Origin: Gammaproteobacteria bacterium | GTDB lineage: Bacteria; Pseudomonadota; Gammaproteobacteria; Pseudomonadales; Azotimanducaceae | DNA length: 56,180 nucleotides | Direction: 5' to 3' | NCBI GenBank assembly: GCA_026705345.1 | Contig: JAPPAV010000144.1 | Span: 1 to 56,180, forward strand | Shown here: positions 1-56,180 of the stretch, in pieces | Layout of the letters: each line of letters opens with the position of its first letter | Numbering within the stretch: the first letter of the stretch is position 1 | Notes under the pieces: model-generated | Seen by the model: only the letters and a program-made list of their open reading frames with translations | Told to the model about the DNA's origin: nothing | Databases searched by the model: none | Translations under genes and position numbers: made by a program

Positions 1-575
1 TCCGCCTCGGCCATGGCCCTTACCAGGTCGATGTATTCCGCCAACGTGAAGTGGGAACGCGGCCGCCGGGACGGCGGCGCGGCGCCGGCCTCCTCCGGAC
101 CCGGTTCGGGGCCGGACGGTGCCTCTGGCGATTCCGTTCCGGTCTCGACATGGCGGCAATCGGCCTGTGTGGCCTCCTCCGAGTCGCCTTCGGACGGGCT
201 CCCGGCCGCGACGTCCGCCAGATCGAACGTCACCGGTTCGCCGTCGACGCGCGCCTCGACCGCAACGACCGCGCGCGGCGGCGAGGCGGCGGCCGCAGAC
301 CATCCGTCGAGGCCGGACACGACCGGCCGCAGATAATCGGCCAGCGCCTCGGCGCTGTTCACCTGCAGGCGCTCGCGGATCGACGTGTCGCGGATCTCCT
401 CGATGCGCCCGGCCAGCTCCGCGCGCACCGGGTTGAGGTCGACGTACGCCATGGCCGCGATCAGCGCCTCCTCGGTCAGCAGCGCCCCCGAGTAGAAGCG
501 CTGCTCGAAGAAGTGCCCGGTGCAGTCGTCCTCGAGGTTGGCGCGGCGCGCGATCGGCTGCTTGAGGTGCTTCAT
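1..575 (-). pseudogene. REP-associated Y1 transposase, 3' part of the split target gene
   Basis: Read on the minus strand from 575, the translation starts MKHLKQPIARRAN and continues with DDCTGHFFEQRFYSGALL and MAYVDLNPVRAEL, which are hallmark blocks of the REP-associated tyrosine (Y1) transposase family. The upstream half, with the HUH motif and the start, is missing: an in-frame stop lies three codons upstream. The C-terminal tail runs off the window edge and is rich in Ser, Glu and Pro. The missing 5' part is at the opposite edge of the window (56126-56180), also on the minus strand, and breaks in the same SHFMKHL block. I infer that this was one gene split by island integration. Confidence 0.8.
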
Positions 576-579
576 GAAG
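565..579. repeat. Putative attL core, 15-bp direct repeat
   Basis: AGGTGCTTCATGAAG occurs here and, identical and in the same orientation, at 56126-56140. Both copies lie at the exact point where the Y1 transposase reading frame breaks, and a tyrosine recombinase gene begins about 200 bp inside this copy. This is the expected arrangement of an integration core. Confidence 0.8.
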
Positions 580-715
580 CAATCAACCTCTCTCAGGAAG
601 CTGCGCCATGTCGCATGGCAGAGCTTATATGTTCGATAAATTACTGTTTTTGTTACTAATACAATAAACTCGGGACGATCCGAGTCGTGCGGGACCACAG
701 TGGAACGCGAGCGTA

Positions 716-737
716 TTGTTGTAACCATTTGTTGTAA
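716..737 (+). repeat. Tandem 9-mers, possible integrase arm sites
   Basis: TTGTTGTAA occurs twice with 4 bp between copies (716-724 and 729-737), in an AT-rich stretch between the attL core and the integrase. A related TGTTGTAA lies at 56011-56018, just inside the attR core. Tyrosine recombinases often bind such arm repeats. The assignment is an inference from position only. Confidence 0.3.
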
Positions 738-780
738 TCAAGGCGCCGGAGGTGTAGGATGGGTGCCTCTCCTCGACGAC

Positions 781-1932
781 ATGGAGGCAGCGCTGAAACT
801 CAACGCCAAGGCCATCCCGAACCTGCCTGCCGGCCGTCACGGCGACGGGCACGGACTCTATCTCATGGTGCAGAAGCGGGGCACGCGCTCGTGGACGCAG
901 GTGGTGCGCGTGGACGGCAGGCGCCTCGACCTGGGCCTGGGCGCATACCCGGACGTGACGCTGAAGGAGGCCCGCCGCATTGCGACGAGCAACCGCGCCC
1001 TCGCCAAGGGAGGCTTCGACCCGCGGCATGGGACGGGCGGCGCGCTGACGTTCGCCGAGGCCAACGACGAATACCTGCGCTGGAAGCGCTTTCCAGCGCC
1101 GGTGGCGAACAACCGGCTGTCGAACCAGCGCTACCGGTGGGACTACACGATGCGCAAGCACGTGCTTCCCCGGATAGGGACCGTGCCGGTGGCGGAGGTG
1201 ACCGTGGGGCAGGCGGCGGCCATCGCCTCGGCGATGATCGACACGCCCTCGGCGGCGAAGTTCGCTCTCTCTTGCATCGAGCGCGTCTGCCAGTGGGCGA
1301 TTGACAGTGGTCACCGGGAGATGGCGAACCCGGCGAGCGGGCCGAAGCGGCAGATCGACGTGCCGCCGCCGACCCACGCGAGGTTCCTGCCAGCGCAGGA
1401 GCTCGCCGGCGAGCTGCGCAAGCTGTACGCCTCGGGCTGCTCGGAGGCGGTGAAGCTGGCGGTGCGGTTCACGGCGCTGACGGCCAAGCGGCTGTGCGAG
1501 GTGCGGCGAGCGACGTGGACGGAGATCGACCTCGATGCGCGGACGTGGACGATCCCCGGACGACCGAACGCGAAGATCAAGGAGGATCACGTCGAGCCGC
1601 TGTCGGACGCCGCGATGCAGGTGCTGCATGGTGCGCTTGAACTGCCGCGGTCGCACGGCGTGGTCTTCACCAACCCGTCGTCGGGGGACGGCGTGATGCC
1701 GGACTCGACGATCCGGCGGGCGATGCGGCGGGCGGGCGTCGCGATGTCGCCGCACGGGTTCCGTTCGACGTTTCGGACTTGGGCGCAGGAGCGCGGCGAG
1801 AACTGGGAGGCTGCGGAGATCAGCCTGAGCCACCGCGTGGGAGGCTCGGTCGTTGCAAGCTATGCGCGCTCGAACATGCTGGAGATGCGCCGCGCACTGA
1901 TGGAACGGTACGCGGGAACGCTAGGGGTCTGA
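781..1932 (+). CDS. P4-type tyrosine recombinase (island integrase)
   Basis: Site-specific recombinase that would integrate and excise the island. The N-terminal third has the DUF4102-like arm-binding fold seen in P4 integrases (GDGHGLYLMV, then GLGAYPDVTLKEAR). The catalytic domain shows Arg237 in AKRLCEV, the HGFR box (His325, Arg328), His351 in LSHR and the nucleophile Tyr361 in SYARSN, counted from the ATG at 781. An in-frame GTG at 700 would add 27 residues, but the protein aligns naturally from MEAALKLNAKAIPNL, so I prefer 781. It sits next to attL, as expected of the enzyme for this element. All catalytic residues are present and the frame is intact. Confidence 0.9.
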   Translation: MEAALKLNAKAIPNLPAGRHGDGHGLYLMVQKRGTRSWTQVVRVDGRRLDLGLGAYPDVTLKEARRIATSNRALAKGGFDPRHGTGGALTFAEANDEYLRWKRFPAPVANNRLSNQRYRWDYTMRKHVLPRIGTVPVAEVTVGQAAAIASAMIDTPSAAKFALSCIERVCQWAIDSGHREMANPASGPKRQIDVPPPTHARFLPAQELAGELRKLYASGCSEAVKLAVRFTALTAKRLCEVRRATWTEIDLDARTWTIPGRPNAKIKEDHVEPLSDAAMQVLHGALELPRSHGVVFTNPSSGDGVMPDSTIRRAMRRAGVAMSPHGFRSTFRTWAQERGENWEAAEISLSHRVGGSVVASYARSNMLEMRRALMERYAGTLGV

Positions 1933-2640
1933 ACTGGACGAGCGGACGCCCACCCCAGGCGTTCTGGAACGTCGCGGGCACCACCTCACCGTTTTGGATG
2001 CGCGCGAAGTGCGCCTTGTAGCGACGGGGGTTGAACAAGACAAAGCCAGTCGCACGACAGCTCGGCCCCGTAGGGGGTCGCCGAAATCGCCTTTCCCGCA
2101 CTCGCGGCAAACTCGCCCAAGGCACGATCCCACTCCAAGGCGGGCTCGACGCACAACCGCCCCTCGGGCAATCAGAGACGGATCTTCGCGAAGGTCAGCA
2201 ACCCCACGATGGACGTGTCGGCCCGCCGGAATTTAATCTGCGCACGGTCGCCAGTCGACGAAAGTGCCCGCTGACGAGGTTCAGTACTTCGATCGGCGTG
2301 AATGCCGCCCCATGTTGTTAGTCCGCGTGTGGCGGTCTGTTGCGGGTTGACGAAGGAGGCTAGGGCGACGCGGACGATCCCGCAGTCGATGTCGCTTCGG
2401 CCTCATCTGTCTCGTCGCCTAGCGTTGCTTCGGCGCGCGAGTGCGCTTCTCGAAGCGCCGGTGGCCCATCTTGTCGGCGTTTTGCCGTAGACGCCCGTCG
2501 GTGGAGATTGACTACGGAACGAGATGTCGGGCGCGCATTGATGGAGCGGCCGGCGACGTTGCAATAGAGCTCGAGGCGCGCGTTGGCAAGCAAGTGCGTG
2601 GGGCGATACTCACTAATCTGTCATCCGCTACCGAAGAAGC
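1933..2640. other. No convincing gene; decayed sequence
   Basis: No long frame with coding character is visible. The minus strand between about 2060 and 1930 encodes a coding-looking stretch (FNPRRYKAHFARIQNGEV) with no start or recognisable family, probably a relic of a lost gene. Confidence 0.4.
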
Positions 2641-2651
2641 TCCTAGTGATT

Positions 2652-2843
2652 ATGCCCGTAAAGCAGGTGGGGAAGGATGTTCCGGAGCAGTGCAAGAACG
2701 TGTTGGCCAAGTTCGTTTCTGAAGGGGACTTTCAGGTAATCGCTCTGAAAGGCCATGGACATGACGAACGATCCAACAGGCGAGCTTACCACCGTTTGGT
2801 GGTGAGTCCCCGGAACGTTCACTCAATTGTCAAAGCAATTTAG
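2652..2843 (+). CDS. Small hypothetical protein
   Basis: A 63-residue frame beginning MPVKQVGKDVPEQCKNVLAKF. It is rich in Lys, Val and His, has no signal peptide or membrane segment, and resembles no family I recognise. The upstream frame extends to 2583 without a clear ribosome binding site. It ends in the repeat block that borders the IS256 relic, so it may be a truncated remnant. Confidence 0.25.
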   Translation: MPVKQVGKDVPEQCKNVLAKFVSEGDFQVIALKGHGHDERSNRRAYHRLVVSPRNVHSIVKAI

Positions 2844-2880
2844 AGATGTCCCCTTTTCTCCAATTTAGAGATGTCCCCTT
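2836..2880. repeat. Tandem 20-bp direct repeat at an IS edge
   Basis: CAATTTAGAGATGTCCCCTT is present at 2836-2855 and again at 2861-2880. Tandem terminal repeats of this kind are common at the ends of IS21- and IS481-type elements. Here it adjoins an IS256-family relic, so it probably marks the end of a further, deleted element. Confidence 0.5.
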
Positions 2881-2929
2881 CCGGTGAGCGGTCTTCCGTG
2901 GCCCACGAGGACGGTTCCGGAGCGACATA

Positions 2930-3960
2930 GGACGGGGCTGTCCGGTCGGTGCCGACGATCGCAGGGGGGTGCCGAACGGCGCGGCGTCAGCCGGCGGCCA
3001 CCCCGTCCGCCTCCGGCTTGAACGGACGACGGCAAGGGTGGTCCGGCGGCGGCTTCCAGACCGACCGCGAACGCTGCTCCGCCTTCGCGCGGTGCACCCG
3101 CTGCCGAACGCTCTTGCCGTCCTCCACCGGCGACGGATCCTCGCCCTCGCCGAGCAGCCGCACCGGAAGCTCCCGGCCGCCGCGCAGCACCGTCACCGCG
3201 CCGTCGAAGCCCTTGCACACCGTCACCGCCGCGATCAGCACGTCCCGCTGTCCCCGGGCCTTCAGCTCGTTCATCACCGCGAACCAGAACCGGGCCCCCT
3301 CCGTCTGCTCGATCCACAGCCCCAGAACCTCCTTGCGGCCGGCGCACGTCACGCCGATCCCCAGGTACACCGCCTTGTTCTTCACCAGGCCCTCGTCGCG
3401 CACCTTCGCCCGGATCGCGTCGAAGTACACCACCGCGTAGACGTCCTCCAGCGGCCGCGACTGCCACGCCCGGATCTCGTCAACCTGTTCCGCAGGAACA
3501 GGCCACCGCGTCCGTGACCTTCGAGATCAGCTCCGCCGACACCGAGATGCCGTAGAGCTCCTCGACGTGGCCGCGGATCTCCCGCGTCGTCATGCCGCGG
3601 GCGTACATCGAGATCACCTTGTCGTCGAAGCCCGGCAGGCGCCGCGCGTACCGCTCCACCAGCCGCGGCTCGAAGTTCCCGTGCCGGTCGCGCGGCACCT
3701 CCAGATCCATCGATCCGGCGTCCGTCAGCACCCGCTTGCGGTTGTGGCCGTTGCGGTGGTTGCCCGCGTCCCGCTCCGACTCGCCCTCGAGATGGGCGTC
3801 CATCTCGGCGTCCAGCGCGCGCTCCGCGACCGCCTTCTTGAGATCGTCGATCAGCTCGCCGCTGCGGAATACCTCCGCCGCGTCCTGCCCGGCCAGCAGC
3901 TCGTCAAGCAGCTCCTCGCTGATCCGTCCCTCCCGTGGTGTTCGGTGTTGCCATATCGTC
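2930..3960 (-). pseudogene. IS256-family transposase, broken
   Basis: The segment near 3925-3500 encodes the N-terminal IS256 region (REGRISEELLDELLAGQDAA, GHVEELYGISVSAELISKVTDAV). The segment from about 3487 to 3200 encodes the core (VVYFDAIRAKVRDEG, VLGLWIEQTEGARFW, VMNELKARGQRD). Three lesions are visible. The ATG at about 3948 is out of frame with the body. Extra sequence near 3487-3505 adds a stop after TDAV. After AAVTVCKGF the conserved C-terminal third is replaced by unrelated sequence. The element is therefore inactive. Confidence 0.8.
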
Positions 3961-4114
3961 CTCCTTGACGGAGTCCATACTAACGGCTCACAAACACGCA
4001 ATTTCTGAGAGTCTCTCGTCTCCCGTAGACCCCGATTCCGCGACGCGTCCACGACCGTTTCCCGGTTGCGCCGTCGGCCGCCGCTAGACGCGTTCTTTGC
4101 CGAAGTCGTACTGG

Positions 4115-4411
4115 TCAAACATAGCCCGTGTCCTCCCAGGCTTCTAGCTCCCATAGGGAGCTGTCCGCAATCCCGTTGAAATGGCCCAATATGCGCACCT
4201 TCGTCACGAAGTACAAAGGCCAAACGTCGTCCTTCCCTTCGGCAGCCTTCATCACATCCTCGACAATGTCTTCTGTCGTGGTGTTTTGATGAGGCGCGAC
4301 CACGAGCCATACCCGTCCCTCGATGTATTCGACCATCTCCGGGAATCGGTCCTTGCTCAACAGCTTGCGCAGGGATGAGCGTTGGTCGCCGACACCCGAG
4401 TTCTCCCCCAT
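4115..4411 (-). CDS. Hypothetical protein, 98 aa
   Basis: Soluble acidic protein beginning MGENSGVGDQRSSLRKLLSKD and ending WELEAWEDTGYV. The composition is balanced (VWLVVAPHQNTTTEDIVEDVMK), which supports real coding. There are no cysteines, signal peptide or membrane segment, and I recognise no family. It stands alone between the IS256 relic and the protease gene. The 357 bp between them (4412-4768) show no gene or clear regulatory element. Confidence 0.5.
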   Translation of the reverse strand: MGENSGVGDQRSSLRKLLSKDRFPEMVEYIEGRVWLVVAPHQNTTTEDIVEDVMKAAEGKDDVWPLYFVTKVRILGHFNGIADSSLWELEAWEDTGYV

Positions 4412-4768
4412 CTAGAGTTAACCTGGTCTTGGTCTCCAGGGCCGGCCTAGGCTGTGCATGTCCATCTGCATTGGCTGGCGGGACGTTCCGGTTGCCAGCT
4501 ACACCACGCGAACGCCACTAGGCACGGGTCCACTACGAACCCGGCACGCTTGCCATGTGGGACAACCGATGCGTCCAGCACTCGGCGGTTCCGGGGTTTC
4601 GGTGACGAGGTTAGGGGAATACACCGGGTGGCTGTCCTGTGTGATCAGAGACGGTCACGGTAGGCCACAACACCACGAAACCGCGGGGCATTCGCCCGCT
4701 AACAAGGCCACGCGCCATGGGCATCTTGTGCGACCAGAGGCCGTTGCGCTAGCGCAACTAGCCGACGT

Positions 4769-5590
4769 TCACGCAACACGCAGGAACCCTGCCTCCTCCA
4801 TCCAAAAAGCGCCGAGGTTGAAGACGACGTGGCCGAGTACGCAGGATTCGATCCCGTGTTTCCTGGCGAGCCACCCCAAAGCGACACCGGCAGGGAAGAT
4901 CTGGACTAGCTTTACCCATTGCGGATCCAGCAGGCCCACGTGCCCAATCGACCACAGCGTTGCCGAGAGCAGGATCACCAGCCAATAGCGGTGATCCCAC
5001 CAACCAAGCACCCGGGCAAGGTAGTTCTGGATACCTAGGCGATACACTAGCTCCTCAGCCAGCGCCACGACCGACACGGCGAGCATTGCGACGACGACAT
5101 CCCAAGCCCGGCCGGGGGTCTCTCTGAACTCGCGTTTGGCGAGGTCGGTCACCTTCGGGTCGGTGGCTTCGAAGAGCAGAACAGTGTAGACGCTCCACGC
5201 CATGGCCAGCAGCAAGCCCAAGGACACCGGCGTCACAAGAGAACGCCGAATCGGTTGCCCCAGCAATCCAAGGTCCGGTCGCAGCAACGGGAAAGCGGAG
5301 ATACCAACGGCCACGCAGCAGGAGACACCTACCGCCGTGAACACGAACGTCCGTAGGATGTCGATCGGCAGTGCTACGACTAGGGACCATGTGGCATCCC
5401 CTGCAGCGAGCGCGACGGCCACCAGGGCGATGGCGTATGCGCGGACGACTATCCAAGCGAACCGGGAGCACCGCCGGATCTCGTTCCGCTTGGTGAACCA
5501 GTGGATGGCCACGGCGATCACCATCACGAACAAGGCGATCCCGTGGATTAATGCCAATGTGACAGTCATGGCGAAGAGTCGTTCAGGCAC
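4769..5590 (-). CDS. CPBP (CAAX/Abi) family intramembrane metalloprotease
   Basis: Integral membrane protein with about eight hydrophobic segments. The C-terminal half carries the CPBP signature: Glu179-Glu180 with Arg184 (AEELVYRLG), a His in the next helix (WSIGHVGLL) and an H-x3-N motif (GHVVFNLG). These residues coordinate metal in Abi/CAAX-type membrane proteases. Bacterial members process prenylated or peptide substrates, and many serve as bacteriocin immunity or maturation factors. The next intact coding locus to the right is the cysteine-rich peptide locus at 6958-11803, so a protective role is possible but unproven. I use the GTG at 5590; the ATG at 5569 is an alternative. Neither has a strong ribosome binding site. 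Confidence 0.85.
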   Translation of the reverse strand: MPERLFAMTVTLALIHGIALFVMVIAVAIHWFTKRNEIRRCSRFAWIVVRAYAIALVAVALAAGDATWSLVVALPIDILRTFVFTAVGVSCCVAVGISAFPLLRPDLGLLGQPIRRSLVTPVSLGLLLAMAWSVYTVLLFEATDPKVTDLAKREFRETPGRAWDVVVAMLAVSVVALAEELVYRLGIQNYLARVLGWWDHRYWLVILLSATLWSIGHVGLLDPQWVKLVQIFPAGVALGWLARKHGIESCVLGHVVFNLGAFWMEEAGFLRVA

Positions 5591-5647
5591 CGGTTCTAGG
5601 GCAGCAGCGCTCGCCCGTTTACGTCGATAGTGGTGCCCGTCGTATAT

Positions 5648-6230
5648 TCATCCGTCCATGGAGGGGTAGCTGCCGATGTGGACATCGGCATGGCGATCCT
5701 GGATTCCTTCGAGCTCGGTCGCCACCTGGCCCTCGCCCAAGTACGGGGTGACCGAACGCGACTGCACGACCGTGCCGCCTTCGAGCCTCACGGTGGAGAT
5801 CATCGCCCGCATGACGCTGGGGATACCCGCCATCACGTAGACGTTGCCGATGCTGAATCCCTGCGGTCCGCCCGTAGCGTTTTCTACCATTTCCGTGCGC
5901 TCGGGGATTCTCGCCATGCGCATTCGCGATGCCATCACCTCCGGTGGCGAGGGCCGCCGCCGAATGCGCTCGGCGATGCGGTCCGCGGTGATGTCGTCGT
6001 GGGTCGGGCCGATGCCGCCGGTGGTGAACACGTAGTCGTACCTGCCGCGGACCTAGTTGACGGCACCGACGATGGCGTCCTCGGTGTCCGGGATCACCCG
6101 CGCCTCGCGCACCGGCACGCCGCTTTCGCCGACAACGTTGGCGATGTGATTGAGGTTGGTGTCCTGCGTAACGCAGGAGGATCTCGTTGCCGATGATCAA
6201 CACGCAGGCCGTAACGACGCGTTCTGGCAT
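5648..6230 (-). pseudogene. CinA/MoaB-type molybdopterin-binding domain protein, broken
   Basis: The minus strand opens with MPERVVTACVLIIGNEILL and later encodes VFTTGGIGPTHDDITADRIAER and GNVYVMAGIPSVMRAM, the signature of the COG1058 (CinA N-terminal, molybdopterin-binding) family. Three lesions are seen: a frameshift soon after the N-terminus (near 6170), an in-frame TAG at about 6053-6055 just before the RGRYDYVF block, and loss of the C-terminus after IGSYPSMDG. The function is lost. Confidence 0.75.
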
Positions 6231-6763
6231 GGTCTTCCGTTGTCTCGATGCCTGTTCATGCTATCAAGTTCGCGTGGACAATCGGGCACGACCGAACTGC
6301 TCGCTAGCCAATGCCAGTATTGCTGGCGGCCGAACTGGAGGCCACGTTGGTCCCGCCGCTCAAGCAGTTCCTCGCCGGCCTGCGGACTACCTGGACGGAA
6401 AGCGAGGCGGGCCGACGGCCAGACCGGCTGCCAAGCCGAAGCGGGAGCGGCGGCGACCCGACGCGCTCGCCGAGGTCACCGAACAGCCTGGCGCGAGGCC
6501 GAGTATTGGAGCACGGGCCGCGAACTGCTCGAGTCGACATGAGGCCGCTCCCGTCCACGAAAGGTCGAGCAGGTCTCCCGGTCGAACATCCACAACGGCA
6601 CTTCGAGTAGCGGATGGTGGGCGCTGCCGACCAGACGGCAGCGGGCTACCAGGACGTCGTACCTGGCAAACACCTGCACAACGTCGACCGTCCGCCCCGA
6701 CCATGGATGAAACGGTAGAGAATCCGGGGTTCGGTACCGTGGGCGTTCGAGAGTCGTAGTTGT
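6231..6763. other. No gene; faint relic on the minus strand
   Basis: No intact coding region. The minus strand between about 6680 and 6480 reads VFARYDVLVARCRLVGSAHH and PLWMFDRETC, which looks like decayed coding sequence, but I cannot assign a family. It adjoins an IS end at 6764. Confidence 0.3.
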
Positions 6764-6862
6764 TCAACTACGAGCGTGCGCACCTATCGCACCCCGAACG
6801 AGTACCTTGTCGCCTTGGAGGCCGCTAGATCCCTCAGTAGCCATATGTAGCGAGCCGGTACA
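6764..6862 (+). mobile_element. 3' end relic of the IS at 28072-29148
   Basis: This stretch closely matches 29041-29148: both encode NYER, then a version of RTPNEYLVALEAA, then a stop and the terminal CCATATGTAG sequence. Here the transposase frame is broken and only about 100 bp survive, immediately upstream of the six-cysteine peptide gene. Confidence 0.75.
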
Positions 6863-6957
6863 TGAGTTTATCGGGTTTACACAACCGCATCGGTGTGCAA
6901 CACTTCAAAGCACTCTGTCCGGCATTAGCCGGACTCGGAAACGCTAGGAGGGAACAG

Positions 6958-7341
6958 ATGAAGCACTTGACGCAATCCCCTATGGGCATGGTCGCAGCTC
7001 TCGCCGTTGTGGTCGGTGTCACCGTCGCATATACCGGGGGCGAACGCGCATCCGCGCCAACCAAGGACGCTGCCACGGCCTTTGAGGTGACCAACGCAGA
7101 CGTCAGCAACGCAACAACCACGACGCAACACGTTTTGAACAGCGTCTTGGGCAAAGGTCCAGTTCCTGTGTGGTCCCCCGCTTTAGGAAGCCTGCCTTGG
7201 GAAATGCCCTGGGTATCACCCACTCCCCCGGGGTTCACATGCACTGCAACCGGCTGCGACACAGACCCGAGTGTGTGCTGGGCCATAGGGCAAACTTGCA
7301 CCAGCGGCTGCATCCAGAACGCTTGCTACTACGCCTGGTAA
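6958..7341 (+). CDS. Secreted six-cysteine peptide precursor, 127 aa
   Basis: The start is fixed by a strong AGGAGG site at 6946-6951. Residues 1 to about 25 are a Sec-type signal or anchor (MKHLTQSPMGMVAALAVVV). Next come a Thr/Ala-rich spacer and a Pro/Trp-rich segment (LPWEMPWVSPTPPG). The last 34 residues hold all six cysteines in the pattern C-x4-C-x6-C-x6-C-x3-C-x4-C, ending CYYAW. I recognise no family. The layout (leader, linker, compact Cys-rich tail) is that of an exported disulfide-rich peptide, perhaps a bacteriocin or toxin. The gene for a DsbC isomerase lies two genes downstream on the same strand, which supports disulfide maturation. The product's activity is unknown. Confidence 0.75.
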   Translation: MKHLTQSPMGMVAALAVVVGVTVAYTGGERASAPTKDAATAFEVTNADVSNATTTTQHVLNSVLGKGPVPVWSPALGSLPWEMPWVSPTPPGFTCTATGCDTDPSVCWAIGQTCTSGCIQNACYYAW

Positions 7342-7422
7342 CGGCGGCCAACTCTGGCGGCACAACATAATGCGGTCCGCTGGAGTTAGGTTGGAATCTA
7401 GCTAAGGCTAGGCCCTGCATGT

Positions 7423-7458
7423 CCGACTCTCGACTGTCGTGAGGCAGCCGAGAGTCGG
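7423..7458 (+). terminator. Perfect 10-bp stem between peptide and ABC genes
   Basis: CCGACTCTCG (7423-7432) and CGAGAGTCGG (7449-7458) form a perfect stem with a 16-nt loop. No U-tract follows, so it is better read as an attenuator or mRNA-stabilising hairpin that could allow more peptide mRNA than downstream mRNA. Confidence 0.45.
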
Positions 7459-7473
7459 CAATACCCTACAAAG

Positions 7474-10400
7474 GTGAAGACAGCCACAAGCCACGCCGGC
7501 GACCATGACGCGAGACATCGCAAAGACCGCGCAAAGGTGGCGCTCGACCAACTATTCGCAGTAGCGCTCGCCGAGTGGCGGCAACTATGGCGATCGCGGG
7601 GGACGTGGCTTGTGGCGGTGCTCACCGTGGCGGCCGGGCTGGGTGCGTACCTGTATCTCGCTTACCTGCATGCCACGTTCTCATTCTTCTCATCGACTTC
7701 GGGCTTCATCAGTCCTCGGTTCCTGATTCACCACTTCGGCGCGGTTCCGCTGTGCATACTGATGCTCGGCGTCGCGTTGCTCGGCTTTGACAGTCGTCGG
7801 CGGGATGTCCGGGACCAGTTTGCAGAAGTACTGGATTGTCGACCGCTGTCCAACCTCGCGATCATCGTCGGGCGCTTCTTTGGGACGTTCATTGCCGCAT
7901 GGCTCATCGTGGCGGTGACGCTAGGGTTGTTGCAAGTGACCGGCATTGCGGCGCCGGCCCTCGGCTTGCCGTTCGGGGAAGCCATCGAACCTGCCTCGCT
8001 CGCTACCTTCCTCCTCGTGGACAGCTCAGTTGCCTTGGTGGTGTGGTGCACTGTGGTCCAGTTGGCCACGTTTGCGCTGAGATCGCCGACGGCCGTTTTG
8101 TTGGCGACATTCGCGCTGGTCGCAGGACTGTATTGGCTCCTGCATCACACGCCGGTCCATCTGATCCCAGCGATTTCTCCGCTACCGAGCTTCGGCGTTT
8201 TTGCTTCTGACATCCTGCCAACGTTTGCCAGCGGTTTGGTCCTCTTGCAGCGTGGGCTCTTCCTCCTGATCGCGGTCGCCTGCATTGTGGCCGCTAGCGC
8301 GCTCTTTCCCCGATTCGACGACACCCGCGGCGTGGCCGCTGCTCTGATCGGAACAACGGCAATTCTGGCGGCGACTGCCGGCCTCTCGGCCTTCGCCTAC
8401 CGTTCATTCGATCCGATGGCACTGCGCGAACAGTGGCGGCTCGCCCACAGCACCCATGTCGATGCGCCTCGGGCCGACGTTGAGTGGATAACGGGACGCG
8501 TCCACGTAGCACCTGACGTGAGCCTGACGCTCGACCTCGAGATTGGGCTCACCGCGCCGACAAATCGTCCGGTCGATACGCTCGTCTTCACGCTGAATCC
8601 CGCAATGGCGGTCCACGAACTGCGCGTCGCGGGAGCGGCCGCAAGATTCCGGCAGCAGTCGGGCCTGCTCTTCGTCCAGCTGCGGCAGCCGATTCCAACG
8701 GCAGGGAGATTCACTCTGGCCATCGTGGCGAAAGGCGTGCCCAATCCGGGTTTTGCCTACCTCGATGCGCACTCAGAACCTAGGAAGGACTCTTGGGCCG
8801 ATGGTCAGCTGTCATTTCTCGGCACCGAAGCCTCGTTATTCGACAAGGCGTATGTCGCGCTCATGCCAGGGACGGGTTGGCTCCCGCTGCCTGGGCCCCA
8901 CCTCACCGCAGGCGCAAAGCAGCAACCGCGCGATTTTTTCGTAGTCGACCTGACGGTTGAAGTACCGACGGGCTGGGAGGTCGCTGGGCCGGGTCGCACT
9001 CATCGCGTGCCGGGCGAGGGACGTCGCTTCCGCTTCCAGCCCGGTGCCCCACTGCACGAAGTTGCCATCCTGGCAGCACCGTTCGAGCGCTACGAGGTCG
9101 AGCAGGGCGGTGTGACGTTCGCGCTGCTAATGCACAGGGACCACGTTGCGAACGCCTCGCTTTTCTCCGGTGCATCCGGGCGGATTAGCGAGCACCTTCA
9201 GAGGTTGCTGGATCAGGCAAGGGCACTGGGCATCCCGTACCCGTACAACGGTCTGACCGTCGCCGAAGTACCTGCCAAGCTCAGGGTTTTCCGCGGAGGG
9301 TGGTCGATGGGCACTGCCCAGAGCTTTCCCGGGTTGCTGCTGATGCGGGAGCATGGCTTTCCTACTGCGCGCTTCGACCGGCACTTCGCGTCGTTCGAGG
9401 CGGCGGATGCCTCCGACGCCGACCTCAGCTTGTGGAAGGTAAGCGCCGCCGAGGGGTATTTCCGCCGCGACCAAACTGGGGGGAACATCCTTGCGTCTGC
9501 GGCGGACCAGTTGATTGGTTTCACCACTGCGCCCCACGGTGAACACGCTCTAAGTACGCAATTCTTGATCGAACGGCTAGCGGCGGGATTGCTCAAGTCC
9601 GATCAGACGCTCTTCTCAGCGCACGCGTATCGCCAATCCCCCCTCGCCGCTGCTGGCCCCAACATCGCAGCCATGGGCCTGCCCGAAATCGCGTCGCCCT
9701 TGGCGGCGCTGGCGCTACCAAACGTCCACCGGATCCTCGGTGCCGCCCGCTCCGATCTTGACAGCGCAGCGGTTTGGACCTTGGCCGCAGACGCAACGTG
9801 GGCTGAACTCCAGCAAAGCGGCTCGCCGCACCTCGCCTTGGCGACCATGTCAGCCAAAAGCCGCGTCACCGCATTGGCCCTGATAGACAGCCTTGGCATC
9901 GACGCTGTGGGTCAGATCCTTGCCGAGCTGCGGCGGCGCTACGCCGATCGAACTTATTCGTACGCCGACCTCGTCGCCTTGGCCGAAGAGCTTGGAATGG
10001 CGCTCGGGCCCGTCGCCGAACGGCTGCACGGTCGCTCACTGCCGGGCTTTCACGCTTCCTCGGCAAGTGTGACTCGGCTGGACCAACGTGAACAACGGAC
10101 GCCCGCGTATCAGATCCGCCTGGACGTACGCAACGGCGAAGCAGCCCCGGGCATCATCCGCGTCGACGTCGGCACGGATGCCGGCCGCGGCGCCTTCCTG
10201 GACTGGGAATCCACCGCGCCCATCGCCGTGCCAGGCCGCTCGTCGGTCGAAGTTGGGATTCTCAGTTCCAAGCCCCCGCTCGATCTTTGGCTGGTAAGCT
10301 ACCTTTCGCTCAACGGAATGGACCTGCGCATCCCCCTGTCGTCGATGCAGTATCCCGATGCAGGGGACGCCGCGCCGTTTGCTGGCGGACGCCCCAGCGC

Positions 10401-11037
10401 ATGGCGCCCCATCGAGACAGGAATAGTCGTCGACGACTTGGATTCAGGTTTCGCCATACGCCAGCTTGGAACTGTCCTGCGCGGACTGGAGGGATTGCGC
10501 AGCTTCCTCAACCCGACCGGCGTTGGAGATCACCAAGATCTGCAGATTCCTGTCTATCGCCAGATATCGGCCCATCCAACCGCCAGTCCACCAAGCGCGT
10601 TTCTCGGAGCAAACTGGTCTCGTCAAGAGGTCGGCGGCGCTTGGGGCAAGTACAGACGAACCGTCGCGCGGTGTGTTGCCGGCGACGGCACCAAAGAGGT
10701 TACGTTCAGCGCCGACCTGCCCGCCGCCGGCCGGTGGCGGCTGGAGTATCACCTGCCGGACCTCACCCAGAGACCTCGATTCAAAACCTTCGCCGACACG
10801 CGGGAGGCATTCGGCACTTGGCACGGCGGGCGGCTCGGCATCCAACACTTGTCTTTGGTTGCGGGCGGCAAAGCTACCCCGCTAGAGCTCGATGCCGGCC
10901 GAGCCGGGGCCGGCTGGCACATCATTGGCACGTTCGCGCTGGAGCCGGGCGAAGTCGAGCTTGTGGTCTCCAACCGCACATCGGGGCAAACCGTGATCGC
11001 GGACGCCGTCCGATGGAGCCTAGTCGATGATCGATGA
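7474..11037 (+). CDS. Giant ABC-2 permease fused to M1-like and golvesin-like domains
   Basis: 1187 residues. Residues about 30-330 hold several membrane segments typical of ABC-2 permeases. From about 350 to 880 is an extracytoplasmic region resembling the non-catalytic parts of M1 aminopeptidases, as in known ABC permease/M1 fusions, but no HExxH zinc motif is visible, so it is probably not a peptidase. The last 140 residues (YRRTV, WHIIGTFALEPGEVELVVSN, VIADAVRWSL) match the golvesin C-terminal-like fold used for surface or polysaccharide binding. No ATPase gene is adjacent. It starts with GTG at 7474 with a weak ribosome site. It ends 28 bp before the DsbC gene, consistent with one operon. 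It may export the upstream peptide or protect against it. Confidence 0.7.
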   Translation: MKTATSHAGDHDARHRKDRAKVALDQLFAVALAEWRQLWRSRGTWLVAVLTVAAGLGAYLYLAYLHATFSFFSSTSGFISPRFLIHHFGAVPLCILMLGVALLGFDSRRRDVRDQFAEVLDCRPLSNLAIIVGRFFGTFIAAWLIVAVTLGLLQVTGIAAPALGLPFGEAIEPASLATFLLVDSSVALVVWCTVVQLATFALRSPTAVLLATFALVAGLYWLLHHTPVHLIPAISPLPSFGVFASDILPTFASGLVLLQRGLFLLIAVACIVAASALFPRFDDTRGVAAALIGTTAILAATAGLSAFAYRSFDPMALREQWRLAHSTHVDAPRADVEWITGRVHVAPDVSLTLDLEIGLTAPTNRPVDTLVFTLNPAMAVHELRVAGAAARFRQQSGLLFVQLRQPIPTAGRFTLAIVAKGVPNPGFAYLDAHSEPRKDSWADGQLSFLGTEASLFDKAYVALMPGTGWLPLPGPHLTAGAKQQPRDFFVVDLTVEVPTGWEVAGPGRTHRVPGEGRRFRFQPGAPLHEVAILAAPFERYEVEQGGVTFALLMHRDHVANASLFSGASGRISEHLQRLLDQARALGIPYPYNGLTVAEVPAKLRVFRGGWSMGTAQSFPGLLLMREHGFPTARFDRHFASFEAADASDADLSLWKVSAAEGYFRRDQTGGNILASAADQLIGFTTAPHGEHALSTQFLIERLAAGLLKSDQTLFSAHAYRQSPLAAAGPNIAAMGLPEIASPLAALALPNVHRILGAARSDLDSAAVWTLAADATWAELQQSGSPHLALATMSAKSRVTALALIDSLGIDAVGQILAELRRRYADRTYSYADLVALAEELGMALGPVAERLHGRSLPGFHASSASVTRLDQREQRTPAYQIRLDVRNGEAAPGIIRVDVGTDAGRGAFLDWESTAPIAVPGRSSVEVGILSSKPPLDLWLVSYLSLNGMDLRIPLSSMQYPDAGDAAPFAGGRPSAWRPIETGIVVDDLDSGFAIRQLGTVLRGLEGLRSFLNPTGVGDHQDLQIPVYRQISAHPTASPPSAFLGANWSRQEVGGAWGKYRRTVARCVAGDGTKEVTFSADLPAAGRWRLEYHLPDLTQRPRFKTFADTREAFGTWHGGRLGIQHLSLVAGGKATPLELDAGRAGAGWHIIGTFALEPGEVELVVSNRTSGQTVIADAVRWSLVDDR

Positions 11038-11065
11038 TTGTCCGGCAAAGGAAAGGAGGACGCGC

Positions 11066-11803
11066 ATGCGCACAATGAAGATCCCAACCGTGACTATCGC
11101 CACTCCCCTTGTCTGTGTTGGGCTGACGATGAGTGCAAGGAGCGATGAGGCAATCATCCGAGAGAGCTTGGAGCGGGCGGCACCAGAGATTCAGGTGACC
11201 GGAATCTCGCCCTCACCGGTAGAGGGAGTCTTCGAGGTACGGATCCAAGACAACCAAACACGCCTCTATGTGACCGGTGACGGTCGCCATTTCGTTGCGG
11301 GCGACCTCTATGCCGTGCTCGGCACCGGGGTGAACAACCTCAGCGAGGAAGGACGCAAGGCGCAGCGGCGGGCTGCCTTGGGCGGAATCCCCGCGGAGGA
11401 TTTGATTGCATTCGCCCCAAATCAAAAGTTGGAGGTCGTGCTGTACGTCTTCACCGATGTCGATTGCCCATATTGTCGGATTCTCCACCAAGATGTAGCA
11501 AGACTTGGCGACTATGGGGTCGAAGTACGGTACTTGGCCTATCCCCGCTCAGGACCCGGCACGAGTACATACGACAAGATGGTGTCCGCGTGGTGTTCCC
11601 GCAGTCCCAGCATAGCGATTGCCGCCCTATTCGAGGATAAGAAGATCGATAGCGTCAGCTGCCTGAGTCCCGTTGCCGCGCATTTCGAACTCGCCAAGTC
11701 TCTCGGCATCGGCGGAACTCCGACCCTCTTCACCGAGGACGGCACTGAGATTTCGGGTTATTATCCGGTGGAGGAACTCATCGCAATGCTAGGGTTGGAG
11801 TAG
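11066..11803 (+). CDS. dsbC: Thiol:disulfide interchange protein DsbC-like
   Basis: Periplasmic disulfide isomerase of 245 residues. The start at 11066 has a strong GGAGGA site. Residues 1 to about 25 are a signal peptide. An N-terminal DsbC dimerisation region (EVRIQDNQTRLYVTGDGRHFVAG) precedes a thioredoxin domain with the active site Cys134-Pro-Tyr-Cys137 and the cis-Pro loop GIGGTPTLF. An additional Cys pair (AWCSR, SVSCLS) matches the structural disulfide of DsbC. Being downstream of a six-cysteine exported peptide and of a membrane transport-like protein, it is likely dedicated to folding that peptide, although housekeeping-type activity cannot be excluded. Confidence 0.9.
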   Translation: MRTMKIPTVTIATPLVCVGLTMSARSDEAIIRESLERAAPEIQVTGISPSPVEGVFEVRIQDNQTRLYVTGDGRHFVAGDLYAVLGTGVNNLSEEGRKAQRRAALGGIPAEDLIAFAPNQKLEVVLYVFTDVDCPYCRILHQDVARLGDYGVEVRYLAYPRSGPGTSTYDKMVSAWCSRSPSIAIAALFEDKKIDSVSCLSPVAAHFELAKSLGIGGTPTLFTEDGTEISGYYPVEELIAMLGLE

Positions 11804-11827
11804 CTGAGCAGGCCCTGGCGACGTCAC

Positions 11828-11849
11828 AGCCGAGCGACGCGGCTCGGTT
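11828..11849 (+). terminator. Weak hairpin after the DsbC gene
   Basis: CCGAGC and GCTCGG pair across a six-base loop about 25 bp after the stop codon. Only a short U-run follows, so termination is possible but weakly supported. Confidence 0.3.
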
Positions 11850-11857
11850 ACGGTAAC

Positions 11858-12350
11858 CTACTCTAGGCTCTGCGTCAGGCCGAGCGCTTTTAAGCGGCGC
11901 ACGTCGGCCTTGATTTCGCTGTTTCCATGCCGACAGCGGCGCCAAGTCGATCGCTCGCGTCGCCGGACAAGCTGAACGCAGGTCGCGGAACCGTTGGAAC
12001 GACTGCGGTTGTTGGCGTCAAGAATCGCGGGGTCCGTGGCGTAGCGGGCGGCCTCCAGATCGCGCGCCAGAGTCTCCCTAGCCTCGTCGCGGCGGGGGGT
12101 CGCCTCCGCCTCCGCCCGCACGGCGGCTTCCACGGCACCGGGCCCAACGACCTCTAGGACGGCGGCTTCGATGGGGTCGTCGACGCGAAGACCACCGAAG
12201 GCGATGCTGCGGGGCTCGCCGTTGTCCATCGAGCCCCGCTGACAGGCGTAGCGGGGGATGTTGTACTTGGCGCCCGCGTAGCGAAGCGTCAACTTGCGCC
12301 CGCAACGCCGGCACCGCACCAGGCCGGCAAGCAGCGCATGCCCGTGCCTA
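11858..12350 (-). pseudogene. Large serine recombinase, C-terminal remnant
   Basis: The minus strand encodes the recombinase zinc ribbon (GLVRCRRCGRKLTLRY, then YACQRG) followed by the coiled segment typical of large serine recombinases (AAVRAEAEATPRRDEARETLARDLEAARYA). The N-terminal resolvase domain with the catalytic Ser is absent, and the frame continues upstream into unrelated IS1380 sequence. It is a non-functional relic of another integrated element. Confidence 0.75.
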
Positions 12351-12479
12351 CAAAGGTGAGGCAGGCCAAGGGAGCATTTCCGGTGAGGCAATGCGAACAC
12401 GCGTACCCGCCGCAGGGCGGCGTGGGACTCGTGGGGATCGTCGAGGCCGCCGTCCTGGGCAGCGGGGCGCGGGGCTCGA

Positions 12480-13505
12480 GGCGCATCATCGCCTCGTACA
12501 GCCAGTCGAGGTGGAAGTTGGTCTTGGCGAACCGCACGCACAGCCGGCGCGCCGTGCGCACCATGTACGCCGCCGTTCGCATCACGTGCCGGATAACCGG
12601 CCGCAGACCGTGCTTGCGCGTCAGCTTCGGCAGCGCCGTGAACTGCACCGCCCGCAGCAGCACCTGGGCGATCCAGCCGAGGGCGTAGAACGCCTGGTTC
12701 GCCCGGTAGCCGCGGCACGGCGGGTGGTGCAGGTCCAGATCCCTGAGCGGCCCCTTGGAGGCGTTCTCCTGGCCCTGCTTGCCCCGGTGCCGGTGCACCA
12801 GCTCGTCGCGAGCTGGCAGGTGCCGCGCGAGACCAGGATCACCGTGTGGTGCGGAACCAGAAGGCCCTGGCCGTTTTCCGCGCGCCGCCGCACCACCACG
12901 TTGTTCCGCGACAATCAAGGTGAGAACGACTTCTCATCCTGATTGACGCGCTACAACCACGTAGCGCTGCTCCGCCTCCCAGCCGCCCGGGCGGTGCGTG
13001 GCGAAGATCGCCTCCTCCTCCCCGCCGATGTCCGTCCAAGGCCGTGTCGGGGAGCCCTGCGAGCTGTTGCAGAACCGGCCGCCGCCACGTGTCGTTGGTC
13101 AGGCTGACCGGTAGTCCCAGCCGCGCGCGGCGCACAGCCGGACCAGGTCCCCCTTGTAGTAGGCGTTGTCCGCCCGCCGCCACGCCGGCGTCCCGGCCGG
13201 CACCATCCCGGCGGTCCAGTCCAGCAGCGTCCGCCAGTTCAGCGTCACCCGCCCGCCGTCGGGACACAGCTGGCCCGCCGGCAAAGCCGGCCCAGGAACA
13301 CCGCGTGCAGCCAATAGCCGCGCCGGCCGTCGTAGTTGCGCTGCGCCCGCTGGAACAGCTCGCCGTCCACCTCGATCCCCGTGGCGTCGATGAACAGCGG
13401 CACGTAGCCCCTCGTCTCCACCTCGTGCGCCGCGATCAGCGGCAGCGACCCGCTCGGCGAACCGCCGCGCCACCTCGCAGAGCCCCTTTGACGTCGCGCG
13501 TGTGT
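12480..13505 (-). pseudogene. IS1380-family transposase, broken
   Basis: The middle region on the minus strand (about 13390-13100) reads WRTLLDWTAGMVPAGTPAWR and ADNAYYKGDLVRLCAARGWDY, the catalytic-core signature of IS1380 transposases. The C-terminal region (about 12690-12480) reads QAFYALGWIAQVLLRAVQF and KTNFHLDWLYEAMMRLE. The two parts lie in different frames, and a 55-bp palindromic insertion at 12901-12955 separates them. Several other shifts occur, so the copy is inactive. Confidence 0.75.
12901..12955. mobile_element. Palindromic miniature element, copy 1
   Basis: About 55 bp forming an imperfect palindrome: the arm TGTTCCGCGACAATCA pairs with an arm whose complement is TGTAGCGCGTCAATCA. 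It interrupts the IS1380 transposase frame. ACCACG flanks it on both sides (12895-12900 and 12956-12961), consistent with a 6-bp target duplication. Related copies are at 33050-33100 and 35176-35229. Confidence 0.65.
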
Positions 13506-13554
13506 AGCGCGTCAATTAGGCTGAGCACGCTCTCGGGAATTGTCAAGGGCATCA

Positions 13555-13790
13555 TGTCGGACAATGTAGGATTCGGGCGTCGGCGTTCGCCCCCCGCGCG
13601 TGTAGAGGCCGATGGATCGCGTTCAAGGAGTCGTAAGAGCCTTATGAGGCCAGCGGACGGTTTGACATGGCCGGCTTCGTTTTGGCGAACACACGCGGAC
13701 CACCACCAAGAACACTGCCAGCTTCGGCCTGGGTGAGGCCAAGTGTCCTCCGGATTTGGCGGATCCCCCGCCACGAGGAGGCCATCACGC
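13555..13790 (-). pseudogene. XRE-family antitoxin (MqsA/HigA-like), broken
   Basis: The minus strand encodes IRQIRRTLGLTQAEAGSVLG with GGPRVFAKT, the helix-turn-helix block of MqsA/HigA-type antitoxins, then after a frame change AGHVKPSAGLIRLLRLLERD, the usual end of that domain. The two halves are out of frame, and no toxin gene is recognisable nearby. The 450 bp to the right (13800-14250) show no gene. Confidence 0.65.
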
Positions 13791-14251
13791 TACAGATCCG
13801 AACGACCGGGAGCCGTCCGCCTTCGACACGCGGGCATGAACGATCAGCATGGTTGTTCCTCAAACGCTCGTTTTCCGCGACGTCGCCATCCGACCCCGCC
13901 ACATAGCAATTCTACGTACCGCAACCCGTCCGAAGACAACGCTCCACAGACCGTGGACCGCATCCTCGAAACGCTTCAAGGCGTGTGCAGCCCGGAGCGG
14001 TCAATCACCGCAACGACTGTTCCCAACTAAGGAACAGGTGCGCAAGCTGGCTTTTACCGCTGGCCTGGGCGATGATGACGATGTCACGCCGTCGGCAATT
14101 GAGCGGAGTGACGAGGCGGATTCCCAGCAACAATTGACGAGCCATCCGACACGACTTCCGTTCGTACCACACTTCCGCACGGCGGTCGGATGAGCCCCAG
14201 GTAGTTCCTTGGAGCCGATGACAGCATCTCATCCAGCACGCGGGGTTAAGT

Positions 14252-16006
14252 ATGGCTGAGAAAGAAACCAGCAAGCTCAACGCGCTTGCCGACCATACCT
14301 GGCGCGCGATTCGACGCGCCCTGCTGCAAACGCTCCACGTTGTCGTCTATCCGTTCCACGCGGTCGCGCATCTCGTGCTCGTCCACTTGGTTCCCCTCTT
14401 TGCCATTGTCGTCGTGCTCGTCGCAGCCCCCGCTCTCGTGTTTCTCGCTTGGTTGGGTGCGCATCAAAACCTCCCACAACAGGCCGAGTCGGTTGCAGTG
14501 ATCGTCGAGTTCACTACGCTGATCGGCATTCTTGGGATCATCCCGATGCTGGTGGGAAAATTGTGGGGGCGCCTAGCCGAAACGGGCAAGCAGACACTCG
14601 CCGAACTACGTGCGCTCATCGCCGGCCCATGGGTACCGAACTTCCCGCTGCCTGAGAGCTTCGCCGACACTGCCGAACTGCGCCGGGAACGGGCACGCGC
14701 AGCCGGTGTTGGGCTACGTGGGGCAGCCCGACTGTTCCTGGCTCTCGCCCTCGTGGCCTTAGTAGCCATCTTGGTCCGGGCGACCGTGCTCCCGCGCGAT
14801 GGTGTCGATCAGCAACTGGAGGAACTTGCGGCACGGCTTGATGCCTTCGGCGATCCCCGCGCGCCGCTCTTCATAGCAGTTTCGGATCTGCGCCTAGCGT
14901 TACAGGGCACGCCGCCCGTATCGGCAGAGGTGACCGCGAGGCTTGACTCCCTCCGGGGCCGCGTCTCCACGCTGATCGCCAACGCCGGTGGGGACGCGGA
15001 GGGTGATGCCGAGCATCCGCTGATAGCCCCCATCAAAGTGCATCTAGCTAACCTTGAGAACGCTTTGCGAAGAGACACGCCCCAGGCCGACCACCTAGAC
15101 GCCGCCCTGACGGCCATGCTCATCGAAGTATCGAAGGCGTCCATTGTCACGTCAAGGGTGCAAGCCGACGGGTCGATCAACACGATCTTGATGCACATCC
15201 TCGTGGAACTGCAGAACCTCCGTAGTGCAATCCAGGCACGGCAACAGGGTGAGCCCCCGACTCTGCGAACCCCTGAGCAACCACCGGCCTCGCAGGCCAA
15301 CGGCGCTCCCGATCACGACCTCCCGCCGGAACCCGACGAGCCCGCGACACAAAGCGCGACGGGTCCGGGAGAGACCGACAGTCCAGGAGTTGATCGCGGC
15401 GATCGTGTCATGCCCGAGATCATCGCTTTCCCAGACGGTGTGGTGTTCTCTGTCACTCATCTTGTCGACGCGAAGCTCGACGCGCAAAGAACTGGCATCT
15501 GCCTGAACAAAACACAGGTGGATTGGCTGTCCGCGTTCAAACAAGCGATCGCCGAATGCTCGGCGGACAAGCACGAGCCGCTTGAACTCGAAGTGCTCGG
15601 GTACTCGAGTATCGCGCCCGCCTTGGGACCCGATGGGACCGATGCGGAAACCGTGCGATGGAACCGCAGGATTGCCGATGAACGAGGCGCAGTAGTCGCG
15701 AAGTTCCTGCTCCTAGAGGAGGGTCAGGATTTCTCCCCGGAAGCGTGCGCGAAGGGGATGAACAAGGACATGACCCCCTACGTCGACGCACGTGTCAAGG
15801 CAACCACCAACTACAGGGTCTCATACACCCCGTGGTCCCGGCGCGACAATGGCGCTTCGTATCCCGTCCCCGTCGACGACGGTGACTACCCCGGAGTGCG
15901 AAGGTTCGCGAGCGAGTTGCTGAACCGAAGCGCCCACATCGTGATCAAGAACGACGTGTGCTCCATCGGTAGTACGCGTACGCTGGCAACCAACGGCAGC
16001 GCGTAG
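14252..16006 (+). CDS. Membrane protein with OmpA-like C-terminal domain
   Basis: 584 residues. Hydrophobic segments lie at about 25-70 and 85-105, with another at about 155-180 (LFLALALVALVAILVRATVL). A helical region (about 185-320) and a Pro/Glu-rich linker follow. The C-terminal region (about 400-500) reads LELEVLGYSSIAP and NRRIADERGAVVAKFLL, resembling the OmpA/MotB peptidoglycan-binding fold, where a conserved Asn and an RA..V..FL helix occur. The match is partial, so the peptidoglycan role is inferred. It is followed at 207 bp and 57 bp by the DUF3892-like and lipase genes on the same strand, suggesting an envelope-associated three-gene module. The specific function is unknown. Confidence 0.6.
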   Translation: MAEKETSKLNALADHTWRAIRRALLQTLHVVVYPFHAVAHLVLVHLVPLFAIVVVLVAAPALVFLAWLGAHQNLPQQAESVAVIVEFTTLIGILGIIPMLVGKLWGRLAETGKQTLAELRALIAGPWVPNFPLPESFADTAELRRERARAAGVGLRGAARLFLALALVALVAILVRATVLPRDGVDQQLEELAARLDAFGDPRAPLFIAVSDLRLALQGTPPVSAEVTARLDSLRGRVSTLIANAGGDAEGDAEHPLIAPIKVHLANLENALRRDTPQADHLDAALTAMLIEVSKASIVTSRVQADGSINTILMHILVELQNLRSAIQARQQGEPPTLRTPEQPPASQANGAPDHDLPPEPDEPATQSATGPGETDSPGVDRGDRVMPEIIAFPDGVVFSVTHLVDAKLDAQRTGICLNKTQVDWLSAFKQAIAECSADKHEPLELEVLGYSSIAPALGPDGTDAETVRWNRRIADERGAVVAKFLLLEEGQDFSPEACAKGMNKDMTPYVDARVKATTNYRVSYTPWSRRDNGASYPVPVDDGDYPGVRRFASELLNRSAHIVIKNDVCSIGSTRTLATNGSA

Positions 16007-16213
16007 CCACGCCTCCAACAACCGCGCCCCACTCCTCGGCGTGCCGAAGGCCGCGCTGGCATGGTGCCCACGTCGTCACTCACGATCGGCTAAACTAAGC
16101 CCGTACGCAACCGGCCCGCCGCAGAACGAGAACAGCAACAACCGGACACCGGGATCTTCCACGCAAAATACCGATTCGCGTAACATAAGGCGCTCACAAA
16201 AGGCGACGGAACG

Positions 16214-16987
16214 ATGCAAGAACTCACAAGGCTACTGGTGCCGATGTGCATCCTGGCGGCCGCCCCCGTTTTCGCCCACTTCGACCACGAAGACCCCCAG
16301 CCGCACGCTCTCCAATCAGAGTTCGTTGAGCTTCGCACCGAGATCCGAGACGCCCGCGTCCGGGTCAACGATTCCATCCGCCGCGTCGAAGAGCAGGTCG
16401 GGGAGAACGCCGTTGCCGTTGCCGCCATCGCTTCCCTTTCAGACGCCGTCGCCGCCCTCGACGACGCCGTCACGGAACTCGATGCCAAGTGCTGCCCCGA
16501 CCCGGACGACGATGCGTGGCTTGAACTGCTCGTGGGTGGCGGGGCCGGTGCACTCTTCGGCATCGGAGGCGTCGCCCTGTTCGGGCGCAGACTGTTGCGA
16601 CTTCCCAAGACGCCACCCGCGCCCGCACCCGTCCCCGCGACATCGCCGCGACCGACAAGCGCCCCCAAGGCCCCAACCGAGTCCGAGAAGTCGGAGGAAG
16701 AAGGCGATGCCGACAGCGAGCCCGCGCTGCGCACCGTCACCGCCTCCAGGCGCGACGACGACGGCATCATCCTGGCGATCTGCAATCATGACGAGCCGTG
16801 GCGCGAACGGACCGTCGTAGAGGCCATCGCCGACATGAAGAGCGGCATCGTCTACGAGTCGCTGGGTCCGCAATCCGGGCGCAGGGCCAGAGTGCGTTAC
16901 GTGGAGAGACGGGGCGCCAGACCCTATCTCACGACCGAAGGAGACGACGCGGAAGACAACAACCTGGACAACCTGCCGCCTTGCTAG
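16214..16987 (+). CDS. Coiled-coil membrane protein with DUF3892-like tail
   Basis: 257 residues: signal peptide to about residue 21 (AAAPVFAHFD), a helical heptad-rich region at about 33-92 (VELRTEIRDARVRVNDSIRR), a CC pair, a transmembrane segment at about 102-127 and a Pro-rich linker. The tail at about 180-257 (ICNHDEPW, VVEAIADMKSGIVY, PYLTTEGDDAEDNNLDNLPP) has the layout of DUF3892, a small domain of unknown function. The coiled coil would be periplasmic and the DUF3892-like tail cytoplasmic, suggesting signalling across the membrane. The protein encoded at 22666-23385 has the same overall plan. Confidence 0.65.
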   Translation: MQELTRLLVPMCILAAAPVFAHFDHEDPQPHALQSEFVELRTEIRDARVRVNDSIRRVEEQVGENAVAVAAIASLSDAVAALDDAVTELDAKCCPDPDDDAWLELLVGGGAGALFGIGGVALFGRRLLRLPKTPPAPAPVPATSPRPTSAPKAPTESEKSEEEGDADSEPALRTVTASRRDDDGIILAICNHDEPWRERTVVEAIADMKSGIVYESLGPQSGRRARVRYVERRGARPYLTTEGDDAEDNNLDNLPPC

Positions 16988-17044
16988 GCGCGCTCCACCC
17001 CCACCGCTGAAGATCCCACACTTGACTATCGGCCGGAGACATCC

Positions 17045-18112
17045 TTGCTAGAGAAACTCGAAAACGAACAGGCCCAGCGCATCGTCGGGCTCGACGTCCC
17101 GAGCTACCGCCAGGCGTATAGCGACCGCATGGCCTGGCTCATGGCCTACATGGCCGAGCTCGCCTACCTGAAGTACGACGCGCCGAGCGCCGACGGCGAA
17201 CTTGCCGTCGAGCTACTCACCCGAGCCCTAAAACGCACGAAACACGGCAGCGTCGACAAGGTCATCGCTGCGGTGCGTCGGCGCTACGACTACGATCACG
17301 ACGAAGCACGGCGCGAGCTCAGCGAATCCCTGGACCAGATCGGCTGGGCGCTTCTTGACACCTTCAGCACCAACGCCACGCAGGGATTCGTCGCCTACGG
17401 CGACCTGTTCGCCGCGCTCGCGTTCCGAGGGACCGAGGCCGACCGCATCGGCGACATCAAGGCCGACGCGAAGGCGGTCCAGACCACCTGTCCCACCGGA
17501 GGCAGGGTGCACTCCGGATTCAAGGACCAGTACGACGACGTCGCGTCGCGGGTCGAGCAACTGCTGGACCGAGACGAAGTCAAGGGCAAGCCGTTGTTCA
17601 TCGCCGGCCATAGCCTCGGCGGCGCCGTCGCCACCATCGCGGCCCGGCGCCTGACCGCCGACCACCGTGTCGCGGCCTGCTACACCTACGGCTCGCCTCG
17701 TGTGGGCACGGAGCATTGGGTTGGGCAGATCAAGACCCCGATCTACCGCGTCGTAAACTCCGCGGACCCCGTCCCCATGGTGCCCTTGAGCGGCACGGCG
17801 ACGTTCTGGCTGGCGAAGGCTCTCCGAGCTGTCGGTCGACTGGTCCCTTGGGTAGGCGCCGCGCTCGTCTGGTTCGGCGACTGGATCGAGCGGACCATGT
17901 CCTGCTACGCCCACGCCGGGAACATGCGCTTTCTCACCAACTCGAAGGACGGCGATCTTTCGCAGGTCGAACTTCTCTACACCGTCGGTTGGGGACGACG
18001 ATTCCGCGGTGCACTGACAGGCATCCGCCCCGCCGCGAAGGTCCTCGGCGACCACGGCATCGCGCTTTACCGAAGGAAGATGATGAGCGTGGCCCAGCGG
18101 CGGAACCCGTAA
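17045..18112 (+). CDS. Class 3 lipase family protein
   Basis: 355-residue alpha/beta hydrolase of the lipase_3 family. The nucleophile elbow is GHSLGG with Ser190, the acid is Asp241 in NSADPVPMV, and the base is His337 in GDHGIALY. Oxyanion-side sequence AFRGTEADRIGDIKAD and the YGSPRVG block are typical. There is no signal peptide. A hydrophobic stretch around 258-280 (FWLAKALRAVGRLVPW) is an insertion that may contact membrane. It starts with TTG at 17045 behind a GGAG site. It follows the two membrane-protein genes closely, so it may act on phospholipids as the effector of that module. The catalytic triad is visible; the role is inference. Confidence 0.8.
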   Translation: MLEKLENEQAQRIVGLDVPSYRQAYSDRMAWLMAYMAELAYLKYDAPSADGELAVELLTRALKRTKHGSVDKVIAAVRRRYDYDHDEARRELSESLDQIGWALLDTFSTNATQGFVAYGDLFAALAFRGTEADRIGDIKADAKAVQTTCPTGGRVHSGFKDQYDDVASRVEQLLDRDEVKGKPLFIAGHSLGGAVATIAARRLTADHRVAACYTYGSPRVGTEHWVGQIKTPIYRVVNSADPVPMVPLSGTATFWLAKALRAVGRLVPWVGAALVWFGDWIERTMSCYAHAGNMRFLTNSKDGDLSQVELLYTVGWGRRFRGALTGIRPAAKVLGDHGIALYRRKMMSVAQRRNP

Positions 18113-18165
18113 CGCTCTGCGTTCCTCCGACCCCGCCGCCAACGCCGCCAGGCTCGCGAGTTCGC

Positions 18166-18504
18166 CTAGGTTTCGTCCTTAACGGTTGCCGTCGGCGCGT
18201 TGCGTTTGACGGCCTCGATGCCCCCGTCCCGCGCGCGCTCCGTCGTGTAACGCTCGGACGTGCCGATCACCTGCTTGTTTCCTGCGAGCAGATTGAACAT
18301 GTACTGCTTGTCCGACGACTGCTTGTGCTCGTAGCGCTCGTCCAGCGGGGCGTTCGTCCGGACCGACTCGATCCCGTTCTCCGCCCCGGCCTTGGCCGCG
18401 TAATTCTCCGAACGCAGGATCACCTCGTGGTTGGCCGCATGCAGGTTGAACCGGTACGGCTGCTTCGCGTCGGACTTGGTCAGCTTGAAATACCCTTCCG
18501 CCAC
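18166..18504 (-). CDS. yegP: YegP/DUF1508 tandem-repeat protein
   Basis: 112 residues with two copies of the DUF1508 (UPF0339) motif: YRFNLHAANHEVILRSENY with KAGAENGIESVRTNAP, then YMFNLLAGNKQVIGTSERY with RARDGGIEAVKRNAP. This is the compact YegP fold, widespread and of unknown function, often stress-associated. The GTG start at 18504 is chosen because AAGGAG lies 6 nt upstream and the family begins MAEGYF. The frame continues further upstream but without a matching site. Confidence 0.9.
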   Translation of the reverse strand: MAEGYFKLTKSDAKQPYRFNLHAANHEVILRSENYAAKAGAENGIESVRTNAPLDERYEHKQSSDKQYMFNLLAGNKQVIGTSERYTTERARDGGIEAVKRNAPTATVKDET

Positions 18505-18568
18505 AGATCGCTCCTTGTGGTTGGTGGTGAGTTCCAAGCCGTTGATCTATGGGCAGGCGAACTCGATT

Positions 18569-18679
18569 TCAACCCTCCCTCGCCAATTTCCTCGCCACCG
18601 CCGATCGGATCTCCTTCTTCGCCGCCGCCAATTCGCGCTTGCGTTCCTTGCGCGACTCGGCAACATTGGCTGTCGCCAT
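18569..18679 (-). CDS. Small highly charged basic protein, 36 aa
   Basis: Begins MATANVAESRKERKRELAAA and consists almost wholly of Lys, Arg, Glu and Ala, predicted as one helix. A strong AAGGAGCGGAGG site precedes the ATG. It lies upstream of the YegP gene on the same strand and could be co-transcribed. No family is recognised; it could be a nucleic-acid-binding peptide. Confidence 0.4.
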   Translation of the reverse strand: MATANVAESRKERKRELAAAKKEIRSAVARKLAREG

Positions 18680-18744
18680 CGCGGACCTCCGCTCCTTGTT
18701 GTTACTCCACCTCCGCGACTCGGAACATAAACGCGAGTTGGCAC

Positions 18745-18955
18745 GACCTCCTCGTTCGAAGATCCCCGCGAGCGGGTCCGGCCGCCGTCGGGCGCGCGGC
18801 TTCCTCCTGACGGACGGCGGCCGCGGATCCTGTTCGATCCGGTAGCCCGTGGCCGTGCCGAACCCGGCCTTCGCGGCCGACGCCGCCGCGCTGTTGTGTT
18901 GTCGAAGATGCATGTAGAGCCTCATCTGGTGATCGGTGACGTGTCGACCTAGCAT
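18745..18955 (-). pseudogene. IS transposase N-terminal remnant
   Basis: The minus strand from 18955 reads GRHVTDHQMRLYMHLRQHN, AAKAGFGTATGYRIEQDPR and RRRPDPLAGIF. This is the N-terminal DNA-binding region of an integrase-core transposase of IS21 type. Sequence then switches to unrelated DNA leading into the small basic gene. Confidence 0.65.
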
Positions 18956-19059
18956 AGGGGTCCATCCCGGAAACGATGGACCACCTTAGCCAGTGATCGA
19001 CGGGATCTCCCCGCGCGGGGCCGGGCCCCGCGCCGCGCGCCTGGCTCGGTCGGCCTACG

Positions 19060-19690
19060 CCCTCCCTCCCCAGGCGCACAACATTGGCTCTCTCATCTTG
19101 ATTGTGGCGGAACAGTTTGCCCACGCGGGTGCCGTCCCGACGCTTCGATGCCAGCTTGAACCACGGCTGGAAGAAGCTGACGTACAGCCCCGTCGTCGCG
19201 TAGAGCCGCGACAGCGACGCCCACGGCCTCGAGACCTTCCAGGCGACGGTGGCCGACGAAGCGCTGGACCACCGCGCCGTTCTGCTGCTCGACGAAGGCC
19301 TGATCGTTTTGGGCCACGTCGGCAGCGCGTGAAGACGATCCCGGCATCCCGGCCGTAGTCGCGCAGCGTCTCGTTGATGAACACGGTGTCGTTGTCCGTG
19401 TCGAAGCCGAGCAGCTCGAACGGCATCAGGCGGCGGATTTCGTCCAGCACCTCGCGGAGCAGGGACTGTTCGCGATACAGCACTGGCGCGCATTCCGTCC
19501 AGCCGGTGGCGACGTAGGTGACCACCAGCGTTTGCACAAAGCTGCACGCGTCACCGGGCCGCCGTGGGCCACCAAGTCCGCCTCCACGAAATCCGGCGGG
19601 TGGGTCGTCCCAGTCCGAGAAAGTGCGATGGAACCTCATACACACGAAGGGTTCCTTGGTCGCGACGGGGTGCCGCACGAGATGCACCTA
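19060..19690 (-). pseudogene. Integrase-core transposase, frameshifted
   Basis: The minus strand carries a DDE integrase core: SFVQTLVVTYVATGWTECAP, RLMPFELLGFDTDNDTVFIN, then in a second frame NDQAFVEQQNGAVVQRFVG and in a third LYVSFFQPWFKLASKRRDG. The DDE residues are split between frames. A half copy of the palindromic element (19092-19114) sits at the C-terminal end. Inactive. Confidence 0.75.
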
Positions 19691-19852
19691 GAGCGGCTCG
19701 TTGACTGCGGCATTTCGTTGCATTCCCTCATGCGTCTCAACTCCTCTTTCTCCCGTTCAAGGGGGGGCCAGTTTTGATGTCGCCTGACGGTCAGTCTTAC
19801 GTGTGGCCCAACACTTGGCAGGGGCGGACAGACGTGCTCTTCGGGTCTGCGT

Positions 19853-19869
19853 TGACCGATCGATCAGTC
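19853..19869 (+). repeat. 17-bp repeat flanking the ParB-like gene, left arm
   Basis: TGACCGATCGATCAGTC occurs here and in inverted orientation at 21470-21486, immediately after the ParB-like stop codon. The core is itself nearly palindromic (GATCGATC), like many protein-binding sites. Confidence 0.55.
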
Positions 19870-19970
19870 GCCTTTCCCACCTACTCCGATTAAGAACCCG
19901 TATTTTTTCGCACCATCAACCCATATCTGCCGGAACCAACCGTACGCGTACCGCGAGAAAAACCACCTTG

Positions 19971-19996
19971 GGTTTGTCGTGCACGCACGACAAACC
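19971..19996. promoter_or_regulatory. Perfect 11-bp hairpin
   Basis: GGTTTGTCGTG and CACGACAAACC pair perfectly across a 4-nt loop. No U-tract follows. It may be an operator or a structured DNA site in the region upstream of the ParB-like gene. Confidence 0.45.
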
Positions 19997-20034
19997 TCCC
20001 GTACGCTCGCGATGATGTACTCGAACGGACACCT

Positions 20035-20059
20035 TATCCTTTTGTTTTAATTAAGGATA
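20035..20059. promoter_or_regulatory. AT-rich stem-loop
   Basis: TATCCTT (20035-20041) pairs with AAGGATA (20053-20059) across a T/A-rich loop. It could be a terminator or an AT-rich opening site. Confidence 0.35.
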
Positions 20060-20335
20060 GTGTGTCGTCCTCAGGATTCACGGAGGTGAAAGAAGCGTCG
20101 AACGGCGGCGACCATCCGCTATCGCTTAACACCACCGTTTGCTCGCGCCGTCCGGATTGACCCATCGGGCCGCTCCGTTCCTTCGTCGGCCTACTGTGTT
20201 GTGCTATTGTCTTGTCGCTCGCCGCTCATCGCACAATGAACCGAGGATCCACAGGTTCCAAGGGCCGCGAATGGTGTCTCCGCCCGCAATGGCCCATGGT
20301 CGTTTCTCAATCGACGCCTCAAGGAGGACAGCAAC

Positions 20336-21466
20336 TTGACCGCAACCGAGACTCCGGCCGAAGCCCCTGACCGCAGACACGACGTTGTGCACGTGGAAGC
20401 GTTCGACCCCGAGGAAGTCCGTCCGTGGCGCTACCACAACCGCACCCGTTCCGGAATGGATGACCAGTCCCTCGATGCCCTCGCGGCATCGATCCGGCGC
20501 GACGGACAGCAGCAACTCGGTCTCGCACGCCGACTTCCGGCGGGCGACACGTACGCAGCCGAGGCGATCTACGGCGTGCGTCGCCTCGAAGCGTGCCGAC
20601 GGGCCGAAATGCTCTGGCGAGCAGAAGTCCGCGACGCGTCGACCCCCGACGCAACCTGCGCCGTCCTAATGCACAGCGAGAACGAATGGTCCGAAGGCGT
20701 CTCCCCGCTGGAAAACGCCGCCCAATGGAAGGCCATGCTCGACGCCGGCGTGTTCGCGAACCAGTCGTCCCTCGCCGTCGACCTTGGCTGCCACCGTGGC
20801 ACGGTTTCGCGCGCGATCCGTACCGTCACCACCTTGTTCGACGAGGATTGGCTCGAGCGGCTCGTGCGCCCTGTGATGCACGAGTTCACCGGCCGGGCGG
20901 CAGACCGGCTGGCGGACGCCTGCTCCGACACCCGACGTCGGCGGAGCGCCCGGCAGCGGGCCAAGAATCTTGTTCCCGGCCTTGTGCCGGCGCAGGAGCT
21001 CTACGGCGCACTGTTCGGCCGCGACCCCGTCTCGCAGCGCCGCGAGATGGTCTTCGTCAGGCGCAAGGGCCGCGCCGGCGGCGGCGTGGTCGCCGCCAAG
21101 ATCGAGCGCGACGGCGCAGGCGGATTCAACGTCAGCGTACGGCCCCACGACCAGACACCGGCCGAACTCGCCGAGATCGCCGAGCAAGTCGAGGCCCTCC
21201 TCGCCACCGAGACCGCGGCCGGGTCGAGCGTGCGCTTGGGGCGGCGTCTCGTCGCCCTGATGACCCCGCTCGATGCGAAGAGCGCCGACCGGTCCTGGGT
21301 CGAGGGCTGCATCTGGTCGGCCGCGCGGGCGAGCGGCCTGCAATGGGATCGCTGGCGATGCGCCGCCGCTGCCGACATCCTGCGCTCCCAGCCCCGAGGA
21401 TGGGAGAACGCCGTCCTGCGGGCAATCACTGACACATCGAGCAGCACGCCTGGACCACAAGCCTAA
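20336..21466 (+). CDS. ParB/KorB-like DNA-binding protein
   Basis: 376 residues. The N-terminal region matches the ParB N-terminal (sulfiredoxin-like) fold: VEAFDPEEVRPWRYHNRTRS, DALAASIRRDGQQQLGLARR and YGVRRLEACRRA. The usual ENxxR box appears as HSENEWSEGVSPLENA. A helix-turn-helix follows (LAVDLGCHRGTVSRAIRTV). The C-terminal half is less conserved. It starts with TTG at 20336, 8 nt after AAGGAGG. ParB proteins bind centromere-like sites and spread; KorB-type members also regulate plasmid genes. No parA gene is in the window, which is unusual for partition, so it may instead regulate or stabilise the island. The flanking inverted 17-mer is a candidate binding site. Confidence 0.8.
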   Translation: MTATETPAEAPDRRHDVVHVEAFDPEEVRPWRYHNRTRSGMDDQSLDALAASIRRDGQQQLGLARRLPAGDTYAAEAIYGVRRLEACRRAEMLWRAEVRDASTPDATCAVLMHSENEWSEGVSPLENAAQWKAMLDAGVFANQSSLAVDLGCHRGTVSRAIRTVTTLFDEDWLERLVRPVMHEFTGRAADRLADACSDTRRRRSARQRAKNLVPGLVPAQELYGALFGRDPVSQRREMVFVRRKGRAGGGVVAAKIERDGAGGFNVSVRPHDQTPAELAEIAEQVEALLATETAAGSSVRLGRRLVALMTPLDAKSADRSWVEGCIWSAARASGLQWDRWRCAAAADILRSQPRGWENAVLRAITDTSSSTPGPQA

Positions 21467-21469
21467 ACT

Positions 21470-21486
21470 GACTGATCGATCGGTCA
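21470..21486 (-). repeat. 17-bp repeat flanking the ParB-like gene, right arm
   Basis: Exact inverted copy of 19853-19869, starting 4 bp after the ParB-like stop codon. Confidence 0.55.
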
Positions 21487-22100
21487 GCATTGGCTCTCGA
21501 GTAGTCCAGTCCGACGGGTCCGCGGTCGCTTGATCGGCAATCTCCGGTGCAGGGTCAACCGTAGACTTGCGCCGCCGCGCAGCGGTCCGTCCCATGCCGA
21601 ACCGCTGGCGCGGGCATCATCGACTCGCGCCGGCGCCGACTGCTCGAGCAGCGACTCCACTGCCGCTTCCCCACTTCCTGTCCAGCGGGACGTTGAACGG
21701 CGCTGCGCTGACGTTTCGCGTTCGGAGCGACGCTCGTCGCGTGCTAGCTGCCCGGTTCCGCGCTAGCGCGGCTTCGATGGCTCCATCTCTTCGAAGCAGC
21801 AGTTCCAAGATCCGGCGACCAGTGTTGGATTTCCGCAACGAGCTACCTTTTTTCCCGCAGTAGCGGTCAGGTGCCGTCCCAATACATGCTGACGGCTTTT
21901 ACGAACCGACTTCGAAGATCGTTCGACGGAGAGGGGACCCCCCGCACGGAACCGAATCCGTGCGGGGCTTGAACGTCGGACGAGCGGGATCACAAGCAAA
22001 GGCAGAGGAATAGCGGGATGACCGCCAAGAATATCCTCTGTTTCCAGGTGGTGGGCGTGTAGCCCCGAAGCTCCCCGTTCCTTCTGATGGTGTCCCGGAA
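21487..22100. other. No convincing gene
   Basis: About 600 bp without a credible reading frame or recognised element. Inverted near-repeats of the neighbouring exported-protein gene begin at about 22155. Confidence 0.4.
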
Positions 22101-22154
22101 CCCTGAGTTCGTCGACGAAGGCGGACATGGCGTCGGCATCCGCCTTGCGTGCGA

Positions 22155-22335
22155 CTCTCGGCTCGTGTCCATCGAACTTCGTCAACGGCACCACCGGAGG
22201 AGCCCATCCTCCTAGAGATGCCGTTGTGGCGGAATCGCCGGGCGAGTCACTAGACGACGCCTGGTTGCCATGGCGGCGACCGCCACGGATCCAAGCAACG
22301 CTGCCGCTGGCACGGCATGCCTCTGTATGCACTGT
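22155..22335 (-). pseudogene. Inverted partial copy of the 23639 gene
   Basis: The minus strand encodes QRHAVPAAALLGSVAVAAMAT and GGWAPPVVPLTKFDGHEPR, nearly identical to the signal peptide and first mature residues of the protein at 23639 (QRYAVSAAALLGFVAVAAMAT, GGWAPPVVPLTKFDGHGPR). The two parts are shifted in frame and the rest of the gene is missing. It is a decayed duplicate in the opposite orientation. Confidence 0.75.
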
Positions 22336-22495
22336 TTCAAGGTCGTGAAGGCCAAAAGCCAGGCGGAGTGCGATCTGGTGCCGACATGGGCGGCGCCGCC
22401 GCCGTTCAGCTGGCAGGTCGACTGGAAAATGAACATGACATTGCTGAGGAAGACGCGTCTCCCCGGCCTCGCCTTTCTGGCCTATCTGGCTGGCC

Positions 22496-22669
22496 ATGAG
22501 ATCAGGAGTGTCAACGGCGGCGGAGACGGTCGGCGACTACGGATTCGTCCACAACTTGGCACACGAGGCGTTGTTCACGAATGGCCAGCCTGGCTTCATC
22601 ACTAACACTGTTGACTACATTCGCCACGTCGAAAGCCTGATTCCCGGCCTATGGATGCCGGGATTCTAG
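22496..22669 (+). CDS. Gene fragment, 57 aa
   Basis: Frame ending GDYGFVHNLAHEALFTNGQP and YIRHVESLIPGLWMPGF has good coding character but no ribosome binding site. It is probably the C-terminal remnant of a longer protein whose upstream part is now in other frames. I recognise no family. It overlaps the end of the minus-strand gene at 22666 by four bases. Confidence 0.35.
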   Translation: MRSGVSTAAETVGDYGFVHNLAHEALFTNGQPGFITNTVDYIRHVESLIPGLWMPGF

Positions 22670-23385
22670 CCTCCGGTGTCGTCGATGCGGGCGACCTTGC
22701 CATCCTGGGTGTTGTCGTGGATTTTCCGAAGCTGATCGAAGGCAAGATCGATGTTCCGATATGTGTCCATTCCGGTCGCCACTGGTTCCTGATTCCCGGC
22801 CCGCAACTGAATCCTAACTTGTCCTCTGGCTTCTCCGGAGTCTATCTTTCTAAGGGTCTCTCGTAGTTCCTTGACGTAGTCGACATCGTCTGCATCGATG
22901 ACGGCGTAGCCGGTGCTTCCGGGTATACCCCTCTCGCGCACTTCGAGTTCATTGAATCTTGGCATTGGTCTTTCCTTTTCTGTGATGCGTTGTGCTATGT
23001 CGTCAACGACATGGCTAATGTGTTTGTATCCACGCACGCCGAAGCCCGCGATTGTCAGCAATAGTGCTAGGGCAGATCCGCCGATAAGGTGGGCGAGTAT
23101 GCCTTCGGATTCCTCGCGCACTTGCTGGATCGTTTCGAGCGCGACCTTCGCGACATTCTCCGTCTCCGCGGCTGTCCGTCCGATAGTCTCTATTTCTGAG
23201 GTAGCCGAGTCGACGACTCTCTGGACTCCCTCGACTTCCGACTGAATAGCACGGACCATGGCTTGGTGGTCACGCCATTCGTCGCCCATTGGGTGACGCT
23301 CCGGGCCGTCGTGGGCGGACACTGGAAGCGCGACCAACATGATGGTCGCGACCATCCAGGCCCGAGTCATGTCGGAGGCATTCAT
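22666..23385 (-). CDS. Exported coiled-coil membrane protein
   Basis: 239 residues from the ATG at 23385 (23370 is an alternative). A signal peptide ends around LVALPVSAHDG. A helical heptad-rich region follows (VRAIQSEVEGVQRVVDSATS, VAKVALETIQQVREESEG), then a transmembrane segment (GGSALALLLTIAGFGV) at about 95-117 and a charged tail (ADDVDYVKELRETLRK, QVRIQL). The coiled coil would be periplasmic and the tail cytoplasmic. The plan matches the protein at 16214-16987, including the short mature start after an AH signal end, but the tails differ. No enzymatic motif is visible. It is transcribed divergently from the 23639 gene. Confidence 0.6.
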   Translation of the reverse strand: MNASDMTRAWMVATIMLVALPVSAHDGPERHPMGDEWRDHQAMVRAIQSEVEGVQRVVDSATSEIETIGRTAAETENVAKVALETIQQVREESEGILAHLIGGSALALLLTIAGFGVRGYKHISHVVDDIAQRITEKERPMPRFNELEVRERGIPGSTGYAVIDADDVDYVKELRETLRKIDSGEARGQVRIQLRAGNQEPVATGMDTYRNIDLAFDQLRKIHDNTQDGKVARIDDTGG

Positions 23386-23638
23386 CAGCCAAGTTTCCCG
23401 TATCAGTACTGTTGTTGAGGCCGACCCTTGCCGGACTCTTGGGAGCACTGCTACATGAGCGGACTGCAATACACGAGGTCGAGGGTAGAACCCGGTGGCA
23501 TATTGTTGACACACCGAATGAGATATGAGTCTAAGGAGTGCGGTTCTAAACATAAGACGTTTGTGTGACTATTGATCGTGCATCGATGACAACCAATCGC
23601 CTGACCGTCTGTTGACTAGACGGCTTGGTGTAGAGGAA

Positions 23639-24550
23639 ATGAAAATGAAACAGCACATGCAGAGGTATGCCGTGTCAGCGGCAGCGTTGCTTGGATTCGT
23701 GGCGGTCGCCGCCATGGCAACCATGGCGTCGTCTGGTGACTCGCCCGGCGATTCCGCCACAACGGCATCTCCAGGAGGATGGGCTCCCCCGGTGGTGCCG
23801 TTGACGAAGTTCGATGGACACGGACCCAGGATCGACGACTTCGGCGAGGACCGCCACGACGCCGTGTTGTGGACCTCGGGAGCCAGCAGCAATCTCGACA
23901 GAGACGAAGCGCTGCCTGTCCCGACACTGTACGAGCATTCGGGTCTGCAAGACGATCTGGGCTTCATCATGTCTCAGGCTCCCATCCAGCAACGCGTGGC
24001 GGTGCGGGCGGGCGTTCAACGCGGCTTCCCGGTGATCTACGCACCCTACCACTGGCTGCCGGACAAGACAATGCGGATAGCCATGCTGGAAGCCGCCGAG
24101 TCCGGAACCTCGCGGGATCTGCGTGACTTTTGGGTGCAGTCCGGGGCCAGTCCCTTGGGAGAAGATCATGCGCTATGGGACGCCATCAACCTGTTCGGCC
24201 TTCTCAATGTCCGGATTTTCCACGAACCCGGGGACAAGGAGTGTTGCGCCCCGTATGCGGAACTGGTCATGGACATCGGCATCAACGAGTTCGATGCGCG
24301 CCGCGTCCGCGCGGAGTTGGGGGAAATCTCTCCCGGCATCTACTATCTGGACGATCCGATCTCCGTCGCCCGCGACGTGCTCGCCGAAGTAATCTCCATG
24401 GGCAACGTGCCCCTAATGACCATCGCGGCGGTAGAAGGCGTTGGCGTAGCTCCCTCGGTCGAGCCGATCGCCTATGTGGTGCGATGGGGCGACTTGGAGT
24501 TGGAATACGGGACGCACTACGCGGGCGACCCATTGGGAGTCGTTCGATGA
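23639..24550 (+). CDS. Exported hypothetical protein, about 303 aa
   Basis: Signal peptide MKMKQHMQRYAVSAAALLGF is followed by a Ser/Thr/Gly-rich stretch and a globular domain of unknown type (VYAPYHWLPDKT-like region near 24035, NLFGLLNVRIFHEPGDKECC near 24195, ISPGIYYLDDP near 24340). A CC pair may form or bridge disulfides. A second ATG at 23645 sits at a better distance from GAGGAA and may be the true start. The stop overlaps the start of the lipoprotein gene (ATGA), so the two are translationally coupled. A partial inverted copy lies at 22155-22335. I recognise no family. Confidence 0.6.
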   Translation: MKMKQHMQRYAVSAAALLGFVAVAAMATMASSGDSPGDSATTASPGGWAPPVVPLTKFDGHGPRIDDFGEDRHDAVLWTSGASSNLDRDEALPVPTLYEHSGLQDDLGFIMSQAPIQQRVAVRAGVQRGFPVIYAPYHWLPDKTMRIAMLEAAESGTSRDLRDFWVQSGASPLGEDHALWDAINLFGLLNVRIFHEPGDKECCAPYAELVMDIGINEFDARRVRAELGEISPGIYYLDDPISVARDVLAEVISMGNVPLMTIAAVEGVGVAPSVEPIAYVVRWGDLELEYGTHYAGDPLGVVR

Positions 24551-24882
24551 ACAAGGCAATCAAACTCGTCGCCGGCTTTGTCTTGCTGGTGTCCGTCGGC
24601 GGATGCCACGACCGCCACGGGTCCGTGAGAATCGAAGACGGCATGACGCATATCACGTGGGGAATCCTCAGCTTCGAATGCGACGGAAGCCCTTCGTTCT
24701 TGCTGCCCGATGCCATCGAGGAAAACTTCGACGAGATATGTTCGGGGGCAACCGCCGGGGCGAACATGTGTTCGACCAAACGCGGGGCTTTCGGGGTGAC
24801 CTTCAAACCCGACCCCGAAGATGAGGACGCGGAGGTGGTCGACGAAGTCAAGGTGAAGTGCGATACCGGGAGTGTGCATTGA
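24547..24882 (+). CDS. Small putative lipoprotein, 111 aa
   Basis: N-terminus MNKAIKLVAGFVLLVSVGGC has a lipoprotein-type signal with a GGC cleavage site. The mature part is acidic with four further cysteines (FECDG, EICSG, NMCST, VKCDT), likely two disulfides. It overlaps the upstream exported gene by four bases, so the two products may form a periplasmic or surface pair. Function unknown. Confidence 0.6.
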   Translation: MNKAIKLVAGFVLLVSVGGCHDRHGSVRIEDGMTHITWGILSFECDGSPSFLLPDAIEENFDEICSGATAGANMCSTKRGAFGVTFKPDPEDEDAEVVDEVKVKCDTGSVH

Positions 24883-24933
24883 GGCGCCATCCGCCTAGCG
24901 CGCAGTGATCGACGACACCGAACTGATCAAGCT

Positions 24934-24959
24934 CCACCGGGCGTTGAAGCGCCCGGTGG
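24934..24959 (+). terminator. Perfect 10-bp GC stem
   Basis: CCACCGGGCG and CGCCCGGTGG pair across TTGAAG, 50 bp after the lipoprotein stop. No U-tract follows, so it may stabilise the mRNA end or act as a rho-assisted stop. Confidence 0.4.
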
Positions 24960-25036
24960 ACACCATCCCGCCAGCCCCTTCACGAGGGCGACCTAGTACA
25001 TGCCCAAACAAAGGCGCCTATCCAGCCGAAATGCGG

Positions 25037-25190
25037 TTATGCGGCGGCACCCTTGAGCACCCCCAACTCTCGCTTGAGTTCTTTGATCTCTTGCTCGGTC
25101 GTTTGAATCGCCCGCAGGACATGACGCAATTCGCACGATGAGGGGTACGAAAGATTCGCGGAATGCCATGCCCCTTCGGAACATCGAGGC
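25037..25190 (-). pseudogene. Coiled-coil fragment
   Basis: The minus strand ends RHVLRAIQTTEQEIKELKRE then LGVLKGAAA and a stop. This is a clear coiled-coil C-terminus, but the frame breaks upstream and no start is visible. The family is unknown. Confidence 0.3.
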
Positions 25191-25287
25191 ATCTATGCGC
25201 GCAAGTGTCGGTGCTTACGGCAAGGATGAAGTGCTGCCAGATGTACCGATCAAGTACGGCCTCTAATGGAGGCGGGCGGGCCGCGTC

Positions 25288-25859
25288 GTGCACGACGACG
25301 CCGGACGCACCCGCTTCGACCTGCACGGCCAGACCAACATCGCCGACCCGGTGTCCGGCGTTCAGTGGATCGCCGGACCGGACGGCCGCGCGTTCCGCAT
25401 CGACCTGTCCGCCGACCCCGGCGCCGGTCCCGGACCGGTTTCCGAGACGCGAATCGGCGACCCCGGCGCACCGGACGACGCCATCCGGCGCACCGGATTG
25501 CCGACCATGCCGCAGCCCGAGATCGTCGGCACCGGCACCGCCGAGGTCGACGGCACTCCGACCGAGTACACGATCACGCGCGCCACGGTGCCGGTCGGCG
25601 CGGTGGGCAACACCGACGAGATCGTCATCGAGACGGTGACGCACAACGCGACCATCGAAGGCATGACGGTCGCGATCCGCGTCGAGCGCGAAATCCGATG
25701 GTCGGCACGACCATCGCGGAGATGCGCGACATCAGCCCGTTGTCGGGCGCCGACCTCGACGCCCGGTTCGCACCCGATCCGGACTGGATCGTCGTGGACG
25801 GTCCGCCGAGCGGGGGAATGCGGACGCCCGACCGGCAGACGCGGATTCCCGAACGCTAG
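25288..25859 (+). pseudogene. Hypothetical gene with one frameshift
   Basis: The frame from 25288 encodes GRTRFDLHGQTNIADPVSG, RAFRIDLSADPGAG and EYTITRATVPVGAVGNTDEI, with strong coding character, until about 25695. From there the +1 frame continues the same style (NPMVGTTIAEMRDISPLSGA, RFAPDPDWIVVDGPP) to a TAG at 25857-25859. One inserted or lost base near 25695 would restore a single protein. The true start is unclear, because an in-frame stop lies at 25264. No family is recognised. The stop overlaps that of the convergent gene. Confidence 0.5.
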
Positions 25860-26262
25860 TTCTGAATGCGGTCGGTCGCCGCCCGCTTCTCGGGAAGGGA
25901 AACCCGGATCCCCAAGGGTCCGGGTCTTCCGCCTTTCGGCTTCAGGTAGTCCGAAAAGGGCTCGATCCCCAACACCGCAGCCGCCTTGCGGTCCACCTCT
26001 ACCAAGCACCGGTCCCACGCCCGCCGAGCGAAGCGCGGCGGCTCGGACCCGCAAGCCGCCTCTCGACCGTCTAGCACCGCGCGGTACTCCTTCCGCTGGT
26101 CGTCGGTCGCCTCGGCCAACGCCCGGAACAGCACATCGACCTGGTAGCGGCGGAATGTGTCTTCCATGTCCTCGACGGCGTTCTCCAGTTCGGGAATCGT
26201 CGTCTGCTCGACCAATAGCAGCCGCCGATGGCGGCGAGAGCGATAACGGCAAGGGCTCGCAT
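25856..26262 (-). pseudogene. Exported hypothetical gene with one frameshift
   Basis: From the ATG at 26262 the protein begins as a signal peptide (MRALAVIALAAIGG). A frame change near 26220 is needed to continue into TTIPELENAVEDMEDTFRRY, LFRALAEATDDQRKEYRAVL and FSDYLKPKGGRPGPLGIRVS, ending at 25856. The body is a mostly helical acidic protein of unknown family. The signal peptide and body fit one gene if one base was gained or lost, or if the base call is wrong. Confidence 0.5.
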
Positions 26263-26338
26263 GGTTTCCACTCCAATTTGGCCTATTTGAGGAAGAGGGA
26301 ACGCTACACGAGACGCGCGTGGCCGTAAAGGAAGCGTA

Positions 26339-28039
26339 CTGTCCAACGCGAAGTGAGGGTGAAGCCAAAGGCCGATTCCAACGCGAAGTGAGGGTGAAAC
26401 GGGTGTCCTTGGCATCATCCGGGGATGATCGTGGACATCCAGACGCGGCGGCTACGCACAATGGAGCAGCTTCGGGCCTTCGTCGAAGGCAACGAGGCGG
26501 TGGACTTCCAACCCGAGAGCCGCGACGAGGCGTACGGTTTCGTGCGGGACACCCTGGACCGGTTCGGCTACCGGGGTCTCGGCAAGCGCGACAAGGGGGT
26601 GGTGCTGCGCTTCCTGGTCGCCGCCACGGGCATCTCGCGCCAGCAGATGGAGCGGCTGGTGCGGCAGTGGCGGGAGACCGGCTCGGTCCGGGACCGGCGC
26701 GGCGGTGGCCGGGGCCGGCCGTTCGCGCGCCGGTACACGGCGGCGGACATCCGGCGGCTGGCGGAGGTCGACGAGGCGTACGACCAGATGTCCGGGCTGG
26801 CCACGCGCAAGGTGCTGCGGCGCCAGTTCGAGGTGTTCGGCGAGGCGGACTACGAGCGCCTCGCGGCAATCTCCAACGGGCACGTCTACAACCTGCGCGG
26901 CTCGCCGACCTACCGCGCCGCGCGCACCGCCTGGACGAAGACGAAGGGCGCCGGCGTGAACATCGGCCTGCGCCGGGCGCCCGAGCCGGAGGGGATGCCG
27001 GGCCACGTCCGCGTCGACACGGTCCACCAGGGCGACCGCGACGGCGTCAAGGGCATCTACCTGATCAACCTGGTCGACGAGGTGACCCAGTTCGAGTTCG
27101 TCGGCGCCGTGGCCGGCATCTCGGAGCGCTTCCTGGTGCCGCTGCTCGAGGGTCTGCTGCGCTCCTTCCCGTTCCCGATCTTCGGCTTCCACGCCGACAA
27201 CGGCAGCGAGTACATCAACCACCGCGTCGCGGCGCTGCTCGACAAGCTGCGCGTCGAGCGCTTCACCAAGTCCCGCGCCCGCCGCTCCAACGACAACGCG
27301 CTGGTCGAGGGCAAGAACGCCAACGTCGTGCGCAAGTGGTTCGGCCACGACCACATCCCGCAGCGCTTCGCGCCCGAGGTCAACCGCTTCGCCCAGGGCA
27401 CGCTGTCGCCGTTCCTCAACTTCCACCGGCCCTGCCTGTTCGCCACCGAGTACCGCGACGGCAACGGCCGGATCCGCCGCAAGTACCTCGCCGCGGACGT
27501 CATGACGCCCTACGAGCGGCTGCGCTCGCTGCCCGGCGCCGCGCGGTTCCTCAGGCCCGGCATCGGCTTCGCCCTGCTCGACGCGGTCGCCGCCGCGGAG
27601 ACCGACCTCGAGGCCGCCCGCCGCGTCCAGGCCGAACGCCGGGCGCTGTTCCGGCGCATCGGCGACGGCATGGCCGCCGCCCGCGCCGCGGGCTGAGAGC
27701 CGGACCGCCGGCAGCGGAACCGCAGGAGTACGCCGGAACGCCTCGGGCCCCGCCGTGTCAACCCGCTTCGCGGGTCCTCCGCTTCGCTGCGGCCCTTCGG
27801 GTGACACGGCGGTGCCCGAGACGAAGAGGTTGACGACGACCGGAAGGGTACTTCCGGTCGTCAATGACCGGCTTTTTCACTCCCCTCTCCCGCGCCGCAT
27901 CGCAAGCCGAACCGGGAATCCCGCGGCGCTTGACGTGTGCCGGATGCGCCCCGACCATCCTCCCATCGCCAACGAGGGCATCCGAAATCCGACCGCGTCA
28001 CGGTTCGGTCGATTTCACCCTCACTTTCTCATTGGACAG
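26339..28039 (+). mobile_element. IS element, copy 1 (intact)
   Basis: Bounded by imperfect inverted repeats: 26339-26363 (begins CTGTCCAACG, ends GTGAGGGTGAA) and 28014-28039 (reads inward as CTGTCCAATG to GTGAGGGTGAA). A second internal copy of the left repeat lies at 26377-26398. It contains one full transposase gene. A decayed second copy is at 45576-46997. About 300 bp after the transposase carry no gene. Confidence 0.75.
26425..27696 (+). CDS. Integrase-core (DDE) IS transposase
   Basis: 423 residues, full frame. An N-terminal helix-turn-helix region (KGVVLRFLVAATGISRQQM, ERLVRQWRETGSVRDRRGGG) precedes a DDE catalytic core: Asp in VRVDTVHQGDRDG, Asp in FGFHADNGSEYIN and Glu in NDNALVEGKNANVVRKW. 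The C-terminal domain includes NFHRPCLFATEY. This is an rve-type transposase related to IS481/ISNCY groups; I do not assign an exact family. It is likely functional, since frame and catalytic residues are intact. Confidence 0.85.
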   Translation: MIVDIQTRRLRTMEQLRAFVEGNEAVDFQPESRDEAYGFVRDTLDRFGYRGLGKRDKGVVLRFLVAATGISRQQMERLVRQWRETGSVRDRRGGGRGRPFARRYTAADIRRLAEVDEAYDQMSGLATRKVLRRQFEVFGEADYERLAAISNGHVYNLRGSPTYRAARTAWTKTKGAGVNIGLRRAPEPEGMPGHVRVDTVHQGDRDGVKGIYLINLVDEVTQFEFVGAVAGISERFLVPLLEGLLRSFPFPIFGFHADNGSEYINHRVAALLDKLRVERFTKSRARRSNDNALVEGKNANVVRKWFGHDHIPQRFAPEVNRFAQGTLSPFLNFHRPCLFATEYRDGNGRIRRKYLAADVMTPYERLRSLPGAARFLRPGIGFALLDAVAAAETDLEAARRVQAERRALFRRIGDGMAAARAAG

Positions 28040-28071
28040 CGGGGGAAGGGGAGCTAGGGACGCTGTTCTAG

Positions 28072-29148
28072 CTCAGACACATTTGGCACTCAGGTGCCGG
28101 TAGTCGGATAAGGCGGCACTGGGACGGGGAATCCCGCCCCGGTGCCGGATCGGGTAGCCTCCAGTGAAGACCAATCCACTGGGTAAGGAGACCCGAACCA
28201 TGAACATAGAGTCCATGCGCATCCGATCGTACCGCAGCTTCAAGGTCGACGAACACGTTCCGGCGGTCGCCGCGGAGCGGTACCGGACGCTCAAGGCGTA
28301 CGACCGGCTCCGGGCGGCGGGCTGCGACGAGGGCCTGGTGCCGAAGTCGACCCGTCCGCACCACGTCCGGCAGCGGAGCTGGACGGCACAGGACGTCAAG
28401 GCGGTGCTGGAGCAGCGCCGGAAGTACCCGTTCATGGGCAAGGCGCGCCTCCAAGTGCTGCTCGCGCGCAAGGGCCGCCGGCTGAGCGTGTCCACCGTCG
28501 GTCGGATCCTCGAGCGCGCCCTGGCGGCCGGCGCGATCCCCCGGGCGTCGTTCTGCAAGGGACGCGTGAAACCCAAGCGGCGACGGCGCTTCGCGAAGTG
28601 GGCCCGGCGCTGGAAGTACGGCGCCAAGGCGCGCCGCCCGGGGGAACTGGTCCAGGTCGACCACATGACCTACACGGGCGGCGGATAGACGCTCAAGGAG
28701 TTCCGCGCCGTCTGCCTGGTCTCCAAGTTCATGGTCACGCGGGTCTACTCGCGGGCCACCGCCGGCAACGCCCGGCGCTTCCTCATGGATCTGCTCGGCG
28801 AACTGCCGATCCCGCTGCTGTCCGTCCAGGTCGACGGCGGCAGCGAGTTCATGGCCGACTTCGAGGACGCCTGCCAGAAGCTCGGCGTCCCGCTGCATGT
28901 CCTGCCGCCGCGCCGACCGCAATGGAACGGCTGCGTGGAACGCGCCAACCGCTCCGCCCGAACCGAGTTCTGGAGCCTCTACAACGGCCCCCTGACCGTC
29001 GCCGACGTCGCCCCGGGCCTCGCCGACTACGAGTTCTTCTTCAACTACGAGCGACCGCACGCCTCCCTCGCCTACCGGACGCCGAACGAGTACCTTGTCG
29101 CTCTGGAGGCCGCCTGATCCCTCAGTGCCATATGTAGTGAGCCGGTAC
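28072..29148 (+). mobile_element. IS481-type element with a nonsense mutation
   Basis: Ends read ACACATTTGGCACTCAG (28077-28093) and, inverted on the right (29121-29148), CTACATATGGCACTGAG, giving imperfect terminal repeats. The transposase gene inside carries one in-frame stop. A 100-bp relic of the same 3' end is at 6764-6862. Confidence 0.7.
28201..29117 (+). pseudogene. IS481-type transposase with internal TAG
   Basis: N-terminal part: RSFKVDEHVPAVAAERY, an HTH region and a first catalytic Asp in GELVQVDHMTY. After TGGG comes a TAG at 28686-28688, then in the same frame TLKEFRAVCLVSKFMVTRVY, the second Asp in VQVDGGSEFM and the Glu in WNGCVERANRSARTEFW, ending YRTPNEYLVALEAA. The stop most simply reflects a CAG-to-TAG change. 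The rest is intact, so this copy is recently inactivated. Confidence 0.8.
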
Positions 29149-29288
29149 AGACGCTCGTGAAATCGATTCGTCTGGTGTACGATTCGAACGCGACGAGTCC
29201 ATGGCTGGGGTAGGGGTCGTTCAACGGCGCGGGACCGGCATCACTTGCAACCGGTTCCGCGACTGATCCAAGCAACAAGGGAATTTTC

Positions 29289-29816
29289 ATGAGACCCGCA
29301 ACAATGATCGCTACGGCTCTGGTCGCACTGGCCTTCTCGACCACCGATGCCGAAGGCGCGGTGTTCAACTGCTCGACCACGGTGGACATCTACTCGGAAC
29401 ACAACACGATGGTCGCCTGCGACTATTGGTGGGCGGACCTGCCGCCCATTGCCGTCGCCGAATACGCGAAGGTGAACTGGACTCTGGATTGCCGCCAGGT
29501 CGGCAATCCCACGGCGGGTTCGATATGGGACAGCGGATCCAAGTCTCTCCCGTTCACGCCGTCCGCCGGCAGGGTGATCCTTGTCCACGGCGACGACATG
29601 AAGGGCATACCGCACTACAACCACGGCAAGACGTACAACTGCACTCTGACGCTGACGCTGGTTGTGCGGCTCTCGGTCACCCTTCCCATCGTCGGCAGGA
29701 GACTGCCCCTGCCGCCGGTCCACGTCTTCGAAAGGCGGTCGCTCGTCTACACGCTGCAAGTGAACCAGTGCGACGGCGACCACGGCGGCTCGACCAACCC
29801 GACCTACTTCTATTGA
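29289..29816 (+). CDS. Secreted hypothetical protein, 175 aa
   Basis: Signal peptide MRPATMIATALVALAFSTTD followed by a beta-rich mature domain with paired cysteines (FNCSTT, VACDYW, LDCRQV, YNCTLT, NQCDGD). AAGGGAA precedes the ATG. Several N-x-T sites have no meaning in bacteria. I recognise no family. It is followed 19 bp later by a small Cys-rich secreted protein, so the two are probably co-expressed and exported together. Confidence 0.6.
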   Translation: MRPATMIATALVALAFSTTDAEGAVFNCSTTVDIYSEHNTMVACDYWWADLPPIAVAEYAKVNWTLDCRQVGNPTAGSIWDSGSKSLPFTPSAGRVILVHGDDMKGIPHYNHGKTYNCTLTLTLVVRLSVTLPIVGRRLPLPPVHVFERRSLVYTLQVNQCDGDHGGSTNPTYFY

Positions 29817-29835
29817 TCCAAGAGGAAACACACCC

Positions 29836-30108
29836 ATGACAAGGAAGATTCTCAAAGGCGTCGTTTGGGGCGCGTTCATGGCCTTCGCCGTCATCCAGAC
29901 GCAGGCTTACATCAGTCCCGACGACTACAACGCGCAGATGTGCCACGGCGAATGCGAGCGCGGATACGAAGACTGCATGGCCGAGCGGCGCAAGGGCTGG
30001 AAGCAGTGGTGGGACTTCGGTCACGGATGGCTCGAATGCCTCGGGGATCGGGAGGACTGCATCGACCACTGCCTCAGCAACTACCCGCCGAACGTGCCTC
30101 TCACCTAG
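29836..30108 (+). CDS. Small secreted protein with paired Cys helices
   Basis: 90 residues with a signal peptide (MTRKILKGVVWGAFMAFAVI). The mature protein has six cysteines in mirror symmetry: C-x3-C-x6-C (MCHGECERGYEDC) and C-x6-C-x3-C (ECLGDREDCIDHC), separated by a Trp-rich loop (KGWKQWWDFGHGW). Two antiparallel helices stapled by disulfides, as in alpha-hairpinin folds, are the natural reading. That is inference from spacing. GAGGAA precedes the start. It is likely made together with the 29289 protein; a DsbC is encoded elsewhere on the island. Confidence 0.6.
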   Translation: MTRKILKGVVWGAFMAFAVIQTQAYISPDDYNAQMCHGECERGYEDCMAERRKGWKQWWDFGHGWLECLGDREDCIDHCLSNYPPNVPLT

Positions 30109-30152
30109 CAACCAGCCCTCATGATCGTTTCTGCAATCAAACCAAGGAACTC

Positions 30153-30257
30153 ATGATGAAAGATCGGCGTCAACGCGGAGTCTGCCTGTCCTGTGGTGGA
30201 CTACGCGAGGTCGAGAAATATCTGACGTGTGTTCGTTGCCGTGAACGCAGTAGATGA
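30153..30257 (+). CDS. Zinc-ribbon microprotein, 34 aa
   Basis: Begins MMKDRRQRGVCLSCGGLREV and ends LTCVRCRERSR, giving two CxxC knuckles that would bind one zinc, as in small phage-type zinc ribbons. AAGGAA precedes the start. Its TGA overlaps the next ATG at 30254 (ATGA), implying coupled translation. It may bind nucleic acid. Confidence 0.45.
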   Translation: MMKDRRQRGVCLSCGGLREVEKYLTCVRCRERSR

Positions 30258-30526
30258 CCGCACCCCGTCCCGCTCGTGAAGCGGAGGCAGGGGTGGTACG
30301 ATCCGGTGTCCCGAACCCAAGTGGACCAATGATGCCGAAATGGCAAGTGTGCTGTTACAAGAGCGACAAGCGCGAATGGATGGTCGAAGACGTTGAAGCG
30401 ACGCAAGATCAAATCAGCGCCTTGCTAAGCTGTATGGCAAGTCGTCATTTGACGCCCCAAGAGGTCATCGAGGACATGGTGAAGCCTTGGTTGGGCAGGT
30501 TGCTCCCGAGATCCGAAAAGCGTTGA
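30254..30526 (+). CDS. Hypothetical protein, 90 aa
   Basis: Overlaps the zinc-ribbon gene by four bases. The conserved-looking part starts at an internal Met (MPKWQVCCYKSDKREWMVED) and is helical (ATQDQISALLSCMASRHLTP). A start at 30329-30334 is equally possible. There is no signal peptide and no recognised family. The 216 bp that follow hold no gene. Confidence 0.4.
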   Translation: MTAPRPAREAEAGVVRSGVPNPSGPMMPKWQVCCYKSDKREWMVEDVEATQDQISALLSCMASRHLTPQEVIEDMVKPWLGRLLPRSEKR

Positions 30527-30742
30527 GACCTGCTTCTCCTATCGGCTGGTGAAAACCCCTTCTACACAGCCGAAACTAGAGACTCGACCGCCACATGAAA
30601 CCTTCCGCAGGCCATCGATACGCCTAGCCTTCCGGCGTTCTCTCTACGATGTCTTCCTTTTCAACTTCTCGATGATTTTCTGGTCGGCTTAGATTTTTGA
30701 TTCGACCTCCGGGAGGTTCCCCATGGCAAGACCTATCGCTTT

Positions 30743-31108
30743 CTACAAGTTGTATATGTCCATTTTTGGGTATCCGGCTCGTGCCGCACTGCGAAATTGA
30801 ATCAGCAGATCGGATCCGTTATTGACTTCCCAAGCCTTTCGTTGCTCGACACGCAACGGCTTCATGGAGTCAACTCTGGCATTCAGCTTGTCCAGTTCGA
30901 AAGTCCTGTACGTCCTGAACGCTTCCTCGGTGAGTTCCAACAGGTCGTCTCTGCCACGATTGATCCAGCCTTGCTCGATGAGGTCTGACATGATCACGTG
31001 ATAGTCATCCCATCCTTCGATGTCGGACACTGCGACGAACTCTTCCCAAAACACTATGTCGACAAGCTGCCTATGGCTATTCGACAGGCTCTTGCAATCC
31101 ATCGTCAT
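30743..31108 (-). CDS. Hypothetical protein, winged-helix-like
   Basis: 121 residues, MTMDCKSLSNSHRQLVDIVF at the start. The middle (YHVIMSDLIEQGWINRGRDD, LLELTEEAFRTY) has the pattern of a winged helix: recognition helix followed by a short wing. The C-terminus ends KMDIYNL. It is soluble, with balanced composition and lower GC than its neighbours, suggesting separate acquisition. The function is unknown, possibly a regulator. Confidence 0.5.
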   Translation of the reverse strand: MTMDCKSLSNSHRQLVDIVFWEEFVAVSDIEGWDDYHVIMSDLIEQGWINRGRDDLLELTEEAFRTYRTFELDKLNARVDSMKPLRVEQRKAWEVNNGSDLLIQFRSAARAGYPKMDIYNL

Positions 31109-31268
31109 CCGTCTACCTATTGGTGAACTCGGTGAGCATGGCTATCATAACCCATTGATTCCATTGGCCTGTCAACCCAGGTATAAAATTTCCATTTGTT
31201 TAAGGTTTTTCACCCAACATTCGGTGTGAGTTTTTCACGTTCCCATAGTCTGCACACATCGGCGTTTG

Positions 31269-32440
31269 CCGGGCGGTGTGGGGCGCTCGAACCTGTTGGC
31301 CGGACCACTAGGGAAGGAGTGTCGAAGGATGCATGGATGGGAGACGAGGATGCTGCTGAAACACTTTCTTGAACGGGGCGTTTCGAAGGCCGAGCTGTCG
31401 AGGCGGTTCGGCGTCAGCCGGCGAACGATCCACGCCTGGATCGAGGCCGGGGAGCTGGACCGGGATCTGGCCGCCGGGGAGACGCGGTACTCGCCGTGGC
31501 CGCGCCGGCCGCACAAGGTGGATCCGTACAAGGGGATCATCGACGCGCGGCTGGCGGAGTTTCCGCGGCTGACGGCGCGGCGGTTGTTCGACGAGGTGCG
31601 GGCGGAGGGCGGCTAAAGCCGGGTACGCGACTACGTCACGAGGTTCGGCCGCGCGATCCGGCCGAGCCGGCGGTGCGCTTCGAGACGCCGGGCCGCCAGG
31701 GCCAGGTGGACTTCGGCACGTTCACGCTGCCATGGGGCTGGCGCCACGCGCTGGTGGAGGTGCTCGCCCATTCGCGGTTGCTGTGGCTGCGGCTCTATCC
31801 GCGGCAGACCATGGCGGTGCTGACCGAGGGGCTGGAGAGCGCGTTCGCGCGCTTCGGCGGGGTGCCGGCGGAACTGCTGTTCGACCAGATGCGCGCGGTG
31901 GTGCTGTCGGACGACCGCACGGGCGGCGGCGAGCTGGTCCTGAACGCGGAGTTCCTGCGCTTCGCGACGCACTGGGGGTTCGTACCGGCCGTACCGCGCG
32001 CAGACCAAGGGCAAGGCGGAGCGGCCGATCCACTACCTGCGCGAAGATCGCGCTGCGCAACAACCGCCGCCTGGAGTCCGCCATGCAGCTCGTCGAGGCT
32101 GCCGGCGGTGAAGACGCTGGCGCAGTTCGACTTCGCCTTCCAGCCGAGCATCAGGCGCGAGCAGATCGAGAGCCTGCACGAGCTCGGCTTCCTCGACCGC
32201 GCCGAGAACGTGATCCTGCTCGGGCCGGGGTCGCAAGACCCACCTCGCGATCAGCCTCGCCACCGCCGTCGCGCAGTCCGGCCGGCGGGTGTACAACGGC
32301 ACGCTCGCCGACAAGGTCATCGCCGCTGCGCTCATCGGCCGGCCTGTTACACACCACTGCCACATCGTCAACATCCCCGGCAACAGCTACCGCGTGCGCG
32401 AACACGACGATCTGCTGCGGTCCGGGGTGGGACGACACCT
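31269..32440 (+). pseudogene. IS21 element, copy 1, istA/istB decayed
   Basis: IstA begins MHGWETRMLLKHFLERGVSK and RRFGVSRRTIHAWIEAG. It runs to a TAA at 31614-31616, after which the integrase core (GGVPAELLFDQMRAVVLSDD) continues in other frames. At about 32040 the sequence jumps to IstB (ALRNNRR, AQFDFAFQPSIRREQIES, then CHIVNIPGNSYRVREHDDLL). Part of both genes is deleted. Terminal IS21-type repeats (GTTGCCAGAAACGTGCG) lie at 32525-32560. The copy cannot transpose alone. Confidence 0.75.
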
Positions 32441-32460
32441 CCGAGGGAACCCGGCGTGAC

Positions 32461-32815
32461 GGTCGCGCCACCCGTCCGGACGCCGTCAACACCGTCCCGA
32501 AGACGTGCCCGAAAGTGTGCGGTTTCGAGTTGCCAGAAACGTGCGTTTTGGGTTGCCGCGGAAGAAGGTCGGTCGCGTCCGCCTGCACGGTATTCCGGCC
32601 CTGGACGTGGGCGAGGTACAGCTCAGAGCGTTCGTGGTCGATCCCGTGTTTCGCGCCCAGTCCTGAAGCTGGACCGGAACCGGACCCCGTGCATCGATTT
32701 CCGCGTGCCGCAGCGCGGCCCGCGATGGCATGGTTGCCCATCGGAGAGCAAACGACTGTATACATATACACTATTATGGTCGCTTCAGGAAGTATCACGC
32801 GTTTAGGCGTTTAGC
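32461..32815. other. IS21 terminal repeats and no gene
   Basis: The first 100 bp carry IS21-type end repeats. The rest shows no credible gene; the last 60 bp are AT-rich. Confidence 0.4.
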
Positions 32816-33049
32816 ATGGGGCCGCACGCATCGACCGCCTGCTCTACCATTGCCACATCGTCAACATTCCGCGGACCGGCTGGTCGGCGATCTCCACGAC
32901 GCGCTGCTGATGCGCACGCATGTGCCGAAGCAGCCGGATCGGATCCAACGTGCCGGCCAGTTCGGGGACGCATTCGCACACTGCGGCGGGCGTCCTCGCG
33001 TCGGCGAGCAGCCGTTGGGCCGGGGTCGCAGGCGCGTGGTAGCGTTTGC
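32816..33049. pseudogene. Composite IS relics
   Basis: The plus strand at 32832-32876 encodes an IstB tail (IDRLLYHCHIVNI). The minus strand from 33040 to 32870 encodes SKRYHAPATPAQRLLADART and LDPIRLLRHMRAHQQRVVEI, the C-terminal end of an integrase-core transposase like the one at 19060-19690. The two relics are joined head to head. Confidence 0.6.
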
Positions 33050-33100
33050 TGTAGCGCGTCAATCAGGATGAGAAGCCCTCACCTTGATTGTCGCGGAACA
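33050..33100. mobile_element. Palindromic miniature element, copy 2
   Basis: 51 bp with the same imperfect-palindrome arms as 12901-12955, in opposite orientation. It lies exactly at the junction of two different IS relics. A half copy of the same motif is at 33695-33718. Confidence 0.65.
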
Positions 33101-33480
33101 CTTGTCACCTTCCCGCCCGCCGCCGGCGGGTGCCAGTAGTGCGACCCCTGGCCCGTGTACAGGCTGCCGACCAGGCCCCGCGTCTCCAGCGTCTCGCGCC
33201 CCCCGCGCAAGCTCTACCACGAAAAAGCCCGAGTACACCTCCGAAATCGCGTCGTCCATCGTCAGGATCAGATCCCACGCCGCCCCCGGCACCGACTCCT
33301 GCGTCGAGCCGTCCTGGAGCACAGCAGACCCGGGATCGCCGCTCCCGGCACGCTGCGGCGTCCCGCGCCGCTTGACCTTGACCGCCAGACCGGCCTCCCG
33401 AAGCCGTTTCCTCACCCACGTGGCAGGAGCCGCTCCCCCGCGCGACGCTTCCAGTAGCGGTCGTGGAAGTGTGCCACTGA
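33101..33480 (-). pseudogene. ISNCY-type transposase remnant
   Basis: The minus strand encodes RKRLREAGLAVKVKRRG, QDGSTQESVPGAAWDLILTM, DDAISEVYSGFFVVE and, in another frame, GSHYWHPPAAGGK. This is the catalytic segment of ISNCY-type transposases. It is cut by the palindromic element at 33100 and is out of frame near 33190. Inactive. Confidence 0.6.
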
Positions 33481-33724
33481 CCAGCCTTGGCAGCTCTCCC
33501 CCTAAAGTGCTTCAGAGCTGCAACACTTCGTCCTCCGGCGCCCGTCGCGCCGACACCTTCGACATCCGCCTGTCCACCAGAGAACGGCGCGGCATCGGCT
33601 GGCGGCCGCCGCGGTCCTCTCCTGCTTTGAAGCCACGGGCGCGGGTGGTCCGGCGGTGGCTTCCAGGCCGGATGCGATCATCGCTCGGCCTTGGTGTTCC
33701 GACAATCAAGATGAGAATGACAAG

Positions 33725-33947
33725 GCGACCGAGTCCCGCTGTCGGTGCTGGCGCTGGGCGTCCTGCGGCATGCGCGCCCGGAGGCGCATGTCGGCGGGCT
33801 GGTGTTTCCGGGGTCGCGTCCCGGGGCGATGCTCGGCCGAATGGTGATGACGCAGGCGCTGCGAAAGGCGGAGGTCGTAGCGTCGGGCCACGGCTTCCGG
33901 TCGAGCTTCAAGGACTGGGCGCGGCACCACGACCTGGACGAATTGTT
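33725..33947 (+). pseudogene. Second tyrosine recombinase, part before IS21
   Basis: Encodes the catalytic C-terminal region of a tyrosine recombinase: HVGGLVFPGSRPGAMLGRMV, the HGFR box in SGHGFRSSFKDWARHHDLDE and then DLDELLS. The frame stops at an IS21 element (33953). The missing tail (LALAHVGG, GSAKEAAYARDDMLEKRRPV, with the nucleophile Tyr) is at 35931-36030. The N-terminal half is absent. A relic of an earlier integrase. Confidence 0.75.
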
Positions 33948-34125
33948 GTCGGTGTCAATTTCAACTTCAAATTGCGCACTTCTGACGACTTGAAATTGCG
34001 CACTTTTCGGGTGGCAGGCAGTTGATCCGGCGGTGGTTCCCGGTTGATGTTCGTTCCGCGTTGCGTGGCGGATGCAGGGAGCGCAGCGACCGGAGTCCGG
34101 CACGCAACGCGGGTCGGCGTGGGGA

Positions 34126-34640
34126 TCACGCCGCACCTCCCCGGGGTCCCTCGTCGTCCCGCCCGGCGGCACGCAGAAGGTCCTGGTGTGCCCGCATCCG
34201 GTAGCTGTTGCCGCGGATGTTGACGATGTGGCAATGGTGCAGCAGGCGGTCGATGAGGGCGGCCGCCATGACCTCGTCGCCGAGCACGCCGCCCCACTCC
34301 TCGAAGCCCTTGTTCGACGTCAGCACGGTCGAGGCCCGCTCGTGGCGGGCGTTGACGAGCTGGAAGAACAGCATCGCGCCGTCCTGGCTCACCGGCAGGT
34401 AGCCGATCTCGTCGATCACCAGCAGCGCGGGATGGGTCAGCACCCGGAGCCGGCGCGCCAGGTTGTCGGCGGTCTTGGCCTCCATCAGGGACTCGACTAG
34501 GCCGGCCAGCGTGCCGTAGTACACGCGTCTTCCGGACTCGGCGGCGGCGACCGCCAGGCTGATGGCGATGTGCGTCTTGCCGACGCCCGGCGGGCCGAGC
34601 AGGACCACGTTCTCGGCGCGTTCGACGAAGCCGAGCTCGT
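34126..34640 (-). pseudogene. istB: istB ATPase, 3' part after frameshift
   Basis: Encodes the IstB AAA+ ATPase: Walker A in LLGPPGVGKTHIAISLA, Walker B in LLVIDEIGYLP, then FEEWGGVLGDEVMAAALIDR and CHIVNIRGNSYRMRAHQDLL. IstB assists the IstA transposase. The upstream part of the protein is in the frame of the preceding istA gene. A missing T near 34640 (expected LHELGF after EQIES) separates the two, so a full IstB is not made. Confidence 0.75.
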
Positions 34641-35807
34641 GCGGCTCTCGATCTGCTCGCGCTTGACGCTGGGCTGGAATGCGAAGTCGAACTGCGCCAG
34701 GGTCTTCACCGCCGGCAGCCTCGACGAGCGCATGGCGGAGTCCAGGCGCCGGTTGTTGCGCAGCGCGATCTGCGCCGCGAGCAGCTCCTCGAGGGCCTCG
34801 GCGGCGGTGGCGCCACCGCTGTCGGCCTGCGCCAGGATGCCGTCCACGGCCTCGAGCGCACCGAGCACGTGCCGCTCGTCGCGCTCGAAGCGGTCCACGG
34901 GACGTTCGCCGGTGGTGCCGTGAAGGCGCACGTTGGCCGTGCCGTCCACCCAGTGCGCCGCCTGGTCGTTGAGGTCGCCGTCGCCGGCGAACTCGCGGCC
35001 GTAGAAGAAGCTCTCCCTCAGGTAGCGGATCGGCCGCTCCACCTTGCCCTTGGTCTGGGCCCGGTACGGTCGGCACGAGCGCGGCATGAACCCCCAGTGC
35101 GCCGCGAAGCGCAGGAACTCCGCGTTCAGTATCAGCTCGCCGCCGGCCGTGCGGTCGTCCGACAGGACCACCGCGTGTAGTGCGTCAATCAGGATGAGCG
35201 TTCTCACCTTGATTGTCGCGGAACACACCCCGCGCATCTGGTCGAACAGCAGCTCCCGCAGCACGCCGCCGAAGCGCTCGAACGCGCTCTCCAGACCGTC
35301 GATCAGAACGGCCATCGTCTGCCGGGGGTAGAAGCGCAGCCACAGCAGCCGCGAATGGCCGAGCACCACCAGCAGTGCGTGGCGCCGTCCCCACGGCAGC
35401 GTGAACGTCCCGAAGTCCACCTGTCCCTGGCGGCCCGGGGGCGTCTCGTAGCGGACCAGGGGTTCGGCCGGCTCGCACGGCCGCACCTTGCGCACGTAGT
35501 CCCGCACCCGGCCGTAGCCGCCCGCGTACCCCGCCGCGCACACCTCGTCGAACAACCGCAGCGCGGACAGCCGGGGGAACTCCGCCAGCCGCGCGTCAAT
35601 GATCCCCTTGTACGGATCCAGCTTGTGCACCCGCGAACGCGGCTCGCGACGCGTGCAGCCAGCTGCCAGATCCCGGTCCAACTGGCCCGTCTCGATCCAG
35701 TGGTGGATCGTCCGCCTGCTCACCCCGAAGCGCCTCGACAGCTCCGTCTTCGACACCCCTTCGTCGAGATACCGCTTCAATCGCATCCGCATCTCCCATC
35801 CGTGCAT
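34497..35807 (-). pseudogene. istA: istA, fused to the start of istB
   Basis: From the ATG at 35807: HTH region (SKTELSRRFGVSRRTIHHWI), then the DDE core (GRQGQVDFGTFTLPWGRRHA, FGGVLRELLFDQMRG, KGKVERPIRYLRE). The canonical C-terminus of IstA is lost. The frame passes directly from RFERDERHVL into the IstB opening (GALEAVDGILAQ, AQIALRNNRRLDSAM, AQFDFAFQPSVKREQIES). A 57-bp in-frame insertion (palindromic element, 35176-35229) adds 19 residues inside the core. Probably inactive. Confidence 0.75.
35176..35229. mobile_element. Palindromic miniature element, copy 3
   Basis: 50-54 bp with the same arms as copies 1 and 2. It lies inside istA, where it replaces nothing and keeps the reading frame. 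Comparison with the uninterrupted site in IS21 copy 1 (near 31890) shows a net gain of 57 bp including the duplicated flank. Confidence 0.7.
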
Positions 35808-35930
35808 CCCGCGCCTCGTCCCTGTTGGCCAGGCCAAAAAGGGTGGACCGCCGCTCCCCTCACGCCAATCCGAAGTGAGCAACTTCAAGCTGCAACAAAT
35901 GGGCAATTTAGAGTTGTTACCAACAGTCGG

Positions 35931-36030
35931 AGCTTGCGCTGGCGCATGTGGGGGGTCCGCGAAGGAGGCCGCCTACGCGCGCGACGACATGCTGGAGAAG
36001 CGGCGTCCAGTACCATCGCTCGCGCAACGG
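35931..36030 (+). pseudogene. Second tyrosine recombinase, part after IS21
   Basis: Continuation of 33725-33947: ELALAHVGG followed, after a one-base frame change, by GSAKEAAYARDDMLEKRRPV, which contains the nucleophilic Tyr region. The stretch from 36030 to 36300 has a decayed minus-strand frame of unknown type (CFGPHDYVVRDLAACEANHF). Confidence 0.7.
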
Positions 36031-36304
36031 CCGCGACCGCGAGTTGCGGCGGCGCACGAACTGGCGCGCTTGAACTCCGCACGAGGCCAGCCACTCCGCC
36101 ATCGTCTCCAGCCGGGTGCCAGAGCCAGCCAGGAACAGAAGTGGTTGGCCTCGCATGCGGCCAGGTCGCGCACGACGTAGTCATGCGGCCCGAAGCACCA
36201 CTGGTGAAACGGCCTCTTTCCCGGCGCGACCGTACTCTCACACGTACAGTCTCGACTTGCTCCCGTCGCCTGTCCCTGCGCGTCGTCGTCCCGGCGCACC
36301 GGGT

Positions 36305-37205
36305 GTCAATGGCAACTGAAAACTGCACATTTCTGGCAACTGAAAACGGCACACTTTCGAGGACGCCGTCCGGGCGGTTCTGACGGCGTCCGGACAACCG
36401 GCACGGCGTTCGCGCGCTGTTACGGAGCGAGCGTAGCGAGCGGAGTACAGCGCGCGCGGCGGTCACTTCAGGCGGCCGATGTTGCGCAGCGCGATCTGGG
36501 CCTCGAGCAGTTCCTCGATGGTCCGGGTCGCGGTCACGGCCTCGCCGTCGGGGCCCGCCAGGATGCCGCCCACGGCCTCCAGGGCGCCGGGCAGCTTGAG
36601 GTCCGCGAGTATCGGCCGCACCCGGTCGCGCGGCTGTACGACGGGCCGCGGCTGTTGGCCCGGCGGGGTTGCCGCCGAGGGGCCCAGGCGCCGGTAGGGC
36701 CGTCCGGCCAATGGACGCCGCGCCCCACGCTCGAGCGCTCGAAGCGGGCCACCGGACGCTCACCCGCGGTGCCGTGCGCGCGCACGTTGGCGGTGTCCTC
36801 CAGCCAACGCGACGCCTGCTTGTTGAGATCCTCGTCTTTGGCGAACGTGCGGCCGTGGAAGAAGCTCTCTCGCAGGTAGCGGATCGGCCGCTCCAGCTGG
36901 TCGAACAGCAGTTGCCGCGGTACACCGCCGAAGCCCGCGAATGCGGTTCCCAAGCCCTCGGTCAGCACCGCAATGGTCTGCCGCGGATAGAAGCGCAGCC
37001 ACAGCATCCGCGAATGGGCGAGCAACACCAGCAGCGCGTGGCGACGGTCGCATGGCAGCGTGAACGTGCCGAAGTCCACCTGGTGCCGGCGGCCCGGCCA
37101 GGTTGCGAAGCGTACCGCCGGCTCGGCCGGATCGCGCGGCCTACGTGGACGTAGTCGCGAACCCGGCTGTAGGCGCCCTCGTACGCGACCGCCCGCACCG
37201 CGGGC
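36305..37205 (-). pseudogene. IS21 element, copy 3, truncated
   Basis: Tandem IS21 end repeats (GCACATTTCTGGCAACTGAAAA) lie at about 36325-36350, followed on the minus strand by an IstB opening (GALEAVGGILAGPDGEAVTA, EAQIALRN) ending in a stop at 36463. An IstA core with deletions follows (VDFGTFTLPCDRRHALLVLL, FGGVPRQLLFDQ). The N-terminal third of istA is only partly recognisable near 37200. Confidence 0.7.
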
Positions 37206-37320
37206 ATATGAAATCGTTGATCGACCGTCAGTTGAGTCGGGCTATCCGACTCGGTGGGATCCGCCGCCACGGCGCGTCACTTCGGCGCCGTAGGATTCAC
37301 CTCAACAGTCGAAGCTTGAT

Positions 37321-37749
37321 TCACTTGCGGTGCCAGGCTTTGAGTAACTCGAGCACAATCAAGGGCGTGGCTGCCGCGAGCGTTCCCGCGCAGACCACCC
37401 AGCCTAGGTGTGTTCGGGAGTCCAGGATGACGAACGATGCCCCGAGTGCTGCGGTGGGTACCGCGAACGCGCAGGAGCGGAAGGCCGGCAGGCGAGTATG
37501 TGCCGTCAGTGCCAACGCGGTTATAAGTACCAAGGAACCATATACCCATGGGGCGGCGGCACGACTCTCCGAACCGCCTGGGAATGTTTGATCGAAGATG
37601 AAGCCGTGGCACCACTGCACGGTGGCGACCGCAAGCACGATGAGCAGCACGGACCGGTTGTATGCAAAGAACCGCTTTTGGACGTCAGTGTCGAGGCGAC
37701 GGGCAAGCGCCAACAGGCTTGAGATGAGGGGCCCAAGTGGTTCCTTCAC
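37321..37749 (-). CDS. Small membrane protein, 142 aa
   Basis: Four predicted membrane segments (SVLLIVLAVATVQWCHGFIF, VYGSLVLITALALTAHT, FAVPTAALGASFVILD, VVCAGTLAAATPLIVLELL), with a cytoplasmic-like N-terminus (KEPLGPLISSLLALARRLDT). GTG start at 37749. It is the last gene downstream of the C39 exporter operon on the same strand. Small multi-span proteins in this position are often immunity factors; that is inference here. No family is recognised. Confidence 0.5.
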   Translation of the reverse strand: MKEPLGPLISSLLALARRLDTDVQKRFFAYNRSVLLIVLAVATVQWCHGFIFDQTFPGGSESRAAAPWVYGSLVLITALALTAHTRLPAFRSCAFAVPTAALGASFVILDSRTHLGWVVCAGTLAAATPLIVLELLKAWHRK

Positions 37750-37865
37750 GAATGTTGGCTTCTACTCGCCGAAGGCGAAGGAGTTGGAACACGGGTCGCA
37801 GGCGCATCGCCGTGGCAGTTTGTCGTTGGGACAAGCCTCGGCACGGGATTGGCACGTGAAGGAGA

Positions 37866-38156
37866 TCACGTGCCTAGCAGCGTGCGAACTGCGCCGCCGG
37901 CGCCGATGATCGCTAGCCCGACCAAGACTCCATTGAGGAATGGCGAGATAGCCATGGCGATGAGCAGGAAGACCGCGAAGGTTCGATCGAGTGATGGGCC
38001 TTCGAGAAGCCTCTCGATGATGGCCATATGCGAAGTGTGTGTAGCCGATCCGGCGGAAGGCGGAACGGGTGAAGGCGTTGGCATGCCGACGGGCTGGTCT
38101 CCAAGCCCTCGTACCGCGTAGGTCGGATTGACGCTTGCTCGTTCGAAATAGTTCAC
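37866..38156 (-). CDS. Small membrane protein, 96 aa
   Basis: Begins MNYFERASVNPTYAVRGLGD with a Pro-rich linker, then two membrane segments (FAVFLLIAMAISPFL and GVLVGLAIIGAGGAV). GTG start at 38156 with GGAGG 9 nt upstream, so its translation is well supported. It follows the C39 exporter gene by about 170 bp on the same strand. It is a candidate immunity or accessory protein of the bacteriocin-type locus. Confidence 0.6.
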   Translation of the reverse strand: MNYFERASVNPTYAVRGLGDQPVGMPTPSPVPPSAGSATHTSHMAIIERLLEGPSLDRTFAVFLLIAMAISPFLNGVLVGLAIIGAGGAVRTLLGT

Positions 38157-38327
38157 GGAGCACCCTCCAAGCTTCCGCTAGCGATTGTCGCGCTGCGTGC
38201 TACAGCCTAGCTAGCAAAAATCAGTTGTTTCGACGTTGCGATTTTTCGCTTGGGCTAGGCTGCGCCGAGACGAGGGATTGAACGGTGCAGCGAAGAGGCG
38301 CACTGGATTCACATCCGGTGAGGGTTG

Positions 38328-40466
38328 TCAGCGAAGCGCGGGCTGCTTGGAACCGGCTCGCACAAGGGTGGCCGAACCTTGCGAGATCCAGTACACGGTG
38401 TCGGCCGCCTCGAGCAGCGCAGGTCGGTGGGCGACGACTATTCGCGTGATCGGTAGGCGGGAGAGGAGCTCGACGATCTTTGCCTCGGTGTCGGCATCGA
38501 GGTTCGCCGTTCCCTCGTCCAGGATCAGGATCCGCGGCTCCCGGTAGAGCGCCCTGGCGAGGAGAACGCGCTGACGCTGGCCTCGGGAGAGGGCGCTGCC
38601 CATGTCACCCACCGGGGACAGGTACTGCATCGGCAGTCTCATGATGTCGCGGTGCACTTCGGCCGCCCTTGCGGCGTCGTGAACTCTCCCCATGTCGATT
38701 TCGGGGTCGAAAAAGGCGATGTTGTCGGCGAGCGTTCCCGTAAGGAGTTGGTCGTCCTGTGCGACGACGCCCATGTGCGTGCGCCACGAGGGCCAGATCG
38801 CTGGCGTGGCGAGGGTGCCGTCGAGAAGGACGTCACCGCTGGTTGGCGGATAGAGGCCGAGAAGTAGCTTGAGCAGAGTGCTCTTGCCTTCGCCCGATGG
38901 GCCGGTCAAGGCGACGAAGGCCCCGGGCGGAACTTCGAGATCGATGCCGTCAAGGATCAGTGGCTCACCCGCCCCGTAACGAAAAGAAAGCCGCCGTGTG
39001 GCCAGCGCGCCGCGAACCGGCTGGGCGAGTTCGGCACCTACGTTCGGCGTGTCGCGCTCCGCGTGCACGATGTCGCCCAAGCGGTTCAGGTGGAGGTGCA
39101 GGTAGGAGAACTGGACGATCTGGTTGACGAGCGCCAGGCTGCGATCCGTGAACGTCTGGCGAAAGCTCATGAAGGCGAACAGCATGCCGACGGAAAAGTC
39201 GTCGCCCGCGATGATCTGCTTGGCCGCAAAGTAGACGACGAGGACGATCTGCAGGCCCGAGATCAGCCGTTGGCCGGCCGTCATACCGATCGTGAGCTTC
39301 CCCACCGCGAACGAGGCGTTGATCACCTCGGCGTATCGATTGCGCCATAGGCCCTCGCGTTCGGCCTCGCGCCCGGTCAGCTTCACCACCGTGGAGGCGC
39401 GCAGGCTCTCGATCAGATGAGTCTGCGCCTTGGCGGCGGCGATGATTCGCTCCTCGGTGTGTCGCCGCTGCGAGGGGTAGAGGGCATAGGTGAATATGAG
39501 GCCGAGCAGGACGGACACGACGACCAGTGTGGCGAGTGGCGGTGAGTACAGGAACAAGATCACGGCGGCGGCGAGTGCCATCAGACCGTCGATAAACGTA
39601 GAGGCGACGCCTTGGGTGAGCGCCTCTTGAATAGGCCGGACGGAGTCGACGCGTGAGAGGATGTCGCCGACGTGCCGTTTCTCGAAGAACTCGGTCTTCA
39701 CCCGCAACAGGTGATGTACGAGATTCCCGACGATCTGGAAGCTCATGAGGAACCCGATGGATTGGAGCGTCCACGAACGGAGCGCGGCGATGGCGACGCG
39801 CAGGACGACCAAGCCACCGAAGCCGACGGCCAAAATTAGGAGAAGATCGACGTCTGCTAGGGCGATCGCGTGATCGATGCTGAGTTGGAGGTAGAAGGGG
39901 GCGGCGAGCACGGCAGCCTGCAATGTCGCGGACAGGGCGAGTACCTGCGCCAAGGCAGGCCAGAACCCGTCGATACGGGTCCATAGGTCTCTCAAACGTG
40001 TCGGAGCCCGGGCGGCGATCGGCATCATGTCGGGCGTCGGCGCGAGTTCGAGAACAACGCCGGTGAAATGCTTTGAGAATTCCGAGACCGTCAGTACGCG
40101 GCGACCGCGGGCGGGATCCAGGATCACGGCACGGCGACGGCGCATGCGGCTTAGCACGACGAAGTGGTCCAGGTCCCAATGCAGGATGGCGGGCATGCGC
40201 AGTCTTGGCAGTGCGTCGATGTCGGCGCGCAGCGCGCGGGTCGCGAGTCCGAATCTCCCCGCGAGATCCATCAGCCCACGCAGCGTGGTGCCGGCCAGAG
40301 ACACCGAAAACCGCTGCCGTATGCCGTTCAGGTCGATGTCGTGACCGAAGTGGTTTGCGACCATGACCAGGCAGGCGAGCGCGCACTCGGAAGCTTCTGA
40401 CGCCCGCACGACCGGTAAACGGGATCTGCGGGATAGTCCCCTGAGGTCTCGCGGGAGGCGGGTCAC
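38328..40466 (-). CDS. C39-peptidase ABC exporter (bacteriocin type)
   Basis: 712-residue exporter that cleaves a double-glycine leader and exports the peptide. The N-terminal C39 peptidase has Cys28 in SECALACL, His101 in DHFVVL and Asp117 in ILDPARGRR. Six membrane segments follow (about 160-430). The ATPase domain has Walker A GPSGEGKST at about 521-529, signature LSRGQ at about 625 and Walker B ILILDEG at about 645. The GTG start at 40466 is chosen because it lies just after the HlyD stop and gives the usual length; the frame continues upstream without homology. It is the exporter for the leader peptide gene at 44562. All catalytic residues are present. Confidence 0.9.
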   Translation of the reverse strand: MTRLPRDLRGLSRRSRLPVVRASEASECALACLVMVANHFGHDIDLNGIRQRFSVSLAGTTLRGLMDLAGRFGLATRALRADIDALPRLRMPAILHWDLDHFVVLSRMRRRRAVILDPARGRRVLTVSEFSKHFTGVVLELAPTPDMMPIAARAPTRLRDLWTRIDGFWPALAQVLALSATLQAAVLAAPFYLQLSIDHAIALADVDLLLILAVGFGGLVVLRVAIAALRSWTLQSIGFLMSFQIVGNLVHHLLRVKTEFFEKRHVGDILSRVDSVRPIQEALTQGVASTFIDGLMALAAAVILFLYSPPLATLVVVSVLLGLIFTYALYPSQRRHTEERIIAAAKAQTHLIESLRASTVVKLTGREAEREGLWRNRYAEVINASFAVGKLTIGMTAGQRLISGLQIVLVVYFAAKQIIAGDDFSVGMLFAFMSFRQTFTDRSLALVNQIVQFSYLHLHLNRLGDIVHAERDTPNVGAELAQPVRGALATRRLSFRYGAGEPLILDGIDLEVPPGAFVALTGPSGEGKSTLLKLLLGLYPPTSGDVLLDGTLATPAIWPSWRTHMGVVAQDDQLLTGTLADNIAFFDPEIDMGRVHDAARAAEVHRDIMRLPMQYLSPVGDMGSALSRGQRQRVLLARALYREPRILILDEGTANLDADTEAKIVELLSRLPITRIVVAHRPALLEAADTVYWISQGSATLVRAGSKQPALR

Positions 40467-40470
40467 GTCG

Positions 40471-41286
40471 TCACCGGGGCGTCTGGTAGATCGACTCGAA
40501 CAGCGTTTGGGGGGGACCGGCGACCTCGGCGGAGAGGAGCATGCCGGCCCGTAGGGGAACGCTGCGACCGCCAACGCTCACCTGCTGGGCGGGAAGGCTG
40601 ACTCGAATCGGAAAGGCGGGCTTCGTGAGGGGAATGCGGCCATTGCCGGCCTCTTCCGGCAGAAGGGGGGCACTCGACACGTGAGTGACGACGCCTTCCT
40701 GGGCGTCGTGGTCGCCGGTATGCAGGGCGTCGTACCTCAAACGAAGGCGCTGGCCGGCCTCGACGAGTCCGAGGGCGTGCGAAGGCAGGAAAATCTCGGC
40801 CACGAGATCGTCACCGGGGGCGAGCACGGCAACGGTAGCGCCGTGGGGGACGTATTGGCCGACCCGGACGCGAACGGCCTCCACGCGGCCGTCGAAAGGG
40901 GCGCGTACGAGGTCGAGGCTGGGGTGGCTAGGCAATGGGAGCGGGGCTACGTGGTGCGCATTCGGCGTTTGGCTGGGAGAACCGATCCGGGCGAGCGGCT
41001 GGCCTGCGTCGACCTGGTCGCCTTGGGACGCCATCAGAGCGGTGACGAAGCCGTCGCCATTGGCGAACACGCGAGCCAAGCCGCCCTCCGGGACGAGCCA
41101 GCCGCGCGCGGGTTCCTTGCGGGCGTGGCTCGCGGTGGTAGCGAACCAAGTCCCCATGAGCAGAAGCATAGTGATGACCGCCAAGGCGCACCACGAGCCT
41201 AGGGGAGCGGCTAGCAGCACCTGGCCGTCGAGGCGCCCGGTGGCATGGTCGAGGGCTTCTTGTCTGAACAGGGGATGGGTGGCCAT
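40471..41286 (-). CDS. HlyD/CvaA-type membrane fusion protein
   Basis: 271-residue periplasmic adaptor for the C39 exporter. One N-terminal membrane segment (CALAVITMLLLMGTWFATT), a biotinyl-lipoyl-like hairpin (GFVTALMASQGDQVDAGQPL, VRAPFDGRVEAVRVRVGQYV) and a beta-barrel (VAEIFLPSHALGLVEAGQRL). The long coiled coil of HlyD is absent, giving a compact CvaA-like form. Its stop lies 4 bp before the GTG of the exporter gene. Both belong to the same transcription unit as the ABC permease and ATPase. Confidence 0.85.
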   Translation of the reverse strand: MATHPLFRQEALDHATGRLDGQVLLAAPLGSWCALAVITMLLLMGTWFATTASHARKEPARGWLVPEGGLARVFANGDGFVTALMASQGDQVDAGQPLARIGSPSQTPNAHHVAPLPLPSHPSLDLVRAPFDGRVEAVRVRVGQYVPHGATVAVLAPGDDLVAEIFLPSHALGLVEAGQRLRLRYDALHTGDHDAQEGVVTHVSSAPLLPEEAGNGRIPLTKPAFPIRVSLPAQQVSVGGRSVPLRAGMLLSAEVAGPPQTLFESIYQTPR

Positions 41287-41289
41287 CGG

Positions 41290-41838
41290 TCACGCGCTCG
41301 CTGGGCCGATGCGTTTCGACTCGCGCCAGACGGTGCGCAGCGGAACGGCGCACTTGCGGCTTATGGCGAGGTAGTCGGCGGGTGCCAATGGGTGGCGGCC
41401 GGACTCGCGCAGCCGGTGTTGGATCGCCCGCCAGAGGCGTGAGGCTTCGTCGCCGGTGGGTTCTCGCGGCCGGCCGACGCTGGAGACGCCGAAGACTTGA
41501 CGTAGGTTGGTATAGGCACGGCGGCTGGTGCCGAACAGGCGTCGCATCATTTCGAACGATGCATCGGCCCGAATCAACGCGTGCTCCCACTCGGTGGACA
41601 GGCCGTCTGCGCGGGCACGTTGGATGATCGCTCGGAACGCTTGCCGATCGACCTTGATGTCGAGGCAGTGTCTCCTCAGCCGTTCGATGCGCTTGAGGTC
41701 GCCGAAGGTGAGGCTGGCGAGGGCGGTAACCTCGGACGGGCCGAAACCCATGCTGGCGAGAGCTTCGGTCTCGCCGTCCTCGATGCAGCGCATCGCGTAG
41801 ATGACCAGGGCCACCGCTAATTCACCGGCCTTGTCCAT
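41290..41838 (-). CDS. DUF2857-like protein
   Basis: 182 residues, soluble, helical. The sequence MGFGPSEVTALASLTFGDLK, the block ADASFEMMRRLFGTSRRAYT and the pattern LRQVFGVSSVGRPREPTGDE with SRLWRAI resemble DUF2857, a domain better known from integrative elements than from bacteriocin operons. The assignment is from memory and moderate. It starts with an ATG overlapping the permease stop (TGATG) and ends 4 bp before the HlyD gene, so it is fully embedded in the export operon. It may act as a regulator or DNA-binding factor for the locus. No catalytic motif is visible. Confidence 0.55.
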   Translation of the reverse strand: MDKAGELAVALVIYAMRCIEDGETEALASMGFGPSEVTALASLTFGDLKRIERLRRHCLDIKVDRQAFRAIIQRARADGLSTEWEHALIRADASFEMMRRLFGTSRRAYTNLRQVFGVSSVGRPREPTGDEASRLWRAIQHRLRESGRHPLAPADYLAISRKCAVPLRTVWRESKRIGPASA

Positions 41839-43088
41839 CAGCCGTGCGGCGTATCTGCCACGGGATCCAGGTCGATGCGGGCCATTCCAAGACCCCCCGC
41901 GTAGACCGCGGCGAACGCGGTCAGAAGGCACGTGGCCAGGGCCGCGACCAATCCCCAAGGGTTGTACATCCAGGCCGCACCGGAAAGGGCCACCACCGCC
42001 GGAGTGGCAACGAGCGTGCTGAGGCGGCTGGACAGAAGCCAGCGGGATCTGGAGGCGAACGCGAGGTACGCGTGGCAAGCGGCGAGGGCCAGCAGCATCA
42101 TCTCGACGAGGTGCCAACTCGGGCCGAGGGCGACCGCGACGGCGGTGAACACGCCTGCGGCGAACATCGAACCCGCGACGATGGTCCAGATCGCGCGGCG
42201 GGCAGCGTCGAGGCGCGAATTGGCGACACCGGCAAGCAAAAGCCACGCGGCTCTGGGAATCGGCCCCGAGCGGAGAGACACGGACGGGCCCGAAGCGCCG
42301 ATGTTCGCGAACACCGAGCCGACAACGACGATCAAGGGACCGTCGCGCCATTCGAGCTCCGGCAATCGGAGAGACATGGCGCAGCTGGCCGCCAGGATGC
42401 CGGACCAGAGCGCGACCCGCGGCAGAGATGGTGCCCATAGGGCACTGCCTGAATGTGAGCCGATCCAGCGCAACCAGAACCATCCTGTGGTCGCGGGCGG
42501 CGACGGGATGGCGGGCCTGTGAAGACGAACAGCGAACCCGAAGAGGACCACCGTTGCCGCAGCCAGAGCGATGACGATGGCCGCGGCGTTCGACAAACCG
42601 AAACTGGAGGTGGACGCGTGCGCTTGCAGAAGGGGTGCGAGCGGAACGAGGATCGCGAGGAACAGGATGAGGTAGGACGTCAATGCGGGACGTTCGCCGC
42701 CGCCGAGCATGCCGGCGGCGAGCGCGAGTGGTCCCCACACCAAGAGGGGCCACGGTTCCAGTCCACCGATCGACGCGACCACAGCGTGTAGCCAAAGGGC
42801 GGCGAGCGCGGCGAGTGCCGCGACGAAGCCGAGCGTCTTGGAGAGTCCCGGGGTGAAGTGGGATCCGGTCCATGCGGCTGTTCGCCGGACGCAGGCGCCG
42901 ATCCATGTGCCGGCGATGGCGAGGGGCAAGCCGGTGTAGAGAAGCGCGGTGTCGCCGAGCGATTCGATTCCGCGGAACGCGAGCCAGGCAAGAAACGCGC
43001 CGTAGGCGGAGACGCCGATCAGCGTCCCGGTCGAGGCCGGGCGAAAGCAAGCGACCGCGACGACCGGCAATTGGCGAACAACTGTCAT
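41838..43088 (-). CDS. ABC transporter permease
   Basis: 416 residues with at least ten membrane segments (for example FVAALAALAALWLHAVVASI, YLILFLAILVPLAPLL, AAIVIALAAATVVLFGFAV, VFTAVAVAL). It is the membrane partner of the ATPase at 43085; the two genes overlap by four bases (ATGA). In GntR-led operons such pairs commonly give self-immunity by extruding a peptide or antibiotic. The stop overlaps the next start. The fold is permease-like but not closely similar to a named family. Confidence 0.65.
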   Translation of the reverse strand: MTVVRQLPVVAVACFRPASTGTLIGVSAYGAFLAWLAFRGIESLGDTALLYTGLPLAIAGTWIGACVRRTAAWTGSHFTPGLSKTLGFVAALAALAALWLHAVVASIGGLEPWPLLVWGPLALAAGMLGGGERPALTSYLILFLAILVPLAPLLQAHASTSSFGLSNAAAIVIALAAATVVLFGFAVRLHRPAIPSPPATTGWFWLRWIGSHSGSALWAPSLPRVALWSGILAASCAMSLRLPELEWRDGPLIVVVGSVFANIGASGPSVSLRSGPIPRAAWLLLAGVANSRLDAARRAIWTIVAGSMFAAGVFTAVAVALGPSWHLVEMMLLALAACHAYLAFASRSRWLLSSRLSTLVATPAVVALSGAAWMYNPWGLVAALATCLLTAFAAVYAGGLGMARIDLDPVADTPHG

Positions 43089-43912
43089 GCGGTGATGTCC
43101 AGGAAGAGCTCTTCAAGGGTGGGTTCGTCGACGTGCGTCGCCAGAGAGAGGTCGTGGTTGCGCCAGTTTCGGAGCCAGCACCCGGTTCCCGTGTGCGCCA
43201 GTACGTCGGTGCCTGGCGGTGGGCTCGCCAGGCCGGACACGCGCCGGACCTCCTCCTTGAGCTCATCGATGCCGATGCGCAACACGATCCGTTTGCCGTG
43301 GAGGATGGCGACATCGGAACAGATTCGTTCCACGTCGCTGCAGATGTGGCTGGACAGGAGGACCGTCTGCCCCGTCTGTGTGTTCAGTTCGCCGACGGCG
43401 CGTAGGAAGTCCCGACGCGCGCCAGGGTCGAGCATGGCGACCGGCTCGTCGAGGACCAGAAGGTCCGGTCGGTGGCCGATGGCGAGCAGCACCGCGACGC
43501 ACTGGCGCATGCCCGGCGACAGCGTGCCGATGCGCTGGTCGGGGACGGCCCAGCGCTCGCGTAGCTCGGCCACTAGCTGCGCGTCCCAACTCTCGTGGAA
43601 GCCGCGCACTAGGTCGATGCTCTGAGAGGGTGTGAGCCACTCGAAGTCGCGGAACTGTTGGGGCACGAAACCGATCCGGCGACGGACGGTGGATGGGGCG
43701 TTCCACGCGGCGTGGCCGAATAGGCGCGTCTCGCCGTGCCAGGCCCTTCGCAGGCCCAGCGCGGTGTGGATGAGCGTGGTCTTGCCAACTCCATTACGCC
43801 CTAGGAGCCCGGTGACGGAACCGGCCGCGACGACGAAGTCGAGGCGGTCGAGGACAGGTCGCCTACGCCGATAGCCGACGGTAATTTTTTCGAGAGAGAG
43901 TGGTTCGCTCAT
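43085..43912 (-). CDS. ABC transporter ATP-binding protein
   Basis: 275 residues. Walker A is GLLGRNGVGKTTLI, Q-loop VPQQFRDFEW, signature LSPGMRQCVAVLL, Walker B LLVLDEPVAMLDP and H-switch SSHICSD. It resembles CcmA/YtrB-type importer-exporter ATPases that pair with ABC-2 permeases. The start overlaps the GntR stop (ATGA) and the stop overlaps the permease start. Likely the energising subunit of an immunity or efflux pump for the locus. Confidence 0.9.
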   Translation of the reverse strand: MSEPLSLEKITVGYRRRRPVLDRLDFVVAAGSVTGLLGRNGVGKTTLIHTALGLRRAWHGETRLFGHAAWNAPSTVRRRIGFVPQQFRDFEWLTPSQSIDLVRGFHESWDAQLVAELRERWAVPDQRIGTLSPGMRQCVAVLLAIGHRPDLLVLDEPVAMLDPGARRDFLRAVGELNTQTGQTVLLSSHICSDVERICSDVAILHGKRIVLRIGIDELKEEVRRVSGLASPPPGTDVLAHTGTGCWLRNWRNHDLSLATHVDEPTLEELFLDITA

Positions 43913-44283
43913 GTGGACTTTCCTTCAGACTTCCAAGCGAGGTGTATGGCGTCGACGACCTCTGCCGGGGTGAGGCGAAGTCGTTTCGCGGCGTCTACGA
44001 GGGCGAGCGTCTGCGGACGAATGGTCTCGGCGGGTGTGATGGTGGCGCTTTGGACGACCATGCCGACACCGCGTCTACGCGCAACGATGCCGTCGCGCTC
44101 GAGAAGTGAGTAGGCCTTCGAGACGGTCATCGGGTTGACTCCGATGTCGCCGGCGAGGACGCGGACCGAGGGTAGGAGCTCACCTGGAAGTAGCTGACCG
44201 CTGGCGATGAGTTGGCAAGTCTGGTCCACGATCTGACGGTAGATCGGCGTTCCCGATGCAGCGTTTAGCGAGTAGATCGACAT
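43909..44283 (-). CDS. GntR (YtrA subfamily) transcriptional regulator
   Basis: 124 residues. A winged helix with the GntR recognition motif (IYRQIVDQTCQLIASGQLLP, SVRVLAGDIGVNPMTVSKAY) and a short C-terminal tail with no ligand domain, typical of YtrA-type regulators that control adjacent ABC pump operons. It is the first gene of a six-gene operon and overlaps the ATPase gene. An 18-bp palindrome lies 5 bp upstream of its ATG within the predicted promoter, suggesting autorepression. Confidence 0.9.
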   Translation of the reverse strand: MSIYSLNAASGTPIYRQIVDQTCQLIASGQLLPGELLPSVRVLAGDIGVNPMTVSKAYSLLERDGIVARRRGVGMVVQSATITPAETIRPQTLALVDAAKRLRLTPAEVVDAIHLAWKSEGKST

Positions 44284-44287
44284 TAGT

Positions 44288-44320
44288 GTATTAGTATACG
44301 AATACGAAAACGGTTCGCAA
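44288..44320 (-). promoter_or_regulatory. Promoter and palindromic operator of the GntR operon
   Basis: On the minus strand a TTGCGA (44315-44320) and TATACT (44293-44298) are separated by 16 bp. Overlapping the -10, GTATTAGTATACGAATAC (44288-44305) is a near-perfect palindrome. Transcription from this promoter would begin at or within a few bases of the ATG at 44283, giving a leaderless mRNA. GntR/YtrA regulators often bind such sites. Confidence 0.6.
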
Positions 44321-44561
44321 GGGATCCGAGGGGAGCAGTGGAAAACAAGAACCCGGCCCGCGAACTTTGAGGAACGGATGGGTGACCGGAGGTTAACAAG
44401 GGCCAGTTCCCGTGCATCGCGGATGCGTGGGAAGAAATCCGTACGTGACTTGGGCAGATATATCGTTGACGAGGAGCGACGTCAACGCTGAAGTTATGCG
44501 AGACCGTGAGCGAGGAAGTGCACGGCTAGCTGACAAGACAACTCGCCCAAGGAGAGTGAAG

Positions 44562-44796
44562 ATGAACGCATTGAACGCACGCCAGGGGGGGCATAGGAGA
44601 TCTCGCGGCAACGGCAAGCGTCAGAGAGCTGACCGCAGACGAAGTCGAGGAGGTGGCCGGTGGGGTACTGCCGATCGTAGTCATCGCGGTTGCCGTGGTT
44701 GCTGCGACAGTCCTGCAGGAGTCCGGTGAGGAGTCGCCGTCGGAGGGCGAGGAGGGCGGTGGCCCGGGTGACGGCGAAGACACCGGCGACAACTAG
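44562..44796 (+). pseudogene. Double-glycine-leader bacteriocin-type precursor, frame broken at G7
   Basis: The ATG at 44562 follows a strong AAGGAG site. From it MNALNARQGG is read, then a run of seven G (44585-44591) shifts the frame. In the +1 frame the sequence continues through VRELTADEVEEVAGG, a textbook leader ending in Gly-Gly. A core of 43 residues follows: VLPIVVIAVAVVAATVL, then an acidic Ser/Glu/Gly tail to TAG at 44794-44796. Removing one G yields one 77-residue precursor (leader 34). No start codon exists in the leader frame downstream of an earlier stop (44572-44574), so production needs slippage, a corrected base call or phase variation. The C39 exporter at 38328 is the expected processing enzyme. 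Confidence 0.7.
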
Positions 44797-44865
44797 GCGG
44801 GAGATCACGTAGGCACTCCGACGGCACGACTTCGGGGGTAGCTGCGTTCGGGACCGAGTCGTCTG

Positions 44866-45594
44866 TTGGCGGCTTTGCGTAAGTATGATCTGGTGACTAC
44901 ACACAACCGAAAGTCACTGACGCGGGAGACGCGGGAAAGGGTGCTGAACGCGGCCTTAGAGACGTTCTCGCGGGACGGTTTCGAAGGGGCAACCGTCAAG
45001 GCGATTGCGCAACGGGCTAACGTGGGCCACGGTACGGTGTTCTGGCACTTTCGAGACAAGGCCCAGCTCTATGCGCAGGCGATCGAGCTAGCGGGTGATC
45101 GACTTCTTGGGCTATTGCGTTGTGATCTGGAAAACAACGACGCAACGCTGTCCGAAGTCGTGGTGGCATGGGTCGGAGTTCTGCGGCGAGCCGATTATTC
45201 GTCGTCTTTGCTCTCGATCGGACGCCGGACACGTGGCGATGCGGCCATTGCGTCGGCGGTACGGTCATTCGATCGACGATTGGTCGAGTATTGGGAAGGA
45301 CGCCTTAGCGATGTTTCGAAGTTCCCGTTGAGCAGCGTGGCTCGTCGACATGAACTTGCCCAGGTGATTGTCGCCTTGGGCCGGGTGTTCGCGGCGGCGG
45401 AGGCGGCGGCACCGCTGTTGGTGGAGTTCGCGGCGGCACTAGAGATGACGTTCTCGCAAGGTAGGCGGACAGGCTCAGCGGATCCTGGCAGACGGCGCGC
45501 GCCCGTTGATAGTGGCACTGAAGGACGGCTGTCGCGGCGCACCATCGGGAGCACCACCAACGCCCCACAGCCCCGCTGTCCATTGAGAAAGTGA
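44866..45594 (+). CDS. TetR-family transcriptional regulator
   Basis: The N-terminal HTH is typical TetR: RERVLNAALETFSRDGFEGA, VKAIAQRANVGHGTVFWHFR. A helical ligand domain follows (VVVAWVGVLRRADYSSSLLS, AQVIVALGRVFAAAEAAAPL). The last residues (CPLRK and stop) derive from the IS end at 45576, so the natural C-terminus may be lost or extended. The start is TTG at 44866; a GTG at 44893 is an alternative. It lies beside the leader-peptide gene and could regulate it or be an unrelated neighbour. Confidence 0.8.
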   Translation: MAALRKYDLVTTHNRKSLTRETRERVLNAALETFSRDGFEGATVKAIAQRANVGHGTVFWHFRDKAQLYAQAIELAGDRLLGLLRCDLENNDATLSEVVVAWVGVLRRADYSSSLLSIGRRTRGDAAIASAVRSFDRRLVEYWEGRLSDVSKFPLSSVARRHELAQVIVALGRVFAAAEAAAPLLVEFAAALEMTFSQGRRTGSADPGRRRAPVDSGTEGRLSRRTIGSTTNAPQPRCPLRK

Positions 45595-46997
45595 GGGTGA
45601 AATCGACCGAACCCTGAGCGCGGCCGGCGGTCGGATGCTCTCGTTGGCGATGGGGGGATGCTGGAGGCGCAATCTGGCATGGGTCAAGTGTCGCGGGATC
45701 CCCGCTTCGGCACGTGGGCATGTCGCGTGATCAAGCCGGTCGTCACTAACCTCTTCGCCTCGGGCGCCGTCGGGTCCGAGGCGTTCCGGCGTCCTCCGCA
45801 AAGGGTTGCGCTGAGGTGCTGCCGGCGAACCGGCGTTCAGCCGGCGGCGACCGCGTGGGGCAGGGCGAAGTCGACGCCGGGCTTGAGGAGCCGCGCGGCG
45901 CGGGACAGCGAGCGGAGCCGGTCGTAGGGGTCATGACGTCGCCGGCGAGGTACTTGCGGCGTATTCCTTGCGCGAAGGCCGACCGCAAGCGGCCGGGTTG
46001 ACCTCGGGCGCGAAGCGCTGCGGGGTGTGGGTCGTGGCCGAACCACTTGCGCGCGACGTTGGCGTTCTTGCCCTCGACCAGCGCGTTGTCGTTGGAGCGC
46101 CGGACGCGGGACTTGGTGAAGCGCTCGACGGCGCAGCTTGTCGAGTAGCGCGGCGACGCAGTGGTTGATGTACTCGCTGCCGTTGTCGGCGTGGAAGCCG
46201 AGGATCGGGAACGGGAAGGACCGCAGCAAGCCCTCGAGCAGCGGCACGAGGAAGCGCCGGAGATGCCGACCACGGCGCCGACGAACTCGAACTGGGTGAC
46301 CTCGTCGACCAGGTAGATGCCCTTGACGCCGTCGCGGTCGCCCTGGTTGACCGTGTCGACGCGGACGTGGCCCGGCATCCCCTCCGGCTCGGACGCCTGG
46401 CGCAGGCCGATGCTCACGGCCGAGCCCTTCGTCTTCGTCCACGCGGTGCGGGCGGCGCGGTAGGTCGCCGAGGCGCGCAGGTTGTAGACGTGCCCGTTGG
46501 AGATGGCCGCCAGGCGCGCGTAGTCCGCCTCCCCGAACACCTCGAACTGGCGCCGCAGCACCTCGCGCGTGGCCAGCCCCGACATCTGGTCGTACGCCTC
46601 GTCCACCTCCGCCAGCGGCGGATGTCAGCCGCCGTGTACCGGCGCGCGAAGGGCTGCCCGCGGCTGCCGCCGCGCCGGTCCCGGACCACCCGGTCTCGCG
46701 CCACTGCCGCACCAGCCGCTCCATCTGCTTGAGCGACACGCCGGTCGCGGCAACCAGGAAGCGCAGCACCACCCGCTTGTCGCGCCTGTCGAGGCCCCCG
46801 GTAGCCGAACCGGTCCAGCGTGTCGCGCACGAAGCCGTACGCCTCGTCGCGGACCCTGGGTTGGAAGTCCACAGCCTCGTTGCCTTCGACGAAGGCCCGA
46901 AGCTGCCACATTGTGCGTAGCCGCCCCGTCTGGATGTCCACGATCATCCCGGATGATGCCCCGGACACCCGCTTCACCCTCACTTCGCGTTGGACAG
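45576..46997 (-). mobile_element. IS element, copy 2, decayed
   Basis: Same inverted ends as 26339-28039 (45576-45602 and 46973-46997) but 279 bp shorter. The minus strand carries the same transposase in pieces: KQMERLVRQWRE, AWTKTKGSAVSIGLR, VDEVTQFEFVGAVVGISG, FHADNGSEYIN, NALVEGKNANVARKWFGHD, with frameshifts between them. It is inactive on its own but may be mobilised by the intact copy. Confidence 0.8.
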
Positions 46998-48074
46998 TAC
47001 GACAGCTTGCAGGGACGCAACAGCTTCGCTAGCGTGACTGCCTGGGTCGGGGTAATGACGGGTTGTCTAGTACGAATAGGTTCCGGTGGATCGCGCTGGG
47101 GCGGTCGCGGAGTTAAGGGAAGGTCGTCGAGGGATACGATTGGCCGCGAGAGACCTCTGGCGAGTAACTGCGTTGGCTCGCCTGGGAGTGTCGCGCCCCG
47201 TCACTACCGCCGTGCCGGAAGACACGCCAACGACAAGACACAGCGCGGACACTGTGGCGGGAGTCCGGTAGTGACGGGGCCAAAAGTCGGCCTTCAGGCC
47301 AGTGGCGGCAAGCATTTCGGTAAGAAGAAAGTTGGTGCCGGCGTGGTGACGCGGTGCTAGAGTGCCCCGCGTCAATTGGTCGCCATGTGCGACGTTGCCG
47401 GGACGAAGAGCCCGGCGTGACGGCGTCACTCACAGGAGGTGACGACCCAGTGCCAGGCTGCAACGCAGCAGCGTAGGCGGTCGACGCATCGCAGGGCACG
47501 GTCCGCCATATCCGCGGTAGCGCGCGGATGGGGGCGGCACCACCAACGGCCAGGAAGCCGCATGGCGCGGAAAGACGCGCCATGCCGGGAAACCGGCGCA
47601 GCGGCGAACGGTCGTGGTGCGACGCATCGCGCGGGACGGGGAGATCCCCGTCGTGCCCGGAGAACGGGCAGCGCGCGGCGCGGCGCGTGCCGAACAAGGC
47701 TGGCGGGCCAGATGTCGGAAGACACGCCGCGGCCGCCGCAGGAGACGGCAAGGGAATACGCGTCGGCGGGCATTGCCGCACGAAGGTGCGGGGTCCGGAC
47801 ACCCTGACGGGTGCCGGGTCGCCCAATTAGAACTCAACAGACACGTCCCGCTCCCGGCCGCAGTCTCGCGGCCGTGGGGCGCGGCAGAACGCGGCGAAGT
47901 CGCGCCGTACAGAACTCCCGCGATCGACCTCCCTACCGGTGGCGGTAGCCGCGCTTCATCTCGGCAAGTGACGCTTACCGTGTCGGTAAGAACGGGGTCG
48001 TTGACCCCGGCAGGCACCGTCTCTAGTTTCGGAACGCGATATCGCAACCCGCGTTCGGGGGACATCTTAAGATC
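46998..48074. other. No convincing gene; contains a short inverted-repeat element
   Basis: About 1.1 kb with high GC and many overlapping frames but no recognisable protein. The only clear structure is the pair of perfect 15-bp inverted repeats at 47195-47209 and 47266-47280. Confidence 0.4.
47195..47280. repeat. 86-bp element with perfect 15-bp inverted repeats
   Basis: GCCCCGTCACTACCG (47195-47209) is exactly inverted at 47266-47280. The size and ends fit a miniature IS-derived element (MITE). No transposase with these ends is in the window. Confidence 0.5.
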
Positions 48075-48398
48075 ATGCGCCAGCTCCACTTCGACCTGCT
48101 GCGTCTGCTGGACGACGACCGCCGGGGCTCGCACGCCTCGCGGCGCGCCCGGCGCTACGTCTTGGCGCAGGCGGCGGAGACGCTGCACGGCCTCGGCTAC
48201 CGGGGCTTGAGGGCGCGCGGGTTCAAGGGCCGGCACGTCGACGCGCTGGTCGCCGAATGGCGGCGCCAGGGCCTGTCGGACGGCACGGTCAAGAACCGCC
48301 TCGCGCACGTGCGCTGGCTGGCGAGGAAGATCGGCAAGCCCGGGATCGTGCGGAAGGACAACGCGAGCTACGGGATCGTCCCGCCGTGCGCGACCTGA
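48075..48398 (+). CDS. Stand-alone integrase N-terminal (SAM-like) domain
   Basis: 107 residues, MRQLHFDLLRLLDDDRRGSH and AAETLHGLGYRGLRARGFKG, HVDALVAEWRRQGLSDGTVK, NRLAHVRWLARKIGKPGIV. This is the N-terminal core-binding domain of a phage-type integrase (Phage_integ_N/Integrase_1 type) with no catalytic domain. The next gene begins with a close paralogue of this domain. It may be a duplicated remnant or could compete for DNA binding. Confidence 0.65.
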   Translation: MRQLHFDLLRLLDDDRRGSHASRRARRYVLAQAAETLHGLGYRGLRARGFKGRHVDALVAEWRRQGLSDGTVKNRLAHVRWLARKIGKPGIVRKDNASYGIVPPCAT

Positions 48399-49249
48399 AC
48401 TGGGACCTGCTGCAGTTGCAGAGGCGCGACGCCGACGGCTCGCACGCCACGCGCCGGGACCGCTCCTAGGCGCTGGCGCGGATGGCGGACGTGCTGCACG
48501 AGGCGGGCTACCGCGGCCTGCGGGCGAAGGGGCTCAGGGGCAAGCACGTCGAGGCGCTGGTGCGCCACTGGCGCGCCGCGCGCGTGTCCGACGCCACCGT
48601 CATGAACCGCATGGCGCACCTGCGCTGGTGGGCGGAGCGGGTGGGCAAGGCGAACCTGCTTAAATCCAACGCCGAATACGGCATTCGCCCGCGTTCGCAT
48701 GTCTCCGACGGCACGAAGCGCCGCGACCTCGACTCGGCGAAGCTGGCCCGTGTGGCAGATCCCCACGTCCGCATGGCGCTGCGCCTGCAGGCGGCGTTCG
48801 GACTGCGCCGCGAGGAGGCGGTCAAGTTCACGCCCGCGCGCGACGACCGGGGCGACCGCATCCGACTGAAGGGCGCGACCACCAAGGGCGGCCGTCCGCG
48901 CGAGGTGCCGGTGCTGACCGACGGCCAGAGGAAGCTCCTCGACGAGGCGCGGAAACTGGCGGGCGGCGGCGCGCTGATCCCGCCCGGCCGCAACTACGCG
49001 GAACAGAAGAAGGCCTACGAGGACGACACGCGGCAAGCGGGACTGCACCGCAACCATGGTCTGCGCCACGCGTACGCCCTCGACAGGTACGAGTCGCTTA
49101 CCGGCTGGAAGGCGCCTGCGGCAGGCGGGCCGGCATCGAGCGGCCTGACGGGGGCGCGGCGGCGGATCGACCGGGCGGCCCGGCTGACCGTCGCGGCGGA
49201 ACTCGGCCACTCGAGGCGGGAGATCTCGCGAACCTACTTGGGGGCCTGA
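48386..49249 (+). pseudogene. Phage-type integrase with internal TAG
   Basis: From the GTG at 48386: VRDLNWDLLQLQRRDADGSH, then a TAG at 48467-48469, then MADVLHEAGYRGLRAKGLRG, the core domain (ARVSDATVMNRMAHLRWWAE) and a catalytic domain (Arg in LQAAFGLRREEAVKF, HGLRHAYALDRYESL, LTVAAELGHSRREISRTYLG). The N-terminal 30 residues are cut off by the stop, but the catalytic residues R, H-x-x-R, H and Y are present. A start at 48482 (ATG, as in MADVLH) would yield a nearly complete 255-residue protein, so activity cannot be excluded. Confidence 0.65.
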
Positions 49250-49328
49250 CGCGTACCCCCCGGAGCCCACGCCGACATCCGCCGCTCGGCTGTTGACTTG
49301 GCTGCCGCCCGCCGCTACGTTCGATTGC

Positions 49329-49455
49329 GCTTGAACCGACAGATGCACCCGCTGCGCCGGGTTTCCTGTCGAATACAACAGCCGAACCCCGGCGGGGAGT
49401 CGCTCTCCCCGCCCCGGCGAATAGGCGGGGTACTTCACATCTGTGCGGTTCAAGC
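49329..49455 (+). ncRNA. Candidate structured RNA or recombination site
   Basis: GCTTGAACCGACAGATG (49329-49345) pairs with the sequence at 49438-49455 with one bulged base, enclosing a perfect internal hairpin: GGCGGGGAG (49391-49399) with CTCCCCGCC (49405-49413). This long-range fold precedes a 115-residue gene. I do not recognise a known RNA family. Confidence 0.35.
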
Positions 49456-49522
49456 ATGGCCCGGCACCGGCGCGGTGCCGGTAGCGCTCCGAGCGGAGCG
49501 GCGGTACAACCCCGGGGAAGCC

Positions 49523-49867
49523 ATGAGGATCCTCGACGATCTGGCCATGGGCGATGGATCCCGCGCGTTCGCCGTGGGGCTGGAGCTCGGCGACGAGGCC
49601 GGCGATGCGGAGCTGCGGGAACGGTGGGCGTCCGGCGCGGGCGCGGACGAGTACGGCGTGCCGCACGCGCTGGTGCTGTACGGAAACGGCAAGGTGGAAC
49701 CGGCGGCGCTGCGGGCGGCCCTGGAGCGCTTCAATGAACAGCCCGACGGCGACGGCTGGCGGTGGACGGTGGAGGCGCTGGCCATGCACCTGCTGGACGA
49801 CCTGTGCGGGATCGCGCTGGCGGATCGCCGCTGCCCGCCACGCTCCGGGAGCTGCGGCGAATCCTGA
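49523..49867 (+). CDS. Hypothetical protein, 114 aa
   Basis: Start at 49523 after GGGGAAG. Acidic, helical (MRILDDLAMGDGSRAFAVGL, ELGDEAGDAELRERWASGAG, ALRAALERFNEQPDGDGWRW). No cysteine-rich motif, signal peptide or membrane segment until the tail (ADRRCPPRSGSCGES). No recognised family. Confidence 0.45.
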   Translation: MRILDDLAMGDGSRAFAVGLELGDEAGDAELRERWASGAGADEYGVPHALVLYGNGKVEPAALRAALERFNEQPDGDGWRWTVEALAMHLLDDLCGIALADRRCPPRSGSCGES

Positions 49868-50038
49868 ACCCGCTCCTCGTCGCTGGTTGCCGCAAGGCGA
49901 GGTCGGAGCGGGGAGCCTCGTCATCGCGAAGGTTCCTTTTCGTAGGGAGATCGGAGCGAAGGAAGGCAAATCGACGCGAGGGACGGTGCCGACGGCGCGA
50001 CGACCGGAGCCGCCGCGCCTCGACCGCGGAGTGCGGAT

Positions 50039-50575
50039 TCAGTACCGCCGGTGCAGGCGGCCGTTGCACGGCGACCAGCGCCACTCCTGCTCGGCCTTGG
50101 GCTCCGGATCGGGAAGCGGCGACCAGTAGGCGGCGGACGCAACCGGCTTCGGCCTCGCGTTCCAGGGCGAGAGACCGCAGCCCAGATTGCTGGTCCGGTG
50201 CGCGGTTTCGGGCCTGGCCGCGAACTCGTCGATGGCCGCCGCGTCGATGGCGTCCCGGCGCTTCTGCGCGCGCTCGACGTCGCGGTCCCCGCGGCACCGC
50301 GCGCAGAGGAAGTCGCCCTCGGCCCGCTGGCGGTACGCGCAGCGCCGGCAGCCGCCCCGGGCGACGAAGAACGCTCTCCGGCGACGACAGGACCGGGCGC
50401 GGCGGTCGAGGCAGCGCTGGCAGGCTTTCGCCAACTCGCCGTTCCTCTTGATGGCGACCGGGCGATGGCAGCGCTTGTGTGAACACTCCTGCCGGGCTTC
50501 GGGCCGTTCGGCGGGGAGCAGGAAGCCCGGCGGCAACTTTCCGCTCCACTGGGCGATAAGCAGTTCGAGGTCCAT
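50039..50575 (-). CDS. Zinc-knuckle protein, 178 aa
   Basis: Ribosome site GGAGAAA precedes the ATG at 50575. The sequence has a basic Cys-rich region of repeated knuckles: CSHKRC, ACQRCLDRR, GCRRCAYRQ, LCARCRGDR, followed by a conserved-looking C-terminus (AYWSPLPDPEPKAEQEWRWS). Zinc binding and nucleic-acid contact are likely. The family is unknown to me. It is the only clear gene between the integrase remnants and the membrane pair at 51601. Confidence 0.6.
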   Translation of the reverse strand: MDLELLIAQWSGKLPPGFLLPAERPEARQECSHKRCHRPVAIKRNGELAKACQRCLDRRARSCRRRRAFFVARGGCRRCAYRQRAEGDFLCARCRGDRDVERAQKRRDAIDAAAIDEFAARPETAHRTSNLGCGLSPWNARPKPVASAAYWSPLPDPEPKAEQEWRWSPCNGRLHRRY

Positions 50576-50699
50576 TGTTGGTTTCTCCGTTCAGGTTTTG
50601 CGACGCGGAGTGCGTCGGTGCCTGGACGGCGGCACGCGCGCGCAGGGCGGTCACCCCGCGTCAGCGGGGTCGGAGCGGAGCGGAGAACCGTCCCGGTTG

Positions 50700-51071
50700 A
50701 CCGCCCGAGCACGCGTGGCACGCTGGGTCCGCAACGACGGGTACGCACTGTTGTGGCTGCCTGTCCGGCACCGTCGGCGCGGCCGCCCCGAGCGGGATGT
50801 CCCGTGCGTGTCGAGCGCGTTCGTTGCCGTCAGCGCGGACCATGGCGGCTGGAAGGTCGTCAATTCCTGCGAAGCGCCGGTGATCGTGCGTGTGGAAACC
50901 CGCCAGGCCATCGCCGCGGTCGCGGCGACATCACCGCCCGGAGGGCGGAAGCGCCAGCGATCGTCACCCGAATGGGCCGAGACCGCTTCGCGGGCTCGGT
51001 TCGCCGCGGGCGAGACCCCGTCGGGAACCGTTTGCTACGAGTGGAGGCGGCGAATAGAGCGCGGGCCGTAG
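50700..51071 (+). CDS. Possible hypothetical protein
   Basis: A frame through 51071 contains a plausible protein core (SSAFVAVSADHGGWKVVNSC, EAPVIVRVETRQ, SGTVCYEWRRR) with two cysteines that could bridge. No start codon with a ribosome site is clear. The 530 bp that follow (51072-51600) hold no gene. Confidence 0.3.
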   Translation, partial: TARARVARWVRNDGYALLWLPVRHRRRGRPERDVPCVSSAFVAVSADHGGWKVVNSCEAPVIVRVETRQAIAAVAATSPPGGRKRQRSSPEWAETASRARFAAGETPSGTVCYEWRRRIERGP

Positions 51072-51600
51072 GCCGGCGCCCCGAACACGCGAATGATGAG
51101 CGTCAGGCTGCCACTGGCCGCAACCGAACCTGCACCCTGGACGCGGAACACGTATGCTTCGGCCGTGCAATCGGCGAAGGTGTGCAGCAGCCATGAACCG
51201 GAACGAGAGAATGCGCCAGCAGTGCGAACGTCAGGTCGCGAGCGAGGTGCCGGACGGCGCGGCGGGCCGGGACGACGTTCGCGCGGGAATCGGACATCCG
51301 AGAGCCGGGGTCGGAGGCAACTGGGGAGCGTAGAAGCGCCACCAGAGCCCGCGCGCGCAAGGAAGGAAAAGGCGGTCGGGGACGCGAGGACCGGAGAACG
51401 CCGTGCCTCGAACGCGGAGGACGGCGGATCAGCGGCCTATGACCGCCACCCGCCACGAGAACAACGAAAAGCGAAGGCCGGAACAGGCGGTTGGTCCGCG
51501 TGGTGCGCTGGTATTGGCTGGTCAGGCTGGCGCGGAGGTGGGTTGCATCGGAGCCTGATTGGTCGTAGGCAAGCCTGCGTTTGAACTGACGGACACGCAA

Positions 51601-52134
51601 ATGAAATTCAAGTGGAGCAAAAGCATCAATGTCGCCGCAGCCGTGGTTGTGGCGGTGTGTACGGTGTTCGCGCTCAAGCTGGCGTACAGCCAACTCGACG
51701 TTCCTGAACCACCCCAATGGGTATGCAGCAGCACCGCGCTTGCTCCGGTCGGCTCTGATATCTTCCCAGCGGGCGATCCGGACTCCTACACGAGGCCCAT
51801 AATCAGATGGCAGATGAAACCGGACGATCCGTGGATCAAGGGGTACAGGATATTCCGGGCCGAACGCGATTCGCCGGACCAGCTGATGTCGCCGTACAGC
51901 TACTTGGAAAATGTCCTTGTGTTTCCCGACATGCCCGAATACACCGACTACAGCTGTCGTGGCGAATGTGCCTATCGTATTGCAGTGGAGTCTTTGTCTG
52001 GCAGACAGAGCCAGGCATCGCAAGCCATACATTGTCGAGACGGTTCGGATGGGTTCAGATGCAACAAACCATGCGTTGACATGTCCGAAGAAAAAAAAGA
52101 GCAGCTCGATAGCAGCTTATGGCCGTCGCAATGA
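51601..52134 (+). CDS. Membrane-anchored exported protein, 177 aa
   Basis: Start MKFKWSKSINVAAAVVVAVC, a single N-terminal anchor or signal. The mature domain has an Fn3-like look (PIIRWQMKPDDPWIKGYRIF, SCRGECAYRIAVESLSGRQS) with five cysteines. It is followed 55 bp later by a tail-anchored protein. No recognised family. Confidence 0.5.
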   Translation: MKFKWSKSINVAAAVVVAVCTVFALKLAYSQLDVPEPPQWVCSSTALAPVGSDIFPAGDPDSYTRPIIRWQMKPDDPWIKGYRIFRAERDSPDQLMSPYSYLENVLVFPDMPEYTDYSCRGECAYRIAVESLSGRQSQASQAIHCRDGSDGFRCNKPCVDMSEEKKEQLDSSLWPSQ

Positions 52135-52189
52135 GGCTACCTCTCCCCACCGACTACGGTAAGCGGGAGCCGTCAACCGGAGTAGCGCC

Positions 52190-52573
52190 ATGAACGTAAA
52201 GCCTTTCTTCGTTCCGGAGCACCCGGACACTCCGTCGACGTGGAGCAACGAATTGGGCTACCGGCTCCTGCCGGGCGAAGGTCCGATCCAGCATCTGTAT
52301 TCGCCGGACGACGAGATGATCGCTGCCATATACGACGACAGAGTCAGTTCCTACGTCGAGTTGCGGAGGCTCGTGCAAGGGCTGGAGGCGGAGGGAAGCG
52401 ACTACGCCAACGCCGCCCAAGCCTGCAGGGACCTAGCCGACCGGCATTTCAGGCTTGTCAATCCGTCGCGATTGAAACGCATGTGGCTTGTGTACGTTTG
52501 GCGCAATCCGAGAATACAGTGGCTGATCCTAGTTGCGCTGGCGATTATCGGAATAGTAATAGCGTTGGCGTAA
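52190..52573 (+). CDS. Tail-anchored membrane protein, 127 aa
   Basis: GGAG precedes the ATG. A soluble helical region (LQVELRR-like segment: SYVELRRLVQGLEAEGSDYA, AAQACRDLADRHFRLVNPSR) is followed by a C-terminal membrane segment (WLILVALAIIGIVIALA). Function unknown; it is probably a partner of the preceding exported protein. Confidence 0.5.
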   Translation: MNVKPFFVPEHPDTPSTWSNELGYRLLPGEGPIQHLYSPDDEMIAAIYDDRVSSYVELRRLVQGLEAEGSDYANAAQACRDLADRHFRLVNPSRLKRMWLVYVWRNPRIQWLILVALAIIGIVIALA

Positions 52574-52737
52574 ATGGACCGTGAATGCCTGAACAAGCCC
52601 GACGGGCAGCCACCGGGAACCCGCCGGCTTAAACCTAGCAACGCGACGTTTCGTTGTCGCGCTAGTGTCCCGCCGTCCTCTCCAAGCAGCTTCCGGGAGA
52701 GCGGCGGCTGGGGCGGGAAGGAACGGGGATAGACAAC

Positions 52738-53589
52738 GTGGACATGCCGAGCCAGATCGACTTGATGTGGCCAATGCTCCGCGCGCTGGAGGGGCTGGGC
52801 GGTTCGGCGTCGATCCGCGAGGTCGACGACCGGGTCGCAACCGACATGGACCTGAGCGAAGCGGTCCTCGACGTCGTTCACGGTGACGGGCCGCAGTCGG
52901 AGTTCACGTACCGATGCGCGTGGGCGCGTACGCGACTGCGGCGGATCGGCGCGGTGGACAACTCGTCGCGCGGGGTGTGGGCGATCACCGAGGCTGGCCG
53001 CGGAATCGGATCGGCGGACGAGACACTGGAACTCGTCCGGCGCCATCGGAAGGAATACCGCAGCGGCTTGCGGGATGCACGGGCGCAGGCGGCGGAACCG
53101 GAGGATCAGACGGACCAAGCGACGACGGAAGACTCGTGGCAGGCGGAGCTGCTCGAGGTTCTGCGCAAGATCGAGCCATCTGCATTCGAGCGGCTTTGCC
53201 AGCGGCTGCTGCGGGAGCACGGCTTCACGCGCGTCGAGGTGACGGGGCGCTCGGGGGATGGCGGGATCGACGGGACAGGCGTACTCCGGCTGAACCTGCT
53301 GTCGTTCCACGTCAACTACCAGTGCAAGCGCTACGCCAATACTGTGGGACCGGGCAGCATCCGGGATTTCCGCGGTGCGCTGGCGGGGCGAGCGGACAAG
53401 GGACTCTTCATCACGACGGGCAGATTCACGAGGGAGGCAGAGCGCGAGGCGGTTCGCGAAGGCGCGATGGCGATCGATCTCATCGACGGCGAACAGCTCT
53501 GTGTGCTGCTAAAGGACAAGGGGCTGGGCGTGGTCACCGAGACGGTCGAGCGGGTGATTCCTAACCGAGCGTTCTTCGACGGACTCTGA
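52738..53589 (+). CDS. mrr: Mrr-family restriction endonuclease
   Basis: 283 residues. An N-terminal winged-helix region (MWPMLRALEGLGGSASIREV) and a C-terminal Mrr catalytic domain: SGDGGIDGTGVLRLNLLSFH with the metal-binding Asp, then YQCKRYANTVGPGSIRDFRG with Gln and Lys, giving the D-QxK nuclease core, and FITTGRFTREAEREAVREGA typical of the family. Mrr cleaves modified (methylated) DNA. The GTG start at 52738 is followed in frame by an ATG at 52744. It opens a group of four genes on the same strand. Confidence 0.9.
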   Translation: MDMPSQIDLMWPMLRALEGLGGSASIREVDDRVATDMDLSEAVLDVVHGDGPQSEFTYRCAWARTRLRRIGAVDNSSRGVWAITEAGRGIGSADETLELVRRHRKEYRSGLRDARAQAAEPEDQTDQATTEDSWQAELLEVLRKIEPSAFERLCQRLLREHGFTRVEVTGRSGDGGIDGTGVLRLNLLSFHVNYQCKRYANTVGPGSIRDFRGALAGRADKGLFITTGRFTREAEREAVREGAMAIDLIDGEQLCVLLKDKGLGVVTETVERVIPNRAFFDGL

Positions 53590-53681
53590 GGCCCAGCTCC
53601 CCCGGTGTCTATGGGCGATGCGCGGCCCGATGAAATTGTGCGGGAATCATCCTGCGAGAATAGGAAGTACAGGAAAACGCA

Positions 53682-54419
53682 ATGGGCGATGAAGTCCCTG
53701 TTAGAAGGCTTGACGACGCGCTAACTTTCGTAGAAGGGAGTGAGGATCAAATACGTGACCTAGGAGTCGAATCCTTAAAGGCTGCCAATGGCGAGTTGTA
53801 TCCGTACGACTTGCTGGTGGCGTCTGCCGCTAGCAGGGCCATTCTGATATCCAAGGGATTCCGGACATTGATGAATGAAAGGAACTATGTGGCTTCGTAC
53901 CCGCTAGTGCGACTGGCCATGGACTGCTGTCTTTGCCTAGTCGCTGGTCATTTCGTGGACGACTTAAACGACTATGCCAATCACGTCGTCGCCGGCGGCA
54001 GACTGTCAAGCTACAAATCCAAGGATGGCGACCGACTTACGGACGCGTTCTTGCGCAACAAGCTTCACGATAAGTATCCCGATCTCAATGTCAACGGTAT
54101 GTACAAGCAATGTTCATCGTGGGTACACATGAGTTCCATGCACATTCATTCGGCGACGCATCAAGTTGAGGACGGCGACAACGATGCAACTAGCGGAATG
54201 GCCATACGAGTCAGCATAGGTGGAGTAAAGGAGCTATCCGAGTCGGAGTACATAGAAGCTACGCTGAGCCTAGCCATCACGAACGCAATGCTATGCCAGA
54301 TGATCGCCGAGTGGCACAACACCAAAATGGTGCGGAAGGCAGAAACAGACAAGGACTTCGAGGGCAGGCTGTATCACCTGCCGATGCCAGTGGTGACAAA
54401 GTACGTTAGATCTCCTTAA
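53682..54419 (+). CDS. Hypothetical protein in defence-like cluster
   Basis: 245 residues, AGGAAA upstream of the ATG. Helical soluble protein (VESLKAANGELYPYDLLVAS, RAILISKGFRTLMNERNYVA, SYPLVRLAMDCCLCLVAGHF) with a His/Ser-rich segment (SWVHMSSMHIHSATHQVEDG). It loosely resembles DUF5677-type proteins, seen in some antiphage neighbourhoods, but I am not sure. GC is below that of its neighbours. Confidence 0.55.
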   Translation: MGDEVPVRRLDDALTFVEGSEDQIRDLGVESLKAANGELYPYDLLVASAASRAILISKGFRTLMNERNYVASYPLVRLAMDCCLCLVAGHFVDDLNDYANHVVAGGRLSSYKSKDGDRLTDAFLRNKLHDKYPDLNVNGMYKQCSSWVHMSSMHIHSATHQVEDGDNDATSGMAIRVSIGGVKELSESEYIEATLSLAITNAMLCQMIAEWHNTKMVRKAETDKDFEGRLYHLPMPVVTKYVRSP

Positions 54420-54791
54420 GTAGGCGGGAAGGCTCGCAACGGGGAGGGTTTCGTAGGGCTAGCGCGACGTGTCGATCCCGATCCGGCAGTGGTCGCTTGG
54501 ACCCCATTCATCCGGGTCGTTCAACGCGCGGGTCGAAACGCACTCGTGGAAACCGCGGTGTGGCGCATGTATTGAGCGAGCTCTGGGAGACGATCAAGAC
54601 GCAGGGACTTGCGAGTTCAGTTTAGGTTGGCGCTAGCAACATAGTACGGGTGCGTGGGCGGCCGTCCAGTCACGGAGACTGTAGCTCGAACCGGTGCGGG
54701 ACTGCGGCGCAGCGGAATACACACCTCGTCATTGCACGAGGACGACGGCTAGGGGCAGGGGTGACTAGACCGGCGCCGGGAGGAAGCTGAA

Positions 54792-55523
54792 ATGGGTCTG
54801 GGGCGGCTCCTGGGCGCGGTTCTCGGCGGCGGGCCAAAGGGCTTCGCGGGGGAGACAATGGTGGCCGCGGGTGCAATGCTCGCGCTGCCGTCCGCGACCT
54901 ACGTCCGGTTCCATGACGTGATGCTGCCGACGCCTGACGGTACGACGCAGATCGACCACGTGTTCGTTTCGCGGTTCGGCGTCTTCGTCGTGGAAACGAA
55001 GAACATGGCGGGGTGGATTTTCGGTTCCGAACGTGACCGGCGCTGGACGCAGGTTCTGCCGGGCGGCAGGAAGATCCCCTTCCAGAATCCCCTTCGGCAG
55101 AACTACCGGCACGTGAAGGCGGTCGAAGTGGTGCTCGAAGGGCTCAAGTTGCCGCCGAGCGCCGTGCGCTCGGTCGTGGCGTTCGTGGGCGACGCGGAGT
55201 TGAAGACAACGTTGCCGGAAAACGTCACGGTCGGGATGGGCTTCGCCCGCCACGTCAAGTCGTTCACGCGGGTGGTCATGTCCGAGGCCGCGGTACTTGC
55301 GGTGTGCGACGCGGTCGCGACGCGGCGCATCGACGGGTCGATGGCGGCGCGCCGGGCCCACGTCCGCGGCCTGCGTTCGCGCGCCGATCCCGCTATGGCG
55401 CAGAAGTGCCCGGGATGCGGGAGGGAAATGGTGCTTCGAACGAGCCGGCGGGGCCGGAACGCGGGACGGAGGTTCTGGGGCTGTTCCGGATTCCCGTCGT
55501 GCCGGATGACGCGGGAGGCGTAG
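54792..55523 (+). CDS. NERD-domain protein with topoisomerase-type zinc finger
   Basis: 243 residues. The N-terminal NERD (nuclease-related) domain includes GFAGETMVAAGAMLALPSAT, the core TQIDHVFVSRFGVFVVETKN with Asp, Glu and Lys of the PD-(D/E)xK-like fold, and FQNPLRQNYRHVKAVEVVLE. The C-terminus has a topoisomerase C4 zinc finger: KCPGCGREMV, then RFWGCSGFPSCR. GAGGAA precedes the ATG. NERD proteins are linked to DNA processing and phage defence. No helicase partner is in the window. Confidence 0.85.
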   Translation: MGLGRLLGAVLGGGPKGFAGETMVAAGAMLALPSATYVRFHDVMLPTPDGTTQIDHVFVSRFGVFVVETKNMAGWIFGSERDRRWTQVLPGGRKIPFQNPLRQNYRHVKAVEVVLEGLKLPPSAVRSVVAFVGDAELKTTLPENVTVGMGFARHVKSFTRVVMSEAAVLAVCDAVATRRIDGSMAARRAHVRGLRSRADPAMAQKCPGCGREMVLRTSRRGRNAGRRFWGCSGFPSCRMTREA

Positions 55524-55577
55524 GCTGGAGGCGCGGGGGAAGGAGAACCGCCGCGCAACGGAATCGAAGGAGGCAAG

Positions 55578-55829
55578 GTGGCGAAACACGATCCCTTGGG
55601 CGAATTCCTCAGCAAGCGGCGGGGCGGTGCCTGCACGCTGTCGCACGCGAACATCGAGGAGATCCTCGGGGAGCCGCTGCCGCCGAGCGCGAAAAGACAC
55701 CGTGCCTGGTGGGGCAACGAAGCGGACGGGGAGCATGTGCAATGCCGGAGCTGGCTGGGATCCGGGTGGGTAGTCGACGACGGCTGCCAGCCGGAACACG
55801 GTGTGGTGCGATTCGTCCGCGCGAAGTGA
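55578..55829 (+). CDS. DUF7662-like small protein
   Basis: 83 residues: HDPLGEFLSKRRGG, TLSHANIEEILGEPLPPSAK, RHRAWWGNEADGEHVQCRSW, then GVVRFVRAK. The pattern matches a domain (DUF7662-type) common beside restriction genes. GTG start at 55578 with AAGGAGG upstream. It lies 54 bp after the NERD gene and is probably co-transcribed. Confidence 0.75.
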   Translation: MAKHDPLGEFLSKRRGGACTLSHANIEEILGEPLPPSAKRHRAWWGNEADGEHVQCRSWLGSGWVVDDGCQPEHGVVRFVRAK

Positions 55830-56125
55830 GTGCATATAGGTCGCCACAACGGTGGAGGCGCACGGTGACGGGAGACCGCCGGTTGTCGCGAGCAGCGTGC
55901 AGGTTCCGCGGCCATCCTCTCATGGCGGTGCTCGGTCGTGATGCGCAGGTAGTTCCTCAACGACTCGCGGAGGCTCGCGGCAGGAACGCAAATGGAAAAT
56001 GTTGCAAAACTGTTGTAATGGCTGAAGGTGGTCCGGCGCGACGTTGCTTGGATAGCACGACAAAACGATAATTAAAACAATGTCTTGAGTTGACCCGCCG
56101 TGTGCCCGTCCGCTGCGCGATCCGC

Positions 56126-56140
56126 AGGTGCTTCATGAAG
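56126..56140. repeat. Putative attR core, 15-bp direct repeat
   Basis: AGGTGCTTCATGAAG, identical and in the same orientation as 565-579. It marks the right end of the island inside the transposase gene. Confidence 0.8.
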
Positions 56141-56180
56141 TGCGACATCGAGCCCAGCGTGCACCGGGCGCGCGCCACGC
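56126..56180 (-). pseudogene. REP-associated Y1 transposase, 5' part of the split target gene
   Basis: Read on the minus strand from the window edge: ARARCTLGSMSHFMKHL, which is the segment just upstream of the KQPIARRAN block found at the left edge. Downstream of the core the sequence becomes unrelated (RIAQRTGTRRVNS) and continues as open frame to 55957. It is the 5' half of the same gene as 1-575. Confidence 0.75.

Follow-up and report, generated by a model that had tools for sequence, protein, structure and literature searches.

A recurrent gene set for a predicted exported six-cysteine peptide, a DsbC-type isomerase and a permease-like protein with a pseudo-M1 domain in the Azotimanducaceae

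Several bacteriocins are described with a dedicated thiol-disulfide oxidoreductase, namely pediocin PA-1 with PedC, sublancin 168 with BdbA, and thermophilin 13 with BlpGst, and the potency of pediocin is increased by PedC (PMC4919988, in extract). By analogy, this pediocin-PedC type of bacteriocin would be the nearest described idea for the locus analyzed here. In E. coli, small disulfide-rich proteins are obtained in better soluble yield with DsbC as a cytoplasmic fusion partner; in the view of the authors of that work, the oxidation takes place ex vivo (PMC3668227, in extract), so it would lend weak support to periplasmic folding by DsbC in the present case. Among the matches listed in the open-licence PMC literature, no bacterial operon pairing DsbC with a Cys-rich peptide was found.

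The peptide, permease and DsbC genes

The analysis was performed on a stretch of 56,180 nucleotides (contig JAPPAV010000144.1, assembly GCA_026705345.1), hereafter called the window. The cassette and its neighbors are arranged as follows.

700..1932, + strand, phage-type tyrosine integrase, a sign of a genomic island
2987-4310, − strand, Mutator-family transposase in two ORFs (Pfam)
4769..5590, − strand, CAAX/Rce1-like membrane protease (Pfam/NCBIfam)
6958..7341, + strand, ORF of a predicted exported precursor peptide, 127 aa, with Sec-type signal, PxWS linker, and six-Cys tail
7420..7460, + strand, RNA hairpin between the peptide and permease genes (−29.4 kcal/mol, z −3.43, no U-run after it)
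7474..11037, + strand, 1187-aa membrane protein with N-terminal helices, M1-aminopeptidase-fold domain, and golvesin-like C-terminus (ORF, Pfam, structure model)
11027..11803, + strand, DsbC-type disulfide isomerase with DsbC_N and Thioredoxin_2 domains and a CPYC motif (Pfam)
11858..12718, − strand, recombinase with a Zn-ribbon domain, downstream of the cassette (Pfam)

Like the PedC-type bacteriocins, the cassette unites a small Cys peptide, predicted to be exported, with a thioredoxin-fold disulfide enzyme in one gene set, and it differs from them in its two-domain DsbC, Sec-like signal, six cysteines, and pseudo-M1 permease. Pediocin and sublancin use a C39-type exporter; Pfam gave no peptidase C39 match in the permease of the window or that of locus L137.

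The first-pass annotation had described a well-initiated gene for an exported peptide with a six-Cys tail, and this description held. The ORF starts at ATG 6958 with an AGGAGG Shine-Dalgarno sequence immediately 5′, the N-terminus is hydrophobic, and the six cysteines lie within residues 95–123 at a spacing of 4-6-6-3-4; the Sec-like signals of this and the related peptides were judged by eye and with a crude hydrophobicity filter, and export is thus a prediction. Homologues were found in G197, G198, and G200, and the identity of the window peptide to the L035 and L036 peptides is 20–34%. All six cysteines are invariant in the 11/11 rows of the peptide alignment; a trimmed alignment of 12 peptides has five, not six, invariant cysteine columns. 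The exact spacing C-x4-C-x6-C-x6-C-x3-C-x4-C, proposed earlier as a search pattern, is absent from all other 11 peptides. What the peptides have in common is six cysteines in order, with loops 1 and 4 both short. The tails are otherwise very variable, with at most three per genome.

Conservation of the peptide frame, on which the earlier proposal had been made to depend, was borne out by four close peptide pairs, which gave dN/dS point estimates of 0.43–0.75 and have 6, 6, 7, and 6 cysteines in common; this suggests loose selection on the frame. The peptides of the window and L036, a fifth and distant pair, gave 0.53, and only 3/6 Cys matched in their pairwise alignment. No Pfam or NCBIfam model covers any of the 10 peptides scanned (the set without those of L131, L141, and L158), and none of the 10 matched a metal-binding family. 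A weak match to a Brevibacillus bacteriocin family spans residues 1–45, which is the signal-sequence end, and was dismissed. The structure model of the peptide (pLDDT 51) was too poor for use. None of 200 shuffles was as stable as the hairpin at 7420..7460, which is possibly a processing or attenuation element and might set unequal expression of the peptide and permease genes.

The 1187-aa protein, which may start at GTG 7474 (its start codon is uncertain), had been read as ABC-2, M1-like, and golvesin-like. The last two parts stand: the structure model places an M1-aminopeptidase fold over residues ~327–896, and the Golvesin_C match is above the Pfam cut-off, barely so at 33.4 vs 31.6 bits. 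For the ABC-2 part the sequence offers weak support, with long predicted helices over residues 10–327, no Pfam ABC-2 match, and a comparison to GldF (E 0.16) far under the cut-off. Compared with M1 aminopeptidases (6iff and its kin), the protein has the fold in the model, lacks the HExxH zinc site, and carries membrane helices and a golvesin-like end in the same chain. HExxH was found at the expected M1 position in 0/26 permease homologues, the sole HExxH among them sitting elsewhere (residue 302 of L034), so the M1 domain is probably a binding module and not a protease.

Paralogous permeases from loci that lack the peptide have the same architecture and 34–39% identity to the window copy (20 rows). 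They differ in that 10/18 of these loci have, directly upstream of the permease, an ORF with Walker A and ABC-signature motifs (one neighborhood checked by Pfam, the others by motifs), and in having no six-Cys peptide and no linked DsbC. The L046 permease is accompanied by HlyD and AcrB genes, and together with the ATPase-like ORFs this hints at an export role for the protein family. The adjacency of paralogues to such ORFs also lends the ABC-2 label some support. No ORF with Walker A and ABC signature lies beside the permeases of the window, L035, or L036, so these copies would need an ATPase in trans or work otherwise. The L046 cluster also encodes a 1597-aa protein (12858-17648) whose single chain combines an ABC ATPase domain with an AcrB-type RND domain.

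The presence of DsbC after the permease gene, as annotated in the first pass, was confirmed. The ORF overlaps the permease stop, and its true start is possibly the in-frame ATG 11066. It has the N-terminal dimerisation domain (PF10411, 59.6 bits, cut-off 25) and a thioredoxin domain with CxxC (PF13098, 67.1 bits, cut-off 27), the two features that define DsbC. The NCBIfam DsbC equivalog score of 148 against a cut-off of 215 indicates that the enzyme is divergent, and since a second DsbC is encoded elsewhere in the same genome (C8), that of the cassette is an extra copy. In the DsbC tree, which has long branches, a single clade of the 13 linked rows (fragments among them) was rejected (AU p 0.0013); this suggests that DsbC was recruited more than once.

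In the permease tree, which contains some long branches, the 20 remaining copies group together to the exclusion of those with linked DsbC (support 82/95, not starred), and a single clade of the seven peptide-linked permease rows was not rejected (p 0.43). The integrases, the recombinase, and the Mutator transposase ORFs nearby make the cassette plausibly mobile. An integrase also lies beside L036, and L133 has an integrase fragment under the Pfam cut-off; an integrase as a mark of the cassette was rejected, as the non-peptide locus L038 has one too. The CAAX protease at 4769-5590 is a possible immunity gene candidate, and nothing found ties it to the cassette. In G199, the fragment L135 12465-12750 is 92% DNA-identical to window positions 10002-10289 in the permease and has a DsbC fragment at a distance of ~2.5 kb and a lipoprotein-like ORF with 8 Cys at <2 kb; it is perhaps a relic of a window-like cassette.

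Recurrence of the gene set and linkage of peptide and DsbC

Permease homologues occur in 56/206 genomes of the family, often several in each (the best few per genome were scored). We retrieved 20 permease neighborhoods, giving 25 permease copies with the window. Only 3/25 have DsbC nearby, namely those of the window, G198 (L035), and G197 (L036), and exactly these three carry a predicted exported peptide with six C-terminal Cys; the other 22 have no linked DsbC and no such peptide within 3 kb. The window and L035 are arranged as peptide-permease-DsbC, and L036 as peptide-DsbC-permease. In L035 the gap between peptide and permease is 32 bases, and DsbC is split over two frames.

Further loci were found by profiles of three peptides and of two DsbCs, so the search for the three genes together in other genomes, which had been suggested from the window, succeeded at more than L035 and L036. 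G185:C120 and G194:C43 are peptide-DsbC-permease sets, G199:C22 contains three peptide loci, and G200:C93 is a decayed relative; in G185:C7, G185:C143, and G187:C22, peptides occur with DsbC among different neighbors. The 11-row peptide alignment run against the 206 genomes gave 13 loci at E ≤ 1e-5, among which G194:C76 was new. They are spread over 8 genomes from two genera, with peptide loci in 6/16 genomes of the window's genus.

DsbC, whole or partial, lies on the same stretch in 12/13 peptide loci, a count to be read with the bias that L131-L143 were mostly chosen for extra DsbC genes; two loci, G200:C93 (then shown to hold a DsbC stretch) and G194:C76, were found by peptide profiles alone. 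The thirteenth locus is G194:C76, in which the peptide gene immediately precedes a permease gene that is truncated where the contig stops. Contig G194:C25 opens with a permease end followed by DsbC, and the two contigs likely belong to one locus; their ends have no clear overlap, the longest common stretch being 11 bases. Among the partial DsbCs, L131 and L134 retain the thioredoxin part only, and L136 has two stretches. The L131 cassette appears decayed, and part of its permease and the DsbC thioredoxin domain occupy one open frame (8397-10220, G200). In L134, the match to DsbC overlaps that to the permease in another frame. In L138 (G200:C158), which has DsbC pieces and a permease, the ~500 bases up to the end of the contig encode no such peptide; the DsbCs of L140, L142, and L143 likewise have no such peptide with them.

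The permease is present in 8/13 peptide loci and is therefore less tied to the peptide than DsbC. Of the five loci without this permease, three have another protein of 245–269 aa and two have FtsX-like permeases. In these two (L139 4654-7424 and L141 5153-7915), the six-Cys peptide and DsbC adjoin two FtsX-type permeases and no M1-like permease, the assignment resting on Pfam for L141 and on ORF likeness for L139.

Outside the family sample, peptide profile A4 matched 2/390 genomes of the order, both of the window's family, and 1/369 of the class, the window's own; the best 12–13 candidates per genome were scored in these samples, and divergent tails may escape. The permease query matched 3/155 genomes of the order sample, all within the family. 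Single-sequence contig scans with the peptide and with the permease matched no relative. Several weak candidates were set aside: a G057 peptide match in the first search of the 206 genomes has stop codons inside, and one in G110 (E 0.009) has an internal stop. Peptide profile A1 matched 28/206 genomes at E ≤ 0.1, of which four (G197, G198, G000, and G200) were kept; in the other 24 the best match had E > 0.002, many with stops.

To set this linkage against chance, 613 kb of 36 loci were passed through a strict filter that selects six-Cys ORFs with export features, which yielded 14 ORFs, 12 of them at a DsbC match (distance 104–3782 bp). These twelve include L135 10532, a lipoprotein-like ORF by a DsbC fragment that is outside the count of 13 loci; conversely, the decayed L131 copy is counted in the 13 loci and fails the filter. 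The remaining two ORFs lie in the contig-cut locus L158 and at window 29836-30108, 18 kb from DsbC. The latter (+ strand) is a 90-aa ORF, predicted to be exported, with six Cys in CxxxC-type pairs and a weak TGF_beta Pfam match (E 0.0015) under the cut-off. The same filter found 0 ORFs in 97 kb around 28 DsbC genes across the family at ~1.5 kb per side. As this reach is too short for window-like layouts, a second control took in longer flanking sequence, 230 kb in all, for 20 further DsbC genes from the two genera with peptide loci, 15/20 of them having ≥4 kb to either side; it too gave 0.

Proposed role and competing readings

A periplasmic six-Cys peptide can mis-pair on oxidation and then needs isomerisation, and DsbC is the enzyme that carries this out. 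We favor the reading, at a probability of about 0.6, that the cassette yields a Sec-exported, DsbC-folded disulfide-rich peptide that most likely works extracellularly against competing bacteria. From its signal sequence, the precursor would leave the cytoplasm via Sec. In the periplasm, its six cysteines would be oxidized, after which the DsbC of the operon would rearrange the disulfides into their native pairing, a step proposed because the linkage of peptide and DsbC is near-invariable. The tail would be released as a compact three-disulfide peptide. The ABC-2-like permease, with its M1 domain lacking the zinc site, may bind the peptide and pass it on or protect the producer, and this is a weaker part of the proposal. 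Extracellular action on competing bacteria is considered most likely because the peptide is variable, multi-copy, patchy, and in places near integrases; the role of a toxin or bacteriocin is itself a guess. The disulfide-matured, bacteriocin-like system of the first-pass annotation therefore stands in part: co-occurrence gives good support to an isomerase dedicated to an exported, Cys-rich peptide, and the exact Cys spacing and a fixed tie to the permease did not hold.

The peptides can also be compared with knottins. Knottins (inhibitor cystine knots) have six Cys with loop ranges of 3–7, 3–8, 0–7, 1–4, and 4–13, and their knotted disulfides are I-IV, II-V, and III-VI. The likeness consists in six ordered Cys; taking the last six, all five loop ranges fit in 7/12 peptides, and loops 1 and 4 fit in 12/12. 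One peptide has a weak Pfam match to CarbpepA_inh, a carboxypeptidase inhibitor that is a knottin (E 0.018, 15.2 bits vs a cut-off of 25). The peptides scanned differ from established knottins in having no sequence match over the cut-off. It is a tentative idea that these are a bacterial knottin-type family, that is, hypervariable exported cystine-knot mini-proteins with their own DsbC and often with a pseudo-M1 permease as peptide receptor or deliverer.

The peptide could instead be a signal or an effector directed at eukaryotes, made by the same folding route. Disulfide-rich scaffolds are used in eukaryotic signaling and inhibition, the tails are variable, and no immunity gene was identified, all of which fit this reading; we regard it as unlikely. 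Somewhat more doubtful is a structural or metal-binding Cys protein of the cell surface or periplasm that DsbC merely folds and that is never released. The cassette shows no release protease, the M1 domain being without HExxH, as such a protein would have it; yet the tails are very variable with up to three per genome, and the 10 scanned peptides matched no metal-binding family. A chance neighborhood, with a peptide ORF that is spurious or unrelated to DsbC, is very improbable: the shortness of the ORF and an identity of only 20–34% between the window peptide and its L035 and L036 counterparts would speak for it, but the recurrence of the gene set, the invariant Cys, the dN/dS values, and the strict filter with its empty controls largely contradict it.

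In summary, variable relatives found nearly always beside DsbC suggest that a family of secreted peptides folded through disulfides has so far gone undescribed. Should this be confirmed, the cassette would represent a natural Gram-negative folding route for three-disulfide mini-proteins and a source of new peptide scaffolds, and it would provide a test of what pseudo-peptidase permeases do.
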